A stretch of 64,000 nt of DNA from Vulcanimicrobiota bacterium (GTDB lineage Bacteria > Vulcanimicrobiota > Vulcanimicrobiia > Eremiobacterales > Eremiobacteraceae): positions 62,001-126,000 of the forward strand of contig JABCYQ010000002.1 in the NCBI GenBank assembly GCA_013290125.1, in the 5' to 3' direction. Positions 1 to 64,000 of the stretch are shown piece by piece (position 1 is the stretch's first letter; each line of letters opens with the position of its first letter). The translations under genes were made by a program, and so were the position numbers. The notes under the pieces are model-generated. The model was not told the DNA's origin. It made no database searches and worked only from the letters and a program-made list of their open reading frames with translations.

Positions 1-1127
1 AGCCCGACGAAGAAAACCGTCGCGTCCATCGCGCGCCGGACTTCACGACAAACGGTTTGATAGAGCGAGCGAAGGCTGAGCTGCGCGGAGAGCGCCCGCG
101 AGACCTCGGCCAGCAACGTGAGCTCGCGGGTCTGCTGTTCGGCGCGCATGAGCTGGTGCGAGTGCTCGACCGCGATGGCGGCTTGCTCCGCGATGGCCAC
201 GAGGAGCGTGAGGTCGCGGTCGCTGTACGCGTCTTGCATCGCGCTCTGCACGGAGATGACACCGATCAGGCGTTCGCCGATGCGCAAGGGCGCGAAGAGC
301 GCGGATTCGACCGGCTCGCCTTCACCCATCAGCACGGACGGCATGCTCTGCCAGTCGCCCTCCGTCCGCAGTATGAGTGGGCGTCCTAAACGCAGTGCCG
401 AACCCGACGCCGAACCATCGATCGGATATTCGCCTGCCTCGACGACCTTGCCGATGTCCACGCAGTACGGTATCGAGACCGTCGCCTTTTCCCAGTCCGC
501 CAGGGCGATGAAAAACGTCGCGGCATCCATGATGCCGCCGACGAGCCCATGGACGCGCTCGAACAGCCGCTTGAGATCCCGCTCGGACGAAAGCGCACGC
601 GCGGTGTCGAGGAGCACGCGCAGCTCTTCGTCGCGAGCCGACGCTGCTTCAAACGACGTCGCAGCATTGAGCACAAGCGAGGCGACATCCGCGGCGGCGA
701 TGACGTCATCGACGCTTGGCCTGTCGAATGGCTGCCGGCCTTGCGCTCCGACGGCGAGAAAGCCGCGGATGCCGGACTCCGTTCGAAGCGGTGCGACGAT
801 GAACGACGTCGGACCCGAAGTGGCGATATGGAGGTGCGTCAGCGTCCGGTGATCGGGCGAAGAGATCTGCGCCACGCCGCTCTGCAGCGCGGCGGCGACG
901 AGCGATTCATCCACCAAGACGTCTTCTGCGCCGCGAGGTGCCGCACTGCGATAGACCGCTTGGCGAGCGCCGTCTGTGTCGACGGCGGTCAGCTCGAAGA
1001 AATCAACCGGCATCCGCTCCGCGAGCGCCGCCTGAAGCGCGGGAAAAAACTCCGCGCGCGGCCTGTCGACCGCCAACGCGAGCAACGACGAGTAGTACGG
1101 GGTGACGCGTGCGGCGTTTGTATCCAC
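1..1127 (-). CDS. Multi-GAF sensory protein, C-terminus cut by window edge
   Basis: Reading the minus strand from a GTG at 1127 gives an open frame of 375 codons that runs off the left edge. It contains at least two GAF-type sensor domains with repeated motifs (DxxRALSxERDLxxLF, LxLLVAIAEQAAIAVEHS) and the beginning of a third (LSLRSLYQTVCREVRRAMDA). The same order of domains occurs in the next gene upstream, so this is a tandem paralogue that probably ends in GGDEF, HD or kinase modules outside the window. It lies in the same frame as that gene, separated from its TGA stop by only seven codons, so the two are co-transcribed. No good Shine-Dalgarno is visible, which fits translational coupling. 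The ligand of the GAF domains cannot be read from sequence. A soluble cytoplasmic location is inferred from the lack of membrane segments. Confidence 0.8.
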   Translation of the reverse strand, partial: MDTNAARVTPYYSSLLALAVDRPRAEFFPALQAALAERMPVDFFELTAVDTDGARQAVYRSAAPRGAEDVLVDESLVAAALQSGVAQISSPDHRTLTHLHIATSGPTSFIVAPLRTESGIRGFLAVGAQGRQPFDRPSVDDVIAAADVASLVLNAATSFEAASARDEELRVLLDTARALSSERDLKRLFERVHGLVGGIMDAATFFIALADWEKATVSIPYCVDIGKVVEAGEYPIDGSASGSALRLGRPLILRTEGDWQSMPSVLMGEGEPVESALFAPLRIGERLIGVISVQSAMQDAYSDRDLTLLVAIAEQAAIAVEHSHQLMRAEQQTRELTLLAEVSRALSAQLSLRSLYQTVCREVRRAMDATVFFVG

Positions 1128-1148
1128 TAGGTCATAGTTATCGGTGCG

Positions 1149-3734
1149 TCAGCGCCGCCCAACCGTCGCGACTCCGATGAACCGCTCGACAAGGTCCGGA
1201 TCGAATTGCGTGCCGGCAGCCCGGCGTACGGCGACCGCGGCTTCGGCCGCGGTGACGCGCGGCATGTGAGGGCGATCACAGGTCATCGCCAAAAACGCGT
1301 CGAGCAGCGCCAGCAGTCGGGCGAGAAGGGGGATGGTTCTGCCCGCGAGGCCTTCGGGGTATCCGCTTCCGTCAAAGCGCTCGTGATGATGCCGGATCGC
1401 GATCGCCACCGCCTCGAACGCGGGAATGTTCTCGACGAGCATGGCGCCTATCGTCGCGTGGCGTTTGACCAGTTCATACTCCGCGGGTGTCAACGGCCCC
1501 GGCTTGCGCAGGACATGTTCGGGAATGGCTATCTTGCCGACGTCGCGCAGGACGCTCGCGAGCAACAGCGCCTCGGCGTCAGACACCGAAAGTGCAAATG
1601 CGGCGGCGACGTCCTTCGCGAGGCGATTCGCGTTTTCGAGGCGCACGCGCGTGTCGGGGTCGCGCGTCAGAAGCGCCGCGAGCAGCTCCGCGACCGGAGA
1701 GAAGTTGCCCTCAAGCCGCAATTCAGTCGTGCCGATCCGCTGCAGCGCGGCGACCGGGCGGCCGTGGCGCTTGCTGTGATACAGCGCAGCGTCGGCCCGC
1801 TGGATGAGGTCCGACGCGGTCGCGCCGTCGGCAGGGTAGGTCGCGATGCCGATGGACGCGCGCAGCGGCACGGCAGCACCGCTCGGAAGTCGGAGCCGAC
1901 GACTGCTCACGGCGTCGCGGATTCGCGCGCCGATGACGTGCGCTCGATCGGCGGTCGTAGCCGGCAAAATGACGAGAAATTCGTCGCCGCCATAGCGGCC
2001 GACGATGTCCGCGCTTCGGCACGTCGCGTGAAGGACGCCCGTGAGGACGCGCAGCGCTTCGTCGCCTGCCGGGTGACCGTGGGTGTCGTTGACGAGTTTG
2101 AAATCGTCGAGGTCGAGCATGAGGACTGCGACTTCGCTCTCATCGCCGCGCGCACGCTCGATCTCTTCGTCCAGACGCGTCTTGAGATACCGATGATGGT
2201 ACAGATTCGTGAGCGGATCGCGGTCCGCTCGGTTCTGGGCCTCGCGGAACATCTGCGCGTTTTGCACCGCGAGCGCCATCTGCTCGGCTATTGCGCCGAG
2301 CAGGCGGACATCCGAGTCTCTATACGCGCCTTCCATGTAGGATTGCGCGGTCAATATTCCGATGCAGCGATCGGCCAGACGAAGCGGTGCCATCGCAAGA
2401 GAGCGAACGGTCGGGCCGCCCGTCTTGAGGATATGTCGCGGCCCGATCGTCAGCTCCTCGCGGTTCTGCAAGACGATCGCTTCGTTGGAAGTGATGACTT
2501 TTTCAGCGAGCGTGCCCGCGAGCGGATAGTCCGCGAGCTCGATCTCTGCGTCGCCTTCGGCCACGAACTCGATGTGCATCGTGTCGCGTTCGCCGGCGAG
2601 CAAGCTGACGAGGAAGATCGGCGCATCCATCACACGGCGCACTTCGCGGCAAACCGTCTGACAGAGCGTGCGTAGCGAGAGCTGCGCGGAGAGCGCGCGT
2701 GAGACCTCAGAAAGCAGCTTCAGTTCGCGAGCGCGCTGTTCCGCACGCTCGAGATACTGAGAATTCTCCACAGCGATCGCGCCTTGTTCCGCGATCGCGA
2801 CCAGCAGCTCGAGATCGCGTTCGGTGAATGCCGCCTCGTGTTCGCTCTGCACCGAGATCACGCCGATCGTCCGGTCGTTGATCCGCATCGGTACGTAGAC
2901 TGCCGACCGGACATCGTCGCCTTCGCCTGCGGCTGACGCTGGATATGCAGCGAAGTCCTCCAGCGTGCGCATCAAAAGCGGTCGCCCGCGCGAGAAGACA
3001 TGTCCGCACAACGTGTCGCTCCGCGGAGAGGTGGGAATCGCGATCGCTTTGCCGTCGCTCACCGCGTACGGGTATTCGATCTGATCGCCATCGTGAGCGC
3101 CGAGTGCGATGAGAAATGTGCGCGCGTCCATCACACCGCCGACGAGCTCGTGGAATTGCGCGAAGAGCTTTGGAAGGTCACGTTCGGTGGACAGAGCGCG
3201 AGTCGCGTCGAGAAGCAGCGCGAGTTCCTCAGCGCGGTCCTTCGCCTCGCCAGCGGCGACGAGCGCACCCGCGACCAGCGCCGTGATGTCGGCGGCGGCC
3301 GCGATGTCGTCTGCTGCGCCGGCGAAGACATCCGGGCGGCGGCTCGCGATCGCCAAAACTCCGAAGCGACGGCCTGTCGCGCCGAGCGGAGCGAGGACCA
3401 TCGACCCGCCAGGAAACGGCAAGCGGCCAGCATCAACGGATTCCGCCGTGATCACGAAGTCGGTCGGCGCATCGCATGCGCGCGCGAACAGCCCGGAACT
3501 TACCGGCGCCGCCGCGCCGTTCAGAAGTTTAGCCGATTCGTGGATCATGCGGAAGCGAGTGATCTCACCGTCATCCGCAACTGCAACTCCGACGTATTCC
3601 GCGTCGAATCGAACGCGCAGCGCGTCGCACAGCGCGCGGAAGAACTCTGCGTATCCGAGTTTGGTCGCGAGCGCCAGCAGTTCCGCGCGGTCGAGCGGCG
3701 ACGCCGTGCCCCCGACGCGGGGAGTAATCTCCAT
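1149..3734 (-). CDS. GAF-GAF-GAF-GGDEF-HD(GYP-like) c-di-GMP signalling protein
   Basis: The 861-residue product has three GAF regions (about 20-165, 180-330 and 335-500), a diguanylate cyclase domain (about 505-665) with an intact GGDEF motif (RYGGDEFLVI), and a C-terminal HD-GYP-like domain (about 680-861). The GGDEF part should make c-di-GMP. The HD-GYP part keeps the HHERFDGSGYP block and a KRHA histidine, but the defining HD pair reads RD (SVLRDVGKIAIP), so the first metal-binding histidine is lost and phosphodiesterase activity is doubtful. There are no membrane segments, so it is probably a cytoplasmic sensor. It sits 44 bp downstream of glcF and directly upstream of a paralogue, suggesting one transcript. 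The ATG at 3734 is accepted because it precedes the first GAF domain. Confidence 0.9.
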   Translation of the reverse strand: MEITPRVGGTASPLDRAELLALATKLGYAEFFRALCDALRVRFDAEYVGVAVADDGEITRFRMIHESAKLLNGAAAPVSSGLFARACDAPTDFVITAESVDAGRLPFPGGSMVLAPLGATGRRFGVLAIASRRPDVFAGAADDIAAAADITALVAGALVAAGEAKDRAEELALLLDATRALSTERDLPKLFAQFHELVGGVMDARTFLIALGAHDGDQIEYPYAVSDGKAIAIPTSPRSDTLCGHVFSRGRPLLMRTLEDFAAYPASAAGEGDDVRSAVYVPMRINDRTIGVISVQSEHEAAFTERDLELLVAIAEQGAIAVENSQYLERAEQRARELKLLSEVSRALSAQLSLRTLCQTVCREVRRVMDAPIFLVSLLAGERDTMHIEFVAEGDAEIELADYPLAGTLAEKVITSNEAIVLQNREELTIGPRHILKTGGPTVRSLAMAPLRLADRCIGILTAQSYMEGAYRDSDVRLLGAIAEQMALAVQNAQMFREAQNRADRDPLTNLYHHRYLKTRLDEEIERARGDESEVAVLMLDLDDFKLVNDTHGHPAGDEALRVLTGVLHATCRSADIVGRYGGDEFLVILPATTADRAHVIGARIRDAVSSRRLRLPSGAAVPLRASIGIATYPADGATASDLIQRADAALYHSKRHGRPVAALQRIGTTELRLEGNFSPVAELLAALLTRDPDTRVRLENANRLAKDVAAAFALSVSDAEALLLASVLRDVGKIAIPEHVLRKPGPLTPAEYELVKRHATIGAMLVENIPAFEAVAIAIRHHHERFDGSGYPEGLAGRTIPLLARLLALLDAFLAMTCDRPHMPRVTAAEAAVAVRRAAGTQFDPDLVERFIGVATVGRR

Positions 3735-3778
3735 GGACCGGTTCCGTTAGATCTCTTGGAAAAAAGCGACGATTGTTC

Positions 3779-5098
3779 TTAACGGGTTATCGGCGTCCCG
3801 GCGGTCCCAGCGTACGCCTCGTCGACCAGTTCCAGCAGGTGACGGACCGTCAAATTGAGCCCCCGGCGCTCGATAGCTGCCCGCAGATGCATGTCGCAGC
3901 CCGGATTGCATACGACGACCGTGCCGGCACCGGTCGCGACGACATTGTCGAGCTTTTCATCAGCGAGCCGGGCGGCGATCTCTGGGTGCGTCAGCGCGTG
4001 CAGACCCGCCGCACCGCAGCACCGATCCGAATCGGCCATCTCGATGAGTTCGACGCTGCCGATGCTTTGCAACAAAGCGCGCGGCTGTTCGCGGATCTTC
4101 TGGGCGTGAGCGAGGTGACACGCGTCTTGATAGGTCACGCGCGTGCGAGCAGACAGGCTACCGTCGCCGGCAGAAAGCGGCCGCAGCACCTCAGATACGT
4201 CGCGCACGGTCGTTGAAAAGCGGCGTGCCCGCTCGGCGTACTGGGGATCGTCGCTCAGCAGTTCGCCATACTCTTTGAGCATCGCGCCGCAGCCAGCGCT
4301 GTTGGTCACGACCATCTCGACCGCTGCAGCGTCGAATGCGTCGATGACCGAGCGCGCCATCGACTTTGCGCTCGTGCGCTCGCCGGCGTGAACGTTGAGC
4401 GCGCCGCAGCACCACTGCTTGGGCGGCACGACGATTTCAAAACCTTGCCGGCGCAGCACCCGAACCGTTGCCGCATGCACGTGCGGATAGAGCTCGTTCA
4501 TCACGCAGCCTAAGAAGAGACCGACGCGAGCGCGCCGTTCTCCGGCTGCCGGTATGACGGCCGGCAGTGGACCACCCGAGCGCGGCGCGGCCGGCAACAT
4601 GGCGATCATCGTCCGCGCGCGCGCCGGCAAAGGAAGCGCGAGCAGAAAGTTTCGCACGGATTTATGACGCGAGATGAAGCGAGCGGGCGCAAGAAATGCA
4701 GCGGTGAGCGCACGGTTAGGCAGCAGTCGCCGCGTGAGAAAATCGCGGAAGAATCGAAAGCCTGCGCGGCCGGGAACGGGCGGCGCCTTGGCTTCGACTT
4801 GCGCGCGGCCGAGCTCCAGCAATTGGCCGAAGCGTACGCCTGACGGACAAGCCGTCTCGCACGCGCGGCATCCGAGGCACGCGTAGAGATGTTCGGCCAA
4901 GAACTCGTCGACTTGCGCGCGGCCTTCGGCTACATCTTTCATCATGAAGATCCGGCCGCGCGGAGAGTCGGCCTCCACGCCGAGCAGCCGGTACGTCGGG
5001 CACGCCTGTTCGCACATTCCGCAGCGCGTGCAGACATCGAGATCGACGAGTGCCGGGCGATCGGCTGAGCCTGATTTCGGCGCGCTCGCGACGTCCAT
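3779..5098 (-). CDS. glcF: Glycolate oxidase iron-sulfur subunit
   Basis: This 439-residue protein passes electrons from glycolate or D-lactate oxidation to the membrane quinone pool as the [4Fe-4S] partner of GlcD and GlcE. Two ferredoxin motifs are near the N-terminus (CTRCGMCEQACP at about 22-33 and CLGCRACETACP at about 73-84), followed by two cysteine-rich CCG domains (CCGALN and CCGAAG). Length and order match the GlcF family. Its ATG shares one base with the TGA stop of glcE (TGATG at 5096-5100), typical of translational coupling in a glcDEF operon. Membrane association is expected through partners, since no transmembrane helix is evident. The true substrate could be another 2-hydroxy acid. 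Confidence 0.93.
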   Translation of the reverse strand: MDVASAPKSGSADRPALVDLDVCTRCGMCEQACPTYRLLGVEADSPRGRIFMMKDVAEGRAQVDEFLAEHLYACLGCRACETACPSGVRFGQLLELGRAQVEAKAPPVPGRAGFRFFRDFLTRRLLPNRALTAAFLAPARFISRHKSVRNFLLALPLPARARTMIAMLPAAPRSGGPLPAVIPAAGERRARVGLFLGCVMNELYPHVHAATVRVLRRQGFEIVVPPKQWCCGALNVHAGERTSAKSMARSVIDAFDAAAVEMVVTNSAGCGAMLKEYGELLSDDPQYAERARRFSTTVRDVSEVLRPLSAGDGSLSARTRVTYQDACHLAHAQKIREQPRALLQSIGSVELIEMADSDRCCGAAGLHALTHPEIAARLADEKLDNVVATGAGTVVVCNPGCDMHLRAAIERRGLNLTVRHLLELVDEAYAGTAGTPITR

Positions 5099-6435
5099 CA
5101 GATCGCGCCGAGCATGCGCCCGGCATCGAGCGTGCCGGAGGGATCGAACGAAGTCTTAAGCCGGCGGAAGAGCGCGTACGGCGCATAACTGCGCGGCGGC
5201 ATCGCGATTTCCGTTCGGCCGGGCGGAGCCGACGTGCAGATCGCGCTGCCTGCGGCATCGCTGACGGCGCGCCAGAGAGCTGGTGCCTCGACCGCGGCGT
5301 GGGCAGGCGAGTGTCCGAAGACCACGCCCAACGTGGGGTGCGCGCTGATCTCGAGCATCGGCCATGATGTCGCCGCTGCAGCGAGGACCGACGGAACATC
5401 TGTGGGCAGGCAGGCGATGCGATAGGCGCACCACTCGACCGCCGGATACATGCGTCCGCCCGCGAGTTCGGCGATGTCTTTCCATGCGCGCTCCATGCCG
5501 CCGCGGTCGAGGACATCGACGGCCGTGCATCCGCGGTCGGCGCATATCTTTCGAACCGCCTCGATAGCACGAGCCACGGCTCGGCGAAGTCCGCCGAAGC
5601 GATAGACGGCGAGCCACTCATCCGTTCGCGTCAGCGCCGTCAATGCCGCGATGCGCTCGGCTGAGCGCGAGCAGTGCAGCGTGACCGCGTATGGGAATAT
5701 CGGAGCGGCTGCGACGTCGAGCGCCGCTGCGCAGGCGCTCCGCGCGTCGTTGAATCGAACGGCAAGAAGCCGTTCGTCGGGTGGCATCGGCGCGAGTTTA
5801 AGGACTGCCTCTCCAATGAATCCAAGCGTGCCGCGCGATCCGATGAAGAGCTTGTGCGAGTCAAAGCCCGCAACGCTCTTGACGACGTGCGATCCGGCGA
5901 ACGCGCGCGATCCATCCGACAACGCCACGCGCATCCCGAGCACATTGTCACGCAGCCCTCCGAATCGCGCGGCGAGCGCGCCGTTCGCTCCCGCGGCAAG
6001 CGCGCCTCCGACCGTCGCATCGTCCGCAAAAGGCACGTCGCAGGGGAAGAATCGCTCCTTCGCGGCAAGCGCAGCGCGCAGATCGGAGATCAGAACGCTC
6101 CCGGCGGCGACCGCGGTAAGATCGTCGGCGCGAACGTCGATCGATTTCGCTACCGACGAGACGTCGACCACGACGTCGAGCGCAGCCGGTGCGGGAGGCT
6201 GCGCGGATTTTGTGCCCTGACCGCGGATGACGACTTGCGCGCCTTCGAGCGCGCAAGCCTGGAGCGCGTCGGCGGTTTGCTCGAACGTCTTCGGGGAAGC
6301 GACCACAGTCGGAACGCGGCCAGCTATCGCAAATGCGGCGCAATCGTCTGGGTGGACCGTGAGCCGATCTTTCACGGCTTCGCGCAGCGACGAATCGAAC
6401 GGGACCGGACCGATGCCCTTCGGACGGCGCGTCAA
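5098..6435 (-). CDS. glcE: Glycolate oxidase FAD-binding subunit
   Basis: GlcE is the second flavin-binding subunit of glycolate dehydrogenase. The protein has an N-terminal FAD_binding_4 domain (PxTVVASPKTFEQTADAL, then a GGALAAGANG glycine stretch and SHVVKSVAGFD) and a C-terminal region of about 200 residues. I place the start at TTG 6435: this TTG overlaps the TGA stop of glcD as TTGA, and the frame upstream is just shadow of glcD. That gives 445 residues, longer than enterobacterial GlcE (about 350). No ATG or GTG lies near the natural N-terminus, so the exact start remains inferred. It is the middle gene of glcD-glcE-glcF. Confidence 0.88.
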   Translation of the reverse strand: MTRRPKGIGPVPFDSSLREAVKDRLTVHPDDCAAFAIAGRVPTVVASPKTFEQTADALQACALEGAQVVIRGQGTKSAQPPAPAALDVVVDVSSVAKSIDVRADDLTAVAAGSVLISDLRAALAAKERFFPCDVPFADDATVGGALAAGANGALAARFGGLRDNVLGMRVALSDGSRAFAGSHVVKSVAGFDSHKLFIGSRGTLGFIGEAVLKLAPMPPDERLLAVRFNDARSACAAALDVAAAPIFPYAVTLHCSRSAERIAALTALTRTDEWLAVYRFGGLRRAVARAIEAVRKICADRGCTAVDVLDRGGMERAWKDIAELAGGRMYPAVEWCAYRIACLPTDVPSVLAAAATSWPMLEISAHPTLGVVFGHSPAHAAVEAPALWRAVSDAAGSAICTSAPPGRTEIAMPPRSYAPYALFRRLKTSFDPSGTLDAGRMLGAI

Positions 6436-7889
6436 AACGCCGCGCCCGCCGCGCGCGCGACGCGCGGATCGACTTCGCCCCGCTCGACGCGTCGCGCCGA
6501 TTCGCCGCAGCGACGCGAGGTCGGAAATATCTTGCCCGGGTTGCACGATCCGTCCGGATCGAACGTTGCGCGCACGCGCCGCATGAGCGCGAGATCGTCC
6601 GGACTGAATTGCAACGGCATACAGTCTCGCTTTTCAATACCGACGCCGTGCTCGCCCGTGATGCTGCCGCCGTTGCGTACGCAGGCCTCAAGTATTTCCG
6701 CGCCGGCCCGCAGCGCGCCGTCGAGTTCGCCGGGCACTCGATCGTCGAAAAGAATCAGCGGATGGAGATTGCCGTCGCCCGCATGGAAGACGTTCGCGAT
6801 GCGCAGACCTTCACGTGCGCCTGCGGCCTCGACGTCGCGGAGGACCTGGGGCAGGCGGCTTCTTGGGATCACCCCGTCTTGGACGTAGTAGTTGGCGCTC
6901 AAGCGCCCCATGGCGCCAAACGCGGCCTTGCGGCCTTTCCAGATGCGCGCGGCTTCGGCGGCATCGCGGGCGATCCGTACTTCGCGCGCGCCGTTGCGCT
7001 CGCAGACCGCGCGCACGGCCGCTGTGATCTCGTCGGCGACGTCGTCCGGTCCATCTGCTTCGACGATCAGAATGGCCGCAGCGTCGACCGGGAAACCGGC
7101 ATGCGCAAATTCTTCGATCGCGCCGGTCGCCGTCTTGTCCATCATCTCGAGCGCGGCGGGCACGATGCCGGACGAGATGATGTCGGACACGGCCTGAGAC
7201 GCTCCATCGATGTCGTCAAAGACGCACAGCATCGTCTTGGATCCGGCCGGGAGCGGGCACAGCCGAACGCAGATCTTGGTGGCTATACCGCACGTGCCTT
7301 CCGAACCGATGAACGCGCCCAAAAGATCATATCCATAGTTCTCGCGGGTCTTGCCTCCGAGCCAGACGATGTCGCCCTCGGCCGTGACCAGCTCGACGCC
7401 CAAGACATGGTTCGCCGTCACGCCGTAGGCGAGACAGTGGAGTCCGCCAGAATTCTCGGCGACGTTGCCGCCGATCGTGCACGCGGCCATGCTTGACGGA
7501 TCGGGAACATAGCGCAGGCCACGGCCGGCGACGGCTGCACACAGGCCTGAATTCACGACGCCCGGCTCTACGACGGCGAACAGATTTCGGTCGTCGATTT
7601 CGAGAATGCGATTCAAGTGCACCGTGGCGATCACGACGCCGCCGAGTTCGGCGATCGCGCCACCCGAAAGACCGGTGCCGGCTCCGCGTGCGACAAAGGG
7701 GACCTTCGCTTCGCGGCAAGCCGCGACGATCGCCGCGGTCTGTTGCGCGTCTTGCGGAAGGACCACCATTTCGGGGAGCGCGCGCTCGATCGACGCATCG
7801 TAGCCGTACGAGCGAAGATCGCCCGGCTTCCAAAGCGCGTTTCGTTCGCCGACGATGGCGGTCAAGCGTTCGCGCAGCCTTACATCCAT
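6432..7889 (-). CDS. glcD: Glycolate oxidase catalytic flavoprotein subunit
   Basis: GlcD oxidises glycolate (or D-lactate) to the 2-oxo acid using FAD. The 485-residue protein starts MDVRLRERL at ATG 7889. The longer open frame upstream is discarded because it has no family similarity and would reach into the divergent gene. The FAD_binding_4 domain carries ARGAGTGLSGGAI (about residues 75-87), and the C-terminal FAD-oxidase domain carries FHAGDGNLHP and SITGEHGVGIEKRD, both hallmarks of the GlcD/D-lactate dehydrogenase family. It is the first gene of the operon, with a 66-bp divergent region towards the 7956 gene that must hold its promoter. GlcDEF often salvages 2-phosphoglycolate-derived glycolate. 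Confidence 0.94.
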   Translation of the reverse strand: MDVRLRERLTAIVGERNALWKPGDLRSYGYDASIERALPEMVVLPQDAQQTAAIVAACREAKVPFVARGAGTGLSGGAIAELGGVVIATVHLNRILEIDDRNLFAVVEPGVVNSGLCAAVAGRGLRYVPDPSSMAACTIGGNVAENSGGLHCLAYGVTANHVLGVELVTAEGDIVWLGGKTRENYGYDLLGAFIGSEGTCGIATKICVRLCPLPAGSKTMLCVFDDIDGASQAVSDIISSGIVPAALEMMDKTATGAIEEFAHAGFPVDAAAILIVEADGPDDVADEITAAVRAVCERNGAREVRIARDAAEAARIWKGRKAAFGAMGRLSANYYVQDGVIPRSRLPQVLRDVEAAGAREGLRIANVFHAGDGNLHPLILFDDRVPGELDGALRAGAEILEACVRNGGSITGEHGVGIEKRDCMPLQFSPDDLALMRRVRATFDPDGSCNPGKIFPTSRRCGESARRVERGEVDPRVARAAGAAF

Positions 7890-7955
7890 ACGCTTCTTCC
7901 GGTTCGCTTCCGGCACAAGGGCATCCCGGTGTGGAGGCGAACACAAGCGGCCGTC

Positions 7956-8282
7956 ATGGAGATCGCTCTTCGCGAAGTGCGCTATTCGCCCACCAAAGAT
8001 GTCTACAACCCTGGCGACGTGCTCACCGTCGCATTGTTCTTCGCCAAGGCTTGGACGGGCGAGGTCGAGGTCGGCCTTGCGCCCGATGGCGCCGTGAGCG
8101 GTTCGTATCCCACGACGGTGTTCGCTCGAAGCGGCGGCGCTCTCTACGAGGGTCAAGTCCACGTGAGGCGCGAGCATATCGGCACGTGCCGAATGCTGGC
8201 GACGTTCACCGGCGTGGACGGCACGGCCACGGTCGTGCCCGCCGTCGGCACGCCATTTGCGGTGCGCCCAATCGTCCCCTGA
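7956..8282 (+). CDS. Uncharacterised small protein, possibly beta-sandwich
   Basis: I do not recognise this 108-residue protein. It is rich in beta-prone segments (DVLTVALFFAKAW, TCRMLATFTGVDGTATVV) with a pattern like a small immunoglobulin or CopC-like sandwich. It has no signal peptide and no membrane helix. The ATG at 7956 is chosen over a GTG further upstream at about 7930 because the upstream part overlaps glcD on the other strand; a GGAGG lies about 20 bases before the ATG, too far for a good ribosome site, so the GTG start cannot be excluded. The gene ends 19 bp before the selenocysteine peroxiredoxin and probably shares its transcript. Confidence 0.6.
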   Translation: MEIALREVRYSPTKDVYNPGDVLTVALFFAKAWTGEVEVGLAPDGAVSGSYPTTVFARSGGALYEGQVHVRREHIGTCRMLATFTGVDGTATVVPAVGTPFAVRPIVP

Positions 8283-8301
8283 TAGCCTGATGAGGTCGCA
8301 T

Positions 8302-8751
8302 ATGCCAATTTCTGTCGGTGCCGTGATACCGAGCATCCGTTGTGAAACGCAGGACGGTCAGCTTGATCTCGATGTATATCGAGCGTCGAAAAACCTCGTC
8401 ATCTGGGCCTATCCTAAGGATGACACCGCGGGCTGAACGTTAGAAGCGAAGGACTTCAGTCGGCGGTCCGCCGACTTCGCGGCTGCCGGCGCCGTCACGG
8501 CCGGAATCTCCACAGATGATGCGGCTTCGCACCGCAAGTTCGCAACTCGTCACTCGCTCGAGGTGCCCCTGATCGCCGATCCAGGCGGCGCGATCTGCGC
8601 GCAGTTTGGCATACCGGTCTCTGCCAAAGGAGGATCCGCCGCGCGAACGACTATCGTCGTGGACAAGCTTGGCATCGTCCGGCGCGTCTACGAAAATGTG
8701 ATGCCGCTCGGCCACGCCGACCAAGTGTTGTCGTTCGTTAAGGGGCTCTGA
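8302..8751 (+). CDS. Peroxiredoxin (BCP/PrxQ type) with selenocysteine at the peroxidatic site (TGA read-through)
   Basis: A single frame from ATG 8302 to TGA 8749-8751 encodes 149 residues of the AhpC/TSA peroxiredoxin family, interrupted only by TGA at 8434-8436. This codon is residue 45 and falls exactly where BCP-type peroxiredoxins have the peroxidatic cysteine: YPKDDTAG-U-TLEAKDF against the family YPKDDTPG-C-TxEA. The rest of the fold continues in frame without damage (GISTDD, IADPGGAICAQFGIP, RTTIVVDKLGIVRRVYENV). A SECIS-like hairpin follows the codon. The product should reduce hydrogen or organic peroxides. The position of the usual resolving cysteine (U+5) is lysine 50; Cys99 is an alternative. 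A TGAGGT ribosome site lies about 7 bases before the ATG. An ordinary ORF finder splits this gene and reports only its tail. A nonsense mutation is the alternative, but its exact position argues against it. Confidence 0.87.
8446..8480 (+). promoter_or_regulatory. Bacterial SECIS-like hairpin
   Basis: Just after the in-frame TGA the RNA can form an eight-pair stem, AGTCGGCG (8458-8465) with CGCCGACT (8469-8476), closing a three-base loop GTC at 8466-8468. An outer GCGAA/TTCGC stem (8446-8450 with 8476-8480) extends it, using T8476 as an alternative pair, with a 5' bulge. The loop begins with G and lies 29 bases after the TGA. As I remember published bacterial SECIS rules, these ask for a G in the first two loop bases and a spacing of about 16-37 bases, and both fit. 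The hairpin is inside the coding frame, as in other bacteria, and would recruit SelB. Confidence 0.75.
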
Positions 8752-8875
8752 CACCCAGGTATTGGCGGCAGGAGACTGTTGCGCCTCAAGACAAACGCCG
8801 CGCAGCGCAGCGCAGCGCGGGCTGATGGCGCGCAGCTGACGACATCGATTCGCACCACATCCGGAGGCTTCAAGC

Positions 8876-9349
8876 ATGGCCATCAAGAGACGCGCCAAGA
8901 AATCGGCTTCGGCCAAGAAGGGCGCAAAGCGCGCCGCATCGCGAAAGACCACTAGACGCGCGCCTGCTCGCGGCAAGGCGAAAAGCACAAAGCGAACGGT
9001 TAGGAAAGCGGCCGGGCGGAAGCGTTCCACAGCGCGTAAGGCGCCGGCCACGAAAAAGGCTGCTGTGAAGAAAGCAGCGCCGAAAAAGGCTGCCGTCAAA
9101 AAGGCCGCGGCGCCGCACAAAGGCGGCGGCGAAAAAGCGCCCGCCGCGCCAAAACCAGTCACACCGAAGCCGGGCGCAAAGCCGCGCGGCGTCGGAGCGA
9201 CGCCCACGCCGAAACCGCTCTTCGATGAGATCGACGTCACGATTGAAGCGGATGAGTTCGAGGACGAAGACGAGTTCGAGGACGGGTACGACGAGGAAGA
9301 AGAGGAAGAGGAAGAAACACATTCCGAGGAATCGGAGAACGGATTCTGA
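8876..9349 (+). CDS. Histone H1-like lysine-rich protein with acidic tail
   Basis: The 157-residue protein is strongly polarised. Residues 1-85 are made of Lys, Arg and Ala repeats (KKAAVKKAAPKKAAVKKAAA), like the tail of eukaryotic H1 and bacterial HU-H1-like proteins. Residues 90-118 are a Pro-rich linker, and residues 119-157 are almost wholly Asp and Glu. The basic half should bind DNA or RNA; the acidic tail may mask it or bind basic partners. A CCGGAGG ribosome site sits 9 bases before ATG 8876. A strong hairpin followed by T's after the gene ends its transcript. Some genes of this look are intrinsically disordered chaperone-like proteins, so the exact role is uncertain. Confidence 0.75.
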   Translation: MAIKRRAKKSASAKKGAKRAASRKTTRRAPARGKAKSTKRTVRKAAGRKRSTARKAPATKKAAVKKAAPKKAAVKKAAAPHKGGGEKAPAAPKPVTPKPGAKPRGVGATPTPKPLFDEIDVTIEADEFEDEDEFEDGYDEEEEEEEETHSEESENGF

Positions 9350-9368
9350 CAAGCGCGATATTTCAAGC

Positions 9369-10562
9369 GTGAAACGACAGAGCGAGGCCCCGGGCCTCGC
9401 TTTGCTATGTGCCGTTCAATGCGCGGCCGCAGTTCTCGGAGGCGTTGCCGCGATCTTCGCTTCGCTCGATGCGCGAGAGGCGCGTCGTCCGCGGCCTCCT
9501 GCCGAGAATGCGAATCCGCTCAGCGAAGGCCGGCGAGTCTCGGTCATCGGTCCGATGCGCAACGAGGCTGCAAACGTCCGCGGTTGGCTGGAGGATGTCT
9601 GCGCACACGATGAGATCGTAAGCGAAATCATCGTCTCCGATGACGCTTCGGCCGATGAGACGCGCTCGATCGCGATCGACGCCGCTCGTATCGACCAGCG
9701 CGTATGCGTGATCGAGGGCGCACCACCTCACGGCTGGCTCGGGAAGACCTCTGCGTGCGAACGCGCGGCCCGCGCTGCTCGGGGCGACTGGCTCTTGTTC
9801 AGCGACGCGGACATGCGGATGGCTCCCGGAACGATCAACGTCGCGGTCGCTGCGGCCGAAGCGTATGCTGCAGATGTCTGTTCGCTCACCGCGACGCTAG
9901 AATGCGAGACATTTCTGGAACGCGTCGTCATGCCGACGATGGCAGCGGTCATCATGTCGGGGCACCCGCTGTTCTTGATTCACGATGCTCGTTCGTCCGT
10001 GGGGCTCGTCTGGGGCGGATTTCTGCTCGTGCGCCGCACTGCGTATTTCGCTGTCGGCGGACACGCTGCCGTCCGCGCCGAGATCGCCGAAGATCGTGCG
10101 CTTGCAGAGCGGTTCAAGGCATTTGGATATCGGATCCGGTTGTTCGACGGTCACGATCTCGTTCGCGTTCGCATGTATCGAGGTGCGCGCGAGATGTGGC
10201 TCGGCTGGCGCAAGAACGTCTACGAAGGCGTTCGAAGAAACCCGATCGCTGCGGGCTTTTTCGCACTGGCGCAGGTCGCCACGCTCGTGGTGCCGCTTCC
10301 AGCACTCTCCATCTTGGGCTTCACCCGGCTAACGCGTCGCCTTCGACCATTGGAGAGCAAGCTCGCGATGTATAGCGGTGCGACTGCTGCAGCTTGCGTT
10401 GTAACGCGGGCACTTCGCGACCGTTCGATTGGCGCAAATCCGCTCACGGCGTTTGGTGCGCCGATCGCCGGTTTGTTCATCGCCGGCGTCATGATCGCCG
10501 CCGCGTGGCGCGACCTGACCGGCCGCGGTCAGGTCTGGAAAGACCGCGTTATCATTTCGTAG
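9369..10562 (+). CDS. Membrane-anchored family 2 glycosyltransferase
   Basis: The product (397 residues from GTG 9369) has an N-terminal membrane helix (about 10-30), a GT-A catalytic domain beginning VSVIGPMRNEAANV, an aspartate motif SDDASADET, the metal-binding DAD motif in LLFSDADMRM, and two or more C-terminal membrane helices. This layout resembles carotenoid and hopanoid-associated glycosyltransferases (CruC/CrtQ-like), but the acceptor cannot be told. The start is uncertain: the first dozen codons overlap a terminator hairpin of the preceding gene, so TTG 9402 is a real alternative. The longer upstream frame to 9225 only shadows the acidic tail of the previous gene. A T-rich hairpin follows the stop. 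Confidence 0.82.
   Translation: MKRQSEAPGLALLCAVQCAAAVLGGVAAIFASLDAREARRPRPPAENANPLSEGRRVSVIGPMRNEAANVRGWLEDVCAHDEIVSEIIVSDDASADETRSIAIDAARIDQRVCVIEGAPPHGWLGKTSACERAARAARGDWLLFSDADMRMAPGTINVAVAAAEAYAADVCSLTATLECETFLERVVMPTMAAVIMSGHPLFLIHDARSSVGLVWGGFLLVRRTAYFAVGGHAAVRAEIAEDRALAERFKAFGYRIRLFDGHDLVRVRMYRGAREMWLGWRKNVYEGVRRNPIAAGFFALAQVATLVVPLPALSILGFTRLTRRLRPLESKLAMYSGATAAACVVTRALRDRSIGANPLTAFGAPIAGLFIAGVMIAAAWRDLTGRGQVWKDRVIIS
9382..9400 (+). terminator. Intrinsic terminator-like hairpin after the histone-like gene
   Basis: GCGAGGCC and GGCCTCGC pair across a CCG loop and are followed by TTTGCT. It lies 33 bp after the histone-like stop codon and inside the proposed first codons of the glycosyltransferase gene, which suggests either partial read-through or a later start (TTG 9402) for that gene. 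Confidence 0.6.
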
Positions 10563-10577
10563 CGCATTCGACTGAAG

Positions 10578-10598
10578 GGGCCGATTTTATATCGGCCC
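10578..10598. terminator. GGGCCGAT palindrome with T-rich tail
   Basis: GGGCCGAT and ATCGGCCC pair around TTTAT, followed by TCATTTTAATT. It ends the glycosyltransferase transcript and belongs to the short palindrome family found at many gene ends in this window. Confidence 0.7.
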
Positions 10599-10651
10599 TC
10601 ATTTTAATTCTCACGGCATCACCGGTCGATGTCGTCGACGGGGAAGTCGAA

Positions 10652-10928
10652 CGCACGGCTTGCCCCGCGAGGACGCTCCTTCGCTCGCCTCCCGCTCGCT
10701 CAGTCGCTCGGTTCACTTCGTCGCTCTCGCCATCCGTGGCTCCGCTCCTCGTTCAACGCCTCGCTTGGGCATGCCGTGCGTTCGCCGTCCGACCGCAATC
10801 GGCGCCACGGCATCACCGGCGATGTCGAAAGCCGGGGCGTCGAAAGGCGAGAGCCGCCGAAGTCGAGCGGCGGAGTTTGGTCATCCCGATGATCCGCCGC
10901 GTCCCCGGCGAAGACATCGTCGGTGATG
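10652..10928. repeat. Two-hairpin intergenic repeat, copy 1
   Basis: Module A (10652-10780) has a shared core (GAGGACGCTCCTTCG to CTCCTCGTTCAACGCCTCG) enclosed by an outer stem CGCACGGC...GCCGTGCG. Module B (10811-10928) has a core with GCCGGGGCGTC and CCGCCGCGTCCCCGGC, enclosed by CATCACCG/CGGTGATG. The same A-B order and spacing occur at 30907 and 39557. Outer stems differ between copies but stay complementary. It lies between convergent genes. A fragment like the start of module B also occurs at 10614-10631. ORFs through it are not conserved as protein, so I read it as structured DNA or RNA. Confidence 0.85.
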
Positions 10929-10947
10929 TTGAGGTTAGTCGAAATGA

Positions 10948-11012
10948 GGGCCGACATAAAGTCGGCCCCTTCAGGAAAAGTGTCGGCCCCTTCAGGAAAA
11001 GGGTCGGCCCCT
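10948..11012. repeat. GGGCCGAC palindrome plus 21-bp direct repeats
   Basis: One complete palindrome (GGGCCGAC-ATAAA-GTCGGCCC, 10948-10968) is followed by two more copies of its right arm, giving three direct repeats of GTCGGCCCCTTCAGGAAAA at 10961, 10982 and 11003, spaced 21 bp. The last copy supplies the TGA stop (11013-11015 on the minus strand) of the CPBP protease gene. Confidence 0.8.
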
Positions 11013-11945
11013 TCAGGAAAATAAGCCGCGGCGGTGTAGCGCGTAAAGCACGACGGCGCCGACTGCGAGTGCGAGGAGAGAACTCACCCCCGCTTCGGGG
11101 CCGAACGATCCTCCCGTCAGCCAAATCGGACCGCCGACTCTCGACGTGATCGCGGTACTATTGCCGAAGATAAGTCCGCTGACCGGCAATCCGTACACGG
11201 GCCCTTCAAACATATTCCAAGCTATATGAGTTCCGAGCGCAAGCCACAGCGAGCGCGTCCAAATGACCGCAGCACAAAACCACGCGCCGGCGAAAGTGAT
11301 TCCGATGATGGTGAGCGCGAGGTTTTCGCGAGCACCTGGATTCGTCAGGTGAAGCAATCCGAAAAGCACGGACGTGCCGATGAGCGCGCGCGGATCACCC
11401 CATGCGACGCGCAAGTTCTGAAACAGATAACCGCGCAGCGGCAGTTCCTCAGCGAGAGCGGCGATCGCGATGAGTGGAATGACCGCGGCCCATGAGAGCA
11501 GGTCTGCTTGAACCGGAGCGACTGCGGAAATGTGCAGCGAGCCAGCCGCGTATTCCAAGATGAACACCAGCGTCTGCATGCCGGCGCCGAACGCCACCCC
11601 CAGAACGAAGAGGCTCAACGATTTCATGCCAAGCGAAAGGCCGAGCGAGCTCGCGGGCTCACGGTCCAAGAAACGGCGGAAGCCGAACGCCAGGAGAAGC
11701 GCCGCCAAGCACTCGCCCGCGGCGGCCGCATAGTCGAGCTCGGCGCCCGAGCACGTCAGGCCGCGATCGGCTGCGCAGAACAGCGCGACAAGACCAGAGC
11801 TGCACGCGAACGCAAGTCCCGGCCAGACGAGAAGGAACACGAGCGCTCGCAGAACCGGCGGGAGAAGACCGTTGTCCGACGGGGGCGATGCGCCCCGCCG
11901 TTCGATATCGGTTGCCACGACCGCCCGTTTTCCGCGTTGCCCCAC
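11013..11945 (-). CDS. CPBP-family (CAAX-like) intramembrane metalloprotease
   Basis: This 310-residue integral membrane protein has about eight hydrophobic helices and the three CPBP signature blocks: EELPLRG (EExxxR, about residue 165), FGLLHLTNP (first histidine block) and HIAWNMFEG (HxxxN). In this family these residues form a metal site in the membrane and cleave or process membrane substrates; many members serve in bacteriocin self-protection or membrane-protein quality control, but most have no known substrate. The first 25 residues are polar, so ATG 11945 may be a few codons early. The stop codon lies within a short palindrome repeat. It is divergent from the 12008 gene, with a 62-bp shared promoter region. 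Confidence 0.85.
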   Translation of the reverse strand: MGQRGKRAVVATDIERRGASPPSDNGLLPPVLRALVFLLVWPGLAFACSSGLVALFCAADRGLTCSGAELDYAAAAGECLAALLLAFGFRRFLDREPASSLGLSLGMKSLSLFVLGVAFGAGMQTLVFILEYAAGSLHISAVAPVQADLLSWAAVIPLIAIAALAEELPLRGYLFQNLRVAWGDPRALIGTSVLFGLLHLTNPGARENLALTIIGITFAGAWFCAAVIWTRSLWLALGTHIAWNMFEGPVYGLPVSGLIFGNSTAITSRVGGPIWLTGGSFGPEAGVSSLLALAVGAVVLYALHRRGLFS

Positions 11946-12007
11946 GTTCCTGCGTTGCGAACACCATGGGATGAGTGCGCGACCAAACTCAAGAATGAGT
12001 CGCGCGC

Positions 12008-13219
12008 ATGAAGACGTCCGTAAGCAAGACAGAGCTTAACCTTTGGATGGCGTTCGTCGACGAGTCGAAGACGCACCGCCTCTACGAGGCTTACGCGATG
12101 CAAGCCATGCGCGAAGGCAATCCGGAAGTCGCGGAAGTGTTCATGGAGGCTGCGGGCTCCGAGGTCGTGCACGCGATGGCGGCACTCAACGCCCTAGGCG
12201 CGGTGAAGTCGAGTCCGGAGAATCTGCGCAAAGTCGTCGAGGAAGAAGCGGTGGAAAGCCGCGAGACGTACCCGCGCTACATCCGCGAGGCCGAAGCCGA
12301 CGACCGGCCGGACGCCGTGCGGGCGTTCCAACTCGCGCTCGCGCGGGAAGAGCATCACGTCCGTCTCTTCTCGGACGCTCTGAGCGCGCTGCAAGCCCGC
12401 GGTCACGAAGCGCCGGCCGCGCGCGATTCAACCGGCGCCGCTGCGATCGCCCAGAAGATCGTCTCCCGTCAAACCCCGCAACTGAAACCGCACGGTCCGG
12501 CCGAAGTCAGCGGCGAGCGCGAACGAATCGCTGCGCGCTCGCGGATACGCGAACTCGTCTTCGGCGCGCAGGATGGCATCCTGACCACCGCGGGTGTCGT
12601 CTCATCGTTTTTCGGCGCCGCACAGAACAACAACGTGATCTTGTTGGCCGGCGTCGCCTCCGCATTCGCCGGCATGGTCGCGATGACTGCGGGTTCCTAT
12701 CTGTCGTCAAAAGCAGAGCACGATGTCGCGGTCTCCGAACTCGACGCGGAGCGGCGCGAGATCCGCGAGCATCCGGCCGAAGAACTTGCTGAGCTCGTCG
12801 AGATCTACAAACTGCAGGGCATGAGCGCGACTCGCGCCCGCGATGCTGCATTGGAAGTCGCCAAAGACCCGAAGAAAATGCTTGCCGTCATGGCGCACGA
12901 GGAGCTCGGGCTTCACTTGGATTCGTCCGGCGACGCGCTCAAGGACGCGATGGTGATGGCGCCATCGTTCCTCGTCGGCGCCGCCGTTCCGATCGTGCCT
13001 TACACCTTCATGCACGGCATGCCGGCGCTCATCGCATCGATACTAGCGGCGGCAGCCGCGCTCTTCGGCATCGGCGTCGTAAAGGCGCACGCGGCCGCCA
13101 CCAACCCTTGGCGCTCGGGCGTGGAAGCGTTCGCGATCGGCGCCAGCGCCGCGCTCCTCGGGTACGCTATCGGCACGCTCGTGCCGAACTTGCTCGGCTT
13201 CACCGTGCCGGCCGGCTAG
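12008..13219 (+). CDS. Ferritin-like (rubrerythrin) domain fused to VIT1/CCC1 metal transporter
   Basis: The 403-residue protein has an N-terminal four-helix ferritin-like domain (about 1-145) with E and ExxH motifs (VFMEAAGSEVVHA, LAREEHHVRLF) that can bind a di-iron site. A VIT1/CCC1 transporter domain of five membrane helices (about 175-403) follows, starting RELVFGAQDGILTTAGVVSS. This is the architecture of membrane-bound ferritin MbfA, which exports iron and protects against peroxide in some alphaproteobacteria. By analogy it should export or sequester Fe(II) or Mn(II). Iron export fits the nearby superoxide dismutase and peroxiredoxin. No iron-responsive operator can be identified by eye. 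Confidence 0.9.
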   Translation: MKTSVSKTELNLWMAFVDESKTHRLYEAYAMQAMREGNPEVAEVFMEAAGSEVVHAMAALNALGAVKSSPENLRKVVEEEAVESRETYPRYIREAEADDRPDAVRAFQLALAREEHHVRLFSDALSALQARGHEAPAARDSTGAAAIAQKIVSRQTPQLKPHGPAEVSGERERIAARSRIRELVFGAQDGILTTAGVVSSFFGAAQNNNVILLAGVASAFAGMVAMTAGSYLSSKAEHDVAVSELDAERREIREHPAEELAELVEIYKLQGMSATRARDAALEVAKDPKKMLAVMAHEELGLHLDSSGDALKDAMVMAPSFLVGAAVPIVPYTFMHGMPALIASILAAAAALFGIGVVKAHAAATNPWRSGVEAFAIGASAALLGYAIGTLVPNLLGFTVPAG

Positions 13220-13291
13220 GGAATAGAAGAGATCGCCGGGTCACCCCGCTTCGACTCTGAACGGCTCGGAGCGCTCATCGTCGATCACTAT

Positions 13292-13825
13292 GTGCGCCGC
13301 TTCGGGCCGCCCGACGACTCCGCCCATCGCTTCTTTCCGGGCGCCGGATGCTGGACGAATGTCAACCGCCACCCGCCGAACGATACGCGCGAAGTGTTCA
13401 CGTACGCGAGCGCGCACGCGCATCCGGGTATGGTGACGTGCATCGACGACGGGCACGCGCACGCCGAACAGTATTTCGCCGTGACGCGCGAACCGCGCGA
13501 CGTGCTCTACGACCTGACCGCGGTGTGCGCGACACATGCCTGCGGCAACGGCACGCGATTGGATGAGTGGTCGATCGTAAGGCTGGGCCAGGAAGTCCCA
13601 GACACGCTCGGCATGCAGGCGCTTGCGGTCGTGCCAGCCGTCTTTGAAGGCGACGCCTTCGAATATCTTCGCGCCGATGATCTCCATTTGCGTTTCCTTT
13701 GGGTCGTGCCGCTATTCCCAAGCGAGGCGGCATTGCGCGAGCGCGCCGGCGCTGAAGCGCTGCAGCGGCTTTTGTTCGTCAAAGGTGTGGATTTGGCGGA
13801 TCTGCACCGGCGCCCGGTCGCGTGA
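13292..13825 (+). CDS. SUFU-like (suppressor of fused) domain protein
   Basis: The product resembles the bacterial SUFU-like family, with the C-terminal pattern LRFLWVVPLFPSEAALRERAGAEAL (quoted in part: LRFLWVVPLFPSEAAL, then a Gly-Ala-Glu-Ala-Leu block). Bacterial members are small proteins of unknown role, often linked to toxin-immunity or polymorphic systems; no toxin is next to it. The start is doubtful. GTG 13292 is the first start codon in frame, yet the frame is open from the previous gene's stop and the 24 codons before it read like coding sequence (SERLGALIVDHYV). The true start may be an unusual codon. It lies downstream of the metal transporter and converges with moaE. Confidence 0.6.
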   Translation: MRRFGPPDDSAHRFFPGAGCWTNVNRHPPNDTREVFTYASAHAHPGMVTCIDDGHAHAEQYFAVTREPRDVLYDLTAVCATHACGNGTRLDEWSIVRLGQEVPDTLGMQALAVVPAVFEGDAFEYLRADDLHLRFLWVVPLFPSEAALRERAGAEALQRLLFVKGVDLADLHRRPVA

Positions 13826-13833
13826 CCCTTTAG

Positions 13834-14253
13834 TCAGGGCCGATCGTCGACCCAAGTCGCGCCGTCCGCCGCGTACTCTTTTTTCCAGATAGGCGCGATG
13901 CGCTTCAAGGTGTCGATCGCGTGGCGGCAAGCGTCGAACGCCGCCGGACGGTGCGCGGCGGAGACCGCGATGACCACGCTTATCTCGCCAACCGCGAGCG
14001 TGCCGACACGGTGATGGATCGCGATATCGACGATGTCGAACTGCTCGCGGATTTCACGCGCGATGCGCGCGAGCACCAACTCCGCCATTTCCTGGTACGC
14101 TTCGTATTCGAGCTTCTCGACGGTGCGTCCACGCGACTCGCCTCGCACGCGGCCCACGAAGGTCACGACCGCCCCCGCGCCCTCGCGCGAAAGATTGCTT
14201 ACGACGGACTGCTCGTCGAGGATGCCGGATGACAGCGCAATGCGAGCGTTCAT
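13834..14253 (-). CDS. moaE: Molybdopterin synthase catalytic subunit
   Basis: MoaE inserts sulfur from MoaD into cyclic pyranopterin phosphate to make molybdopterin. The 139-residue protein has the family blocks [47 protein letters not shown] and PIWKKE, including the conserved lysines and arginines of the active site. Its ATG overlaps the moaD stop by four bases (ATGA at 14250-14253), so the two subunits are coupled. No other molybdenum cofactor gene is in the window. Confidence 0.95.
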
Positions 14254-14501
14254 CCGCCGGCGACCGGCGGGAGAACTGCCACTTCATCGCCCTCGGCAAG
14301 CTGCGTTTCGGGCTTTGCGAACTCCCGATTGACCGCGAAGGCGACGCCGTCGGTGGATGCAGGCAGCCCCGCGTGGATATCGCGCGCCCGCCCGTATGCG
14401 TCGGCAGCGGTCGCTCCGGGCGCGAGCTGGACCGCGACGGAACCGGCGCCCGCGGCTTCGCGATGCGATGCGAAAAGTCGAACGATGATATGCATCGGCA
14501 T
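14250..14501 (-). CDS. moaD: Molybdopterin synthase sulfur carrier subunit
   Basis: An 83-residue ubiquitin-fold protein ending in Gly-Gly (LPPVAGG), the site of thiocarboxylation. Family features are the start [14 protein letters not shown] and the stretch [22 protein letters not shown]. It donates sulfur to MoaE, which overlaps it by four bases. It is divergent from the superoxide dismutase gene. ATG 14501 starts MPMHIIV; a second ATG two codons later is also possible. Confidence 0.95.
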
Positions 14502-14527
14502 ACGAATGATGGGTACAACGTGAGTTG

Positions 14528-14584
14528 GGAAGAGTCCCGTAGCGCTTCCCGGGCTAGGACACCGAGCGGTCGGCGGCCAAGCCC
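14528..14584 (+). promoter_or_regulatory. Structured leader upstream of superoxide dismutase
   Basis: The 135-bp gap between moaD and sodA can fold into two adjacent hairpins. The first is GGGAAG/CTTCCC (14528-14533 with 14545-14550). The second has an outer GGGCT/AGCCC stem (14551-14555 with 14580-14584) and an inner CCGA/TCGG stem separated by purine-rich internal loops. I could not match it to a known riboswitch class, including the manganese and molybdenum-cofactor classes. It could be a leader control element or only the fold of GC-rich sequence. Confidence 0.3.
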
Positions 14585-14636
14585 AGATGCCTTTGCGAAA
14601 CAGATAACACGACCTTCACAGATTTGGAGAGAAGAA

Positions 14637-15242
14637 ATGCCATTTGAAGTGCCGCCGCTGACGTATGCGTACGACGCGCTCGAACCGCACATCGACAAAG
14701 AGACGATGACCATCCATCACGATAAGCACCATGCCGCGTACGTCACCAATCTGAATGCGGCGATCGAAAAGCATCCGGAACTCGCCGGTCGCTCGGCAGA
14801 GAATCTGTTGAAATCGTTGGACAGCATTCCGGAAGACATCCGCACGGCGGTCCGCAACAACGGCGGCGGACACGTCAACCATTCGATGTTCTGGAAGATC
14901 ATGAAGCCAGGCGGCGGCGGAGCACCTAAAGGTGCCATCGCCGACGCGATCACAAAAGCATTCGGCGACTTCGAGTCTTTCAAAAAGCTATTCAACGATG
15001 CCGGCGTCAAGCAGTTCGGCAGCGGTTGGGCCTGGCTCGTCCGCGGCAGCGATCGCGGGCTGAAGATCGTGTCCACGCCGAATCAAGACAATCCGCTCTC
15101 ACAGGGCCTGCACGTCGTGCTCGGCAATGACGTCTGGGAACACGCCTACTATCTGAAGCATCAGAATCGACGCGCCGACTACCTCTCGGTCTGGTGGAAT
15201 GTCGTTGACTGGGAGGTCGTGGGTAAGCGGTTCGAAGCGTGA
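14637..15242 (+). CDS. sodA: Iron/manganese superoxide dismutase
   Basis: The 201-residue enzyme converts superoxide to hydrogen peroxide and oxygen. All four metal ligands are visible: His in [13 protein letters not shown], His in NHSMFWK, and Asp and His in [15 protein letters not shown]. Length and motifs are typical of cytoplasmic Fe/Mn-SOD; the choice of metal cannot be settled by eye, so the symbol sodB would be equally fair. ATG 14637 is preceded by a GGAGAGAAG ribosome site. The longer upstream open frame covers the structured leader and is not family-like. Its stop overlaps the start of fabI (GTGA), so both are translated together. Confidence 0.95.
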
Positions 15243-16027
15243 CAGAAGCGATGATGCCGTCGCTGTTGGCGGGTAAGACCGCGCTCGTCTCCGGTGTGGC
15301 CAACCGTTGGAGCATCGCGTACGCATGCGCCAAAGAGCTCGCGCGGAACGGCGCATCGCTCGTGCTTACCTACGAGGGCGAGAGGACGCAACCGGAAGTC
15401 GAGAAGCTCGGCGCGGAATTAGGCAATGCGCTCGTCGCGCAGTGCGATGTCGGACAAGATGCGAGCATCGCCGCGCTCCGAGCGCTGCTCGAGGAGCGCG
15501 GCGTGAGGCTCGATGCTGTTTTGCACAGCATCGCGTTTGCACGCAAAGAGGAACTGACCGGTAAGTTCTACGCGACATCCCGTGATGGGTACGCGCTGGC
15601 GCTCGACGTCAGCGCCTATTCACTTGTCGCGATGTGCCGCGAATTGCGTTCGGTCTTCGCGGCTCAGGCATCGGTCATGGCTATGACATACCTCGGTTCC
15701 GTGCGTGCCGTGCCGAGCTACAATGTGATGGGCGTCGCCAAGGCCGCGCTCGAAGCGTGCGTCCGCTATCTCGCGGCCGATCTTGGTGAGTCGGGCGTGC
15801 GCGTGAACGCCATTTCGGCGGGCCCGATCAAAACGGCGTCGGCGCGCGCCGTCGGCGGTTTCACAAACATCCTCGGCGAGGTAGCTGCAAAGTCACCGCT
15901 GCGCAGAAACGTCACGCAGACGGATGTCGGAAACGCTGCGGTCTTCCTTGCGAGCGACCTTTCGAGCGCGATCACAGGTCACGTGCTCTATGTGGACGCC
16001 GGTTATAATATCATGGGGATGACATAG
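15239..16027 (+). CDS. fabI: Enoyl-[acyl-carrier-protein] reductase (NADH)
   Basis: FabI reduces trans-2-enoyl-ACP in the last step of each fatty acid elongation cycle. The 262-residue short-chain dehydrogenase-like protein carries the FabI active-site pattern: [20 protein letters not shown] holds both catalytic tyrosines and the lysine, and the N-terminal nucleotide site [17 protein letters not shown] is the typical FabI form. The start GTG 15239 overlaps the SOD stop. Coupling to sodA is unusual but is directly visible. Confidence 0.94.
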
Positions 16028-16111
16028 TTTTTTCGACCAGCCCCACAAGGTCCGCTAGGCAGCGATGCCCAACTTACGGGTCCGCCAAAAAATCGAGGGG
16101 AGGTACGGGTC

Positions 16112-16321
16112 ATGGGCCTCACATGGCAGGACGTCGACGACATCGGCTTCGAGCTCGCGCAGGCTCACCCGGAAGAAGATCCCGGTAATATCGCGCTGCC
16201 CGAGCTGCTCCGCATGGTGACGGAGCTCGACGATTTCGAAGACGATCCTGAGCGGGTAGACGAAGGAACCCTCGAGCGCATTGCGCAGGCGTGGGAAGAC
16301 GCGTTCGCGCGCAACGCCTGA
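16112..16321 (+). CDS. iscX: IscX-like iron-sulfur assembly protein
   Basis: This 69-residue acidic protein matches IscX: it opens GLTWQDVDDIGFELAQ and contains DPGNIALPEL and ELDDFEDDPERVDE, corresponding to the GLKWxDxxEIG and LEDFDDDP blocks of the family. IscX binds iron and IscS and tunes cluster assembly. Here it is solitary, away from an isc operon. A GGGGAGG ribosome site (16097-16103) fixes ATG 16112. It is followed 18 bp later by a LON-domain gene and may begin a short operon. Confidence 0.85.
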   Translation: MGLTWQDVDDIGFELAQAHPEEDPGNIALPELLRMVTELDDFEDDPERVDEGTLERIAQAWEDAFARNA

Positions 16322-16339
16322 CCGATAGGCCAAGCCGTC

Positions 16340-17017
16340 ATGCCTTCGGCTTTGGCGATGTTCCCACTTAGCACCGTGCTCGTACCCGGTGCAACCCTCC
16401 GGCTCCACATCTTCGAAGAGCGCTACAAGGCCATGATCGGCGAATGCATCGCCGGCCTCGGTTCGTTCGGCGTCGTGCTGGATCGTGCCGGTCGAGAAAC
16501 GGGGCCCGACCTCGACCCGTTCGACATCGGAACGGCAGCGGAGATTTGCGAAGTATCCCATCTCGACGGGGGCCGGCTTTTCATCGTCACGCGGGGCACA
16601 CGACGTTTTCGCGTAGAGCGGTTGTTGCAGCGCGAACCGTACATCGAAGCTGTCGTCGAATACTTGGACGAACCGGTCGGCGACGCGGGCGTGGCGGTCG
16701 ATTTGCGCAATCGCGTGGAAGAGCAGTTCAAAGATTATCTCCGCGCGCTGCTTTCGACGACCGATCCGCTGCTCGATTCGCTCGAACTCCCGGACGATAC
16801 CGCCGCGTCGTCCTATCTCATCGCCGACGCGATGCACGTAGAGCCCGCCGTGAAGCAACGGCTCTTGGAAGCCGATTCCGCGACCGTCCGCTTATCGGAT
16901 GAACTAGCGACGCTTGCCGCCGAGACAGAGCGGCTGCGCACAGTGAACGAGCGCAGGCGCACGGATCCCATGCAGGCGGTAGCGGCACCGTTCGATGTCC
17001 GCTTCTCACGCAACTGA
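16340..17017 (+). CDS. LON substrate-binding (N-terminal) domain protein
   Basis: The 225-residue protein starts with the typical LON domain opening MFPLSTVLVPGATLRLHIFEERY and continues with the beta-rich IGTAAEICEV/LFIVTRGTRRFRV region and a helical tail to about residue 205. It has no AAA+ or protease module, so it is a free-standing substrate-binding domain (PF02190) of the kind found alone in many bacteria. The role is unknown; it may bind unfolded or target proteins. It lies between iscX and a Nudix gene at short spacing on the same strand. Confidence 0.88.
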   Translation: MPSALAMFPLSTVLVPGATLRLHIFEERYKAMIGECIAGLGSFGVVLDRAGRETGPDLDPFDIGTAAEICEVSHLDGGRLFIVTRGTRRFRVERLLQREPYIEAVVEYLDEPVGDAGVAVDLRNRVEEQFKDYLRALLSTTDPLLDSLELPDDTAASSYLIADAMHVEPAVKQRLLEADSATVRLSDELATLAAETERLRTVNERRRTDPMQAVAAPFDVRFSRN

Positions 17018-17028
17018 CGACTGCCCAC

Positions 17029-17607
17029 GTGCTGCCTGACCGCATAGCAGCCTTGCGAACCCGGCTGCGTGCGCGCGCGCGCCCTATCGCTGCGATCGAA
17101 GCGGGCGTCGTTCCGCCGCGTCGAGCAGCCGTCCTCATTCCCCTCATCGGCGGGGACGGCGATCTTCGAACGGTCGTATTCGAGCGAACGCTGCGCGTGG
17201 CAGACCACAAAGGCGAGATCTGCTTTCCCGGCGGCTCGGTCGAGCCGGGCGATGAGGATCCAGTCGCTGCAGCGCTGCGCGAAGCGGAAGAAGAACTCGG
17301 CATACGCGCATCGGACGTCGAAGTACTCGGCCTGCTCGACGACGTTCGGACGCTCGGCTCCAATTTTCTGATCACGCCCGTGGTCGGCTATATGCGGGCG
17401 GTGCCGAAGATCATTGCGGAAGAACGCGAGGTCGCGCGCGTCATTGTCGTAAAACTCGATGCGCGATTCACTTCGTCACGCTATAGAGAGATGGTTGTGA
17501 TCCGCGGCGCCGAACGCGAGGTGGACGCGTATCCGATAGAAGGCGGCCGGATCTGGGGCGCCACGCTGCGCGCGCTCGAACTGCTCCTCGATGCCATGAA
17601 AGGCTGA
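17029..17607 (+). CDS. Nudix hydrolase, CoA-pyrophosphatase type
   Basis: The 192-residue enzyme has a Nudix box, GGSVEPGDEDPVAAALREAEEELGI (key parts GGSVEPGDED and REAEEELGI), preceded by the NudL-like CoA signature LRVADHKGEICFPGG. Family members split CoA or its derivatives into 3',5'-ADP and acyl-phosphopantetheine. The start is GTG 17029, 12 bp after the LON-domain gene. The family match to CoA pyrophosphatase rather than another Nudix substrate rests on the upstream motif. Confidence 0.88.
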   Translation: MLPDRIAALRTRLRARARPIAAIEAGVVPPRRAAVLIPLIGGDGDLRTVVFERTLRVADHKGEICFPGGSVEPGDEDPVAAALREAEEELGIRASDVEVLGLLDDVRTLGSNFLITPVVGYMRAVPKIIAEEREVARVIVVKLDARFTSSRYREMVVIRGAEREVDAYPIEGGRIWGATLRALELLLDAMKG

Positions 17608-17616
17608 CACCCACCC

Positions 17617-17889
17617 ATGCGATTCCTCGTCGTCATCGACTACACGGATCTGGAAGCGCGCGCACGAACCGTGGACGCACATCGCGCATTTCTGGCGGCT
17701 GCTCGCGCCGCAGGGCGCGTCTCCGAATCCGGTCCGTTCGTCGACGGCGTAGGCGGATTCTACGTTTTGCATGCCGCGGACGCCGACGACGCGCAGGCCT
17801 TCGTGCGAGACGATCCCTATTTCCGCGACGCGAAGCTGCACTATACCGTGCGCGGGTTCAAGTCGTCGCTCGAGGCGAGCGACAAGTGA
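17617..17889 (+). CDS. YciI-like protein
   Basis: This 90-residue ferredoxin-fold-like protein matches the YciI family (MRFLVVIDYTD, AHRAFLAAARAAGRVSESGPF, GGFYVLHAADADDAQAFVRDDPY in pieces). The conserved His and Asp of the putative active site (AHR and DDP) are present. Biochemical function is mostly unknown; some homologues have small dehalogenase or hydrolase roles. It starts 9 bp after the Nudix gene and ends four bases before the convergent aldolase gene. Confidence 0.85.
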   Translation: MRFLVVIDYTDLEARARTVDAHRAFLAAARAAGRVSESGPFVDGVGGFYVLHAADADDAQAFVRDDPYFRDAKLHYTVRGFKSSLEASDK

Positions 17890-17893
17890 CCCG

Positions 17894-18796
17894 CTAGCCC
17901 GAGTAGCCCTTCAGCATCTCGTGGATGCGGCTCGTAATCGCGAGCGCCCCGTCGTGCTTGCGCTGCCACATATTGCGGCCGAAAATCAGACCGGTCACGC
18001 CTGCTTCCATCGCCAGACGAGCCTTGTGCACGAGATCATCGTCGGAGATCTTGCTGCCGCCGGAGATCAGAACGAGCGTGCGGCCGGCTGATTTCACGAC
18101 TTTGCGAAGCGCCTCTTCCTCGCCGATCGTCATGGTGCCGTAGGGTTTGGGCTGCTTGTCGTTGGCCTCGACCTTCGGCACATTGAGTTTGACGACATCG
18201 GCGCCGAGTTCGCACGCAACGCGCGCAGCATAGTCCACGGCGTAGAGCGAGTCCTGACCGCCTTTGGCCTTGATCGCCGCACCGCGGGGATACGCCCAGA
18301 CGATGAGCGGCATGCCGTAGCGATCGCATTCGTCGCGTACGTCCGTCAATTGCGCGATGTCCTCGCCTTGTGACGGCGAACCGACATAGAGCGTGTAACC
18401 GACGGCGTCTGCGCCGAGGCGGACGGCGTCTTCGACCGTCGCGGTCAACGGCGAGAACGGATCATCGTCGCTCGGGATATTCGTCTTGCCGTTGATCTTG
18501 AGCACGAGCGGAATCTTGCCGGCGTATTTCGCGAAATATTTGCTCGCCAGGCCGTAGTGCAGTGCGATGCCCGAATAGTTGCCGTCGAGCGCGAGTTCGT
18601 ACTGGAAGTCGGGATCGATGCTGTCCGGATTGTCGAAGAAATCGACCGGTCCGTGTTCGAGGCCTTGGTCGATCGGCAACAGCAGCAACGTGCCGTTGGC
18701 GGGGCCGTATTCGTACAGCATGCGATGCAAACGCGCGCGTTTGCCGGGCGAAAGGCCGAGATCGTCGAGCGACGGGCGAGAGACCTTGGTCAGCAT
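17894..18796 (-). CDS. fbaB: Class I fructose-bisphosphate aldolase (DhnA/FbaB type)
   Basis: The 300-residue enzyme cleaves fructose 1,6-bisphosphate by a Schiff-base mechanism. Visible family blocks are LLLPIDQGLEHGP, GYTLYVGSPSQ, VWAYPRGAA and the Schiff-base lysine region ADVVKLNVP, followed by LISGGSKISDDD. The N-terminal SPGKRARLHRML is typical of the archaeal-type/FbaB aldolases. GGAGG sits just upstream of ATG 18796. It stands alone with no neighbouring glycolytic gene. Confidence 0.92.
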   Translation of the reverse strand: MLTKVSRPSLDDLGLSPGKRARLHRMLYEYGPANGTLLLLPIDQGLEHGPVDFFDNPDSIDPDFQYELALDGNYSGIALHYGLASKYFAKYAGKIPLVLKINGKTNIPSDDDPFSPLTATVEDAVRLGADAVGYTLYVGSPSQGEDIAQLTDVRDECDRYGMPLIVWAYPRGAAIKAKGGQDSLYAVDYAARVACELGADVVKLNVPKVEANDKQPKPYGTMTIGEEEALRKVVKSAGRTLVLISGGSKISDDDLVHKARLAMEAGVTGLIFGRNMWQRKHDGALAITSRIHEMLKGYSG

Positions 18797-18891
18797 TGAA
18801 ATCCTCCGACAGCAATGTCCGCGGTTCCGGCAACGTGCCTTCGGCGCATCAATTCGCCGGCCCTAGCCTGATCTGCGCCCGCCGGTCCTGC

Positions 18892-19371
18892 TCAACCGGG
18901 GCCGCGGCCCCCTTTTCGCCGTCCGATCAGCGCGTCAAATCCAAATACGGTGCCGGTCGGAAGCGCGAAATTGATAACGGTGAGGAGTGCGGTGGTGGTC
19001 TCAAGTCCGCCGTACGCGTCGAGATGCGCAAAGCCGCCCTTTGCCGCGAAGTATTGGAGAACGAGCAAGAATCCGGCGATGCCGGCGAATCGCGAAAACA
19101 ACCCGAGGACAAGCGACACACCGACCAACGTTTCGCCCCACATCACGAGATTTGCGAACAGCCCGATGTTCGGCAGAGCGACGCCGGTGACGAAGTCGTG
19201 GTAGATCCCGGACGTGCCGTTCGACATGCCGGTGAGGATCTGATAACACGTGCCGTTCGGCAAGGCCCACTGCGGATCGGTGAGCTTTCCGTAGGCGTGA
19301 TCCAACCAGATCGCTCCGGTCAAGACGCGAAAAACGGCGAGCCATGCGCCGCTATTTTTGAAATCAGCCAT
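18892..19371 (-). CDS. DoxX-family membrane protein
   Basis: The 159-residue protein has four membrane helices in the DoxX arrangement (AVFRVLTGAIWLDHAYGKL, LVMWGETLVGVSLVLGLFSR, IAGFLLVLQYFAA, TALLTVINFAL). DoxX proteins accompany quinone or thiosulfate-oxidising and redox systems, but the role of single copies is unsettled. ATG 19371 (MADFKNSGAW) is preferred; the longer frame upstream overlaps the divergent reductase gene and reads as noise. Being divergent from an FAD reductase with an 85-bp gap may indicate joint redox control. Confidence 0.85.
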   Translation of the reverse strand: MADFKNSGAWLAVFRVLTGAIWLDHAYGKLTDPQWALPNGTCYQILTGMSNGTSGIYHDFVTGVALPNIGLFANLVMWGETLVGVSLVLGLFSRFAGIAGFLLVLQYFAAKGGFAHLDAYGGLETTTALLTVINFALPTGTVFGFDALIGRRKGGRGPG

Positions 19372-19456
19372 GCCGCTAGGCTTACGGCCGGTGCCGCACC
19401 CGCACCTGTTGGGTGCATGGGAAGAAACGAGCGGCCGGCGTCCAATGCAAGGCTGC

Positions 19457-20470
19457 ATGGACGTTTTCGACATCACGGTGATCGGCGGCGGACCGAGCGG
19501 ATTGTTCGCGCTTTTCTACGCCGGCATGCGTGGAGCGAGGGCGAAGGTCATCGACGTGCTGCCGGAGCTCGGCGGACAACTCTACGCGCTCTATCCTGAG
19601 AAGTACATCTACGATATGCCGGGATTTCCGGCGATCATCGCTCAGGATCTCGTGAAGGGATGCGTCGATCAAGCCTTCCAGTGGCCGCACGCCAAATGCC
19701 TCGAAGAGCGCGTGGTCAATATCGAGCGGGGCGAGAACGATATCCTCACCATCACCACAGACAAAGGCCGGCATTTCACAAAGGCGATCGTGCTCACGAC
19801 CGGCATCGGCGCGTTCTCACCGCGCAAACTCGCGGCGCCGAGCGCGGCCGATTTCGAAGGCCGCGGGTTGCACTACTACGCCCGCTCCTTCGACGAGTTC
19901 GCCGGCAAGAACGTCGTCATCGTCGGCGGCGGCGATTCCGCTGTCGACTACGCGCTCGCGCTCGAACCGCGAGCGGCTAGTGTCACGGTCGTCCATCGTT
20001 CGGCATTTCGGGCGCACGCGGCAACCGTCGACCGGCTGCGTGCGTCAAGAGCAGTGATTCGCCAGCCGGATTTCGAGGTTGAGACTGTGCACGGGGACGG
20101 TTACGTGGCCGCAGTTACAGTCGTCAACAAGAAGACGAAGGAGACGTACCGGCACGAGTGCGACTCGATTTTGTGTGCTCTCGGTTTCGTCTCCGACTTG
20201 GGGACGCTCAAGGAGTGGGGCATCGAAGTCGAAGGCAACGGCATCGTCGTTGATACCGCCACCCAAGAAACGAGCGTGAAGGGTGTCTACGCGGCAGGCG
20301 ACGTCGTGAGCCATGAGGGGAAGTTGAAACTGATCGCCTGCGGCACGTCGGAAGCCGCGATCGCGGTCAACCAGGCGATGCACTACATCAACCCATCGGA
20401 CAAGATCCATCCGATCCACTCAAGCAACCTGACGCTTCCCATCACAGCCACGCTCTCAGACGTCCGCTGA
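19457..20470 (+). CDS. Ferredoxin/flavodoxin-NADP+ reductase, thioredoxin-reductase-like type
   Basis: The 337-residue flavoprotein has an FAD motif (ITVIGGGPSGLFALFYAG), an NADPH motif (VVIVGGGDSAVDYALAL) and the C-terminal FAD-binding GVYAAGDVV. It resembles thioredoxin reductase but lacks the CxxC redox pair in the NADPH domain, as in type 2 ferredoxin-NADP+ reductases of Bacillus and green sulfur bacteria (YumC-like). It should pass electrons between NADPH and ferredoxin. ATG 19457 (MDVFDITVIG) is chosen; an ATG four codons earlier is possible. Confidence 0.9.
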   Translation: MDVFDITVIGGGPSGLFALFYAGMRGARAKVIDVLPELGGQLYALYPEKYIYDMPGFPAIIAQDLVKGCVDQAFQWPHAKCLEERVVNIERGENDILTITTDKGRHFTKAIVLTTGIGAFSPRKLAAPSAADFEGRGLHYYARSFDEFAGKNVVIVGGGDSAVDYALALEPRAASVTVVHRSAFRAHAATVDRLRASRAVIRQPDFEVETVHGDGYVAAVTVVNKKTKETYRHECDSILCALGFVSDLGTLKEWGIEVEGNGIVVDTATQETSVKGVYAAGDVVSHEGKLKLIACGTSEAAIAVNQAMHYINPSDKIHPIHSSNLTLPITATLSDVR

Positions 20471-20471
20471 A

Positions 20472-20535
20472 TGTAGGGCGGTGGACTTCCTAGTAGGGCT
20501 AGCATCGCTTGCCCTACGAAACGCCACGCCCTACG
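20472..20535. repeat. Nested GTAGGGC/GCCCTAC palindromes
   Basis: Directly after the reductase stop, GTAGGGCGGTGG can pair with CCACGCCCTAC, and inside it GTAGGGC pairs with GCCCTAC around an 11-base loop. The nested form may act as a terminator or be a short dispersed repeat related to the 21124 structure. Confidence 0.55.
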
Positions 20536-20551
20536 AATTCGTTGAAGAGTC

Positions 20552-21121
20552 ATGTATATGATCATATTGGCCATAACCGTTGCGAGCCAACTGCTCGCTC
20601 AAATGGCGGCGCCGAATGCGGCGCTCACGTCCTACGAAGTGCCGGTCCACTTCGACGTGGATCTGCACTCGTTCTTGGACATGCACACTGCGCTCGACGG
20701 CACGGCGTATTTCCGCCAACCCGACAAGAGCGCGGTAGATTTCAACACGGTGCCGATAGTCGCAGACGCCTTCAAGCATCTCGCCGGAACGCTCGGAACT
20801 CCGGCGACATGGGAGCAGACCTACGATGTCACGCTCGAATCGCCGGATGAATTGCAACTAGTTCCGAAGGTCTCCGGCAACGTGGCGAAAATTGTCGTCG
20901 ACGTCGATCCCACTACGTTCGGTATCGCGCGCGAGCGCTTCACCTACAAGAACGGCGGATCGATCGACATGCACCAATCGAACGCGCAAGTCGGCGGCTT
21001 CTTGCTGCCGCGAGCCCAGACCGCCGACTTTGATCTGCCGAACTACAAGGCGCACGTCGTGTCGACGTATGGCACATACAAGATCAACGTGACGATTCCC
21101 GACTCGGTCTTCAACAAATAG
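20552..21121 (+). CDS. Uncharacterised exported protein, LolA-like or lipocalin-like fold suspected
   Basis: The 189-residue protein starts with a short hydrophobic stretch (MIILAITVASQLLAQMA) that looks like a signal peptide. The rest alternates polar and apolar residues in beta fashion, with paired segments about vesicle or lipid-carrier size (YDVTLESPDELQLVPKV, AKIVVDVDPTTFGIARE). The pattern recalls LolA-like lipoprotein carriers, but I cannot confirm the family. It ends exactly three bases before a cruciform-like terminator and has no operon partner. Confidence 0.7.
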   Translation: MYMIILAITVASQLLAQMAAPNAALTSYEVPVHFDVDLHSFLDMHTALDGTAYFRQPDKSAVDFNTVPIVADAFKHLAGTLGTPATWEQTYDVTLESPDELQLVPKVSGNVAKIVVDVDPTTFGIARERFTYKNGGSIDMHQSNAQVGGFLLPRAQTADFDLPNYKAHVVSTYGTYKINVTIPDSVFNK

Positions 21122-21123
21122 GT

Positions 21124-21173
21124 TGTAGGGCGGGCCTTGTGACCCGCCGGCGGACCATGAAGGTCCGCCTACA
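21124..21173. terminator. Double hairpin filling a convergent gap
   Basis: The 53-bp gap between two convergent stop codons is almost entirely palindromic. GGCGGG/CCCGCC forms one hairpin (loop CCTTGTGA), GGCGGACC/GGTCCGCC a second (loop ATGAA), and TGTAG/CTACA closes both. It should terminate transcription in both directions or form a cruciform. Confidence 0.7.
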
Positions 21174-21174
21174 C

Positions 21175-21984
21175 TCAGGTCGAGGTTGGCGCAGGCGGAA
21201 CTGCCGGGCGGGAGAGCCCCATGTAGAAGCGGGTCGTGACGAGCGCCATGTACGTCGTGCTCAGCGCTTGCAGCAGCACTCCGATCAGCAGGCCAACTAT
21301 GGGAATGAATCCTAAAATCGAGCCCAAGATCTGCGAGACGATCGATACGCCGATCAACGCAAGTATCAGGATGAAAGTTGCGCCGACGTTGTCTCGCGCG
21401 ACGTCCGCGGACTCCCCCATCGCGTCCAACGCATCCATTCCGCCCGCGATCAGCGCGGGCAATCCATAGATCAACAAGAAACCCGCGATGAGCGCCGCTA
21501 TGAAGAGCGGGATCGCCAATAGCAAAGCCAACACGCCGTGCGAAATAATGCCGAGAAGCGCGACGACGAGCTCCGCCGCGATCGCGGCTACGACCAGAAC
21601 GAGTCCATAGACAAAAATACTGCCTGCGTGCTTCAATCCTCGGGCGAGCAACGAGGCAAGATCGATTCGGCGGCTGGAAAGGACGTCGACAGAACCTCCG
21701 TACGTGGCAGCCGTCGCCAGCAGAGTCAGCGCCAGAAAGATCACTACCGACGTCGCAAGTCCGACGAGCAGCGACGGAGTGAAGATTTTTTGGAGCGCGT
21801 TGGGATCCCTAAGCGTGTCCGGCGACATGACCGACCGCATGAGCGCAGTCCCACCGAACGAGAGGAACACGATGACCGGCACAAGGGTCGCGATCGCGTT
21901 AGGCGCCGCCAACAGAACGTTGGCGAATAAGGCGGTGAAGGATGAGACGACCTCGGCTACGGGATCAAACCGTGGAGGGGCCAT
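21175..21984 (-). CDS. Polytopic membrane protein, paralogue of the 22046 gene
   Basis: The 269-residue protein has about six membrane helices and no recognisable catalytic motif. It opens with FDPVAEVVSSFTALFANVLLAAP, close to the opening of the next gene upstream, so the two are tandem paralogues. Glycine-alanine-rich helices and a loop with LPALIAGGMDAL occur in both. Function is unknown; a DUF4013-like or stress membrane protein is a loose possibility. ATG 21984 has a GGTGGAGG ribosome site; a GTG three codons earlier is the alternative. Confidence 0.75.
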   Translation of the reverse strand: MAPPRFDPVAEVVSSFTALFANVLLAAPNAIATLVPVIVFLSFGGTALMRSVMSPDTLRDPNALQKIFTPSLLVGLATSVVIFLALTLLATAATYGGSVDVLSSRRIDLASLLARGLKHAGSIFVYGLVLVVAAIAAELVVALLGIISHGVLALLLAIPLFIAALIAGFLLIYGLPALIAGGMDALDAMGESADVARDNVGATFILILALIGVSIVSQILGSILGFIPIVGLLIGVLLQALSTTYMALVTTRFYMGLSRPAVPPAPTST

Positions 21985-22014
21985 GTCCTCCACCTCGTGT
22001 TCCGAAAAAAAAGT

Positions 22015-22036
22015 GGGGCCGACTAGCGTCGGCCCC
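22015..22036 (-). terminator. GGGGCCGAC palindrome with eight-T tail
   Basis: GGGGCCGAC pairs with GTCGGCCCC around a four-base loop. On the minus strand it is followed by CAC and eight T residues, a textbook intrinsic terminator for the 22046 gene. It shows that members of this palindrome family can act as terminators. Confidence 0.85.
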
Positions 22037-22045
22037 TTCGGGTGA

Positions 22046-22840
22046 TTAGCTCGCGGTGGGGGGCATCATCGGGGGCGGGGCGGGCGTCGAGAGCACCGCT
22101 CCGCCGCTGCCGCGGAGCAGCGAGTAGAATCGCACCGTCACGATGGCGGCGAAAGCGCTGACGAGAGCGCCGAGGACGCTGCTGATCAGGATGCCGATGA
22201 ACGGTATGTGGCCGACGATGACGTTGACGATCCCGACCACGATCGCGGCGGCGATGACGCCTAGAATAGCCATCGCGCTCGGCCCGAAGTTCTTCGTGAC
22301 TATTTGGAACGACTCGGTGATCGCACTGATACCGCTCTGGCCGCCGATGACGATGGCCGGTATGCCGTACATCATGAGGACCGCGACTATAAGCGGCCCG
22401 ACGAACGTGACGGCGACTATCGCGCACGCGACCCCGACGATCACCAAGAACAGTAGCAGATTGACGAACGTGCCGAGCGCGCGGCTGACGGCGGTCCCCA
22501 GATTGATCGTGCGGCCATTCCAGGCGTCGTCGGCCGCCGAGCAGGTCGCGGCGTTTGCGATCACGCCGAGCACGACGCCGACCAGAATCGCGAGTCCTAG
22601 AGTGCCGAAAAGAGCGCCGAGCCCCGCCGCCATGGCGCCGGCTCCAGCATCCGAATTGCTATTAGCCATCAATCCAGCGCCGCCCATCATCGCGAGCAGG
22701 CTCGCGCCGCCCATGACGAGCACTAGGACGAGAACGATGAGACTCACGGCAAAGGGTGGGGCGGCGAGGATCCAGTTCTTGAGCAACAACTGAAACGACG
22801 AGCTTAGCTCGGCCATCGGGTCGACCTGGCGAACGGCCAT
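22046..22840 (-). CDS. Polytopic membrane protein, paralogue of the 21175 gene
   Basis: A 264-residue protein with about six helices, Gly/Ala/Met-rich loops (GGAGLMANSNSDAGAGAMAA near residue 75) and the same opening as its neighbour (DPMAELSSSFQLLLKNWILAAP). ATG 22840 has the strong ribosome site GGAGGAG about 8 bases before it, so the longer upstream frame is dropped. A canonical terminator follows it, so each of the two paralogues may be a separate transcript. No function can be assigned. Confidence 0.75.
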   Translation of the reverse strand: MAVRQVDPMAELSSSFQLLLKNWILAAPPFAVSLIVLVLVLVMGGASLLAMMGGAGLMANSNSDAGAGAMAAGLGALFGTLGLAILVGVVLGVIANAATCSAADDAWNGRTINLGTAVSRALGTFVNLLLFLVIVGVACAIVAVTFVGPLIVAVLMMYGIPAIVIGGQSGISAITESFQIVTKNFGPSAMAILGVIAAAIVVGIVNVIVGHIPFIGILISSVLGALVSAFAAIVTVRFYSLLRGSGGAVLSTPAPPPMMPPTAS

Positions 22841-23014
22841 CTGCCATCTCCTCCAAAACGCGAAGACGGGCGGCGAACGAATGTACAACCGGCCTGTCGC
22901 CCCTTTCTACGCATTCTGCCGTCCGCTTCTCCTGCGTTAGTAGCTCCGGCGCATGGGAACGTCACGCTCGGATGCCGAAAATAAGGCCTTCCAGCATCAG
23001 CGGAGCAAATTGGA

Positions 23015-23797
23015 TTGAACGACCAGCTTCTTATCGGCGGACGTGCGTTCGAGTCGCGCCTGATCGTCGGCACCGGCAAGTTCGCAAGCGCCGAAATAAT
23101 GGCCGAAGCACTGGAAGCGTCGGGGGCCGAGATGGCGACCGTCGCGCTTCGTCGAGTGGACCTATCCGCGCCCCACAATCCGATCACCGACTTCATCGAT
23201 CGGACGAAAGTGCTGATCCTACCGAATACCTCCGGTGCCGCGACAGCCGATGAGGCCGTTCGACTGGCGCGCCTCGCCCGCACCGCTGGCCTGCCGGCCT
23301 GGATCAAAGTCGAGGTGATTCCAGACCCGCGCTACCTCATGCCCGATCCGATCGAGACATTACGCGCGTGCGAGATGTTGGTGGCCGACGGCTTTGTCGT
23401 GCTGCCCTACATCCACGCGGATCCGGTGCTCGCGAAGCGCCTCGAAGAGGTGGGAGTGGCCGCCGTGATGCCGCTCGCCGCGCCTATCGGCTCCGGTCGA
23501 GGTCTTCGGATGCGCGATGCGATCCAGATCATCATCGAACAGGCGACTGTGCCGATCGTGGTCGATGCGGGCCTCGGGGTTCCGTCTCACGCGGCCGCGG
23601 CGATGGAGATGGGCGCCGATGCCGTCCTTGTCAACACGGCGATCGCGACGGCTGGAGATCCGCCTGCCATGGCTCGCGCATTCGCGCTCGGCGTCAGCGC
23701 AGGACGTATGGCATACCTGGCGGGCCGCGCGCCGGAGCGAGCGCACGCGCGCGCGTCTAGTCCGCTGAGCGGACTTCTGGCGTCCACGGCTCGCTGA
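23015..23797 (+). CDS. thiG: Thiazole synthase
   Basis: ThiG forms the thiamine thiazole ring from deoxyxylulose 5-phosphate, dehydroglycine and ThiS thiocarboxylate. The 260-residue TIM barrel shows [11 protein letters not shown], the Schiff-base lysine region AWIKVEVI, and the phosphate-binding blocks [10 protein letters not shown] and [13 protein letters not shown]. The start is TTG 23015; no ATG is available before the conserved [16 protein letters not shown]. It opens a thiG-thiH-thiS-thiE operon. I looked for a TPP riboswitch in the 170 bp upstream and saw no CTGAGA-type core. Confidence 0.95.
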
Positions 23798-23805
23798 ACG
23801 TCGCG

Positions 23806-24936
23806 ATGACGTTTTCCGAATCGTTCCAAAGCGGGGCCATACGCTCCGCGATCGCGCGGGCAGACTCCGCCGACGCGAACTCAGTACGCGCAAGCCTCGC
23901 AACCGCGCCGATCACGCTCGATTCATTCGCCACGCTCCTCTCGGCGGCGGGCCGCGAAGCATTCGCGGACATCGCCGGACGCGCGCGACAGGCCACCGTT
24001 GAGAGATTCGGCAGAACCATGCAGCTGTATGCGCCGCTCTATCTCAGCAACGAATGCGTCTGCACGTGCACGTACTGCGGATTCTCCCAGGGTCTGGACA
24101 TCCGCCGGAAGACCTTGCGGCTCGATGAAGTCGCAAAGGAAACTGATGTGCTCGCCCGCCGAGGAATACGCAATGTCTTGCTCGTTTCGGCGGAGCACCC
24201 AAAGCGCGTGGGCGTAGAGTACGTCGCCGCGTGCATACGTCAGACGAAAGCCACGATGCCGTACGTCGCGCTCGAAATCGCTGCGGCCGAAGAGCCGGAT
24301 TATCGTGCATACGCCGATGCCGGCTGCGACGGCGTCGTGTTGTACCAAGAGACGTACGATGAGGACGTGTACGCTGCCCACCATCTTGGCGGTCCAAAGA
24401 AGCGGTATGCCTGGCGAATGGATGCGCTCGAGCGGGCGAGTAAGGCCGGGATGCGCCATCTCGGAATCGGCGCGCTGCTCGGATTGGCAGACTGGCGATT
24501 CGATGCGCTCGCCCTCTTCGCGCACGCACGCTTCCTCGAACGCCATTGCTGGCGCTCGCAGATCAACGTCTCATTTCCGCGGATCAATTCAGCCGAAGGC
24601 GGCTACGTCCCAAGTCATCCGGTGGACGACGCGGCCCTCGCGCAGCTGGTCTGCGCCTTTCGTCTGGCGTTTCCGTCCGCGGGCATCTTTCTCTCGACGC
24701 GCGAGCCGGCCGTCCTCCGCGGTCGCCTTTCGACGCTCGGCGTGACGCACATGAGCGCGGGTTCGAGCACGGAGCCCGGCGGCTACGAGCATCCAGGCGA
24801 TGCCGGTGGTCAGTTCGATTTAGAAGACATGCGCGCGCCCCAAGAGGTCGCAAACGCTTTGCGCGCAGCGGGGTACGACCCGGTGTTCAAAGATTGGGAG
24901 TCCATGACCGAGACCGCTGCGGTATCGCGCGCGTGA
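23806..24936 (+). CDS. thiH: Tyrosine lyase (dehydroglycine synthase), radical SAM
   Basis: ThiH splits tyrosine to dehydroglycine and p-cresol. The 376-residue protein carries the radical-SAM cluster motif ECVCTCTYCGFSQG (CxxxCxxC) and ThiH blocks (LYQETYDE, GGPKKRYAWRMDALERA in pieces, FPRI). It replaces the oxygen-using glycine oxidase ThiO, so thiamine can be made without oxygen. It follows thiG by 8 bp and overlaps thiS by four bases (GTGA). Confidence 0.94.
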   Translation: MTFSESFQSGAIRSAIARADSADANSVRASLATAPITLDSFATLLSAAGREAFADIAGRARQATVERFGRTMQLYAPLYLSNECVCTCTYCGFSQGLDIRRKTLRLDEVAKETDVLARRGIRNVLLVSAEHPKRVGVEYVAACIRQTKATMPYVALEIAAAEEPDYRAYADAGCDGVVLYQETYDEDVYAAHHLGGPKKRYAWRMDALERASKAGMRHLGIGALLGLADWRFDALALFAHARFLERHCWRSQINVSFPRINSAEGGYVPSHPVDDAALAQLVCAFRLAFPSAGIFLSTREPAVLRGRLSTLGVTHMSAGSSTEPGGYEHPGDAGGQFDLEDMRAPQEVANALRAAGYDPVFKDWESMTETAAVSRA

Positions 24937-25142
24937 GCGCCGTTGCAGTGATCGTGAATGGCCGATCGACATCGGTCAATCGCGGTTCGACCGTCACGGA
25001 TCTCGTGAAGCAACTCGGGTTAGTCGCGAACGCCGTCGTGATCGAATTCAACGGCGAACCGCTGTTGCGCGAACAGTTCCCTACGACCGAGCTCGAACCG
25101 GGCGATGCAGTGGAGATCGCGCACATGGTCGGCGGCGGCTGA
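24933..25142 (+). CDS. thiS: Thiamine sulfur carrier protein
   Basis: A 69-residue ubiquitin-fold carrier with the conserved C-terminal Gly-Gly (HMVGGG), which receives sulfur as thiocarboxylate. Key segments are VIVNGRSTSV, NAVVIEFNGEPLLREQF and LEPGDAVEIAH. GTG 24933 overlaps the thiH stop; the other open frames here start well inside thiH and are discounted. Confidence 0.93.
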   Translation: MSAVAVIVNGRSTSVNRGSTVTDLVKQLGLVANAVVIEFNGEPLLREQFPTTELEPGDAVEIAHMVGGG

Positions 25143-25146
25143 CGGC

Positions 25147-25791
25147 TTGCTGCCGTCAGAGCGCGTCGCTTCAGTCCGCATCTATCTCATAACGGACGGT
25201 TCGCCGTCCGTGCGCCCGATCGAGACATTCCTTGCGGAGGCTGTGGCCGGCGGCGTGGGTATGGTTCAGCTGCGCGAAAGGACCCTCGATGACAGAAGCC
25301 TGCTCGACGTCGCCCGCCGCTGCGCGTCGACATGCCGCCGGCTCGGCGTGCCGTTCATCGTGAACGATCGGCCCGACGTCGCGCTTCTGGCAGGCGCTGA
25401 CGGCGTCCATCTTGGCCAAGATGATCTGCCGGCTGCCGACGCGAGGCGGATCGTCGGCGCCGACGCGATCATCGGCTTGTCAACGCACTCTCCCGCGCAA
25501 GTGGACGCTGCGCGGTCGTCGCCTGTGGACTACATCGGCGTCGGGCCGGTCTGGGCGACTCCGACCAAGCCCGGCCGTGCAGCCGCCGGTCTCGAATTGG
25601 TCCGCTACGCTGCAGCGCACGCGGCGATGCCGTTTTTTGCGATCGGCGGGATCGATCCGTCGACTGCCGCCGACGTCGTCGGCGCAGGCGCGAAGTCCGT
25701 GTCGGTGTTGCGATGGATCGCACAATCGGGGGAGCCGCGCGCGGCGGCGCGGGCGATGATGCAGGCGCTCTCGCTAGCCGGCGATATCTAA
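25147..25791 (+). CDS. thiE: Thiamine phosphate synthase
   Basis: ThiE joins the pyrimidine (HMP-PP) and thiazole phosphate parts to thiamine phosphate. The 214-residue TIM barrel shows VQLRERTLDDR, FIVNDRPDVALLAGADGVHLGQDD (in pieces), YIGVGPVWATPTKPG and FAIGGID. TTG 25147 is the likely start, four bases after the thiS stop; frames starting inside thiS are unlikely. Its 3' end overlaps the convergent 25774 gene by 18 bp. Confidence 0.93.
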   Translation: MLPSERVASVRIYLITDGSPSVRPIETFLAEAVAGGVGMVQLRERTLDDRSLLDVARRCASTCRRLGVPFIVNDRPDVALLAGADGVHLGQDDLPAADARRIVGADAIIGLSTHSPAQVDAARSSPVDYIGVGPVWATPTKPGRAAAGLELVRYAAAHAAMPFFAIGGIDPSTAADVVGAGAKSVSVLRWIAQSGEPRAAARAMMQALSLAGDI

Positions 25792-28700
25792 ACGCCGGTC
25801 ATCGAAGAGAAGCGCTTCGAATTCTTGCGCCGGAACCGCTTTGCTGAACAAGTGCCCTTGCATCTCGTCGCATCCGGCGCGGCGGAGAAACGCGAGCTGC
25901 GTGCTCGTCTCGACGCCCTCGGCGATCACGCGGAGTCGAAGGCTGCGCGCAAGCCCGATGATCGACGACGCGATGGCTTCGTCGAACTCGTCTACCGAGA
26001 TGTCGCGCACGAATGACCGATCGATCTTCAGAGCGTCGACCGGGAAGAGCTTGAGGTAGCCGAGCGAACTGTATCCGGTTCCGAAGTCATCGACCGAGAG
26101 GCGGATGCCTTTCGCCTTGAGATCCTTGAGCGCGCGTATCGTGTCGTCTGTGTCGCGCATGATGACCGACTCCGTCATTTCGAGTTCTAGGTGGTCGGCT
26201 GGCAGACCGGCGTCGGCCAGCGCGCGGTCGATCACGGCGCCGAGCTTGCGGTCCTGGAACTGCCGCGGCGAGATGTTGACCATGACCCGAATGCCGTTAT
26301 GACCTTGGTCGCGCCAGCGGCGAGCCTGGGCGCACGCGGTGCGCAAAACCCACTCGCCGATCGGCACGATCAGGCCCGTTTCTTCCGCGAGCGGCACGAA
26401 GTCCGCCGGCTCTATCAGTCCGCGCTTCGGGTGCTTCCATCGCAGCAACGCTTCCGCTCCGACGATCTGCCCGGACGGCAGATCCAGCACGGGTTGGAAG
26501 TGCAGGATCAGTTCGCCGCGTTCTGCCGCGTGTCGCAGGTCGCCCTCGAGCGCCAAGCGCGCGACCGCGTTGGCATGCATGTTCGCGGTGAAGAAATGGA
26601 AGTTGTTTCGCCCCATGTCTTTCGCCTGATACATCGCAGTGTCGGCACAGCGCAGGAGATCATCAACGGCGCGTCCGTCGAAGGGGAAGACGCTGATGCC
26701 GACACTCGCGCTGACGAACAGCTCGCGCCCATCGATCGAAAATGGTTTCGCGAACGATTCGACGATCCGGCCGGCGACGATTCCGATGTCGTCGAGATGC
26801 GCGACGTCTGCCAGCACGATGATGAACTCATCGCCGCCTGACCGCGCGACGGTGTCGCCCGTACGCAGGCATGCCTGGAGACGCTCCGCGACGTTGCGCA
26901 GCAGCTTGTCGCCTGCCGCATGACCCAAAGTGTCGTTGATGTTCTTGAAGCGGTCGAGATCGAGGAAGAGCACGCCCGCGATACGTCCGTTGCGCTCTGC
27001 ATGCGCGATAGTCTGAGAGAGGCGGTCATCGAGCATCAACCGGTTCGGCAGATCGGTGAGCGCATCGTGATGTGCGAGATACGCGAGCCTATCTTCAGCT
27101 TGCTTGCGATCGGTGATGTCGAGCACGGTTCCGATCATCTTCACCGGCACGCCGCCTCCGTCGATGACGAACTCGCCCTGCTCGTGGACCCAGCGGACCG
27201 CCCCATCGCGGCGGATGATTCGATGATCGATGTTATAGGATGTGTGCGTCGACGTCGCTTCTGCGACTCTGCGCCGCACGGCCTCCGCATCGTCGGGGTG
27301 ATCGAATCGAAAGAACCAATCGGTCTCAAGTCTCTCTTGGCCGGGCACGAGACCGAATATGCGGCTGCATTCGTCCGACCAGATCGTCTCGTGGGTGATC
27401 AGATCGCGTTCCCAATTGCCGAGATGCGCGACTTCTTGCGCGGCTGCGAGCGATAACTCGCTCTTGCGCAAGGCCTCTTCAACTCGGTACTGCTCTGTGA
27501 TGTCCACAGCGACGCCGAGCGCGCCCGTCACGGTTCCTGACGAGTCGCGCATCGGTTCGACACGCGCGTTGAAACGGCGGCCGCTCCACGCGTAGTCGAA
27601 CGCGGCGGACTCACCGGCCAGTGCCGCGCGAACAGCCCCGTAGACAATCCGACCTCTGTGATCGTCTGCCGCGAAGTCGCTGATCTTCATGCCATCGATC
27701 TCAGCCGGCTGAAGATCGATCGCGGAGAGCGCCGCTCCGGCGCTCCACGTCACGCGCATCTCCGTGTCGATGGTCACCATCAAAGCGGGGAGCTGCCGGA
27801 TGAGCAGTTCGACTCGGCTCTCTGCCGCACGGACCGACTCCTGCGCCGCGAGTTCTGCCGTCACGTCCAACGCGATGCCGATGACGCCCGTGATATTCCC
27901 CTCGGCATCTCGCATGGGTTCGATGTGACAGCGATTGGTCCGGCCATCCCACGTGATGTCGTAGTTGACGGTCTCGCCCTGTAGTGCGCGGCGATGAGCG
28001 GCGATCGGCGGAAAATCTGGATCGTCGGTCTGAAAATACTCGGCGAGAGGCACCCCGGTCATCTGGCTGGGTGTCTGGCCGAGCTGCTTGAGACCCGCGC
28101 CCATGCTGTAGCCCCAGCGCAGATCCTTGTCGACGCTCCAGACGATGGCAGGCAGACCCTCAAGGATGACGCGCGAGCGCGCCTCTTCAGCGTGCAGCGC
28201 GGCTTCGGCGCGGACACGCTCGGTGACGTCGACGAGCACGGTGACGGATCCGACGATGACGCCATCGGCATTGCGGAAGGGCTCGACGAACGTCTCGAAC
28301 GAGCCGTGCGCATCTTCCTTGACGATCGACGACGATTCGCCATCGTGCGCCCGCTCGTGCATGCTGAGCACGGCTTCCCGATACGGGTCGTCCGGGCGTA
28401 CCAGCTCGCGCAGATTCATGCCCGGCATCGCGGCGAGCGGCACACGGAACAGCCGCAGCTCGGCGCCCGTCGCCGAAGTGGCGCGCATCGAAAGGTCGTA
28501 GGTCAGCACGGCGACCGGCAACTGCGACATAAGCAATTGCAAGCGCGTTTCGGTCGCCCGTCGTTCCTCTTCGGCACGCTTACGCGCGGTGACGTCGCTG
28601 CGCACCGCCATCCAATTCGTAATGACGCCTTCGGTGTTGCGGATCGGATACGTCTGCATCTCGACCTGCATCGGCAGCCCGCTCGCGTCGGCGTGCGTCA

Positions 28701-29355
28701 AATCGACGTGGCAAGCTCTGCCCGCACGGACGGCGGCCTGGATCTGCTGACGAGCCGTCGCATGCTCGTTGCCGCGATAGAAGATGTCGGGGCTCTTGCC
28801 GATGAGCTCTGCCGGGCTGAATCCCGTGTAGCGGCGGATCGCTTCGTTCGCGTATACGATGCGGTTGAAGCCGTCCTCGTGGATCACGGCGTCGTACACG
28901 ATCACGCCCGCATCCCAATTCTCGATGACCGCGGTCATGAGTCGAATGCGGTCGTCCGACTTTTCGAACCCGGACGAATCTGGTTGGTTCGTCACCGCGC
29001 GGCGCACGCAGGCTGCGAGCTGCGCGAAATGGTCTCTCGAGATGAAGTCGCAGGCTCCGGCTCGCAAGCATTCGGTTGCGCCATCTTCGCCCGCGACGTG
29101 CGAGACGACAGCGATAGGCAGCGACGGTGCTGCATCGTGGATTACGGCGAGCATCTTATGCCCGCTCAATCGCGCGATGCGCGAATCGCACAACGCGATA
29201 TCCCAGCGCGCGGAGTCGAGAGCGCGGCGAACAGCGTCTTCGTTCCCGGCGCGATCGTGCTCCACGGAATAGCCGGCTCCGCGAAGCTCGGCGAGCATCG
29301 CGTGTTCGTGCGATTCTTCGTCAGCGACGAATAAGACCCGAAGCGGTGCGCTCAT
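25774..29355 (-). CDS. REC-PAS5-GGDEF-EAL c-di-GMP turnover protein
   Basis: The 1193-residue protein has a receiver-like N-terminus (1-118, with CDSRIARLSG where the phosphoacceptor Asp is expected), five PAS domains (about 140-265, 275-390, 400-520, 530-645 and 655-775), a GGDEF domain (about 780-945; RSGGDEFIIVL intact) and an EAL domain (about 955-1190; AEALLRW, TESVIM and DDFGTGYSSL intact). Both catalytic modules look active, so net c-di-GMP output must depend on signals at the PAS and REC domains. There are no membrane helices. ATG 29355 (MSAPLRVLFV) is chosen over the ATG six codons upstream. No sensor kinase is adjacent. Confidence 0.93.
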   Translation of the reverse strand: MSAPLRVLFVADEESHEHAMLAELRGAGYSVEHDRAGNEDAVRRALDSARWDIALCDSRIARLSGHKMLAVIHDAAPSLPIAVVSHVAGEDGATECLRAGACDFISRDHFAQLAACVRRAVTNQPDSSGFEKSDDRIRLMTAVIENWDAGVIVYDAVIHEDGFNRIVYANEAIRRYTGFSPAELIGKSPDIFYRGNEHATARQQIQAAVRAGRACHVDLTHADASGLPMQVEMQTYPIRNTEGVITNWMAVRSDVTARKRAEEERRATETRLQLLMSQLPVAVLTYDLSMRATSATGAELRLFRVPLAAMPGMNLRELVRPDDPYREAVLSMHERAHDGESSSIVKEDAHGSFETFVEPFRNADGVIVGSVTVLVDVTERVRAEAALHAEEARSRVILEGLPAIVWSVDKDLRWGYSMGAGLKQLGQTPSQMTGVPLAEYFQTDDPDFPPIAAHRRALQGETVNYDITWDGRTNRCHIEPMRDAEGNITGVIGIALDVTAELAAQESVRAAESRVELLIRQLPALMVTIDTEMRVTWSAGAALSAIDLQPAEIDGMKISDFAADDHRGRIVYGAVRAALAGESAAFDYAWSGRRFNARVEPMRDSSGTVTGALGVAVDITEQYRVEEALRKSELSLAAAQEVAHLGNWERDLITHETIWSDECSRIFGLVPGQERLETDWFFRFDHPDDAEAVRRRVAEATSTHTSYNIDHRIIRRDGAVRWVHEQGEFVIDGGGVPVKMIGTVLDITDRKQAEDRLAYLAHHDALTDLPNRLMLDDRLSQTIAHAERNGRIAGVLFLDLDRFKNINDTLGHAAGDKLLRNVAERLQACLRTGDTVARSGGDEFIIVLADVAHLDDIGIVAGRIVESFAKPFSIDGRELFVSASVGISVFPFDGRAVDDLLRCADTAMYQAKDMGRNNFHFFTANMHANAVARLALEGDLRHAAERGELILHFQPVLDLPSGQIVGAEALLRWKHPKRGLIEPADFVPLAEETGLIVPIGEWVLRTACAQARRWRDQGHNGIRVMVNISPRQFQDRKLGAVIDRALADAGLPADHLELEMTESVIMRDTDDTIRALKDLKAKGIRLSVDDFGTGYSSLGYLKLFPVDALKIDRSFVRDISVDEFDEAIASSIIGLARSLRLRVIAEGVETSTQLAFLRRAGCDEMQGHLFSKAVPAQEFEALLFDDRRLDIAG

Positions 29356-29509
29356 CCGTTGAACGCATCGCAAGAGCCGCCGGCTTTTTGCGTGATGTCC
29401 GCGCCGGGCGCTTGGAACGCCATGCCTTGATTATCGGCCGCTAGCGCTCGACTAACCAGTACAGGACGTACGCGGCCGGTGTTGCGTTGGGACAGTTCGG
29501 GGTCTTGGT

Positions 29510-29713
29510 TCAGCTCGCGCGACGGAATTCGGGCGGCGAGGGCGTCGGATGGGTGGATGGCTCGCTCTCGGCGATGCGATATCCGGCATCCCGGGCCGCG
29601 GTGATGCATCCGACGCAAACTTTTACCGTTCGCGTGCGGCGCGGCGTGATGCGGTGGGCGAAGCGGTTGGATCCGAAAGACGACTGGACGCCGCAGAACG
29701 CGCAAGTAGACAT
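29510..29713 (-). CDS. Small four-cysteine zinc-ribbon protein, bL28-like
   Basis: The 67-residue protein begins MSTCAFCGVQSSFGSNRFAH and continues with VKVCVGCITAARDAG, giving two CxxC pairs like the zinc form of ribosomal protein bL28 (CxxCG...FG...H...VCxxC). It lacks about 20 residues between the two halves that L28 usually has, and its C-terminus (TPSPPEFRRAS) is Pro/Ser-rich. It could be a shortened L28, or a separate zinc-ribbon protein. AGGAGG lies 15 bases before the ATG, somewhat far. Confidence 0.5.
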   Translation of the reverse strand: MSTCAFCGVQSSFGSNRFAHRITPRRTRTVKVCVGCITAARDAGYRIAESEPSTHPTPSPPEFRRAS

Positions 29714-29782
29714 GGTGTCGGTGTGAATCCTCCTGGAAATCGATCCTCGTCGGATCAACCATATGACGCAGCTGCGCCGAAA

Positions 29783-30775
29783 ATGTTACGGCTGCAGCAT
29801 CCGGGAACAAGGCGCACGTTCACACTCGAACGACCGTTCGTGGATCGGAGATCTATGCGTGCCGGCGCGCCGGTGATCGCCGTCAGCGTGCTCGTCGCGG
29901 CTCTCGTCTGCGCGTCACAGCTGCATCCGTTCGTAGCCATCTGGCACGGTTGGGTCGTCGACCTCGCGGTGGCGCTTGCCGGCGCCTTCGTGTTGTCATC
30001 AGCCATCCGAAGCGCCGGCGCGCAAACGATGCACGAACGATCCGCGGCGATCTCATCCATCGGCGGCGCGCTGCTCGCGGCCGCATTCGTCTATGCGGAC
30101 ATCGTCGGCGGTGCCCCGGTCCGAGTGCCTGCGGCACCGGGGCAAGACTACTCGCCCGAGCACTACGCTCGAGTCGGCGTGTCGTATGCGGATGTAAGCG
30201 AGTCGGGCAACGCGCGAGTCTGGCCGGCAGCGGCGATCATCCGCGACGGAGACCACGTGTTTTCGGTCGCGCCGGGTGAGGTCGTTCGCGCCGGACCGTT
30301 CGCATTCACGTCGGTCCGTTGGCCGATCGCACACGTCTCCGCGCTCGACACGCGAGGGCGCCCTGTGACCACGACGCAACCGAATAACGTCGCATTTCTC
30401 TCGCCATATCTGACGTTTCCGCAGGTCGATACGGACGCGCGCCCGATCGACTTCTTCAGCGTGCCGCCGCTGCACCGCGACGTCGGCGTAAAATATTTCG
30501 ACGGCCTTCCGGCGCGCGGTATCACGGTTCCGTTTCTCGTTCTGCAGATCCGCGAATCAAATGGTGCGGCATTGTTCGACGGGGTAGCGGTCGACGGAAG
30601 GGAGGTCAGCTCGTCAGGCGTCCGGTTGCGATTCGCGCTCGGGACCTACCCGGCGGTCATCACCGCGGGGGCGGCGCCGATATGGATCTGCGCGCTTGGA
30701 ATAGCTCTCGTCATCGGGGGATTCGTGGGCTACGCGTTTTCCTTGCCCAACAAAGTGAAAAGGCCGGAGCCTTAG
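29783..30775 (+). CDS. Uncharacterised membrane-anchored extracytoplasmic protein
   Basis: The 330-residue product has two or three N-terminal helices (about 25-100), a long extracytoplasmic domain of about 200 residues and a final helix near 295-320 (ICALGIALVIGGFVGYAF) followed by a short basic tail. The overall layout recalls ResB-like cytochrome c maturation proteins, yet no haem or cysteine motif is visible. ATG 29783 is used; the open frame continues 5' without convincing content. It is divergent from the bL28-like gene and convergent with the dehydrogenase at 31211. Confidence 0.65.
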   Translation: MLRLQHPGTRRTFTLERPFVDRRSMRAGAPVIAVSVLVAALVCASQLHPFVAIWHGWVVDLAVALAGAFVLSSAIRSAGAQTMHERSAAISSIGGALLAAAFVYADIVGGAPVRVPAAPGQDYSPEHYARVGVSYADVSESGNARVWPAAAIIRDGDHVFSVAPGEVVRAGPFAFTSVRWPIAHVSALDTRGRPVTTTQPNNVAFLSPYLTFPQVDTDARPIDFFSVPPLHRDVGVKYFDGLPARGITVPFLVLQIRESNGAALFDGVAVDGREVSSSGVRLRFALGTYPAVITAGAAPIWICALGIALVIGGFVGYAFSLPNKVKRPEP

Positions 30776-30906
30776 CCCCGGTCTTCCAAGCGTAGAGTCG
30801 ATCGTCGGCTCGCGAGCGATGCAAAGTGACCGACCGACTCCACATTTTTCTTATCGGCCTCGGCCTCGCCCTACTTTAGCGTCAAATCGATCCGAGCGGA
30901 CAAAGC

Positions 30907-31186
30907 CCGCGCGACATGCTCCGCGAGGACGCTCCTTCGCTCGCATCCCGCTCGCAGCGTCGCTCGGTTCACTTCGTCGCTCTCGCCATCCATGGCTTCG
31001 CTCCTCGTTCAACGCCTCGCTTGAGCATCTCGCGCGGCCATCGTCGGCTTGCGCGATTCGCCGCGTATGAACGGCGATGTCGAAAGCCGGGGCGTCTGAG
31101 GCGGCAAGAGCCGCCGAAGTCGAGCGGCGGAGTTAGACTTATCCCGATGCTCTGCCGCGTCCCCGGCGCTGACATCGCCGTTCATA
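30907..31186. repeat. Two-hairpin intergenic repeat, copy 2
   Basis: Module A is 30907-31037 with outer stem CCGCGCGACATGCTC/GAGCATCTCGCGCGG. Module B is 31066-31186 with outer stem TATGAACGGCGATGTC/GACATCGCCGTTCATA. The inner cores match copies 1 and 3 closely, while the stems differ from those copies by compensating changes (for example AACGG/CCGTT here against CACCG/CGGTG in copy 1). It fills the gap between the convergent 29783 and 31211 genes. The remaining 30776-30906 holds a weak GGCCGG hairpin over the preceding stop and nothing else I can identify. Confidence 0.85.
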
Positions 31187-31210
31187 CGGGCCGGTAGTAG
31201 CCCGGCGACT

Positions 31211-32254
31211 TCATTCAAACGAGAGAACTAGTTTGCCGAAGACGTCGCCCGCGGCCAGGCGCACGAACGCTTCGCGCGCTTTCTCGGCGGGGTAGATGTG
31301 ATCGATCAGCGGTTTGATGCCGCGAGGTGTCACGAAGCGAAGCAGATCGCGAAATTCCTGGAGCGTGCCCATAGTCGAACCTTTGATCTGCAATTGCCGC
31401 CAGAACACGCGCGCGAGGTCGGCGGGCGGATTCGCGCCGGCAGTGGCGCCCGAAACGACGATTACTCCGCCTTGTCTCAGAACACGCAAGCTCGTAGCCC
31501 ACGTCGGCTCGCCGACAGACTCGATGACCGCATCCACGCCTCCGCCGGAAAGCTTGAGAATAGTTTTTGCCGCATCGCGCCCTGCCAGCACTCCGTGCTG
31601 CGCGCCGATCCGCTGCGCCGCTTCGAGTCTTTCCGCAGATCTCGAAGAGACGAAAACCGTTAGACCTGCCTCGCGGGCGAGAGCGATCGCTGCCGTCGCC
31701 AGCCCTCCGCCGGCTCCCTGGACGAGCACGCTCTGACCCGGCATCAGCGCGGCCTTGACGAAGAGCATCCGGTACGCCGTCAGATACGTGGTCCCCAGCG
31801 CCGCGGTCTCTGCAAACGACAATGTCTCAGGTTTGGGCAGAACACATTGCGCCGGCACAACGAGGTAGTCGCCGAAAGACCCTTCGCGATCACCGTCGCT
31901 GAGCAGCGTGAATCGATCGCAGAGCATCGGGTCGCCGGCGCCGCATCGGGGGCACTTTCCGCAAAACGTCACTGGGTAGACCGCGACCGGTGCCCCCGGA
32001 TCCGGTGAACCCGGCGGCCTATCGGGGCCATATCGGTCGACGACGCCCGCCGCGTCGCAGCCGAGGATGCGCGGCGGCTCGAACGGATATCCGACGATTC
32101 CCTGCAGCGTGAAGTAATCGTGACGGTTCAACGTGGCGGCGTGCACGCGCACGCGGACTTCGCCAGGACCCGGCTCCGGTTCGGGCCTGTCGCCGATCGT
32201 GAGGTTGTCGAGCGGCGAGTCGCCGCCGAGTCGAGATGCAAATACAGCGCGCAC
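31211..32254 (-). CDS. Zinc-binding dehydrogenase/quinone oxidoreductase family protein
   Basis: The 347-residue medium-chain dehydrogenase has the GroES-like domain with GCDAAGVVDRYG, the four-cysteine structural zinc lobe CGKCPRCGAGDPMLC, and the Rossmann motif QGAGGGLATAAIALA. The catalytic zinc cysteine is replaced (LNRHDYFTLQG), the pattern of quinone oxidoreductases, so zinc is probably only structural here. Substrate is unknown. GTG 32254 is the start. It lies 15 bp downstream of the YVTN-repeat gene and likely shares its transcript. Confidence 0.87.
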   Translation of the reverse strand: MRAVFASRLGGDSPLDNLTIGDRPEPEPGPGEVRVRVHAATLNRHDYFTLQGIVGYPFEPPRILGCDAAGVVDRYGPDRPPGSPDPGAPVAVYPVTFCGKCPRCGAGDPMLCDRFTLLSDGDREGSFGDYLVVPAQCVLPKPETLSFAETAALGTTYLTAYRMLFVKAALMPGQSVLVQGAGGGLATAAIALAREAGLTVFVSSRSAERLEAAQRIGAQHGVLAGRDAAKTILKLSGGGVDAVIESVGEPTWATSLRVLRQGGVIVVSGATAGANPPADLARVFWRQLQIKGSTMGTLQEFRDLLRFVTPRGIKPLIDHIYPAEKAREAFVRLAAGDVFGKLVLSFE

Positions 32255-32269
32255 GAGTGCTTCCTCGTC

Positions 32270-33559
32270 CTATCTCGCGACGCCGATGTCGATCGGGTAC
32301 GCGCACGTCTCCGCGCGAGCGCGCAGATGAAGCGTCCGCGTGTCGAAGATATCGATCGTGTCATCGCGCGCGTCTGCGACGTAGAGCAGATCGCGGCGCG
32401 GATCCACAGCGGGGAGCCACGGAGTGCGGCCGACGCGAAGCGTCGCCTGCCTCGCAAACGTTCGAAGCGAGTAGACAGCCACATCGTCGTCGCCTTCGTT
32501 GGTGACGAACGCGCGGTCCTCACGTTCGTCGACTGCGATGCCGAGCGGCAGCGCGTTCGCCGATCCGGTCGCGATCGACTGTCCGATCCTGCGCATCGAC
32601 GCCAGCGCATAAAATTCCAGACCGGGCCGCGAAGCGCGTCCGCTCAGCGTGGGCGTGTCGTTGTCGGCGACGAGTAGAAGTCCACGACGCGCAGCGAGTG
32701 CGACGCCGAACGGACGCGTACCCGTCTGCGCCCAACCGGTGCGGCGCAACGAGCCGTCGCCGGCGACGGCGAATCGCATGACCGAATCCGAGTTGACGCC
32801 CGTGACATACAACGTCTTGCCGTCCGGCCCCACCGCAAGACCTTCGGGCGTGTCACCGGCCGGTGCCGACGCGAGGAGCTGTGGCACGCTCGCCGCGGAC
32901 GCTCTAAAGATAAAGACGCCGGCATCGTGTTCCCCGGCGTTTGCATTGGTCGCCGCGAAAAGACCGTCGCGCAACGCTGCCGCTTCGCTGAACCGTGCGC
33001 CGGCTATCGGCTTCGATTGGTTGGCGGACATCGCATTGAGATCGATCGAGACGACGCGCTCCCCGTCGGTGGCGAACGCCACAGCGCCATCCGTTGAAAC
33101 GGCGATGCCCCCGAGCGCGTCACCGACTGCGAGGCGGCCGAACGAGTCGTCGCCGCCGGATTTTCGGACGTCGAGCGATCCATCGCCAAAGCAAGCCACG
33201 ATCGCGAGAGGCGCGAGCGCCGCAGGCGGCGCGACAACGTCCACCCGGGAGGCGGCGGCGGCGCCTTTCGTGGCCGCGACGATCGAGACGACGTCGCCGC
33301 TGACGGCCGGGGCATGATAGGTCCCGTCTCCGTCGATGTGGCCCGCGCCGAAGAGCCACCACGTTATAGGTTCGTTGTCCGTGCTCGCGCCGATGACGAC
33401 GGCATGCATGCGCAGGGATCCGCCCGCAAAAACGGCCGCAGTGCGGGGCGCGACGACGACGTGCGCCGCGGGCTGGTTGCCGGAGCGCACCGCATTGAAG
33501 TCCGCGCCGGACGTCGCGAGAGCGGCGGCAAACGCCAGAACCGCAGCAGCGCGGATCAA
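32270..33559 (-). CDS. Exported YVTN-type beta-propeller protein
   Basis: The 429-residue protein begins with a signal peptide (IRAAAVLAFAAALATSGA) and an N-terminal Ig-like or cell-wall-type region (about 25-110). A seven-bladed propeller follows, with repeats such as PEGLAVGPDGKTLYVTGVNSD, PFGVALAARRGLLLVADND and PWLPAVDPRRDLLYVADARDD in pieces. Related proteins include 6-phosphogluconolactonase-like and surface-layer YVTN proteins; no lactonase residues are assigned. TTG 33559 overlaps the stop of the preceding gene (TTGA) and puts the signal peptide first, so the 16 codons before it are excluded. Confidence 0.85.
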   Translation of the reverse strand: MIRAAAVLAFAAALATSGADFNAVRSGNQPAAHVVVAPRTAAVFAGGSLRMHAVVIGASTDNEPITWWLFGAGHIDGDGTYHAPAVSGDVVSIVAATKGAAAASRVDVVAPPAALAPLAIVACFGDGSLDVRKSGGDDSFGRLAVGDALGGIAVSTDGAVAFATDGERVVSIDLNAMSANQSKPIAGARFSEAAALRDGLFAATNANAGEHDAGVFIFRASAASVPQLLASAPAGDTPEGLAVGPDGKTLYVTGVNSDSVMRFAVAGDGSLRRTGWAQTGTRPFGVALAARRGLLLVADNDTPTLSGRASRPGLEFYALASMRRIGQSIATGSANALPLGIAVDEREDRAFVTNEGDDDVAVYSLRTFARQATLRVGRTPWLPAVDPRRDLLYVADARDDTIDIFDTRTLHLRARAETCAYPIDIGVAR

Positions 33560-34134
33560 ATGACGAACCCAAGGACGTCGAACACGACTCCGGCGAGCGC
33601 GATGCACGCCGCGGTGACAAAAAGACCAGGTTGCTTGGTCATCGCCGCGACCGACGTGAGGACGATCGCGATTTCGGCAAGCGCCACCGCGATGTCGAAT
33701 TGCTGCTTGCGGCGTTCGAGTCGCGCCGACTGCTCGATATCGTCGTCGCGCTTACGCTCGCTCGCAAGCGCTCGCTCGCCGATCGGACCCTGACGCGATC
33801 GATACAGCTTCGCCGCCGCGACAAGCGCGCTTTTGCCGGCCGGTGTTTGCGCGAGCACGCCGACCGTCTCGTTCAAGTGCGCTTTGAGGCTGTCGGCTTC
33901 GTATTCATTCCAATCGTCGGTCGCGCGTGCTTGCGATAGCACCGCCTCCGTGCGCGTGGCGAGCATCGCCTCGCCGGTTCGCGCGCCCAGTAGACTCGAC
34001 AGGCCCGCGAACACCGCCAGGACCGCGGCGGCAAGCGGCACGTGCTTGAGCAAGTAGTGCTCTGACTTCTCGAGCGCTTCACGCGCGTGCTCTACATGTT
34101 CCATAGCTTCGCCGGTCGTGTAGCGTTCGCTCAT
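33556..34134 (-). CDS. DUF4337-like membrane protein
   Basis: The 192-residue product resembles the DUF4337 family: a first helix (PLAAAVLAVFAGLSSLLG, about 32-50), a long charged, coiled-coil-prone middle with DDWNEYEADSLKAHL, and two C-terminal helices (VALAEIAIVLTSVAAM and LFVTAACIALAGVVFDVLGF in pieces). The function of DUF4337 is unknown. It is the first gene of a minus-strand group with the YVTN propeller and dehydrogenase genes, and overlaps the former by four bases. Confidence 0.82.
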   Translation of the reverse strand: MSERYTTGEAMEHVEHAREALEKSEHYLLKHVPLAAAVLAVFAGLSSLLGARTGEAMLATRTEAVLSQARATDDWNEYEADSLKAHLNETVGVLAQTPAGKSALVAAAKLYRSRQGPIGERALASERKRDDDIEQSARLERRKQQFDIAVALAEIAIVLTSVAAMTKQPGLFVTAACIALAGVVFDVLGFVI

Positions 34135-34167
34135 CGGATCTCCGCGGTCATGCCTGCAGCCGCCGGC

Positions 34168-35568
34168 TCACAGAAATAGTTCGTACGCGGCGGGCGTGCG
34201 GTCCGCGAACGCATCGGTGCCGGGCACCACGGACTTGTCGCGCGCCAGATCGACGCGAACTGCGTAGGTGAAGCCGCTGGGCACGCCGGCAAGCGCCGTC
34301 GCGGCCACGCTTCCATCAGGCGTGACGACACACGCCGGCTCGCGATCGTCCGCTGACGCGCAGACAAGGACGAAGACGCGGTTTTCAAACGCGCGCGTGC
34401 GGGCGAAATCCCGTACGGTCTGCGTTTTCGGCGGGCGCACCCATGCGATGATATCTACGCCTGCGAGCGCGTCGGCGCGGGCAGGTTCGGGAGCGAACAT
34501 ATCGCGGCCTTCGATGACCGAGCACCGTACCCCGCGCGTCGCGCGAAGCGCGGCCGCGATTTCGCGAGCTTGCGCGGACGTGTCGATGGTGACGTCCGCG
34601 CCCTGTGCTTTCAAGGACTTGAACGCCTCACGGCGCGTGCGCGAGTCTCTGGCGCGTCTCGGCGACTGATATATGCCGATCGTCACCGACCGCCGTGAGT
34701 TGACTCCGAGGCTCGTCTCCCGGTCGGCTCTCACCGCTGCACGCAACCGAACCGCTTGCGATTTCGAGACCAAGGCGGTCTGCGGTCGCGGAGCGTGGCG
34801 GACGAGGTCGGCGACGATGAACGCAGGTCCAGCCGCGGGCGCCTTCGCAGCCGCGCTGCCATCGGCCCGGACTATGATGCTTCGGCCGACGTAGTTCACC
34901 GCGCCGGTCTCAGAACCGCACTTGTCCGCAGCGGCGATCGCGACGCCGTTCTCCAAAGCGCGCGTCCGCAGCGCGAACTCGACCTGAGGATTGCGGATTT
35001 CCGCGTACGATGGTCCGACGCCGACCCACGCCGTCGGATCCGCGATCAGCCACGCACCGCGCTTTGCGAGGGTGCGCGCGATCTCGGGCACGCGACCGTC
35101 TGCGCAGATCATGATCCCGATGCGGCCGCGGTCCGTTTCGAACACCGGGAGTTCGGAACCGCGTTTAAACCAGCGGCGGTCGAAATTCCACAGGTGCGAT
35201 TTGGCGTAGACGCCTGCGATCGCTCCGCTTCTATCGATAAGCACCGCTTCGTTGCGCAATCTGCCGGTCGCGCCCGCGCGCGCGATACCGAGCACGACGT
35301 TGACCCGCGCGCGTCGCGCCGCATCCCCGACGGCCGAGAGCGCCTGTGAAGCGGACGGAATTCGACTCTTGCGATACGGGTCGGCGGATAGGAGCACGTA
35401 TCCGGGATAAGCACATTCGGGCAGCACGAGAAAGTCGGCCGAGACCGCTCCGGCCGCCGCGATCGCCGCAAGGATATCCGTAAGCGCAGCGCGCGCATGG
35501 GCGATCGGCCGGGCGACAAGCTGAGCACAAGCTATCCGGACCGTGACGCGCGACACTCGCTTGGCCAT
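34168..35568 (-). CDS. Nitrilase-superfamily hydrolase with a second degenerate nitrilase domain
   Basis: Residues 1-280 form a carbon-nitrogen hydrolase domain with the catalytic Glu-Lys-Cys triad visible in LPECAYPGY, YAKSHLWNF and MICADGR. Residues 295-466 look like a second, shorter nitrilase-like domain (VTIGIYQSP at its start, VFVLVCASADD near the end) without the Glu-Lys-Cys set. The first half should hydrolyse an amide or nitrile. The second half may be structural or regulatory. No neighbour indicates a substrate. The start at 35568 gives MAKRVSRVTVRIACAQL, normal for this family. Confidence 0.85.
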   Translation of the reverse strand: MAKRVSRVTVRIACAQLVARPIAHARAALTDILAAIAAAGAVSADFLVLPECAYPGYVLLSADPYRKSRIPSASQALSAVGDAARRARVNVVLGIARAGATGRLRNEAVLIDRSGAIAGVYAKSHLWNFDRRWFKRGSELPVFETDRGRIGIMICADGRVPEIARTLAKRGAWLIADPTAWVGVGPSYAEIRNPQVEFALRTRALENGVAIAAADKCGSETGAVNYVGRSIIVRADGSAAAKAPAAGPAFIVADLVRHAPRPQTALVSKSQAVRLRAAVRADRETSLGVNSRRSVTIGIYQSPRRARDSRTRREAFKSLKAQGADVTIDTSAQAREIAAALRATRGVRCSVIEGRDMFAPEPARADALAGVDIIAWVRPPKTQTVRDFARTRAFENRVFVLVCASADDREPACVVTPDGSVAATALAGVPSGFTYAVRVDLARDKSVVPGTDAFADRTPAAYELFL

Positions 35569-35580
35569 CCAGCGCTTTTC

Positions 35581-35586
35581 TATAAT
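35581..35586 (+). promoter_or_regulatory. Candidate -10 box for the 35659 gene
   Basis: A perfect TATAAT stands 73 bp before GTG 35659, in the divergent region beside the nitrilase gene start. No convincing -35 hexamer at 16-18 bp spacing is seen (TTGGCC at 35561 is only 14 bp away), so this is a weak assignment. Confidence 0.35.
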
Positions 35587-35658
35587 CGAAGCGGTAGCAG
35601 GGTTTGAGCCTTATGGGCCGTCCGAACGCTGCCGACTTGCGCTTCCGGGAGGCCATCC

Positions 35659-36330
35659 GTGATCGAGAAATCTGCCGTTATCGGCGTCATCATCGCAGCT
35701 GCGCTGACACAAGCTGCGTCTGCCGGAACGCTTGCATCCAAGCCAGCGCCTGCGACAGCGAAACATGTCCCCGCAAAGCCTGCGGCGGCCGCCAAGCCGG
35801 CGGTCGCACCGGCGGACGAGTATTTCGGTCGCATGAAGCTCAGTATCCTTGGCATCAGCAACACCATCCACGACACGAAGTTACGCGAGGGATTTGATCC
35901 GGCGCACGCGGCCGCGTACTTCGACAAACTCGCGCTGGCCGAAGACGCACTCGAAGATTGGTCGAAGAAATATCCGCACGACACGTGGCTTCCCGGCAAA
36001 GCCTACTATATGTCGCATGAATTCTGGGCGATGAACACAGCCGATGGGAACCGCGAAGCCGAGCGTTGCCGCACCCTGCTCTTCGGCCACTTCGCGACGT
36101 CGCCGTACACGGCGAAGGCTCGGGCCGAAGCCGCCGCGATGTTCGAGCCGGCGCTCGCAGCAGTTCCGCCGCCGGCACAAGCCGCGACGGCGAGCACGAC
36201 GACGGACACGAGTAAGCCCGCTGGGACGACGACGGCGACAACCACCGCTACCACCACCACGACCGCGACTACGAAGGCATCGGCAACGTCAAAGCTAACG
36301 CCGCAAACGGCCCCGACTCCTCACCCCTAG
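35659..36330 (+). CDS. Exported protein of an uncharacterised PADEYFGR family
   Basis: I do not recognise a named family. The 223-residue protein has a signal peptide (IEKSAVIGVIIAAALTQAASA), a Lys/Pro/Ala linker, a central domain (about 50-150) and a low-complexity Thr/Ala tail. The central part shares PADEYFGRxKLSxLGxxNxIHD and DWxxxYPxDxWxP with the next gene, so both are tandem paralogues. A conserved His-Asp and aromatic cluster suggest binding or catalysis, but nothing specific. Start GTG 35659; the annotation of the tail as disordered is from composition. Confidence 0.72.
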   Translation: MIEKSAVIGVIIAAALTQAASAGTLASKPAPATAKHVPAKPAAAAKPAVAPADEYFGRMKLSILGISNTIHDTKLREGFDPAHAAAYFDKLALAEDALEDWSKKYPHDTWLPGKAYYMSHEFWAMNTADGNREAERCRTLLFGHFATSPYTAKARAEAAAMFEPALAAVPPPAQAATASTTTDTSKPAGTTTATTTATTTTTATTKASATSKLTPQTAPTPHP

Positions 36331-36373
36331 TCCGAAAGCAGGCTGCGCGCGGCGGCAGCAAAAACAAGGCGGC

Positions 36374-36979
36374 ATGCAGGTCCACCGCATCGCCGCCTTT
36401 TCCGTTCTGATCGCATCCGCAACCGCCGCACCGGCATTCGCAGCCGCAGCCCCAGCGATAGCAGCGGCCAGCGCCGTTCCGTTTGACGACCATACGTGGC
36501 ATCCGTTCACGGCGACCGCGCGCCCCTTCACTTCGGCGCCGGCGCCCGCCGACGAGTATTTCGGCCGATTCAAATTGAGCAATCTCGGCATGCGCAACAT
36601 CATCCACGATATGAACGTTGAAGGAGATTCGCCGCTCGCACTGCCGCTGCAAGAGACGCGCATCCACGCAGTCGCAGGCGCCCTCTTCGATTGGACCAAC
36701 CGCTATCCGCGAGACGTCTGGATTCCCCGGACGACCGGATCCTTCGTGAAGTTCCTGGAGCGCAAGCAGACGCCCGAGACAGCCAGCTTAGCCGTCGTCT
36801 ATGCGGTATATCTCGCGGATAGATCCAGCGGCACGAGCAGCGCGCGCTGGTACACCGCGCTGCTGCAAGCACACAATCCCGTCATCGATGTCGACCCAAG
36901 CGCTGCGGCGTCGCCGTTTCGGATCTATTCACCGTTCGACGTCGACGTGTTGGGGTTGCGCGTTCCTTCTATTCCCTAG
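36374..36979 (+). CDS. Exported protein of the PADEYFGR family, second copy
   Basis: The 201-residue paralogue of the previous gene has its own signal peptide (IAAFSVLIASATAAPAFAAA) and the shared core APADEYFGRFKLSNLG, IIHDM and DWTNRYPRDVWIPR. It lacks the Thr-rich tail and ends in VPSIP. The two genes are 43 bp apart and co-transcribed, with a strong terminator after this one. Their duplication and secretion suggest envelope or extracellular roles. Confidence 0.72.
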   Translation: MQVHRIAAFSVLIASATAAPAFAAAAPAIAAASAVPFDDHTWHPFTATARPFTSAPAPADEYFGRFKLSNLGMRNIIHDMNVEGDSPLALPLQETRIHAVAGALFDWTNRYPRDVWIPRTTGSFVKFLERKQTPETASLAVVYAVYLADRSSGTSSARWYTALLQAHNPVIDVDPSAAASPFRIYSPFDVDVLGLRVPSIP

Positions 36980-37000
36980 GCACCGGCGACTAGTCGCCTA

Positions 37001-37041
37001 AACGAAGAAGAGGGCGCCTCAGCGAGGCGCCCTCTTCGTTT
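37001..37041. terminator. Bidirectional intrinsic terminator
   Basis: GAGGGCGCCTC pairs with GAGGCGCCCTC around AGC, extended by AACGAA/TTCGTT with a small bulge. It lies between the convergent 36374 and 37062 genes and has A's upstream and T's downstream, fitting termination in both directions. Confidence 0.85.
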
Positions 37042-37061
37042 GTATCCGGTCCGGGATCAGA

Positions 37062-38369
37062 TCAGACGTGGACGCCCAAGCCGAGGTACGGGCCCGCGTG
37101 CGTCTGGTTGATCGGCGCGAACTGCTTCGCGTTGTACTTGTCACCGCTGAATCCACCGTAGAGGTAGAACGGCGATGTGCCCAGGTTGACGTCGATGCCG
37201 GCGTCGTACTTGAAGATGTCGTACTCCATCTTGAACTGCGATGCCGTGCTCGAACCCTGGGTGAGTTCGGTCAGCGTGCCGTTCGCGTTGGGATAGTAGA
37301 ACACCGATCCGAAGATATCCCATGTCCTATTCATGTCCGGCAGTTTCTCCAAGCCTGCGCCGATCGCGTGCAGCGCCGGTATTCCGTAGCTGTTGGACGC
37401 CTGGAGGTAGCCGACGCCGATGTAGATGTTCGGATTCGTGACGCGGTATTCAAGCCGTCCGTCGATTGTGGACTGACGCGCGTGGAACTGGGCCACGGTC
37501 GCCGATCCGCCGTCAACGGTGTTGAACTGCGTGCCAGGTCCGCCGTTGAAAATCGCGTTGTTCGTGGATGTGTAGGAGTCTTGACGCCAGTCGATCTTGA
37601 CGGCGAACGGGTCCATCAGGTACACGCCCGAGCCGACGTACGAGCCGTTGAGGCCGTTCGTCGAGTTCGTCGGACCCGTGGTGTCGCGAACATTCGCGGC
37701 GAATTCGTTCGCAACTTGACCGCTCGTGACGCCACCCTGGACGTAGCCGATCACCGGTCGCACGGTTGGCATGGGTGTCGGAGCTGCCGTCGGCGGGGTG
37801 GTCGGGATCGGTGTCGGCGGCGGCGTGGGAATGGGCGTCGGCGGGATGTAGCGCACGACGCAAACGTGTTGCGACGGCACCCACTCGACGTACGCGCCGA
37901 GCGCTTCTGAGATCACGCGGACGGGCACAAGCAGATTGCCCTTCCACATCATCGGCGGAACATCTAGCGGCCGTGATTCGCCGTTGATGATGACCTCGTT
38001 CTTGCCGAGCGTCACTTGGACTTCAGCGCCATCCTTTTTCGCGGTCACCGAGTGGGTGGCCGGATCATACGTCGACGTTCCGCCCATTTGCTGGAACATG
38101 CTTGCCAGCGGAACGAGGATCGCGCCGTTTTTGACCAGCGCGGCGAGCACGCGACCCTGACGCAGAGCGTCGGGATTCGCGTAGACGTGGTGGTCGTTGA
38201 ATAGGATCGGCACTTCGCCGGATGGCGGATTGCCGAAATCCATCGCTGCGTCAGCGACCTGTGATCCGGACGTTGCCGTTGTTCCCGTTCCGGACGCAGC
38301 GAAGCTGGGCGCGATACCTAGTGCGACGAATAGCATCGCTAACAAGGCCGCGATGTGGAATTTTTTCAA
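37062..38369 (-). CDS. Stalk-domain (copper amine oxidase N-terminal-like) protein with barrel-like C-terminus
   Basis: The 435-residue protein has a signal peptide (FHIAALLAMLFVALGIAPSFA), a stalk domain (about 50-175; NGAILVPLASMFQQMGG, NGESRPLDVPPMMWKGNLLVPVRVISEALG in pieces), a Pro/Thr linker (about 178-205) and a C-terminal region of about 230 residues with alternating aromatic and polar residues ending GPYLGLGVHV, as in outer-membrane beta-barrels. The N-terminal part may bind peptidoglycan or surface polymers and the barrel would anchor it. Start TTG 38369 has an AGGAGGG site 10 bases upstream. A 400-bp leader precedes it. Confidence 0.82.
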   Translation of the reverse strand: MKKFHIAALLAMLFVALGIAPSFAASGTGTTATSGSQVADAAMDFGNPPSGEVPILFNDHHVYANPDALRQGRVLAALVKNGAILVPLASMFQQMGGTSTYDPATHSVTAKKDGAEVQVTLGKNEVIINGESRPLDVPPMMWKGNLLVPVRVISEALGAYVEWVPSQHVCVVRYIPPTPIPTPPPTPIPTTPPTAAPTPMPTVRPVIGYVQGGVTSGQVANEFAANVRDTTGPTNSTNGLNGSYVGSGVYLMDPFAVKIDWRQDSYTSTNNAIFNGGPGTQFNTVDGGSATVAQFHARQSTIDGRLEYRVTNPNIYIGVGYLQASNSYGIPALHAIGAGLEKLPDMNRTWDIFGSVFYYPNANGTLTELTQGSSTASQFKMEYDIFKYDAGIDVNLGTSPFYLYGGFSGDKYNAKQFAPINQTHAGPYLGLGVHV

Positions 38370-38771
38370 ATCTATGCCCTCCTAAAGGACTGTGTCATGG
38401 TCGTTATTCCGCGTGTGATCGTTCGCCTAGCTTGAGCGTCGGTCGACCCGGAATATCCGCGACCGCTCGGCAGGGCTTGTCTCCTTCGGTTTTCCCTTGC
38501 GCAACCGCACGTAAACGCATGACAAGTGGCGCGCGTAGACAAAACACTAAAGGAGAGGCGTACGTCCCGGTAACGTAGGCGGGAAATCTTTCGTTGCATC
38601 GGGCCATCGCCGCACGCAACGACCGGTCCGCCCGGCGTCCCGGTCCCAGGTTTACGACCACCTGTTCGCAGTCCGCCAACCCCGGCTTGTTCGGAGGAGG
38701 CTTGCTTTACCCTTCTGGGTGGGGTAGCGGATAGGGGCTTTTGGGGTACGGAAGAACAACCGGCCGTCACT
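38370..38771. other. 402-bp intergenic region between divergent genes
   Basis: It must contain the promoters for the stalk-domain gene (minus) and thyX (plus). On the minus strand I see a potential hairpin CGTTGC/GCAACG around 38590-38620 and a purine-rich GGGAAAACCGAAGGAG stretch near 38490-38505 that faintly recalls c-di-GMP-I riboswitches, but it lacks their conserved core. No ORF of convincing composition is present. Confidence 0.4.
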
Positions 38772-39545
38772 ATGCCCGAAACCAATGTCCGCGTTGCACT
38801 GCTCGAAAAATCGCCGAATCCGACAGCCATGACGGCGACCGCAGCCCGCACCTGTTACTCCGCGAATTCTCCCGAGGCTATCACCAAACGGTGGACTGAC
38901 CGTCAAGACGACATGGTCAAGACCGTCGATCGCGTGCGGGCCGCCGGTCACCACTCCACGCTCGAGCACAACATCTATATCTTCGGTGTGACGGGACTTT
39001 CGCGCGCTGCGACGCACCAACTCGTCCGCCACCGCCATCTGCAATTCGATCAACAGAGCCAGCGTTATCTCGCGTTCAAGAACGCGGAATTTCCGTACGT
39101 AAAACCCAAGCGGATCGCGTCGCTGCCCGCGTTGTCCGAGCGGTTCGATGCGCTAATGGCTGAGATCGGCGCGACGTACGAGGCGATGATCGCCGCCGGC
39201 ATTCCCGGTGAAGATGCGCGCTTTGTCCTCCCGAATGCCGCTGCGAGTCAGCTCGTCGTCTCCGGCAACGCACGTGCGTGGTATGAATTTCTATCGCTGC
39301 GGACGTGCAACATGGCGCAGTGGGAGATCCGCGAGATGTCGTTTCAAGTGTTGCGGATTCTCAAACGTGAAGATCCTGTTCTGTTCAAAGATGCGGGCGC
39401 GACGTGCGTGCGCGGCTATTGCAATGAAACAGAAGGACCGAATTGCCCGCGTTATATCACTGTTATCCGCTCCGATCTGCGCAAAGCTGAAGCCGCCAAA
39501 ACGTGGCTCGCCTCCCGCGGCAAGTCCATCGAAACACAGCACTAG
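38772..39545 (+). CDS. thyX: Flavin-dependent thymidylate synthase
   Basis: ThyX makes dTMP from dUMP using FAD, NADPH and methylenetetrahydrofolate. The 257-residue protein has the ThyX signature region as RHRHLQFDQQSQRY; the classical motif RHRxxSxxxxSxR has Ser at the sixth position, here Gln. It also has HSTLEHNIYIF and LRTCNMAQWEIREM. The later conserved Arg and His residues seem intact, so it is probably active. It is monocistronic, followed by a copy of the two-hairpin repeat. Confidence 0.94.
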   Translation: MPETNVRVALLEKSPNPTAMTATAARTCYSANSPEAITKRWTDRQDDMVKTVDRVRAAGHHSTLEHNIYIFGVTGLSRAATHQLVRHRHLQFDQQSQRYLAFKNAEFPYVKPKRIASLPALSERFDALMAEIGATYEAMIAAGIPGEDARFVLPNAAASQLVVSGNARAWYEFLSLRTCNMAQWEIREMSFQVLRILKREDPVLFKDAGATCVRGYCNETEGPNCPRYITVIRSDLRKAEAAKTWLASRGKSIETQH

Positions 39546-39556
39546 CCACCGAACCG

Positions 39557-39840
39557 CCGGCACGGCACGCCCAGCGAGGACGCTCCTTCGTTCGCATCCA
39601 GCTCACTCAGTAGCTCGGTTCACTTCGTCGCTCCCGCCATCCGTGGCTACGCTCCTCGTTCAACGCCTCGCTCGGGCGTGCCGCGCCGGCGTTTTGTGAC
39701 TGGCGCGCATCCGACGGCAGCACCGGCGATGTCGATAGCCGGGGCGTCTTCGGCGGCGAGAGCCGCCGAAGTCGAGCGGCGGAACTTGACTATCCCGATT
39801 TTCCGCCGCGTCCCCGGCGCAGGCATCGACCGGTGATGCC
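39557..39840. repeat. Two-hairpin intergenic repeat, copy 3
   Basis: Module A is 39557-39689 with outer stem CCGGCACGGCACGCCC/GGGCGTGCCGCGCCGG. Module B is 39716-39840 with outer ends GGCAGCACCGGCGATG and CATCGACCGGTGATGCC. The inner cores match copies 1 and 2. It fills the gap between the convergent thyX and TlpA-like genes. Confidence 0.85.
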
Positions 39841-39858
39841 GCGCGGGAGGTTGCCCGA

Positions 39859-40407
39859 TTACAAAATCGTGGCGAGAGCCTTGTCCATCATCGGCGGCGT
39901 CATCTCGCCGATTTGGATGAAGCGTACGATTCCCTGACGGTCGATAAATACTGACGTCGGCAGCGCTTGAAGAAAGTACACGTTCGGCCCCTTGCCATTG
40001 TCGATCAAGATCGGATACCGAAGTCCAAAGCGCGCGATAAATGGCTTGACGATTTTCGGCTCCTCCTGCTGATCGATTCCGAGCACGACAAGGCCGGAGG
40101 GATGAAGGCGATCGTAGCGGCGCTCGATCTGCGGCAGCTCATCTTTGCACGGCGGGCACCAGGTCGCGAAAAAATTCACCCAGAGCGGTTTGCCGCTGTA
40201 CGATCCTAGAGCGACGGTAGACCCGGCAAGGGTCACGAGTGGAATACTCGGGGCTGGCCTGCCGACATGCGCCAGTCCCGAAGACGTGGCGGAGTCCGGC
40301 ACGTGCGTCACGATGTTGATCGATCGCCAGAACAACAGGCCGGCAATGATGAATAGCGCGGCGACCACTATCCAACCGATCATCGGCGCCGGTTCGCGTC
40401 TCTCCAT
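39859..40407 (-). CDS. TlpA/ResA-like membrane-anchored thiol-disulfide oxidoreductase
   Basis: The 182-residue protein has one N-terminal helix (IGWIVVAALFIIAGLLFW) and a thioredoxin fold with active site FFATWCPPCKDELP (CPPC), the cis-proline region LPTSVFIDRQG, and GIDQQEEP between them. It should act outside the cytoplasm, possibly in cytochrome c maturation or oxidative stress. ATG 40407 (MERREPAP) is chosen; the longer frame upstream overlaps the divergent adaptor gene. Confidence 0.88.
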   Translation of the reverse strand: MERREPAPMIGWIVVAALFIIAGLLFWRSINIVTHVPDSATSSGLAHVGRPAPSIPLVTLAGSTVALGSYSGKPLWVNFFATWCPPCKDELPQIERRYDRLHPSGLVVLGIDQQEEPKIVKPFIARFGLRYPILIDNGKGPNVYFLQALPTSVFIDRQGIVRFIQIGEMTPPMMDKALATIL

Positions 40408-40521
40408 CGCTCGCCCGATTCGGCGCGCGCGCGCAAGACTACTTGGGACCTGAGCCGAAGCAGCTTCCAACCCCTCGAATTGCGACGAAACAAACCGCGA
40501 GACGCGCGAGTAACAAGGCTT

Positions 40522-41829
40522 ATGACCGCACATCTATCGCCAGTCCGAAACATCGCGGGCGCCTGCATCGCCGTTGTTTCCATGCTTTCTCTCGCCGGAT
40601 GCGGCGGGAAATCAAGCGGCGCGTCCGCCGATCAAGGTCCGCCGCCGGTTCCCGTCTCGGTCGCGCGCATCGTCCGTGGCCCGATCGCTTCGACATTCAC
40701 GCTCACGGGGACGATCATACCGGGGCAGCAAGCGAATCTTTCATCCGTAATATCAGGTCAAGTGCTAGCGGTGAACGTGCAGATCGGCGACCGCGTCCGC
40801 AAAGGTCAGCTCTTGGTCCAGATCGACGACTCAACGCTGCGCGCAACGCTTGCTCAGAATCAAGCGGCGTACGATGCGGCGCAGGCGCGGATGCATTCGT
40901 CTGTCTCGAACGACGTCGGCAGCGCCTCAACCACGCAAGCCGGCTTAGAGTCCGCGCAGGTCGCGGCGAACGCAGCCAATTCGAACCTCGCGCGCACGCA
41001 ATCACTGTTCAAACAGGGGTATGTCTCGCAGACAACGCTCGACCAAGCGTTGAGCGCGTACGCCGCCGCGGAATCGACGCTGCGCAGCGCCCAGGTAGCC
41101 GCACAGAACGCCAACATGTCCGCCGGAAGCGGAAGCTCGGCGCAGTCCGACATCGAGACGGCGCGCGCGACCGCGGCGCAAGATGCCGCGGCCGTGCAAT
41201 TCGTGCAAACCCAGATCGCGCAAGCGGCAGTCACCGCGCCGTTCGACGGCGTCGTGACGCAGCGCAGCGTCGATCCGGGATCGCTTGCGTCGCCCGGCAC
41301 GCCGCTCGTCCAAGTCTCACAGATGGACCCCGCGTTCGTCGCCGTCGGCATCCCTGATTCCGATCTTGGGTCGGTCAGCGCCGGCACGCCCGCGAGCGTC
41401 ACTGTGGAGACGCTGCCCGGTCGCAATTGGACCGGCAAAGTCGACAACCTCAATGCCGCGACCAATACCGGCACGCTTTCGTATCTCGCGCGCATCGCGA
41501 TCCCGAATCCCACGATCGAGCTCAAGGCCGGCATGGTAGCGACCGTCGCGTTCGTCGCCGCGCGCCATAATAACGCTCTGACTGTGCCGCGTACGGCTGT
41601 TATCTCAACTCAAGATGGGTCGGCCGTGTACATCGTCGATCACGGCAAAGCCAAGGCGCTTCCGGTAGTCGTCGGATTGCAGACGCAGGATCGCGCGGAG
41701 GTCAGCGGCCGAGGTATCGCTGCCGGCACGCAAGTCATCACCGAGCGTCCGGACTCGCTGCAAGACGGCTCGCCGGTCCAGATCGTCGTCGCCAACGGCG
41801 TCGCGATTGCTTCGCCGCCGTCTAAGTAG
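40522..41829 (+). CDS. Periplasmic adaptor (HlyD/MFP) lipoprotein of a tripartite efflux system
   Basis: The 435-residue lipoprotein has a lipobox in MLSLAGCGGK (Cys after Gly), an RND-type membrane-fusion start TLTGTIIPGQQANLSSVISG, a lipoyl half-motif NVQIGDRVRKGQLLVQIDD, a long alpha-hairpin (about 90-220) and the C-terminal barrel and membrane-proximal domain (PRTAVISTQDGSAVYIVDHG in pieces). It would bridge an inner-membrane pump to TolC. ATG 40522 is chosen because it just precedes the signal peptide. The pump gene usually between adaptor and TolC is missing: the next gene, 130 bp on, is TolC-like. Confidence 0.9.
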   Translation: MTAHLSPVRNIAGACIAVVSMLSLAGCGGKSSGASADQGPPPVPVSVARIVRGPIASTFTLTGTIIPGQQANLSSVISGQVLAVNVQIGDRVRKGQLLVQIDDSTLRATLAQNQAAYDAAQARMHSSVSNDVGSASTTQAGLESAQVAANAANSNLARTQSLFKQGYVSQTTLDQALSAYAAAESTLRSAQVAAQNANMSAGSGSSAQSDIETARATAAQDAAAVQFVQTQIAQAAVTAPFDGVVTQRSVDPGSLASPGTPLVQVSQMDPAFVAVGIPDSDLGSVSAGTPASVTVETLPGRNWTGKVDNLNAATNTGTLSYLARIAIPNPTIELKAGMVATVAFVAARHNNALTVPRTAVISTQDGSAVYIVDHGKAKALPVVVGLQTQDRAEVSGRGIAAGTQVITERPDSLQDGSPVQIVVANGVAIASPPSK

Positions 41830-41959
41830 CGTCTAAGTAGGATATAGTACGATTGAGCCCGGCGAACGCGTGGGCGCCGCGGAGGACTCAGGGCTGCCGC
41901 GCCGCCAACCTTGGGCTTCGCCGTCACGGACCGTTAAACAGTCGTCATAAGGAAACCGC

Positions 41960-43375
41960 ATGAAGATCGCACTCCCCTTGTATGCTTGCGCGCTCGCGAT
42001 GATCACCGCTACCGCCGTACAGGCCGCTCCGGCGCCGAGCCCCTCGCCCTCGCCGGCGACGCCCTCCATGACCTACGGTACAGCGCCTCCGGCTGCGCCA
42101 TCCTCGGTGCCGCCGCATCCGGGAGCCTCTGCAATGCCGCTGTCTCTCGGTCTGCTCGACGTGGAGAACATCGCCCTTGCGCAGTCGCCGCTCTTGGCTA
42201 TTGCACGCGCGCAGCTGGACGCGGCGGGCGGCGCGACCGGCCTCGCGCACAGCGGCGGCCTCCCGAACATCAGCGTTTCCGCTGATTCGACGCGCACGAA
42301 AGCTTCGACCGGATCGCAGGGTTCCGGCGCGACGCCTGCACCAAGCATCGGGCAACTGACATCGAACAGCGCGAACGTCAACGTGCGACAGCTGATCTTC
42401 GACGGTGGCAGATTGCGCTCGCAGATCGTCTCGGCCACGCTGAACGAAGACGCGGCGCGCTATTCGCTCGCGCGCACCGTCCAAACATTGTTCTTCACGC
42501 TTGCGCAAGACTATTACGCATCGCTGCAAGCGCGGCACGCGCTGAGCGCGGCCAACGACCAGCTGAATCTCGCCTTGGTCCAATACAATCTCGTCAACGC
42601 GCAATATAAAGCCGGCCTTGCTTCGAAGGCCGACGTTTTGACGGCGCTTTTTCCGGTCGCGCAAGCCAGGCTCAAAGTCGCGCAGCAGCGCAACGGCGAA
42701 CAACTCGCGCTGACGACGCTGCTCAACACGATGGGACTGCCTTCAGCGCCCACCGTCAATCTTTTGGATGACACGTCGACGGCTATCGGTCCGCTCATGA
42801 CACCCGATCAAGCGATGGCAGTCGCATCGATCACGCGACCCGATCTGCTCGCGGCCGAGGCGTCCGCTAAATCCGCCGATGCCGCCGTCAACGCGGCAGC
42901 GCTGGCGCGGTTTCCGCAACTGTCGGCGACCGCGTCCGACGGCGCATCCGGCACGGCGCCGGGCTTTGGACGCAATGGGAACAACTATTCCTATGGTCTC
43001 GGGCTGACGTTCCCGCTCTACGATGGCGGCGCCATCCACGCGCAAACAGTCAGCGCGCGGGCGCAAGCCGACATCGCGCACGCGAATCTCAAGACCGCCG
43101 TTCTCGGCGTGGGGTTGAGCGTCCAACAAGCGATCTTGAATCTCGCGACCGCGAGCGAGAGCGTGACCGCGGCCGACGCGGAACTCGCAAACGCGCGCAC
43201 TGTCCTGGACGTGACAAACGCGCAGTACAAATCTGGCGTGACCACGCTGCCACTGCTTTTGAACGCGCAGGTCGGCCTGACTACCGCGGAGAGCGATCAA
43301 ATCACGGCGACGTATAACTTCAAAGTGGCGCAGGCGGCGCTGCAGCTGGCCGAGGGAACGATCAGCAAGCAGTAG
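41960..43375 (+). CDS. TolC-like outer-membrane efflux protein
   Basis: The 471-residue protein has a signal peptide (ALPLYACALAMITATAVQAAP), a Pro/Ser linker and two TolC repeats, each with the typical helices (QARHALSAANDQLNLALVQYNL; ANARTVLDVTNAQYKSGVTTLPLLL in pieces). Trimers form a barrel in the outer membrane and a periplasmic tunnel. It should export together with the adjacent adaptor. A possible internal promoter (TATAGT, 41843) lies in the gap. The six-unit palindrome array begins 19 bp after its stop. Confidence 0.92.
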   Translation: MKIALPLYACALAMITATAVQAAPAPSPSPSPATPSMTYGTAPPAAPSSVPPHPGASAMPLSLGLLDVENIALAQSPLLAIARAQLDAAGGATGLAHSGGLPNISVSADSTRTKASTGSQGSGATPAPSIGQLTSNSANVNVRQLIFDGGRLRSQIVSATLNEDAARYSLARTVQTLFFTLAQDYYASLQARHALSAANDQLNLALVQYNLVNAQYKAGLASKADVLTALFPVAQARLKVAQQRNGEQLALTTLLNTMGLPSAPTVNLLDDTSTAIGPLMTPDQAMAVASITRPDLLAAEASAKSADAAVNAAALARFPQLSATASDGASGTAPGFGRNGNNYSYGLGLTFPLYDGGAIHAQTVSARAQADIAHANLKTAVLGVGLSVQQAILNLATASESVTAADAELANARTVLDVTNAQYKSGVTTLPLLLNAQVGLTTAESDQITATYNFKVAQAALQLAEGTISKQ

Positions 43376-43393
43376 TCACCACATCAACGCTGC

Positions 43394-43671
43394 AATTCTG
43401 CAGGGGCCGATTTTATATCGGCCCACGTTGTGCAAGGCCGCAATTCTGCAGGGGCCGATTTCATATCGGCCCACGTTGTGCAAGGCCGCAATTCTGCAGG
43501 GGCCGATTTTATATCGGCCCACGTTGTGCAAGGCCGCAATTCTGCAGGGGCCGATTTCATATCGGCCCACGTTGTGCAAGGCCGCAATTCTGAAGGGGCC
43601 GATTTCATATCGGCCCACGTTGTGCAAGGCCGCAATTCTGCAGGGGCCGATTTTATATCGGCCCACGTTAC
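43394..43671. repeat. 48-bp tandem repeat array of GGGCCGAT palindromes, six units
   Basis: Units start at 43394, 43442, 43490, 43538, 43586 and 43634. Each begins AATTCTG(C/A)AGGGGCC, contains the palindrome GGGCCGAT-TT(T/C)AT-ATCGGCCC and ends CACGTTGTGCAAGGCCGC; the last lacks its tail. Units 1, 3 and 6 have loop TTTAT and units 2, 4 and 5 TTCAT; unit 5 alone has CTGAAGGGG, the form of the dispersed palindromes. The unit length is a multiple of three, so open frames run through both strands, but they lack ribosome sites and I treat them as noncoding. Confidence 0.9.
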
Positions 43672-43679
43672 GTTTGCCA

Positions 43680-43720
43680 GGGCCGACATAAAGTCGGCCC
43701 CTTCAAAGTCGGCCCCTTCA
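43680..43720. repeat. GGGCCGAC palindrome with duplicated right arm
   Basis: GGGCCGAC-ATAAA-GTCGGCCC (43680-43700) is followed by a second AAGTCGGCCCCTTCA. Its last bases TCA are the reverse complement of the TGA stop of the convergent amidase gene. Confidence 0.75.
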
Positions 43721-45463
43721 TTTGGAAGTTTCGAGCGCGCGGCGCGATTCTGCCCAACGCTCAAGGCCGTCCGCAATCGTGGCTCCGAGGCGATCGACGA
43801 ACGACGGCGACAACAAGAGCTCTTCCTCATCCGGCCAGGTGATGAACGCCGATTCGGTGAGCACTGACGGCTGCTCGGTCGGGCGCGCGAGGGCGAAGTC
43901 TTCGCGGAAGAGGCCGGCGTCTGGCAGTTGCGTGTCGCGCGCGTACGCGGCGTGGATCGCTTTCGCGAGGTCGAGACTCTCCGCGTGGTAATAGTAGACA
44001 GAATATCCCAGTTGCGAGGCCGGATCCGTGCCGTCGGGCCACGCGTTGTTGTGCACGCTGATCAGCACATCGGCGTTCGCAGCCGTCGCCGTCAGTGTGC
44101 GGTCGTAGAGTCCGCGCCCGCTGTCATCATTGCGCGTCAGCAGCGTGCGCGCGCCGAAGAGCCCGAGATGGTACACCAGCCGGCGAGCGATTTCGAGGTT
44201 CGCGGTGCGCTCTTGCGTGCCGAGTGGGCCAATCGCGCCCGTGTCAGGCGAGTGCCCGGGATCGACGACGACGAGAAGTCCGCGTAGCGCCGGCAATGGT
44301 GCCGCGTCCATGTGCGGCGGTTTCTTGATCGAGATGTCCAGATCGTCGCCCGCCCAGTAGACGTGATAGCCCCACATCGAACGCTGGCGAAGTTCGATAC
44401 GTATGCCAAGAGCGTTCCTTGGCGCGGTCGTTTGGCTGACCGTTGAAACCCCGGCCGCCAATCCCGCCGCCGAAATAGCCGCCGTTGCGGCGGTCGTGGA
44501 GAACAGCGTGAGTTTGAGTCCGGTCACCGCGCTCGACTCGGCAAGTGTGAAGGGTACACGCGACGACAAGTGCACTTCGACGAGCGTCTCGGTCGGGAAG
44601 TCGACGGTGCCGACGCCGCTCACGATCGCATTCGGCTGAGGTGTTCCGATCGGTTCGATGCGCAGAGTATCCTTATAGATAAAACCGGATACGCTGGACC
44701 CTGTGTCCACGCGATAAAAGTTGCCGTCTCGCCCATCTATTACAAATGGCGTGCCGGCGGGCGGAAACAGGAAGTAGTCGTTGCCGGGCGAGCGCATGAC
44801 GACGCCGTACGGGCGTTCACCGTCCTCCGTTCGCGTGAGCACGACCGAACCCACGCGCGGCTGTGCCGAACCGTCGAACGTCACGTGCCCGCGCGCTTCG
44901 ATCGCGATCGCGCTGCCGTCCGCCGATCGCAACGTGTACATGACGCGCAGCGGCCCGGCGTTCGCGCCGGGCCGCACTCGAAGTTCGCCTTGGTAAATTC
45001 CGCGGGCTCCGTTCAACGCCGTTTCCGTGAGCCGAACCGGATCCGCGCTGCCGACTCGCGCCGTCACCCGGGCTCCCGTGCTTCCTTTGACTTGGAACCG
45101 CACGACATCGCCGACGCGCACGACGAGATCCTCGAACGGCTGCGAGGCGAGAGCACCGTCGAATCGCGCAGGCGCCGGCGGATTTGTGCGCAGCGGCGCG
45201 TCCACGTGGATCTCGCGCTGCAAAGACCACACGCGAGCGCCCTCGGCGCTTACGGACAGCGTGAAATCACCGGGTGCGAGCGGCACGTATGCGATCCATG
45301 CGCCGTCCGCCGCACTATGCGCAGCCGTGCCATTGACGCTAACATGTGACCCGGGCGGCGAAGCGCCGAACACAAACGAGCGCGCTACGGCGGGAAGATG
45401 CGCACCGGGTCCGGGATAGACGATAGTGAGCGCGGCCGCGAAAAGCGCGAGCAAAGCGAACAC
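43718..45463 (-). CDS. N-acetylmuramoyl-L-alanine amidase (Amidase_3) with long N-terminal region
   Basis: The C-terminal 200 residues are an Amidase_3 domain with the zinc residues in VVDPGHSPD (His), QERTANLE (Glu) and ISVHNNAW (His), and the catalytic Glu in LTESAFIT. It cleaves the peptide stem from peptidoglycan. The N-terminal 370 residues include a signal or anchor helix (IVFALLALFAAALTIVYPG), Ig-like regions and an AMIN-like part. The preferred start is GTG 45463, which leads into the signal helix and has GAGAGGT upstream (581 residues); starting at 45550 would overlap the divergent cupredoxin gene. Likely role: cell separation. Confidence 0.88.
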   Translation of the reverse strand: MFALLALFAAALTIVYPGPGAHLPAVARSFVFGASPPGSHVSVNGTAAHSAADGAWIAYVPLAPGDFTLSVSAEGARVWSLQREIHVDAPLRTNPPAPARFDGALASQPFEDLVVRVGDVVRFQVKGSTGARVTARVGSADPVRLTETALNGARGIYQGELRVRPGANAGPLRVMYTLRSADGSAIAIEARGHVTFDGSAQPRVGSVVLTRTEDGERPYGVVMRSPGNDYFLFPPAGTPFVIDGRDGNFYRVDTGSSVSGFIYKDTLRIEPIGTPQPNAIVSGVGTVDFPTETLVEVHLSSRVPFTLAESSAVTGLKLTLFSTTAATAAISAAGLAAGVSTVSQTTAPRNALGIRIELRQRSMWGYHVYWAGDDLDISIKKPPHMDAAPLPALRGLLVVVDPGHSPDTGAIGPLGTQERTANLEIARRLVYHLGLFGARTLLTRNDDSGRGLYDRTLTATAANADVLISVHNNAWPDGTDPASQLGYSVYYYHAESLDLAKAIHAAYARDTQLPDAGLFREDFALARPTEQPSVLTESAFITWPDEEELLLSPSFVDRLGATIADGLERWAESRRALETSK

Positions 45464-45537
45464 AATTGTCGACCTCTCGATCGCGCCGCGCGCGCTGCGG
45501 TAGGGTTTGCTTCGCGTCCGACAGAAGCGCGAATCAC

Positions 45538-45912
45538 ATGAATATACCATCGCGCGGGCGCGCCGCGATTCGCGTGACGCTTCTCGCGCTGACGCTGCTA
45601 GCCTGCGCCGCGTGTCAGCAAAAGGTGGCTACCGGACAAGTCACGATCAATATGACCGGCGCGGGCGGAGGGGCATTCAATCCCACGAATGTCACCGTTG
45701 CACTCGGAACACTTGTCATCTTCGTGAACCAAGACACGCAGCCGCACAGTGCGACCGTAGCCGGCGCATTCGATTCGGGCATCGTCGCGCCCAACGGCGG
45801 CCGATGGACGTGGGTCGCCTCTATCCCCGGCACCTTCCAATATCACAGTTCGCTCCAACCGACGATGATCGCGACGATCACCGTCTTGCCAGGCGCTCCG
45901 ACCGGCCCTTGA
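45538..45912 (+). CDS. Cupredoxin-like lipoprotein with altered copper ligands
   Basis: The 124-residue protein has a signal with lipobox (LTLLACAACQQ) and a plastocyanin-type fold: FNPTNVTVALGTLVIFVN, QPHSATV, PGTFQYHSSLQPTMIATITV. Family members usually read PHTV and YxCxxHPxM. Here the first His is kept, but the Cys is Ser and the second His is Gln; the Met remains. It therefore probably does not form a normal type 1 copper site and may have another role such as binding metal loosely. It precedes a peptide-binding lipoprotein gene by 43 bp. Confidence 0.82.
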   Translation: MNIPSRGRAAIRVTLLALTLLACAACQQKVATGQVTINMTGAGGGAFNPTNVTVALGTLVIFVNQDTQPHSATVAGAFDSGIVAPNGGRWTWVASIPGTFQYHSSLQPTMIATITVLPGAPTGP

Positions 45913-45955
45913 GGCCGCTCTTCGGCGCAACCAAACAACACAAGGAGTACCCACG

Positions 45956-47611
45956 ATGACGAATCCACGACTGCTGGCCGTCACGGTGCTGGCTGCTGCG
46001 CTGGCAACCGTTGCGACCGCGTGCTCGAACGTCTCGCAAAGCACGTCGGGCACAAGTGGGCGCAGCGGCTCGCAGCCGGGCGTCCTGCGCTACGCAGAGA
46101 TCGCAGAGCCGGACTCCTTGAATCCGCTCGTGTCCACTCAGGCCACGACGATCGACCTATCGTACTTCGTCTACCAATACTTCTTCAACATCGACGATCA
46201 TCAACAGTACGTGCCGGAGGTCGCCCTCGAAGTGCCGACCCTCGAGAACGGCGGTATCTCGCGCGACGGCATGACGCTGACGTACCATCTCCGCAAGGGC
46301 CTGAAATGGCAAGACGGCGCGCCGCTGACGGCGCGCGACGTCATCTTCACATTTCACGCCATCATGAATCCGCAGAACAACGTCCAAGTGCGGACCGGCT
46401 ACGATCACATCGGCAGCATAACGGCGCCCGACGACCACACCGTCGTCGTGCACATGCAGAAATTCTTTGCGCCGATCGTGGCGTATTTCATGTGCATTCA
46501 GGGCGGGTACCCGCTCATGCCCGAGCATCTGCTCGCTTCATATCCAAACGTCAATCACATTCCGTACAACGTGTTGCCGATCGGATCCGGACCATTTCGC
46601 GTGACCGAATGGGTGCACGGCGACCACGTGACGATGACGGCCAATCCGCTGTATTGGCGCGGGCCGCCCAAATTGAAGACGATCGTGCTGAAGATCGTGG
46701 GAGACAACAACACAATCGTGACGCAGTTGAAGACCGGCGAGACCGATGCGTGGTTTCGCGCCGATCCGTCGCTCTATCCGGCGTATTCGAATATCCCGGG
46801 AGTCGACGTCACGCTCTCGCCGCAAAACGTGTTCGGGCACATCGACTTCAGCCTGAAAGACCCTACTACGCCCTGGTACGACGTGCGCGTGCGGCAAGCC
46901 ATCGAATACGCGATGGACAGAGAACGGATCGCACATGACGCGACGCACGACGTCTTCGTGCCGACTGACAGCGATCAGCAGTATTTCAGTTGGGCCTTCG
47001 ACCGGAGCATTCCGCACATCGGCTTCAATCCGCCGATGGCGCGCAAACTTCTGGCGCAGGCCGGATGGCAGGCCGGACCCGACGGAATTCTGACCAAGAG
47101 CGGTCAGCGGTTCACCATCCAATTCTCGTACATCTCGGGAAACGTCATCGGCGCGGCAGTCGGCAATATCATCCAGCAAGAGCTGCGTGCTGTCGGCATC
47201 GAGCTGACGCAGAAGACTTATCCGGCACCGCTCTTCTTCAATTCGCAGCAGAACGGCGGCATCCTCAATTCGTACAAATATGAGATGGCGTACTACGGCT
47301 GGGTGAACGGCGTCGATCCGGACGACTCGTCGCTCTACGGGTGCGATCAATTCCCACCGGCCGGTCAGAACAGCTTGCATTGGTGCGACCCGAAAGTTAA
47401 GGCGGCCGAGGCTGACGCGCTCAGCACATTTGACGTCGCGCGCCGCAAAGCCGACTATGCGATCATCCAGACCGAAATCGCGACGCAGGTTCCCACGATC
47501 ATCCTCTACGCCGAGCGCCGGGCCGACGTGTACACGGATCGGTTCAAGGGCTACAAAGCGTCACCCGCGACGTCGGCATACTGGAACTCGTGGGAATGGT
47601 CCATGGAGTAG
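45956..47611 (+). CDS. Extracytoplasmic peptide-binding lipoprotein (SBP family 5)
   Basis: The 551-residue lipoprotein has a lipobox near TVATACSN and the DppA/OppA fold: LRYAEIAEPDSLNPL, LRKGLKWQDGAPLTARDVIFTFHAI in pieces, GSGPFRVTEW, and a C-terminal AYYGWVNGVDPDDSS. It should bind oligopeptides or nickel-type ligands and deliver them to an ABC transporter. No permease or ATPase is adjacent, so partners lie elsewhere or the protein acts as a receptor. A palindromic hairpin follows the gene. Confidence 0.92.
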   Translation: MTNPRLLAVTVLAAALATVATACSNVSQSTSGTSGRSGSQPGVLRYAEIAEPDSLNPLVSTQATTIDLSYFVYQYFFNIDDHQQYVPEVALEVPTLENGGISRDGMTLTYHLRKGLKWQDGAPLTARDVIFTFHAIMNPQNNVQVRTGYDHIGSITAPDDHTVVVHMQKFFAPIVAYFMCIQGGYPLMPEHLLASYPNVNHIPYNVLPIGSGPFRVTEWVHGDHVTMTANPLYWRGPPKLKTIVLKIVGDNNTIVTQLKTGETDAWFRADPSLYPAYSNIPGVDVTLSPQNVFGHIDFSLKDPTTPWYDVRVRQAIEYAMDRERIAHDATHDVFVPTDSDQQYFSWAFDRSIPHIGFNPPMARKLLAQAGWQAGPDGILTKSGQRFTIQFSYISGNVIGAAVGNIIQQELRAVGIELTQKTYPAPLFFNSQQNGGILNSYKYEMAYYGWVNGVDPDDSSLYGCDQFPPAGQNSLHWCDPKVKAAEADALSTFDVARRKADYAIIQTEIATQVPTIILYAERRADVYTDRFKGYKASPATSAYWNSWEWSME

Positions 47612-47628
47612 CGGCGCGACAAGATATT

Positions 47629-47656
47629 CGGCCGGCCGTCTTGCGACGGCCGGCCG
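47629..47656. terminator. Perfect 12-bp palindromic hairpin
   Basis: CGGCCGGCCGTC pairs with GACGGCCGGCCG around TTGC, 18 bp after the peptide-binding lipoprotein gene. It lacks a T tail, so it may be a Rho-associated or pausing structure. The remaining region to 47837 contains only modest GC hairpins. Confidence 0.6.
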
Positions 47657-47837
47657 CGGGCCGGCTCGATTGGAGAGCCGCTTCGGAGTCCGCGGCTGGG
47701 AAGGGCAGGAGAGCGCCGCAACCCCCGGCGGAGGAAGTGTGAGCGACTCCCTCCTACCGCGTTCGACGGCCGTGACGCATCGGATGTTACACCGGCGGCA
47801 CGGTAGAGGGCGGCCGCATAGTCGACCGTGAATCCTC

Positions 47838-48656
47838 ATGGTTGCCGCAAACATGATTTCCCAATCGCAGACGGTCGTCATCATCGACGACGATGTCGAA
47901 ATCCGGACCCTGATGGAGCTGGCGCTGGCCAAGCCGGGGCGGTCCGTGACGTGCTTCGGCGACGGAGCTGAAGCGGCCGAGTTCATCCTTTCCCAGCCGC
48001 GTGTCGACTGCATCGTCTCCGACATCCGCATGGCCGGATTGGACGGGTTCGCCCTGCTCGAGCGGATCGAACGCGATGATCGAGCCAGCGGCACGCCTGT
48101 GATCTTCGTCTCCGCGGACGATGCGGCGTCCGAACGCCTCGGCGCGGCAGGCGTGAACGTCGAATTTCTACGCAAGCCATTTGAGATCGCAGACCTGCGC
48201 GCGCGTGTGGATGCCGGCGCGCTTCGCCGCAGCGAGCCGAGCAAGGATTTCAAGCAGCGGGTCGCAGACGCGATCGCCGATTCGATCGCCGGCGAGACAT
48301 CGGTGGCCGTTCTCGTCGTGGCGGCCGATGGCGACCGCAGCTCGCACGCCGAGCTCGCTGCACTGACACGCGCGTGCCTACGCCGCTCGGACGTCGCCGG
48401 AAATCTCCCGCCGTATGTCTGTGCCGTTCTACTCGACGGTTTACCTCAGGGGCGGGCGCAAGAACTAGGCAGATCGATCGCGGATCGGCTGCGCGCGCAC
48501 GACGCCGCACAAGACGCGCGCCCGCGAGTCGGTCTCGCGTACACAGACGACGGTGCGCGCGCGACCGCCGACATCTTGTTGGCCACGGCGCACGATGCCG
48601 TTTCAGCGCCGGAAGCGCACGCCGCCGGATTCTTCGCGAAGCGCGCAACGCGATGA
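47838..48656 (+). CDS. Response regulator with degenerate GGDEF-like output
   Basis: The receiver domain (about 10-125) has acidic pocket VVIIDDDVEIR, phosphoacceptor IVSDIRMAGLDG, Thr/Ser block IFVSADD and the conserved Lys in EFLRKPF. The C-terminal 140 residues align in spirit with a GGDEF domain (LRRSDVAGNLPPYVCAVLLDG in place of RxxDxxxRxGGDEFxxLL), but the GGDEF signature is absent, so it cannot make c-di-GMP. It may bind c-di-GMP or act as a protein-interaction switch. Its stop overlaps the protease gene start (ATGA). A second ATG at 47853 is an alternative start. Confidence 0.87.
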   Translation: MVAANMISQSQTVVIIDDDVEIRTLMELALAKPGRSVTCFGDGAEAAEFILSQPRVDCIVSDIRMAGLDGFALLERIERDDRASGTPVIFVSADDAASERLGAAGVNVEFLRKPFEIADLRARVDAGALRRSEPSKDFKQRVADAIADSIAGETSVAVLVVAADGDRSSHAELAALTRACLRRSDVAGNLPPYVCAVLLDGLPQGRAQELGRSIADRLRAHDAAQDARPRVGLAYTDDGARATADILLATAHDAVSAPEAHAAGFFAKRATR

Positions 48657-49783
48657 GCGAGCGGACGTATCGGATTGGATCGATCGCGGGAATCGAGATC
48701 CGCATCCACGCGTCGGCGCTCTTCCTATTCGGCGTGTTGACCTGCATCATATCGTACGGATTGCTGCCGCGCGTGACGCCGCAAACCACGCCGGGTCAGG
48801 CTTTGGCCGTGGGCCTGCTTTTCACGGCATTGCTGTTCGGCTCGGTGCTCGCTCACGAACTCGGTCATGCGATCGTGGCAAAGCGGCGCGGCAAAGTGGT
48901 CGCGGGCGTCACGATGACGCTTCTCAGCGCGACCGCGCACATCGCGCACGGCGACGAGCGGCCGGCCGATGATATCGCGATCGGCGCGGCCGGCCCCGCC
49001 GTCAGCACCGCCCTTGCGATCTTATTCGGCGTCGGCGCGTACGTTTTGACAAAGGCCGGCAAGCCCGCCGGAGATCTGCTCGGCTATTTGGCGCTTGCGA
49101 ACGGCCTGCTCGGCGGATTCAATTGGCTCCCGGGGCTCCCGATGGACGGTGGGCGTGTCGTGCGCGGCGTGTTGTGGCGTATGTCGGGCAACGCCGTAAA
49201 GGCGACGCGACAAGCGGCGTTGGCCGGCAAAGGCATCGCGATTCTTCTCGGCGCGGTCGGCTGCTGGGTCGCAATCATCCAAGACCCCGCGCTTGGTATA
49301 TGGGCGTGCGCGACCGCGTGGTTTCTCGCCGGCCTTGCAGATGGGCAGTATAAGACGATGATCGTGCGCATCGCTCTCGACGGGCTCTTGGTACGCGACC
49401 TCTACGCGAAAGACGTGGAAGTGCTTCAGACCACGGCGACGGTGGAACAGGCTGCGGCGGCATTGCGTGCCGCGGCGCCATCGCGGTCTCTGCCGGTCCT
49501 CTTCGGCGAGCGCGCGGCCGGCTGCGTGGGCGACGATGAGGTGGCGTCGGTTCCGCTCGACCGCGCAGGCGGAACGAATGTCACCGCGGTCATGACGCGC
49601 GTCGCCGATCTCGCGACAGTCGCGCCCGACGACGATGCGATGGCGTTGCTGCCCGCGCTGGCCGTCAACCGGCCCGAAGCCGTGATCGTCGAAGACGCTG
49701 GGACATACGGCGGGTACATCCGGCGCGAAGACGTCGCGCGCCTCATCGCTCGCGTGGAAGCGTCGCGGTCGCGGAGCGGCTAG
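48653..49783 (+). CDS. Site-2-type zinc metalloprotease (M50) with CBS domains
   Basis: The 376-residue intramembrane protease has about six helices, the active-site motif VLAHELGHAI (HExxH) and the second metal block NWLPGLPMDGGRV (NxxPxxPMDGGR). The C-terminal part (about 235-376) looks like paired CBS domains, as in archaeal-type Rip proteins. It may release membrane-bound regulators. It is translationally coupled to the upstream response regulator and overlaps the convergent pilT by four bases. Confidence 0.93.
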   Translation: MSERTYRIGSIAGIEIRIHASALFLFGVLTCIISYGLLPRVTPQTTPGQALAVGLLFTALLFGSVLAHELGHAIVAKRRGKVVAGVTMTLLSATAHIAHGDERPADDIAIGAAGPAVSTALAILFGVGAYVLTKAGKPAGDLLGYLALANGLLGGFNWLPGLPMDGGRVVRGVLWRMSGNAVKATRQAALAGKGIAILLGAVGCWVAIIQDPALGIWACATAWFLAGLADGQYKTMIVRIALDGLLVRDLYAKDVEVLQTTATVEQAAAALRAAAPSRSLPVLFGERAAGCVGDDEVASVPLDRAGGTNVTAVMTRVADLATVAPDDDAMALLPALAVNRPEAVIVEDAGTYGGYIRREDVARLIARVEASRSRSG

Positions 49784-50892
49784 TTCCCGACCCCGATCAC
49801 GCGCTTCACTTCGGCTGGGTTTCCCGCTTTCGCCATGGCGGCTTCCAGCGTGATGACGCCGGTTTTCACGAGATTCGCCAGATCTTTTTCCAGCGTCTGC
49901 ATGCCGGTGTTCTGACCCGTCTGCATGGCGCTGATCATCTGTTGGATCTTGTTCTCGCGGATGAGGTTGCGGATGCCGGGGGTGCCGATCAATATCTCGA
50001 GGGCAGCGACCCGGCCCTTACCGTCGGCGCGCGGAACGAGCGTCTGCGAGAAGACCGCTTCGAGCACGGTCGAGAGCATGACGCGGACTTGTTCTTGCTG
50101 ATCGGGCGGGAAGACGTCGATGATGCGCGTCACGGCTTCGGGTGCGCTCGTCGTGTGCAGCGTGGCGAAGACCAGGTGACCGGTCTCGGCCGCCGTCAGC
50201 GCGAGCGCGATGGTTTCGAGGTCGCGCATCTCGCCGATGAGGACGACGTCCGGATCTTGGCGGAGCATGGCGCGCAAGGCGTCGGCCGCCGAGAGCGTGT
50301 CGCGTCCGATCTCGCGCTGGGTGATGATCGACTTCTGGCTCTTGTGCATGAACTCGACCGGATCTTCGATCGTGACGATCTTCGAGCGGCGGTGGCGGTT
50401 GATGTAGTCCAACATCGCGGCAAGCGTCGTCGATTTTCCTGAGCCGGTCGGGCCCGTGACGAGCACGAGACCGCGCGGCCGTGCCGTGACCTCCGCGAGG
50501 ATGTCCGGGAAGTTCGTCTCCTCAAGATGCGGCGGGTCGGTCGGGATCAGCCGGAAGACACCTGCCAGCGCATCTCGCTCATAGCTGAAGTTCACGCGAA
50601 AGCGCGCGAGATCGATCATCGAGTATGCGAAGTCTATTTGGCGCTTTGATTCGAGCACGTCGATCTGGTCGTCATTCAAAATCGACGTCAGCAGCTGGTG
50701 GGTATCTTCGGGGGTAAGAACTTGGTCCATCAGGGCTTCAAGCTGACCGCCGCGCCGGATCATCGGCGGGCAGCCAACGACGATGTGCAAGTCCGAGGCT
50801 TTGTCCTCGTACATCTTCATCAGCAATTCGCCGAGGCTGAGCGGGAAGGCCGCCGCGCCGCTCACCGCCGTCATATGAGATGCCATAGCCAA
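49780..50892 (-). CDS. pilT: Type IV pilus twitching ATPase
   Basis: PilT powers pilus retraction. The 370-residue ATPase has the N-terminal PAS-like domain (ASDLHIVVGCPPMIRRGG), Walker A GPTGSGKSTT, the Asp box TIEDPVEFMH, Walker B EMRD in VVLIGEMRDLETI, His box ATLHTTSA, and the PilT-specific block GIRNLIRENK. It stands apart from pil assembly genes but beside three pilin-like genes on the other strand. ATG 50892 is followed by a second ATG two codons later. Confidence 0.94.
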   Translation of the reverse strand: MAMASHMTAVSGAAAFPLSLGELLMKMYEDKASDLHIVVGCPPMIRRGGQLEALMDQVLTPEDTHQLLTSILNDDQIDVLESKRQIDFAYSMIDLARFRVNFSYERDALAGVFRLIPTDPPHLEETNFPDILAEVTARPRGLVLVTGPTGSGKSTTLAAMLDYINRHRRSKIVTIEDPVEFMHKSQKSIITQREIGRDTLSAADALRAMLRQDPDVVLIGEMRDLETIALALTAAETGHLVFATLHTTSAPEAVTRIIDVFPPDQQEQVRVMLSTVLEAVFSQTLVPRADGKGRVAALEILIGTPGIRNLIRENKIQQMISAMQTGQNTGMQTLEKDLANLVKTGVITLEAAMAKAGNPAEVKRVIGVGN

Positions 50893-51070
50893 AAATCCGC
50901 CGATCGTCGAAAAACGTTCTTCCTATACGGATTCATCGGCGCGGGTGCGCGGGAGCCGTAGATTGCGCGGGCCCGTGGAGGCGTGCGCGGGACGACCGTT
51001 AGGACCTTCGGGGCGACCTTAGGCTTTTAGATGAGTCGCGTGACCGTAGGCACAATCAGCGTAGAGGCCT

Positions 51071-51098
51071 TTGCCGACCCGATTTCGGGCGATATAAT
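51071..51098 (+). promoter_or_regulatory. Sigma70-type promoter for the pilin-like genes
   Basis: TTGCCG (51071-51076) and a perfect TATAAT (51093-51098) are 16 bp apart. Transcription would begin near 51105 and make a leader of about 94 bases before ATG 51199. Confidence 0.65.
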
Positions 51099-51104
51099 AG
51101 CCAC

Positions 51105-51198
51105 AAGGTGTAACAGGTCCGCTGTTATTCCGGTCACACCGAATATATACTGTCCGGGGGGGTTGTCTATAGCCGCCCGGATCGCCAGAGGTAACCCG
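51105..51198 (+). promoter_or_regulatory. Structured 5' leader of the pilin-like operon
   Basis: The leader can form GGTGT/ACACC enclosing AACAG/CTGTT, then TCCGGG/CCCGGA enclosing GGTT/AGCC, then an AGAGG ribosome site before the start codon. The pairs cover much of the leader. I do not see the conserved core of c-di-GMP-I or c-di-GMP-II riboswitches, though pilin genes commonly have them. Confidence 0.4.
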
Positions 51199-51870
51199 AT
51201 GAGACAGCGTGGTATGACGCTCCTAGAAGTCTTGGTAGCGGTGACGCTGCTGACGCTTGTGTTTTTGCTCGTCTCCCAAGACATGATCGCGACGGTCGGC
51301 GCGCAGTCGCAAGCCGGCTCGAGTTCCGTCGCCGTCTCGGAAGCGAACTATCTGCTCTCAACGGTACAGAACGATTCGGCCAATTTCTGGAACTACTCGA
51401 GTTGGACTAATTACGCACCGGCGGCTTCGTGCGGCACGTTCCCGGTGATGAACGGCGCATACGTCAAGCCGCCGCCGAACAGCCCGGACACAAACAACTG
51501 GCAGACGCTTCCATCGGGATGTGGCAATAACAACCTTGCGTTCATGTGGGCGGCCACGCAAAGTCCAACCGACACTAATGCCGCTAGCGTCCAGATTTGG
51601 ATCAAGACCGGAACTGCGAATAACTCGCAAGTGTACGAATTGACCGGCCTAAACGCGAATCAGCCGTCCGGCCTTAACTATGGCACCGCGCCGCCGATTT
51701 CGCCGCTGCCGACCGCGACGCCCACGCCGAAGCCATCGCCGACGCCGACGCCGTCGGGAACGCCGAAGCCGTCGCCGACTCCGACGCCGTCGGGGACGCC
51801 GAAGCCATCGCCGACGCCGACAGTCAAGCCGTCGCCCACCCCGACGCCGTCGCCGACATTCGGAACGTAG
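51199..51870 (+). CDS. Prepilin-like protein with Pro/Thr-rich tail
   Basis: The 223-residue protein starts [18 protein letters not shown], a type IV prepilin leader with Gly before the cleavage site, Met+1 and Glu+5. The hydrophobic helix is followed by a globular domain with three cysteines (SCGTF, GCGNN). The last 40 residues repeat [12 protein letters not shown], probably a flexible linker or O-glycosylated tail, encoded by repeated CCGACGCCGTCGGG DNA. It is first of a set of three pilin-like genes. Confidence 0.88.
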
Positions 51871-51875
51871 ACGAT

Positions 51876-52652
51876 ATGAAGCAAAGACGGAACTCGCAGT
51901 CCGAGCGCGCCTTCACTCTCATCGAAATGCTCTTCGCGATGACGATCCTCGCGATCGTGCTCGGACTGACGCTGGCCGAATTCACCGCCGCCATCCAGAA
52001 CTTCCGGTTTGAAGATGCGCACCTCGACGCGGAGACGCAAGGCCGCGTCGCGATGGCGCGCATCAACGATGCCATGAAGTTGGCGACGCCGGACATCGAA
52101 GATAACGCTTGTTCGCAACTCAATACGTGCTCGGTCATTCCGGCATCCAACGGCCCCGGTCTTTCAAACTCAGTCGACGGCAATACGGCCGTCTCGTTCT
52201 ACGTCGTGACGAGCAATGCGGGCACGTCCGGCCACCTGAGCAAAACGATGCCGACGAACGGCTCCCACGAACCGATTCCGTCTTATAACGTCGAGACCGT
52301 GTTCTACAATGCGCCGAACTTGCTGCAAGAGTGCACGGAAACAATCGCGCAATACAACGCCGAACCAAATCCATTGACAACGCCGTGTCAAAACTCGACC
52401 ACCGGAACACAGACGATCGTCCACAACGTGGACGGCTCGGCTAACGTTCCGTTCGGCGTCACGCCGCTAGGTTGCCAATCAACGGACACAAGTTGCTCGA
52501 ATGAAGTCTTAGGGCTGCAAATCGACATCTCGATCGTGAACCAGGCCAACCAGGTCCTCGGCAATACTGGATCCTCCACAAGCGGCGGCGTGGCCGAACG
52601 CGCATCTGTATCGAACGAAATCTTCTTCTCGTCTTGGAAGGCGTTTCACTAA
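51876..52652 (+). CDS. Prepilin-like minor pilin
   Basis: The 258-residue protein has a prepilin leader ending SERA/FTLIEMLFAMTILAIVLG, with Ala rather than Gly at -1 and Glu at +5. Later there are several cysteines (NACSQLNTCSV, QECTE, TPCQN, LGCQSTDTSCSN) that could form disulfides. Together with its neighbours it is likely a minor pilin priming assembly. It follows the first pilin gene by 5 bp and overlaps the next by one base. Confidence 0.87.
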   Translation: MKQRRNSQSERAFTLIEMLFAMTILAIVLGLTLAEFTAAIQNFRFEDAHLDAETQGRVAMARINDAMKLATPDIEDNACSQLNTCSVIPASNGPGLSNSVDGNTAVSFYVVTSNAGTSGHLSKTMPTNGSHEPIPSYNVETVFYNAPNLLQECTETIAQYNAEPNPLTTPCQNSTTGTQTIVHNVDGSANVPFGVTPLGCQSTDTSCSNEVLGLQIDISIVNQANQVLGNTGSSTSGGVAERASVSNEIFFSSWKAFH

Positions 52653-54355
52653 TGGACAAGCAGAAAGTCACCCGCAAAGCCGAGCGCGGCGTCGCGCTGA
52701 TCATGGTGGTCATCCTCACGGTGGTGATCGCCATCTTGATCGGCGGCATCACAGACGCGGTGATCTACGAATTCCACAGCGCAGGTGTGAACGGCGTAAG
52801 CAACGTGGCGCTATCAAACGCTTACTCCGGCATTGATGACGTCGTGCTTCAGCTCGGAGAAAATACGTCCGGCAAGAATGTCTCTGTCCCCACGCCGATC
52901 GCCACGTCGGTTCCTGGCGATGGCTGGTTCAACGGCAGCTACACCGCCCAGGTGGACTATCAATTCCCGACCACCGGCAGTCTCAACTACTTCTTGGTCT
53001 CGGCTACCGGCACGGCTGGAGCAGGCTTCCTCGGTGCGAACGGGTCGAACGGTATCACCCGATCACTCTATGCGCTCGTCCGCACAGTGCCGTACTCCGC
53101 GTATGAGATGTACAGCGTCTCCGAGACGAACAACGTCGGCGGCAAAGTCTGGTATGCGAACGGCCAACACTACGACGGCCCCGTGTACTCCGGCGGCCCG
53201 ATGAACATCCTATATGCCGATGGCGACTCGCCGATCTTCGGCTCGACGATCGAGACGGGCCAGAACATCAACTGGGATAACTTCACGACAGGCCAGTTGA
53301 CCGGTCCGCAAGACACGGCAGACTGGAATTCGGTTCTCAACGGCGGGCAGAGCGCTTCGAGCAACATCTCCGTCGGCGTTCCACCCAAACCACTGCCCAC
53401 GTTTAAAGACAACCTCCTCGTCGCAAGCGAAGCGTGGAACGGTACGTCCGCGCCATTTGTGCCGGCGCAGCCGCCGCAGGAGCTGCCGGGACTTTATATC
53501 AACGGCTCGGTGCCTACTAACGGAAGCATGCCGCTCACGACGGGCATCTACATCTCCGGCAACGTGACCGTCTACGCTCAGGGATCGGCTTGTCCGGTCT
53601 CATGCGTCGGCACGGGCAACCAGGAGTTCATCTTCCAGACGCAAGCGGGCAACTATGACGTGACCGTCAACTTCTCCGGCGACACGACCACCGTCACCGG
53701 ACCCGGCGGAACGACCACCTACGCCGGCGTTGCGTCCGGTCAACCCGCGGGCGGATCCGGCGGTAACGGCTCGATATTCGTGGACGGTAACGTAACCGTC
53801 GCGGGCGGCATCGGCGCGGGCTTCACGCCCAACGCCGGCGTGAATGCTACGGTCCACGGGCAATATACTCTTGCGGTTCCGGACTACGGCTCGTCTAGCC
53901 CGCTCAGCTACAGCAACATGATCACACTGAAAAAGTCGGTCCTCTACGACGATAACCCGACGACCGACTCATCATCCACCGACGTGCTTGCGATGTGGGC
54001 GAACAACATCCAGGTCACCGACAACGCCGACGCCACTTTCGAAGTGGACGCGCTGATGCTCACCGGCTACAACGGCGAGTGCACCGGCCCGTGCAACAGC
54101 GGCACCTTCTCCAACTCAACGTGCGGAGTGGGGGCGTGCGGCGGTGGAGCGAATCGCGTTTTGACGATATACGGAAGTCTCGTCGAAAACGTACGTGGTA
54201 AACTTGGCACCCAGGTCTATGGGGCCAACGGCTGCGCGACCGGCTTCTGCCGACACATGGGTTACGACAAGCGGCTCGGTTCCAATCCGCCGCCGTTCAG
54301 TCCGACGACTAACAAATACGAGATAACGGCGATCACGGAGACCCCCGACACCTAA
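52652..54355 (+). CDS. PilX/PulK-like pilus-associated surface protein
   Basis: The 567-residue protein starts with a charged lead and membrane helix (ERGVALIMVVILTVVIAILIGG) typical of PilX-like proteins, followed by a large Gly/Asn/Thr/Ser-rich region with many NGS and TTG-type segments suggestive of a beta-helix or adhesin. Cysteines cluster near 480-530 (GECTGPCN, TCGVGACGGG, GCATGFCRHM), which could form disulfides. ATG 52652 shares the A of the previous stop. It is probably the tip or adhesive part of the pilus system. Confidence 0.82.
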   Translation: MDKQKVTRKAERGVALIMVVILTVVIAILIGGITDAVIYEFHSAGVNGVSNVALSNAYSGIDDVVLQLGENTSGKNVSVPTPIATSVPGDGWFNGSYTAQVDYQFPTTGSLNYFLVSATGTAGAGFLGANGSNGITRSLYALVRTVPYSAYEMYSVSETNNVGGKVWYANGQHYDGPVYSGGPMNILYADGDSPIFGSTIETGQNINWDNFTTGQLTGPQDTADWNSVLNGGQSASSNISVGVPPKPLPTFKDNLLVASEAWNGTSAPFVPAQPPQELPGLYINGSVPTNGSMPLTTGIYISGNVTVYAQGSACPVSCVGTGNQEFIFQTQAGNYDVTVNFSGDTTTVTGPGGTTTYAGVASGQPAGGSGGNGSIFVDGNVTVAGGIGAGFTPNAGVNATVHGQYTLAVPDYGSSSPLSYSNMITLKKSVLYDDNPTTDSSSTDVLAMWANNIQVTDNADATFEVDALMLTGYNGECTGPCNSGTFSNSTCGVGACGGGANRVLTIYGSLVENVRGKLGTQVYGANGCATGFCRHMGYDKRLGSNPPPFSPTTNKYEITAITETPDT

Positions 54356-54379
54356 ACCAGGGCCGCGTCCACCAAAAAA

Positions 54380-54401
54380 GGGGCCGACAAGCGTCGGCCC
54401 C
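54380..54401. terminator. GGGGCCGAC palindrome, bidirectional terminator
   Basis: GGGGCCGAC and GTCGGCCCC pair around AAGC, with six A's before and TTTACTTTA after, so it can end transcription of the pilus operon and of the convergent hemL. Confidence 0.8.
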
Positions 54402-54428
54402 TTTACTTTATTCGCGACCTCGCGGCGC

Positions 54429-54458
54429 TGAAGGGGCCGACGCTAGTCGGCCCCTTCA
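54429..54458. repeat. GAAGGGGCCGAC palindrome overlapping the hemL 3' end
   Basis: TGAAGGGGCCGAC-GCTA-GTCGGCCCCTTCA is a 13-bp-arm palindrome. Its right half encodes the last residues of HemL (AEGAD) and the TAG stop on the minus strand. Confidence 0.8.
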
Positions 54459-55774
54459 GCCAATCCGCATAGAACAAAGCGCATCGCTTCAACCGTCTTA
54501 TCGATGTCCTCATCGCTGTGCGCTGCGGTCACGAACATCACTTCCATCTGCGACGGTGGCAGAAATATCCCGCGCTCCAACATCTCCCAATAATAGCGCG
54601 CGTAGCGTTGAGCATCAGCCCGTTTAGCCACTTCAAACGTGCGATGCGGCGGTCCGTCGCGAAACATGAAGTCCACGATCGATCCAAGCTGTACCACCGG
54701 AAAATTCAAACCGGCCTCTGCTAGCGCGCTGCGCGCCCCCTGCGCTAGCCGATCACCTTTTGCACTCAGCCGGCTATAGAAGAACGGATCGGATTCAATC
54801 GCGTCCAAAAGCGCATGCGCGGCCGCGACGCACACCGGATTGCCGGAGAATGTTCCGCCCTGAAAAACCTGACCGTCCGGTGCGAGCACTGCCATGACCT
54901 CGGCCGTACCGCCGAACGCCGCGATCGGCAGCCCTCCGCCGAGAACCTTGCCGATGCACGTGAGATCCGGAGTGACACCGTAGACATCTTGCGCGCCGCC
55001 GAATCCCAGCCGGAAGCCCGTGATGACCTCATCGAAGATCAAGAGGGCGCCGTGGCGCGTCGCGAGCGAACGGACACCCGGAAGAAACGCGTCGCCCGGC
55101 AGCACAAGTCCCATGTTGCCGACGACAGGCTCGAGGATAACGGCGGCGACACGGTCACCTTCGCGCGCAAACGCTTCAGCTAACGAGTTGAGGTCGTCGT
55201 AAGGCAAGACGAGCACGTCGCCGGCAACGCCCTGCGTGATACCCGAACGCGATTCGGCGCGGGAATTGGACGCGGCGCCCGCCTCGAAGATCATCGCATC
55301 AGAGTGACCGTGATAGTTGCCGGCAAAGCGGATGATCTTGGAACGGCCCGCGAACGCACGCGCGACGCGAACCGCGCTCGCGCACGCTTCAGTTCCCGTG
55401 GAGACGAAACGCACGCGTTCCATCGACGGCATCGCATCCCTGACGCGTTCGGCTAATCTGATCTCCTCGAGGTTCGTTCCGCCGAAGACCGCGCCGTCTT
55501 TGCAGGCGCGCTCGACCGCGGACGTGATCCGTTCATCGGCGTGTCCGAGCAGAACCGGGCCATACGCGCACAAGTAATCGATGTACTCGCGATCGTCCAC
55601 GTCGAAGATGCGGCTGCCGCGCGCGCGCGCGACGACTGGCGGCGCAGCGCCGACCGCCGCACCAGCACGAACGGGCGAAGAGACGCCTCCGGCTATCGAA
55701 CGACGCGCGCGCGCGAAAAGCGGAGATTCGACACCGCCCGGCGTCGACGTCTCGGGAAACGTCGTCTGGTTCAT
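54443..55774 (-). CDS. hemL: Glutamate-1-semialdehyde 2,1-aminomutase
   Basis: HemL makes 5-aminolevulinate, the precursor of haem, from glutamate-1-semialdehyde. The 443-residue PLP enzyme has AYGPVLLGHA, RFVSTGTEA, NYHGHSDAMI, LIFDEVITGFR and the Schiff-base lysine block CIGKVLGGGLP. The C-terminal residues are donated by a palindrome repeat. Its ATG overlaps the stop of the upstream acyl-CoA synthetase by four bases, though they share no pathway. Confidence 0.95.
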   Translation of the reverse strand: MNQTTFPETSTPGGVESPLFARARRSIAGGVSSPVRAGAAVGAAPPVVARARGSRIFDVDDREYIDYLCAYGPVLLGHADERITSAVERACKDGAVFGGTNLEEIRLAERVRDAMPSMERVRFVSTGTEACASAVRVARAFAGRSKIIRFAGNYHGHSDAMIFEAGAASNSRAESRSGITQGVAGDVLVLPYDDLNSLAEAFAREGDRVAAVILEPVVGNMGLVLPGDAFLPGVRSLATRHGALLIFDEVITGFRLGFGGAQDVYGVTPDLTCIGKVLGGGLPIAAFGGTAEVMAVLAPDGQVFQGGTFSGNPVCVAAAHALLDAIESDPFFYSRLSAKGDRLAQGARSALAEAGLNFPVVQLGSIVDFMFRDGPPHRTFEVAKRADAQRYARYYWEMLERGIFLPPSQMEVMFVTAAHSDEDIDKTVEAMRFVLCGLAEGAD

Positions 55775-57435
55775 GCCGTCGCGATGTCGGCGTCTGCTTG
55801 ACGGTTGAAGCGCTCGATCGCCATCGCGCGCAGATCATTCTTCCGAACTTTTCCGCTCCCCGTGAGCGGCAGTTCCTTCAGCAGCATCAGAAGCGATGGG
55901 ATCTTCTCGCGCGCGATCTTGTTCTCGCAGAACGCGACGAGCTCGAGTTCCGTGATCATCGCGCTCCCTGCGGGCACGACTACGGCGCAGACTTCCTCGC
56001 CGTACATCATGCTCGGCACGCCGACGACCGCCACGTCCCCGATTTTTGGATTCGTCCGCAAAAACGCTTCGACTTCGGCCGGATAGATGTTCTCACCGCC
56101 GCGGATGATGACGTCCTTGAGACGGCCGACGATCTTGACGTATCCGTCGGCATCGAGCGAGCCGAGATCGCCTGTGTGCAGCCAGCCCGCTTCGTCGATT
56201 GCCTGCGCCGTCGCGCCCGGGTCTTTGAGATACCCTTTCATCGTGCTGTGTCCGCGCGAGAGCAGAAGGCCGGGCTTGCCGGTGGGCATGTCGTCGCCGG
56301 TTTCGGGATCGACGATGCGGACCTGCATACCCGGCAGCGGCCGCCCGACCGTGTTGCGCCGTTTGTCCGCCGGATCGTCGGTGCGCGTCTGCGTCACCCC
56401 CGGCGACGATTCGGTCAGACCGTATGCGACCGTGAAATCGCGCGCTCCCATCCGTTCGATGACGTCCGACACCAATTGGACCGGACACGGCGCGCCGGCC
56501 ATGATGCCCGTGCGCAAGCTCGTCAGATCGAAATCCGCGAATTGCGGATGTGAAAGCATCGCACCGAACATCGTCGGCGTGCCATAGAGCGCGGTGCAGC
56601 GCTCATTCATGACTGTAGCGAGCACGGTCGCAGGTTCGAATGCCTCGACAGGGACCATGCACGCGCCACGGACGACCGCGCCGATGCTTGCGGCGCTGCA
56701 GCCGAAGCAATGGAAGAACGGGACCGGAATGCAGAGCCGATCGGTATGCGTCATCTTCTGGCAGAGCGTGAGTGCGAATGCGTTCTGCAGCATGCCGCGG
56801 TGCGTCAGCATGACGCCTTTGGGGATTCCCGTCGTTCCGCTCGTGAATTGGACGTTGATGACGTCGAAGTTGTCCAACGCAGCTTCGCGCCGCCGCAGTT
56901 CGCCTTCTTGCGCCTGCGCGGCGAGATCGAAGAGATCGTCGAAGCGAAGCATGCCCGGCAGCCGCTGCTTCCCGATCACGAGCAGACGTTTCAGGCGAGG
57001 ATATCTCTCGAACGTCGCGTGGCCGACGGGCGCATCGTCGAGATCGGGCAGAAGTTCGCGCAGCGTCGCGACAAAATCGATCCCGCGATGGCTAGGCGCC
57101 ATGAACAGCGTCGTGGCTTCGCTGTGGCGGAGCAGACGATCGATCTCGGACGCGGTGCTGGAGGTGCTCACCGTGACGAGGATCGAGCCGATCTTCGCGG
57201 CGGCGTACTGCAACAGCAGCCACTCGGGCACATTCGGCGCCCAGACCGCGATGTGTTCGCCTTTGCGGATGCCAAGCGTCATGAGACCGTTTGCGACGCG
57301 ATCGACGCGCCGGACGAAGTCGCGGTACGTCAAGTGCACGTCGCGATCTGCGTACGACACCGCCGCACGATCCGCATAGCGCTCGGCCTGCCGGTTGAGG
57401 ACTTCGCCGATCGTCATGCGGTTGAAGTCGGTCAT
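55771..57435 (-). CDS. AMP-forming acyl-CoA synthetase
   Basis: The 554-residue enzyme has the AMP-binding motif FTSGTTGIPKGVMLTH (about residue 198), HCFGCSAASIG, YGLTESSPGV and the C-terminal VPSMMYGEEVCAVVVP with the Lys-containing LTGSGKVRKND. It activates a carboxylic acid to acyl-AMP and then acyl-CoA; similarity is to medium/long-chain synthetases (FadD-like). ATG 57435 is the start. The divergent Liv-type transporter beyond a 98-bp gap may import a related acid. Confidence 0.92.
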   Translation of the reverse strand: MTDFNRMTIGEVLNRQAERYADRAAVSYADRDVHLTYRDFVRRVDRVANGLMTLGIRKGEHIAVWAPNVPEWLLLQYAAAKIGSILVTVSTSSTASEIDRLLRHSEATTLFMAPSHRGIDFVATLRELLPDLDDAPVGHATFERYPRLKRLLVIGKQRLPGMLRFDDLFDLAAQAQEGELRRREAALDNFDVINVQFTSGTTGIPKGVMLTHRGMLQNAFALTLCQKMTHTDRLCIPVPFFHCFGCSAASIGAVVRGACMVPVEAFEPATVLATVMNERCTALYGTPTMFGAMLSHPQFADFDLTSLRTGIMAGAPCPVQLVSDVIERMGARDFTVAYGLTESSPGVTQTRTDDPADKRRNTVGRPLPGMQVRIVDPETGDDMPTGKPGLLLSRGHSTMKGYLKDPGATAQAIDEAGWLHTGDLGSLDADGYVKIVGRLKDVIIRGGENIYPAEVEAFLRTNPKIGDVAVVGVPSMMYGEEVCAVVVPAGSAMITELELVAFCENKIAREKIPSLLMLLKELPLTGSGKVRKNDLRAMAIERFNRQADADIATA

Positions 57436-57533
57436 CGTGTTGCGACTTCTACCCCGAAGCGCGAAATGCCGCCTCCGGCGCCCCGCGCGCGCGGGCAGGG
57501 CGCTTCTGCGGTAGAGGCGTAGGAGAGCGAACG

Positions 57534-58418
57534 ATGGATGCCAAGGTCGTTGCCGGCGCGCTGTTCGACGGCAGCGTCATCGCGCTCGTCGCAGCAGCGA
57601 CCACCGTCTGCTTAGATCTTTTCGGCTTTCTCAACCTCATGTTGGTCGGCGCCTTTATTCTAGGCGCCGCTGAAGAATACGCCTTCGCGGCCGCCGCAGC
57701 TCCGCACTGGGAGCGCTTGGCAGCCGGCGCGCTTGCCGCCGCGATCGCCGGATTCTTGTTCGATCGTTTCGCACTGCACCCGCTGCGCAAGCGCGGCACG
57801 ACCGACCTCGCGGTCGCGGCCGGGTTGGCCGCGTTTCTCGTCGTGCTCGGATATCTCGCGATCTTCAGACTCGACGTCTCCGTTTCTCTTCCGCGCTCGG
57901 TGCTCTCGCAGCGGATCGCGAACATCGGCGGCTTTACGTTCTCCGAGCTGCAAGCACTCGCCGTGGCACTGTGCGTCCTCGCGTGCGTCGCGCTGCATAT
58001 CGCCGTTTATCGCACGCGCTTCGGCTTGGGCGTGCGAGCGGCGATCGAAAATCCGGCAGCCGCTCAGTTCATGGGTGTGCGCGCGGATCGCGTGCCGCCG
58101 TCAGCGATGGCCGCGATCTGCGCCGTAGCCGGCATCGGCGGCGCGATCTTCGCGATGCAATCCGGGCTTTTCGCGATCGACATTCCGGCGACTATTCTGA
58201 TCAGCGCGCTCGCCGCGTGCATGCTCGCTCCGACGGGCTCGGTGAGTATAGCGGTCGTGTTCTCCTTCGCACTCGCGCTCGTGGATCGTGCGATCGTCGC
58301 ACGTGATCCGGCACTATCGGCATTCGCAACGCCGACGTTGATGCTAATCGTCATCGCAGCCGGTGTTTTGCTGCGCACTAGATCCGCGCCCGGCGCTCAT
58401 CAGAAAGCGCCGACCTGA
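57534..58418 (+). CDS. Branched-chain amino acid-type ABC permease, LivH-like
   Basis: The 294-residue permease has about eight helices and a LivH-like start. The block VRAAIENPAAAQFMGVRADRV (in pieces) is the conserved LivH segment RAxxxNxxxAxxxGI. It should form half of the transmembrane channel for amino acids, or other acids, together with the next gene. The next start shares one base with its stop (ATGA-type overlap). Confidence 0.87.
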   Translation: MDAKVVAGALFDGSVIALVAAATTVCLDLFGFLNLMLVGAFILGAAEEYAFAAAAAPHWERLAAGALAAAIAGFLFDRFALHPLRKRGTTDLAVAAGLAAFLVVLGYLAIFRLDVSVSLPRSVLSQRIANIGGFTFSELQALAVALCVLACVALHIAVYRTRFGLGVRAAIENPAAAQFMGVRADRVPPSAMAAICAVAGIGGAIFAMQSGLFAIDIPATILISALAACMLAPTGSVSIAVVFSFALALVDRAIVARDPALSAFATPTLMLIVIAAGVLLRTRSAPGAHQKAPT

Positions 58419-59176
58419 TGGCCTTGAGTCTGCTATCCATCGCTCTATCCGCGCTTGTGGGATTGTCCGTCTTCACGCCGCCGTCGGCAAATCGCATCTC
58501 GCTCGCGGGCGTGGGATTCATGATCTTGGGTGGAACGGTCGCGGCGATCGTATCTGGACCGGCGCACGGCGTTGTTCTGGTGCTGCTCGTCGCAGCGGCC
58601 GCCAGCGCCGCCTTTGCGGGGATGGTCATCGACGCCGGACTGAAGAACGCGGATGCAAAGACGTTTGCGATCGCGACGCTCGCGTTCTCGGTTGTCATGG
58701 CGCTTTACGCCAGCGCGCATCGATACGTACCCAGTTCGCACCAGATTGCAGCGCCTAGCCGATATTCGTCGACATGGGAAGCTGGGCTCGTACTTGCGTT
58801 GTGCGTCGCCGTGTGTTATGCGGCGACCGGTAGCCGATTTTCGTTTGCAGCCGGTGCGATGGCTGCCGGGTTGGCCGGCGCGATTGTGTCGACTAGCGCT
58901 GCGCAGCCGCTTGGAACCACGGCGCTCATCGAGCTGCTCGCTTTTGCAGTTTCCATCGCCGTCATCGGTGGGCGCCGCAGTGCGTTTGGTCCGCCGTTCG
59001 GTGCGCTGCTCGCCGCTTTAGCGCTTCCGCTCACCCATATCGCAGGTCTTTGGAGCGTCTACCTGATCGGGCCTTTGATCGTCATCGCACTGATCTGGCT
59101 TCCAGACGGACTGTTTGGGCTTGCGCAGCAGACGTTCGACGGTTACCTGCGGAGGCGTGCAGATGGCGCTGCCTGA
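58418..59176 (+). CDS. Branched-chain amino acid-type ABC permease, short LivM-like
   Basis: The 252-residue permease has about eight helices and is shorter than typical LivM (over 300). Motifs are weak (AFAGMVIDAGLKNADAKTFA in pieces). The partner of LivH by position and overlap. It does not carry the fused ATPase sometimes seen at the C-terminus of LivM. It overlaps the ATPase gene by 14 bp. Confidence 0.8.
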   Translation: MALSLLSIALSALVGLSVFTPPSANRISLAGVGFMILGGTVAAIVSGPAHGVVLVLLVAAAASAAFAGMVIDAGLKNADAKTFAIATLAFSVVMALYASAHRYVPSSHQIAAPSRYSSTWEAGLVLALCVAVCYAATGSRFSFAAGAMAAGLAGAIVSTSAAQPLGTTALIELLAFAVSIAVIGGRRSAFGPPFGALLAALALPLTHIAGLWSVYLIGPLIVIALIWLPDGLFGLAQQTFDGYLRRRADGAA

Positions 59177-59861
59177 TCGTCTCACGCCGGTTTTAGAAGT
59201 CAGCGGACTGCACGCCGGCTATGGCATGCGCGATGTCGTGAGCGGCATCGACTTGCGGCTTTTCGCCGGCACGGTCGTCTCCATCATCGGCGCGGCCGGA
59301 TCCGGGAAATCCGCGATTCTCTTGGCGCTTGCGGGCGCTCTGCGACCTCACAAAGGGTCGATCACGTTCGCAGATCGCACCGTGCGCCGCATACCGGTGT
59401 TCGAATCAGTTCGGCGTGGTATCGTGCTCGTGCCGCAAGGTCGCGCGATTTTCGGTGCGCTGTCGGTGCGCGAGAATCTCGAGATCGGCGCGTGGGTTCG
59501 CCGCGATCGCTGGTCCATCGACTCCGAGGTCGACGCATTCTTGGAGCGGTTTCCAAAGCTCGGCGCGGTGGCCGACCAGCAGGCGTGGAGACTCGACGCC
59601 GGTGATGGCCAGATCCTCGCCATCGCGCGCGCACTGATGAGCAAACCGCAACTGCTCATGCTCGACGAGCCGTCCGCCGAACTCGACCCGGCGGAGATCG
59701 CGCACGTCTTGCGCGTGATCCGGCAAGTGTGCGTCGAGGACATGCCTGTGCTTTTAGCCGAGCGTCCGGCGCCTTTCGCGGTGCAGCTCGCGGATTATGC
59801 TTACCTTTTGGAAGGCGGCAGGATCGTGCGCGAAGGCCCCGCCCGCGACTTCACGTTGTGA
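59163..59861 (+). CDS. LivF-like ABC ATPase with degenerate signature motif
   Basis: The 232-residue ATPase has Walker A IGAAGSGKSAI, Q-loop LVPQGRAIF and Walker B LLMLDEPSAELDP, all in LivF order. The usual signature LSGGExQ is replaced by LDAGDGQ, and the switch region after Walker B reads LLAERPAP with no histidine. ATP hydrolysis through the normal sandwich may be weakened. A LivG partner is absent from the cluster, so this may be a heterodimer half. ATG 59163 is used because upstream codons read through livM. Confidence 0.85.
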   Translation: MALPDRLTPVLEVSGLHAGYGMRDVVSGIDLRLFAGTVVSIIGAAGSGKSAILLALAGALRPHKGSITFADRTVRRIPVFESVRRGIVLVPQGRAIFGALSVRENLEIGAWVRRDRWSIDSEVDAFLERFPKLGAVADQQAWRLDAGDGQILAIARALMSKPQLLMLDEPSAELDPAEIAHVLRVIRQVCVEDMPVLLAERPAPFAVQLADYAYLLEGGRIVREGPARDFTL

Positions 59862-59871
59862 TCCAACATGG

Positions 59872-59962
59872 CTGAAGGGGCCGAACCAGCCTGAAGGGGC
59901 CGACTTTATGTCGGCCCCAGCGAACGCAACCTGGGCGGACATAAAGTCCGCCCCTTCAGATA
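59872..59962. repeat. Cluster of GGGGCCGAC-type palindromes
   Basis: A partial copy (CTGAAGGGGCCGA, 59872-59884) is followed by a complete GGGGCCGAC-TTTAT-GTCGGCCCC (59896-59918) and a variant GGGCGGAC-ATAAA-GTCCGCCC (59933-59953) ending CTTCAG. The variant's base changes (CC to CG in one arm, GG to GC in the other) are compensating. It separates the convergent livF-like and HD-GYP genes. Confidence 0.8.
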
Positions 59963-59993
59963 AGACGTTCAGATAAGTCGTTTAGATAGGACG

Positions 59994-61451
59994 TTAAGGC
60001 TTGGGAGTGCGGAGGTGCGTGATCGGAAGCACGTCCGCAGTCCGCGTCTCCGCGACTTGCGCCAGCGCCTCGATGACGTTCTGATCGTAGAGCGTTTCCG
60101 CGCCGCCGCGGATCTCATCCAGCGCCTCGGCGTGGGATAGAGCGGCGCGGTGCTGGCGCGGCGACGTGAGCGCGACGTAGCTCTCAGCCACCGCGACGAT
60201 TCGCGCTTCCAAGACGATCGCATCGCCCGAAAGGCCGCGGGGGTACCCGCTGCCGTCGAGGCGTTCGTGATGCTGCTCGATGATCTGCGCCATCTCGCGG
60301 CAATCACGCCATTTGGCGACGAAACGCGCGCCGAGATCGCTATGCATTTGGACGTAGCGCCGTTCTTGCGGCGAGAGCGGACCCGGTTTGTCCGTGACGT
60401 GGCCGGAGAGAGCGAGCGTGCCGACGTCGTGAAGCAGCGCGGCCCGACGAAGATTTTCCAAACGTTCGCCTGCAAGTCCAAGCGCGACGCCGATGGCAGT
60501 CGATATCTGCGCGACCCGGCCGCTATGTCCGGTCTGATGCGGATCGCGCGCGTCGATCGCCATCGCGAGCGCCTCGATCAGATCGCCGTTCATGCGATCC
60601 AATTGGCCGATGCGGTCGAATAGCACGGAATTCTCGTGTTCGATCGTGCCGACATAGCGTTCTTCTCCGCCGGACATATTCGTGGTCTGCCGCACGATCG
60701 CAAGCGGGATTCCGACGAACAACAAGTCGGCCCAGCGGCCGGCAGCGAGGGCAGTTCCTAGCCACGCACCTAACGCGCCGTACAGCGCGTAGTTCACGGC
60801 AGACCAGCCGATGTTGCGTTCAAGCGCGCGCAGAATAGAAGGTCGAGAAAGCCGGCCGAGCACGAGGCTTTCGGCGCCGACTTCGATGATGAACGCGCAG
60901 CAGACGTAAACCGCGATGCTGAGCCACGGTGAGGGGTGCGCAACCATCAAGGGCAGAGCGGCGGCCGACGCGCTTGCGAGCATCGGTCCGATGACGCCCA
61001 TCGACGCGACGCACGCGCCCTCGACTCGCGTCAACGACGCCGGCACGAGCGCGCGCGTGATGCCGCGCACGGCGCCGACGAGGATCGCCGCCGGCGCACC
61101 GTAGAGCACGAATGCCGCTACCGTGATGATCAGCGCCGGGCCGATGACTCGGCGTCCGGCGCGGACGGCGTCGGCGGCGAGAACGTCGAGCGCTATTGTC
61201 GTCGCGATGAGCGCGGCGAAACCGATCGCGTTGTGCGGAGCGAGCGGCAGCGCCCAGACGAGGCCGCCGGCTGCGCACGCGAGGAGCAGCGCGGGGATGA
61301 TCTGGCCTGGACGGAACGCGTGCGAATAATCTTGCGCGATGTTCGCGCGGATCGGTTGGACGGACATCCCATCGGCGCGGGGGGCAAAACGCGAAACAGG
61401 CCGCTTTATGTGACCTCGATCGTCACGCTTGCGTCCGTTCGGGGCGCTCAT
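59994..61451 (-). CDS. Membrane HD-GYP domain protein with variant HD motif
   Basis: The 485-residue protein has a membrane part of about six helices (residues 45-240), then a linker and an HD-GYP domain (about 285-460) with HQTGHSGRVAQIS, LLHDVGTLALS and HHERLDGSGYPRGL. HD-GYP proteins degrade c-di-GMP. The metal pair HD is intact, but the conserved Lys after it (HDxGK) is Thr. ATG 61451 adds 28 basic, disordered residues; ATG 61367 (MSVQPIRANIAQ) is equally possible. No other regulatory gene lies beside it. Confidence 0.85.
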   Translation of the reverse strand: MSAPNGRKRDDRGHIKRPVSRFAPRADGMSVQPIRANIAQDYSHAFRPGQIIPALLLACAAGGLVWALPLAPHNAIGFAALIATTIALDVLAADAVRAGRRVIGPALIITVAAFVLYGAPAAILVGAVRGITRALVPASLTRVEGACVASMGVIGPMLASASAAALPLMVAHPSPWLSIAVYVCCAFIIEVGAESLVLGRLSRPSILRALERNIGWSAVNYALYGALGAWLGTALAAGRWADLLFVGIPLAIVRQTTNMSGGEERYVGTIEHENSVLFDRIGQLDRMNGDLIEALAMAIDARDPHQTGHSGRVAQISTAIGVALGLAGERLENLRRAALLHDVGTLALSGHVTDKPGPLSPQERRYVQMHSDLGARFVAKWRDCREMAQIIEQHHERLDGSGYPRGLSGDAIVLEARIVAVAESYVALTSPRQHRAALSHAEALDEIRGGAETLYDQNVIEALAQVAETRTADVLPITHLRTPKP

Positions 61452-61605
61452 GAGCTAGGTTGCATTCCCCGCCGCTTCTCTGGCCATTGAAGAAAGGGAC
61501 AGGCCAGGCCCGACATCGGTAAGACAGCGGAAACGCTTCGGACGTTACCAATCGTTGAGAGACTGTGAGCGGAGTCCCCCTCTTCGTACCAGCGTGACCG
61601 GAGGG

Positions 61606-62103
61606 ATGCGCATTTTCACCGCGGAAGGCGTCAACGTGTTTTATTGTCGGGGACGGTTCGGTGTCTTGGCCTCGTCAGCCGCGGCTGCTGCCGCTGCGGT
61701 TGTGCTCGCGTGCCCGGGGGCGGGTCGGGCCGACACCTTCACGGTGTCCCTCTCGCTTACCAGGTACACGGCTGTCGTCCACACGTCGGCAGGCGACGCC
61801 GTGGGCGTCTCTCCGGCCGTGCTGCGAATCCACGTCGGCGACCACGTGATCTTCAAAAATGACGACACGCATGCGCACACCGCGACCGGCATGTCCGGGG
61901 CGACATTTGTGGACGACCCGATGTGGACCGACGCAAGCACCCGCCCGTCCACGACGATCGGCGCCGGTCAGTGGTCGTCGGGCGAGATCCGTCCGGGCGC
62001 GTCCTCTCCCGAGCTCTCCGCGAAGGGCGCCGGTACGTTTTTGTACGGTTGTTTCTTCGATTACAGCGCGGGAATGCGCGGCGTGATCATCGTCGAACCG
62101 TAG
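61606..62103 (+). CDS. Exported cupredoxin-like protein, one copper ligand changed
   Basis: The product has a signal peptide (LASSAAAAAAAVVLACPGAGRA) and a cupredoxin fold: VLRIHVGDHVIFKNDDTHAHTATG, and GTFLYGCFFDYSAGMRGVIIVEP in pieces. His in HAHT, the Cys and the Met are kept, while the second His after Cys is Asp (CFFD where CxxH is expected), so any copper site is altered. ATG 61606 gives 165 residues; GTG 61636, with GGAAGG seven bases before it, gives 155 and may be the true start. Confidence 0.8.
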   Translation: MRIFTAEGVNVFYCRGRFGVLASSAAAAAAAVVLACPGAGRADTFTVSLSLTRYTAVVHTSAGDAVGVSPAVLRIHVGDHVIFKNDDTHAHTATGMSGATFVDDPMWTDASTRPSTTIGAGQWSSGEIRPGASSPELSAKGAGTFLYGCFFDYSAGMRGVIIVEP

Positions 62104-62154
62104 TCACCCCTCATCGTCGGAGCGCGAAGCCGGCCTTCGCGTCTGGAGTTCGCC

Positions 62155-63549
62155 GTGGAATTCCGCGAGCCCATCGAGCGCCTGATCCGCGATCCGCGCG
62201 AGTTCACTAAAGACATCGCGTTTCCCGATCCAAAGCGATTGCGCATCTACGATACGAGCCTGCGCGACGGCGAGCAGATGTGCGGCATCGCTTACACACC
62301 AGAGACGAAGTACGAGATCTGCAAACGGCTGTCGGACATCGGCGTGCATATCATGGACGTCGGATTCCCCGCGGTCTCCGAAGACGAGCGCCGCTCGCTC
62401 CAGCTCATCATGCAAGGCAAGCGCAAGGGCGAGATCCGCGAAGACTTGGACGTCGTCGTCATGTGTCGCTCGACCGCGAAGGACATCGACGCAACGCTCA
62501 CGGCGTTAGCCGAGATCGACGTCGCCCCGCGCGAAGTCACTTTTTTCGTCTTCACCTCTGGCAGCGATCTGCACATGAAGTACAAGATCGGGAAAGCGCT
62601 GCTCGCGCGTGAAGGCAAGGACGCATCGGAGTGGCTGGACTTGCCGCTCTCGTTTTACCGGCAGGCGAACATCCGCATGCAATGCGATGCCATACGCTAC
62701 GCGCGATCGAAGGGCGTTGAACGCGTCGAGTTCGGCGGTGAAGATGGAAGCCGCGGCGATGTCGATTACTTCATCGATCTTTTCCGCGAAGGGTTGAAGG
62801 CGGGCGCCACGCGACCGTCGTGGCCGGACACGGTCGGTTGTCTCACACCGGAGGCGACGCGCTGGTACTCGCACCGCATCGTCGACGCGCTTCCCAAAGA
62901 CGTGACGCTGCTCAACCACTTCCACAACGACTACGGCCTCGCGACGATCAACTGCATCACCTCGCTCGAGTGCGGATTCACGGCGTTCACCGTGACCGCG
63001 AACGGCTACGGCGAGCGTGCGGGGAACGTGCCGCTGCATCAAGTCGTCACGGCGCTGCGCGTGCTCTACGGCATCGAGATCCCAGGGTTCAAGTATCACA
63101 AACTTCAGGATCTGGCCCGCTTCATGGAGCGCGTATCCGGCTACCCGATCCAAGCGCACGAACCGATAATCGGCGCCAACGTCTTCTCACACGAATCGGG
63201 GATCCACACACACGCGATGCTGATCGATCGGCGCATGTACGAGGCCGTGCCGGCCGACTTGGTCGGCGGCGAGATGCGTTTCATCTACGGCAAGCACAGC
63301 GGGCTTTCTGTCGTGGAAGCGGCGTTGCGCAAGAACGAGGCCGCGCTGCGGGCACGGGGCGTCACGGTGGACGCGGGCTTGATCGGGCGGGTCCTGGATG
63401 AGGTCAAACGCGTCCGGGAAGAGCGCGCCAAAACCGGCCGGGTGGAGGAGATAGTCGACCAATATTATGCCAATATGAGCAAGCTGGGTCTGACCGAGGA
63501 TGACGTACTGCGCATCGCCGAAAGTATCGGGACCGCCGCGCAGGCGTGA
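62155..63549 (+). CDS. DRE-TIM metallolyase: homocitrate/2-isopropylmalate synthase-like
   Basis: The 464-residue enzyme condenses acetyl-CoA with a 2-oxo acid. The first part is the HMGL-like barrel with TSLRDGEQM, HFHNDYGLA (metal ligands) and GERAGN; the second has HESGIHTHAML and FIYGKHSG, as in homocitrate synthase and isopropylmalate synthase. The last part lacks a clear LeuA regulatory dimer domain, which favours a NifV/homocitrate- or citramalate-like role, but the substrate cannot be fixed. GTG 62155 is the start. No leu or lys gene is adjacent. Confidence 0.88.
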   Translation: MEFREPIERLIRDPREFTKDIAFPDPKRLRIYDTSLRDGEQMCGIAYTPETKYEICKRLSDIGVHIMDVGFPAVSEDERRSLQLIMQGKRKGEIREDLDVVVMCRSTAKDIDATLTALAEIDVAPREVTFFVFTSGSDLHMKYKIGKALLAREGKDASEWLDLPLSFYRQANIRMQCDAIRYARSKGVERVEFGGEDGSRGDVDYFIDLFREGLKAGATRPSWPDTVGCLTPEATRWYSHRIVDALPKDVTLLNHFHNDYGLATINCITSLECGFTAFTVTANGYGERAGNVPLHQVVTALRVLYGIEIPGFKYHKLQDLARFMERVSGYPIQAHEPIIGANVFSHESGIHTHAMLIDRRMYEAVPADLVGGEMRFIYGKHSGLSVVEAALRKNEAALRARGVTVDAGLIGRVLDEVKRVREERAKTGRVEEIVDQYYANMSKLGLTEDDVLRIAESIGTAAQA

Positions 63550-63600
63550 CGCTTTAGGGGCGGCCCCTCAACATAGCACGACGACGGATGGGACTCTGAC

Positions 63601-64000
63601 ATGAACGAAGCGACGACAAACCACACCAACGTGACGGCGGAATGGATCCGCCGGCCGCTCCCGGATCTCGGCGGGATATCTCCAAGTGAAGCGGTCAGCG
63701 ACGCCGACGGACGTCGCAAGCTCGACGATCTGCTCGTCGAATTGGCGGGTCACTATGTCCGGCTGAACAACCTCGGCTTGCCGTCGGTCGATCCGGCGGA
63801 GATCCGCAAAGCGCTCGGACTCGAACCGGCCACCGCTCCGGCCGGCTCGCACCACCATCACCGGCCGCGCCACGCCACGGCGCGAGCGGTCAAACCTGGG
63901 CCGGTCAAGCGCAATGCTTTGCTCGATGAGCTCGGCACAGCCTTGACGGGCGGTGACGTCGACGGTGTATCGTACCTCAACACCGCTACGGGCGCCGTCG
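63601..64000 (+). CDS. Unassigned ORF, truncated by window edge
   Basis: Only the first 133 residues are in the window. They contain WIRRPLPDLGGISPSEAVSD and GRRKLDDLL, which recall the LGG-x-SP-xE-A pattern of DUF2384 (MbcA/ParS/Xre) or SEC-C-associated regions, then a His/Pro/Arg-rich linker (SHHHHRPRHATARAVKPGP). A role as an antitoxin-like or DNA-binding protein is possible but unproven. ATG 63601 is the first start after the preceding gene. Confidence 0.65.
   Translation, partial: MNEATTNHTNVTAEWIRRPLPDLGGISPSEAVSDADGRRKLDDLLVELAGHYVRLNNLGLPSVDPAEIRKALGLEPATAPAGSHHHHRPRHATARAVKPGPVKRNALLDELGTALTGGDVDGVSYLNTATGAV

Follow-up and report, generated by a model that had tools for sequence, protein, structure and literature searches.

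The locus at 8302–8751 raises the question of whether an in-frame TGA codon can specify selenocysteine (Sec) at the active site of a peroxiredoxin in a bacterium of this kind. The window, i.e. the whole stretch of 64,000 nt that was analysed, comes from a 2.9-Mb assembly of 55 contigs which is 95% complete (G000). On its plus strand, an ATG at 8302 opens a frame of 149 amino acids which ends with a stop TGA at 8749–8751 and contains a second TGA, at 8434–8436, as codon 45. A first, sequence-only reading had taken this frame for a peroxiredoxin, with the internal TGA at the catalytic Cys position of BCP-type enzymes, and this was borne out, coordinates included. With Cys put in for the TGA, the translated frame is assigned to Pfam AhpC-TSA (PF00578, E = 9e-26, residues 5–128) and also to Redoxin. 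Its nearest solved structures are the BCP/PrxQ proteins 5enu (E = 4e-20) and 3drn (E = 9e-18), and in the alignment to 5enu (YPKDDTAG-U-T versus YPKDNTPG-C-T) the TGA lies opposite the peroxidatic Cys. Sec peroxiredoxins, of which the same reading knew from some bacteria, are indeed an established prokaryotic selenoprotein family (COG1225 Bcp, PF00578) with the motif TxxU or PxxxTxxU (PMC9312934, PMC13188914). The peroxiredoxin at 8302–8751 shares with them the fold family, the position of Sec and the motif, since both the AhpC-TSA domain and a PxxxTxxU sequence (PKDDTAGU) are present. On the comparative evidence, we consider it close to certain that 8302–8751 is a functional selenoprotein gene and that it would encode a monodomain PrxQ/BCP-type peroxiredoxin with selenocysteine 45 as peroxidatic residue.

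A TGA is only one base away from TGC or TGT, and ordinary ORF callers place an end or a start of the gene at this codon (the splitting by conventional callers had been predicted). The TGA at 8434 could accordingly be a nonsense mutation in a pseudogene, or a Cys codon miscalled through a sequencing or assembly error. However, TGA occupies the same codon in 9 out of 9 close family orthologues (window genome included), which come from independent assemblies, and the frame 3' of it evolves as coding sequence. Over the 65 codons that follow the TGA, comparison with the orthologue in G001 gives 18 synonymous and 5 nonsynonymous differences, mostly at third positions, against 3 synonymous and 19–20 nonsynonymous differences when the same stretch is read in the two other frames. 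This third-position bias in divergence argues that translation through the TGA is maintained by selection. Since a dedicated hairpin and the Sec machinery also exist (see below) and the TGA is conserved across nine genomes, the pseudogene or base-error explanation was rejected, and we leave it hardly any probability.

The comparison set consisted of 60 relatives, mostly MAG assemblies. Over 150 nt round the site, five genomes of the family are identical to publicly recorded orthologues, three of which belong to Candidatus Eremiobacter (RRmetagenome_bin22) or to Eremiobacterota/Eremiobacteria MAGs; judged by these relatives, the window comes from a MAG of the Eremiobacterota (Vulcanimicrobiota, WPS-2). 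At the 51 peroxiredoxin loci where the site was read, the codon was TGA in 37 and TGC in 14, and no other codon was found (part of these loci were picked for having TGA, so that 37/51 is not a frequency). The in-frame TGA is thus aligned with the conserved Cys of the homologues, as expected of a bacterial selenoprotein, and the Cys/Sec exchange that the sequence-only reading had proposed to look for in such an alignment is seen at precisely this codon. About six Sec/Cys changes are required by the protein tree. SelA and full SelB are both missing in 10 genomes, 9 of which have no TGA peroxiredoxin among the matches listed; in the tenth (G003, 370 contigs), TGA copies occur together with a SelD that itself contains TGA, but without SelA or full SelB, a discrepancy that suggests an assembly gap. 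TGA copies are absent from every genome that is devoid of SelA, SelB and SelD alike. Overall, the TGA copies track SelA/SelB (35/51 versus 1/10 genomes; Fisher P = 0.0009, with related genomes treated as independent).

A candidate bacterial SECIS hairpin, AGTCGGCG-GTC-CGCCGACT, is located at 8458–8476 on the plus strand. It has a stem of 8 bp and a GTC loop (−12.3 kcal/mol); its apical loop begins with G, 29 nt past the TGA, exactly as had been claimed from the sequence, and its features agree with the constraints of the bacterial SECIS model (PMC13188914). A hairpin 22–40 nt 3' of the TGA is kept in all nine family orthologues, the window genome being one of them. Among these, the stem displays a compensatory exchange, from G-C to A-U on both sides (alignment columns 44/54); pairing fails at one position in G002 (L017) and at the innermost position in G010, where G faces G. 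The hairpin codons vary little at their third positions (mean entropy 0.40 versus 1.28 elsewhere). After synonymous recoding of the window gene, only 3 out of 400 sequences fold as stably (0.7%, P = 0.007), which, together with the conservation in nine orthologues, indicates that the hairpin is more than a chance structure. The same procedure applied across the loci showed that the observed stability is reached by ≤5% of recodings in 22 of the 37 TGA loci versus 3 of the 14 TGC loci. When a 57-nt stretch is folded alone, the minimum-energy fold is not the 8458–8476 hairpin but an alternative pairing (z = −1.7); the comparative fold was preferred over this single-sequence fold. A scan of the hairpin region against Rfam (E ≤ 1) gave no matching model, and the hairpin therefore rests on comparison and not on a library model. 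A loose SECIS model run across the window returned 18 TGA-plus-hairpin candidates, including one behind the peroxiredoxin gene's own stop codon. Judged only by codon-position GC and by the residues round the TGA, the other candidates look like chance. With 18 candidates in one window, such a loose model is weak evidence by itself, and the case is carried by conservation. The amino acid segment FSxRSAD, encoded at 8458–8479, is invariant in the Sec orthologues and differs in the Cys homologues inspected. It seems, from these alignments, that the SECIS stem dictates residues of the protein itself.

The sequence-only reading had named selA, selB, selD and a tRNA-Sec gene as what should be searched for in the genome, and all four were found. 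SelA scores 455 bits; selB lies directly downstream of selA and encodes a full-length SelB (278 bits); the tRNA-Sec (selC), with a TCA anticodon (UCA), was detected with Rfam RF01852 (72 bits) and also called by ARAGORN; SelD (378 bits; G000:C26:38430-39359, L014) has an in-frame TGA of its own (CAGUAAK). The machinery expected alongside a bacterial selenoprotein is thus complete in the window genome. Its selenoproteome was sampled family by family. There are 14 AhpC-TSA matches, 2 of which contain TGA; a second TGA peroxiredoxin (G000:C20:2430-2861, L012/L071) has TSGUT at the site and, judging by its N-terminus, is probably exported. A formate-dehydrogenase-like (FdhA-like) molybdopterin oxidoreductase (L070, G000:C11:17500-21500) contains a TGA at 1875 within NRTUHAPSVAGL, a classical Sec motif, which makes it a further selenoprotein candidate. 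The search of the window genome for an AhpD-like selenoprotein yielded only a sub-threshold match, without TGA.

Given a hairpin that by itself is no proof of Sec, and termination that is expected under selenium limitation, one may ask whether the UGA is instead read by a near-cognate Trp or Cys tRNA, or whether a truncated peptide of 44 residues is the main product. This is very improbable in our estimation: wherever the site is not TGA it encodes Cys and nothing else, the genome has both tRNA-Sec and SelB, the same gene ends with TGA as an ordinary stop, and the 44-residue product would be deprived of the conserved C-terminal part, which is itself under coding constraint. Genome-wide reassignment of TGA was likewise rejected, on the grounds that this gene has TGA as its terminator and that homologues without Sec have Cys, and no other residue, at the site. 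Hence we infer that Sec is inserted at the UGA. SelD would make selenophosphate, SelA would convert Ser-tRNA-Sec into Sec-tRNA-Sec, and SelB, bound to the hairpin at 8458–8476, would bring Sec-tRNA-Sec to the UGA at 8434, a delivery step which is taken over from established bacterial Sec biology. At low selenium, translation would be expected to stop after 44 residues.

The second peroxiredoxin family, the probably exported one, possesses its own hairpin (stem CCGCCA/TGGCGG, short G-containing loop). Its copy in the congeneric genome G002 (L062) has TGC at the site, and the hairpin stretch there has decayed to TCAGCGAAATTAGCGG. In the tree, L062 groups with two congeneric species that have Sec, within a Sec clade. 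Since G002 retains SelB and also the TGA in its orthologue of the window gene, the change in L062 is a local Sec-to-Cys reversion that took place with the Sec machinery still in the genome. No Sec-to-Cys conversion is given for Prx in a survey from 2006 (PMC1794560). Other families of the class contain a third type of peroxiredoxin (PFAFTPxUT; L063 and L064, in G017 and G030), which likewise has TGA at this site.

Which peroxiredoxin is it? The best NCBIfam matches are PrxQ NF053650 (84.8 bits, cut-off 260) and NF006960 (61.8 bits, cut-off 140); as both stay below their equivalog cut-offs, the protein is a relative of PrxQ/BCP and not an equivalog. It shares with these proteins (NF053650, NF006960; 5enu, 3drn) the monodomain organization and the YPKD-T-x-G-C/U motif, but differs from them in having Sec for the peroxidatic Cys and in lacking the resolving Cys at +5. 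PrxU of Eubacterium acidaminophilum, reportedly an experimentally studied Sec peroxiredoxin, has Sec at the peroxidatic site like the protein encoded at 8302–8751. The equivalog model NF040737, which we take to represent this PrxU (Sohling et al. 2001), was nevertheless rejected: it is longer (233 positions), its cut-off is 270 bits whereas the window protein reaches 23.3, and this protein is nearer to PrxQ/BCP. A further consideration is that Sec may be inserted and yet serve mainly in a thiol-disulfide or sulfur-transfer oxidoreductase rather than in peroxide reduction. Such a role would suit a protein that lacks a resolving Cys, and peroxiredoxin-like thiol:disulfide oxidoreductases constitute a separate selenoprotein family within PF00578 (PMC13188914). 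However, that family is characterized by UxxC or UxxU, whereas the window protein has PxxxTxxU, a motif said to hydrogen-bond peroxide (PMC13188914), and its closest solved relatives are BCP peroxiredoxins. We regard the oxidoreductase role as unlikely; activity as a peroxidase is what the motif and the relatives point to.

The sequence-only reading was correct in placing Lys where the resolving Cys is usual, at +5 (Lys50 relative to Sec45), and in its numbering of Cys99; the remaining cysteines of the protein are at −31 and +54 (Cys99). It had left the catalytic cycle to either Cys99 or an external thiol, and only the second proposal stood up well. None of the 30 Sec homologues inspected has a Cys at +5, i.e. 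the 2-Cys arrangement of the E. coli BCP type was not found among them. Cys99 is present in 7 of the 9 orthologues (G004 and G011 are without any cysteine), and its equivalent exists in the Cys-type BCP 5enu as well. As it is missing in G004 and G011, Cys99 was rejected as an essential resolving residue. In the second peroxiredoxin family, 0 of 10 Sec members have a Cys in the domain; one has two, far beyond the domain. With no resolving Cys at +5, and with Cys99 dispensable among orthologues, the better-supported reading is a 1-Sec mechanism: hydroperoxide would be reduced via the Sec45 selenolate, and an external thiol, for example thioredoxin or a low-molecular-weight thiol, would probably resolve the selenenic acid.

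The gene neighbourhood is also conserved. In nine genomes, the segment corresponding to 6432–8751 contains a flavin-linked oxidase gene on the minus strand which diverges from a gene for a 108-amino acid protein on the plus strand, followed, on the same strand, by the Sec peroxiredoxin gene. The oxidase (6432–7889, minus strand; start set from conservation) is FAD-linked and GlcD-like (FAD_binding_4 plus FAD-oxidase_C) and has the same position in 9/9 loci. The 108-amino acid protein (7956–8282, plus strand), to which no function was assigned, is encoded 19 nt upstream of the peroxiredoxin and is kept as its neighbour in 9/9 orthologous loci, with 37–91% identity by tblastn in L016–L023; a longer ORF containing it (7617–8282) has no Pfam match. 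A link between oxidase and peroxidase is plausible. ARAGORN also calls a tRNA-Val (GAC) of 87 nt at 6380–6466, which overlaps the 3' end of the oxidase gene and is doubtful by its length and this overlap. Immediately 3' of the peroxiredoxin, 8876–9349 encodes a histone-H1-like sequence with a Lys/Ala/Pro-rich N-terminal half and a Glu/Asp-rich tail (no Pfam match).

Sec usage is associated with anaerobes. The window genome contains a strong match to COX1 (heme-copper oxidase), which is consistent with oxygen respiration by the host, a soil bacterium. The selenoprotein-rich organisms of the 2006 survey, many of them with peroxiredoxin, were mostly anaerobes (PMC1794560); in contrast to that picture, the host genome encodes a heme-copper oxidase, and a related peroxiredoxin has reverted from Sec to Cys. 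No report joining Eremiobacterota with selenoproteins or selenocysteine was found in the open-licence literature, in agreement with the sequence-only reading, which knew of none described for such organisms, and within that literature Sec use in Eremiobacterota appears to be unreported. The kind of enzyme is already known; what makes this member interesting is its clade-wide use in apparently aerobic Eremiobacterota, together with the Sec-to-Cys reversion. Taken jointly, the observations somewhat favour the following reading. The Eremiobacterota family would be a Sec-using, apparently aerobic lineage, and at least two of its peroxiredoxin lineages, one cytosolic and one probably exported, would long have been 1-Sec peroxidases; SECIS hairpins would have frozen part of a protein helix (FSxRSAD); Sec-to-Cys reversion accompanied by hairpin decay would be traceable between congeneric species; and the peroxiredoxin would belong to a conserved cluster with the divergent flavin-dependent oxidase and the 108-amino acid protein. 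The locus flags a class of genes that ordinary annotation breaks at TGA, and the peroxiredoxins of these genomes provide a natural series for the study of Sec gain and loss, from Sec with a hairpin to Cys without one and to genomes without the machinery. Genes, RNA element and machinery together extend Sec use to a little-studied bacterial group that apparently respires oxygen.
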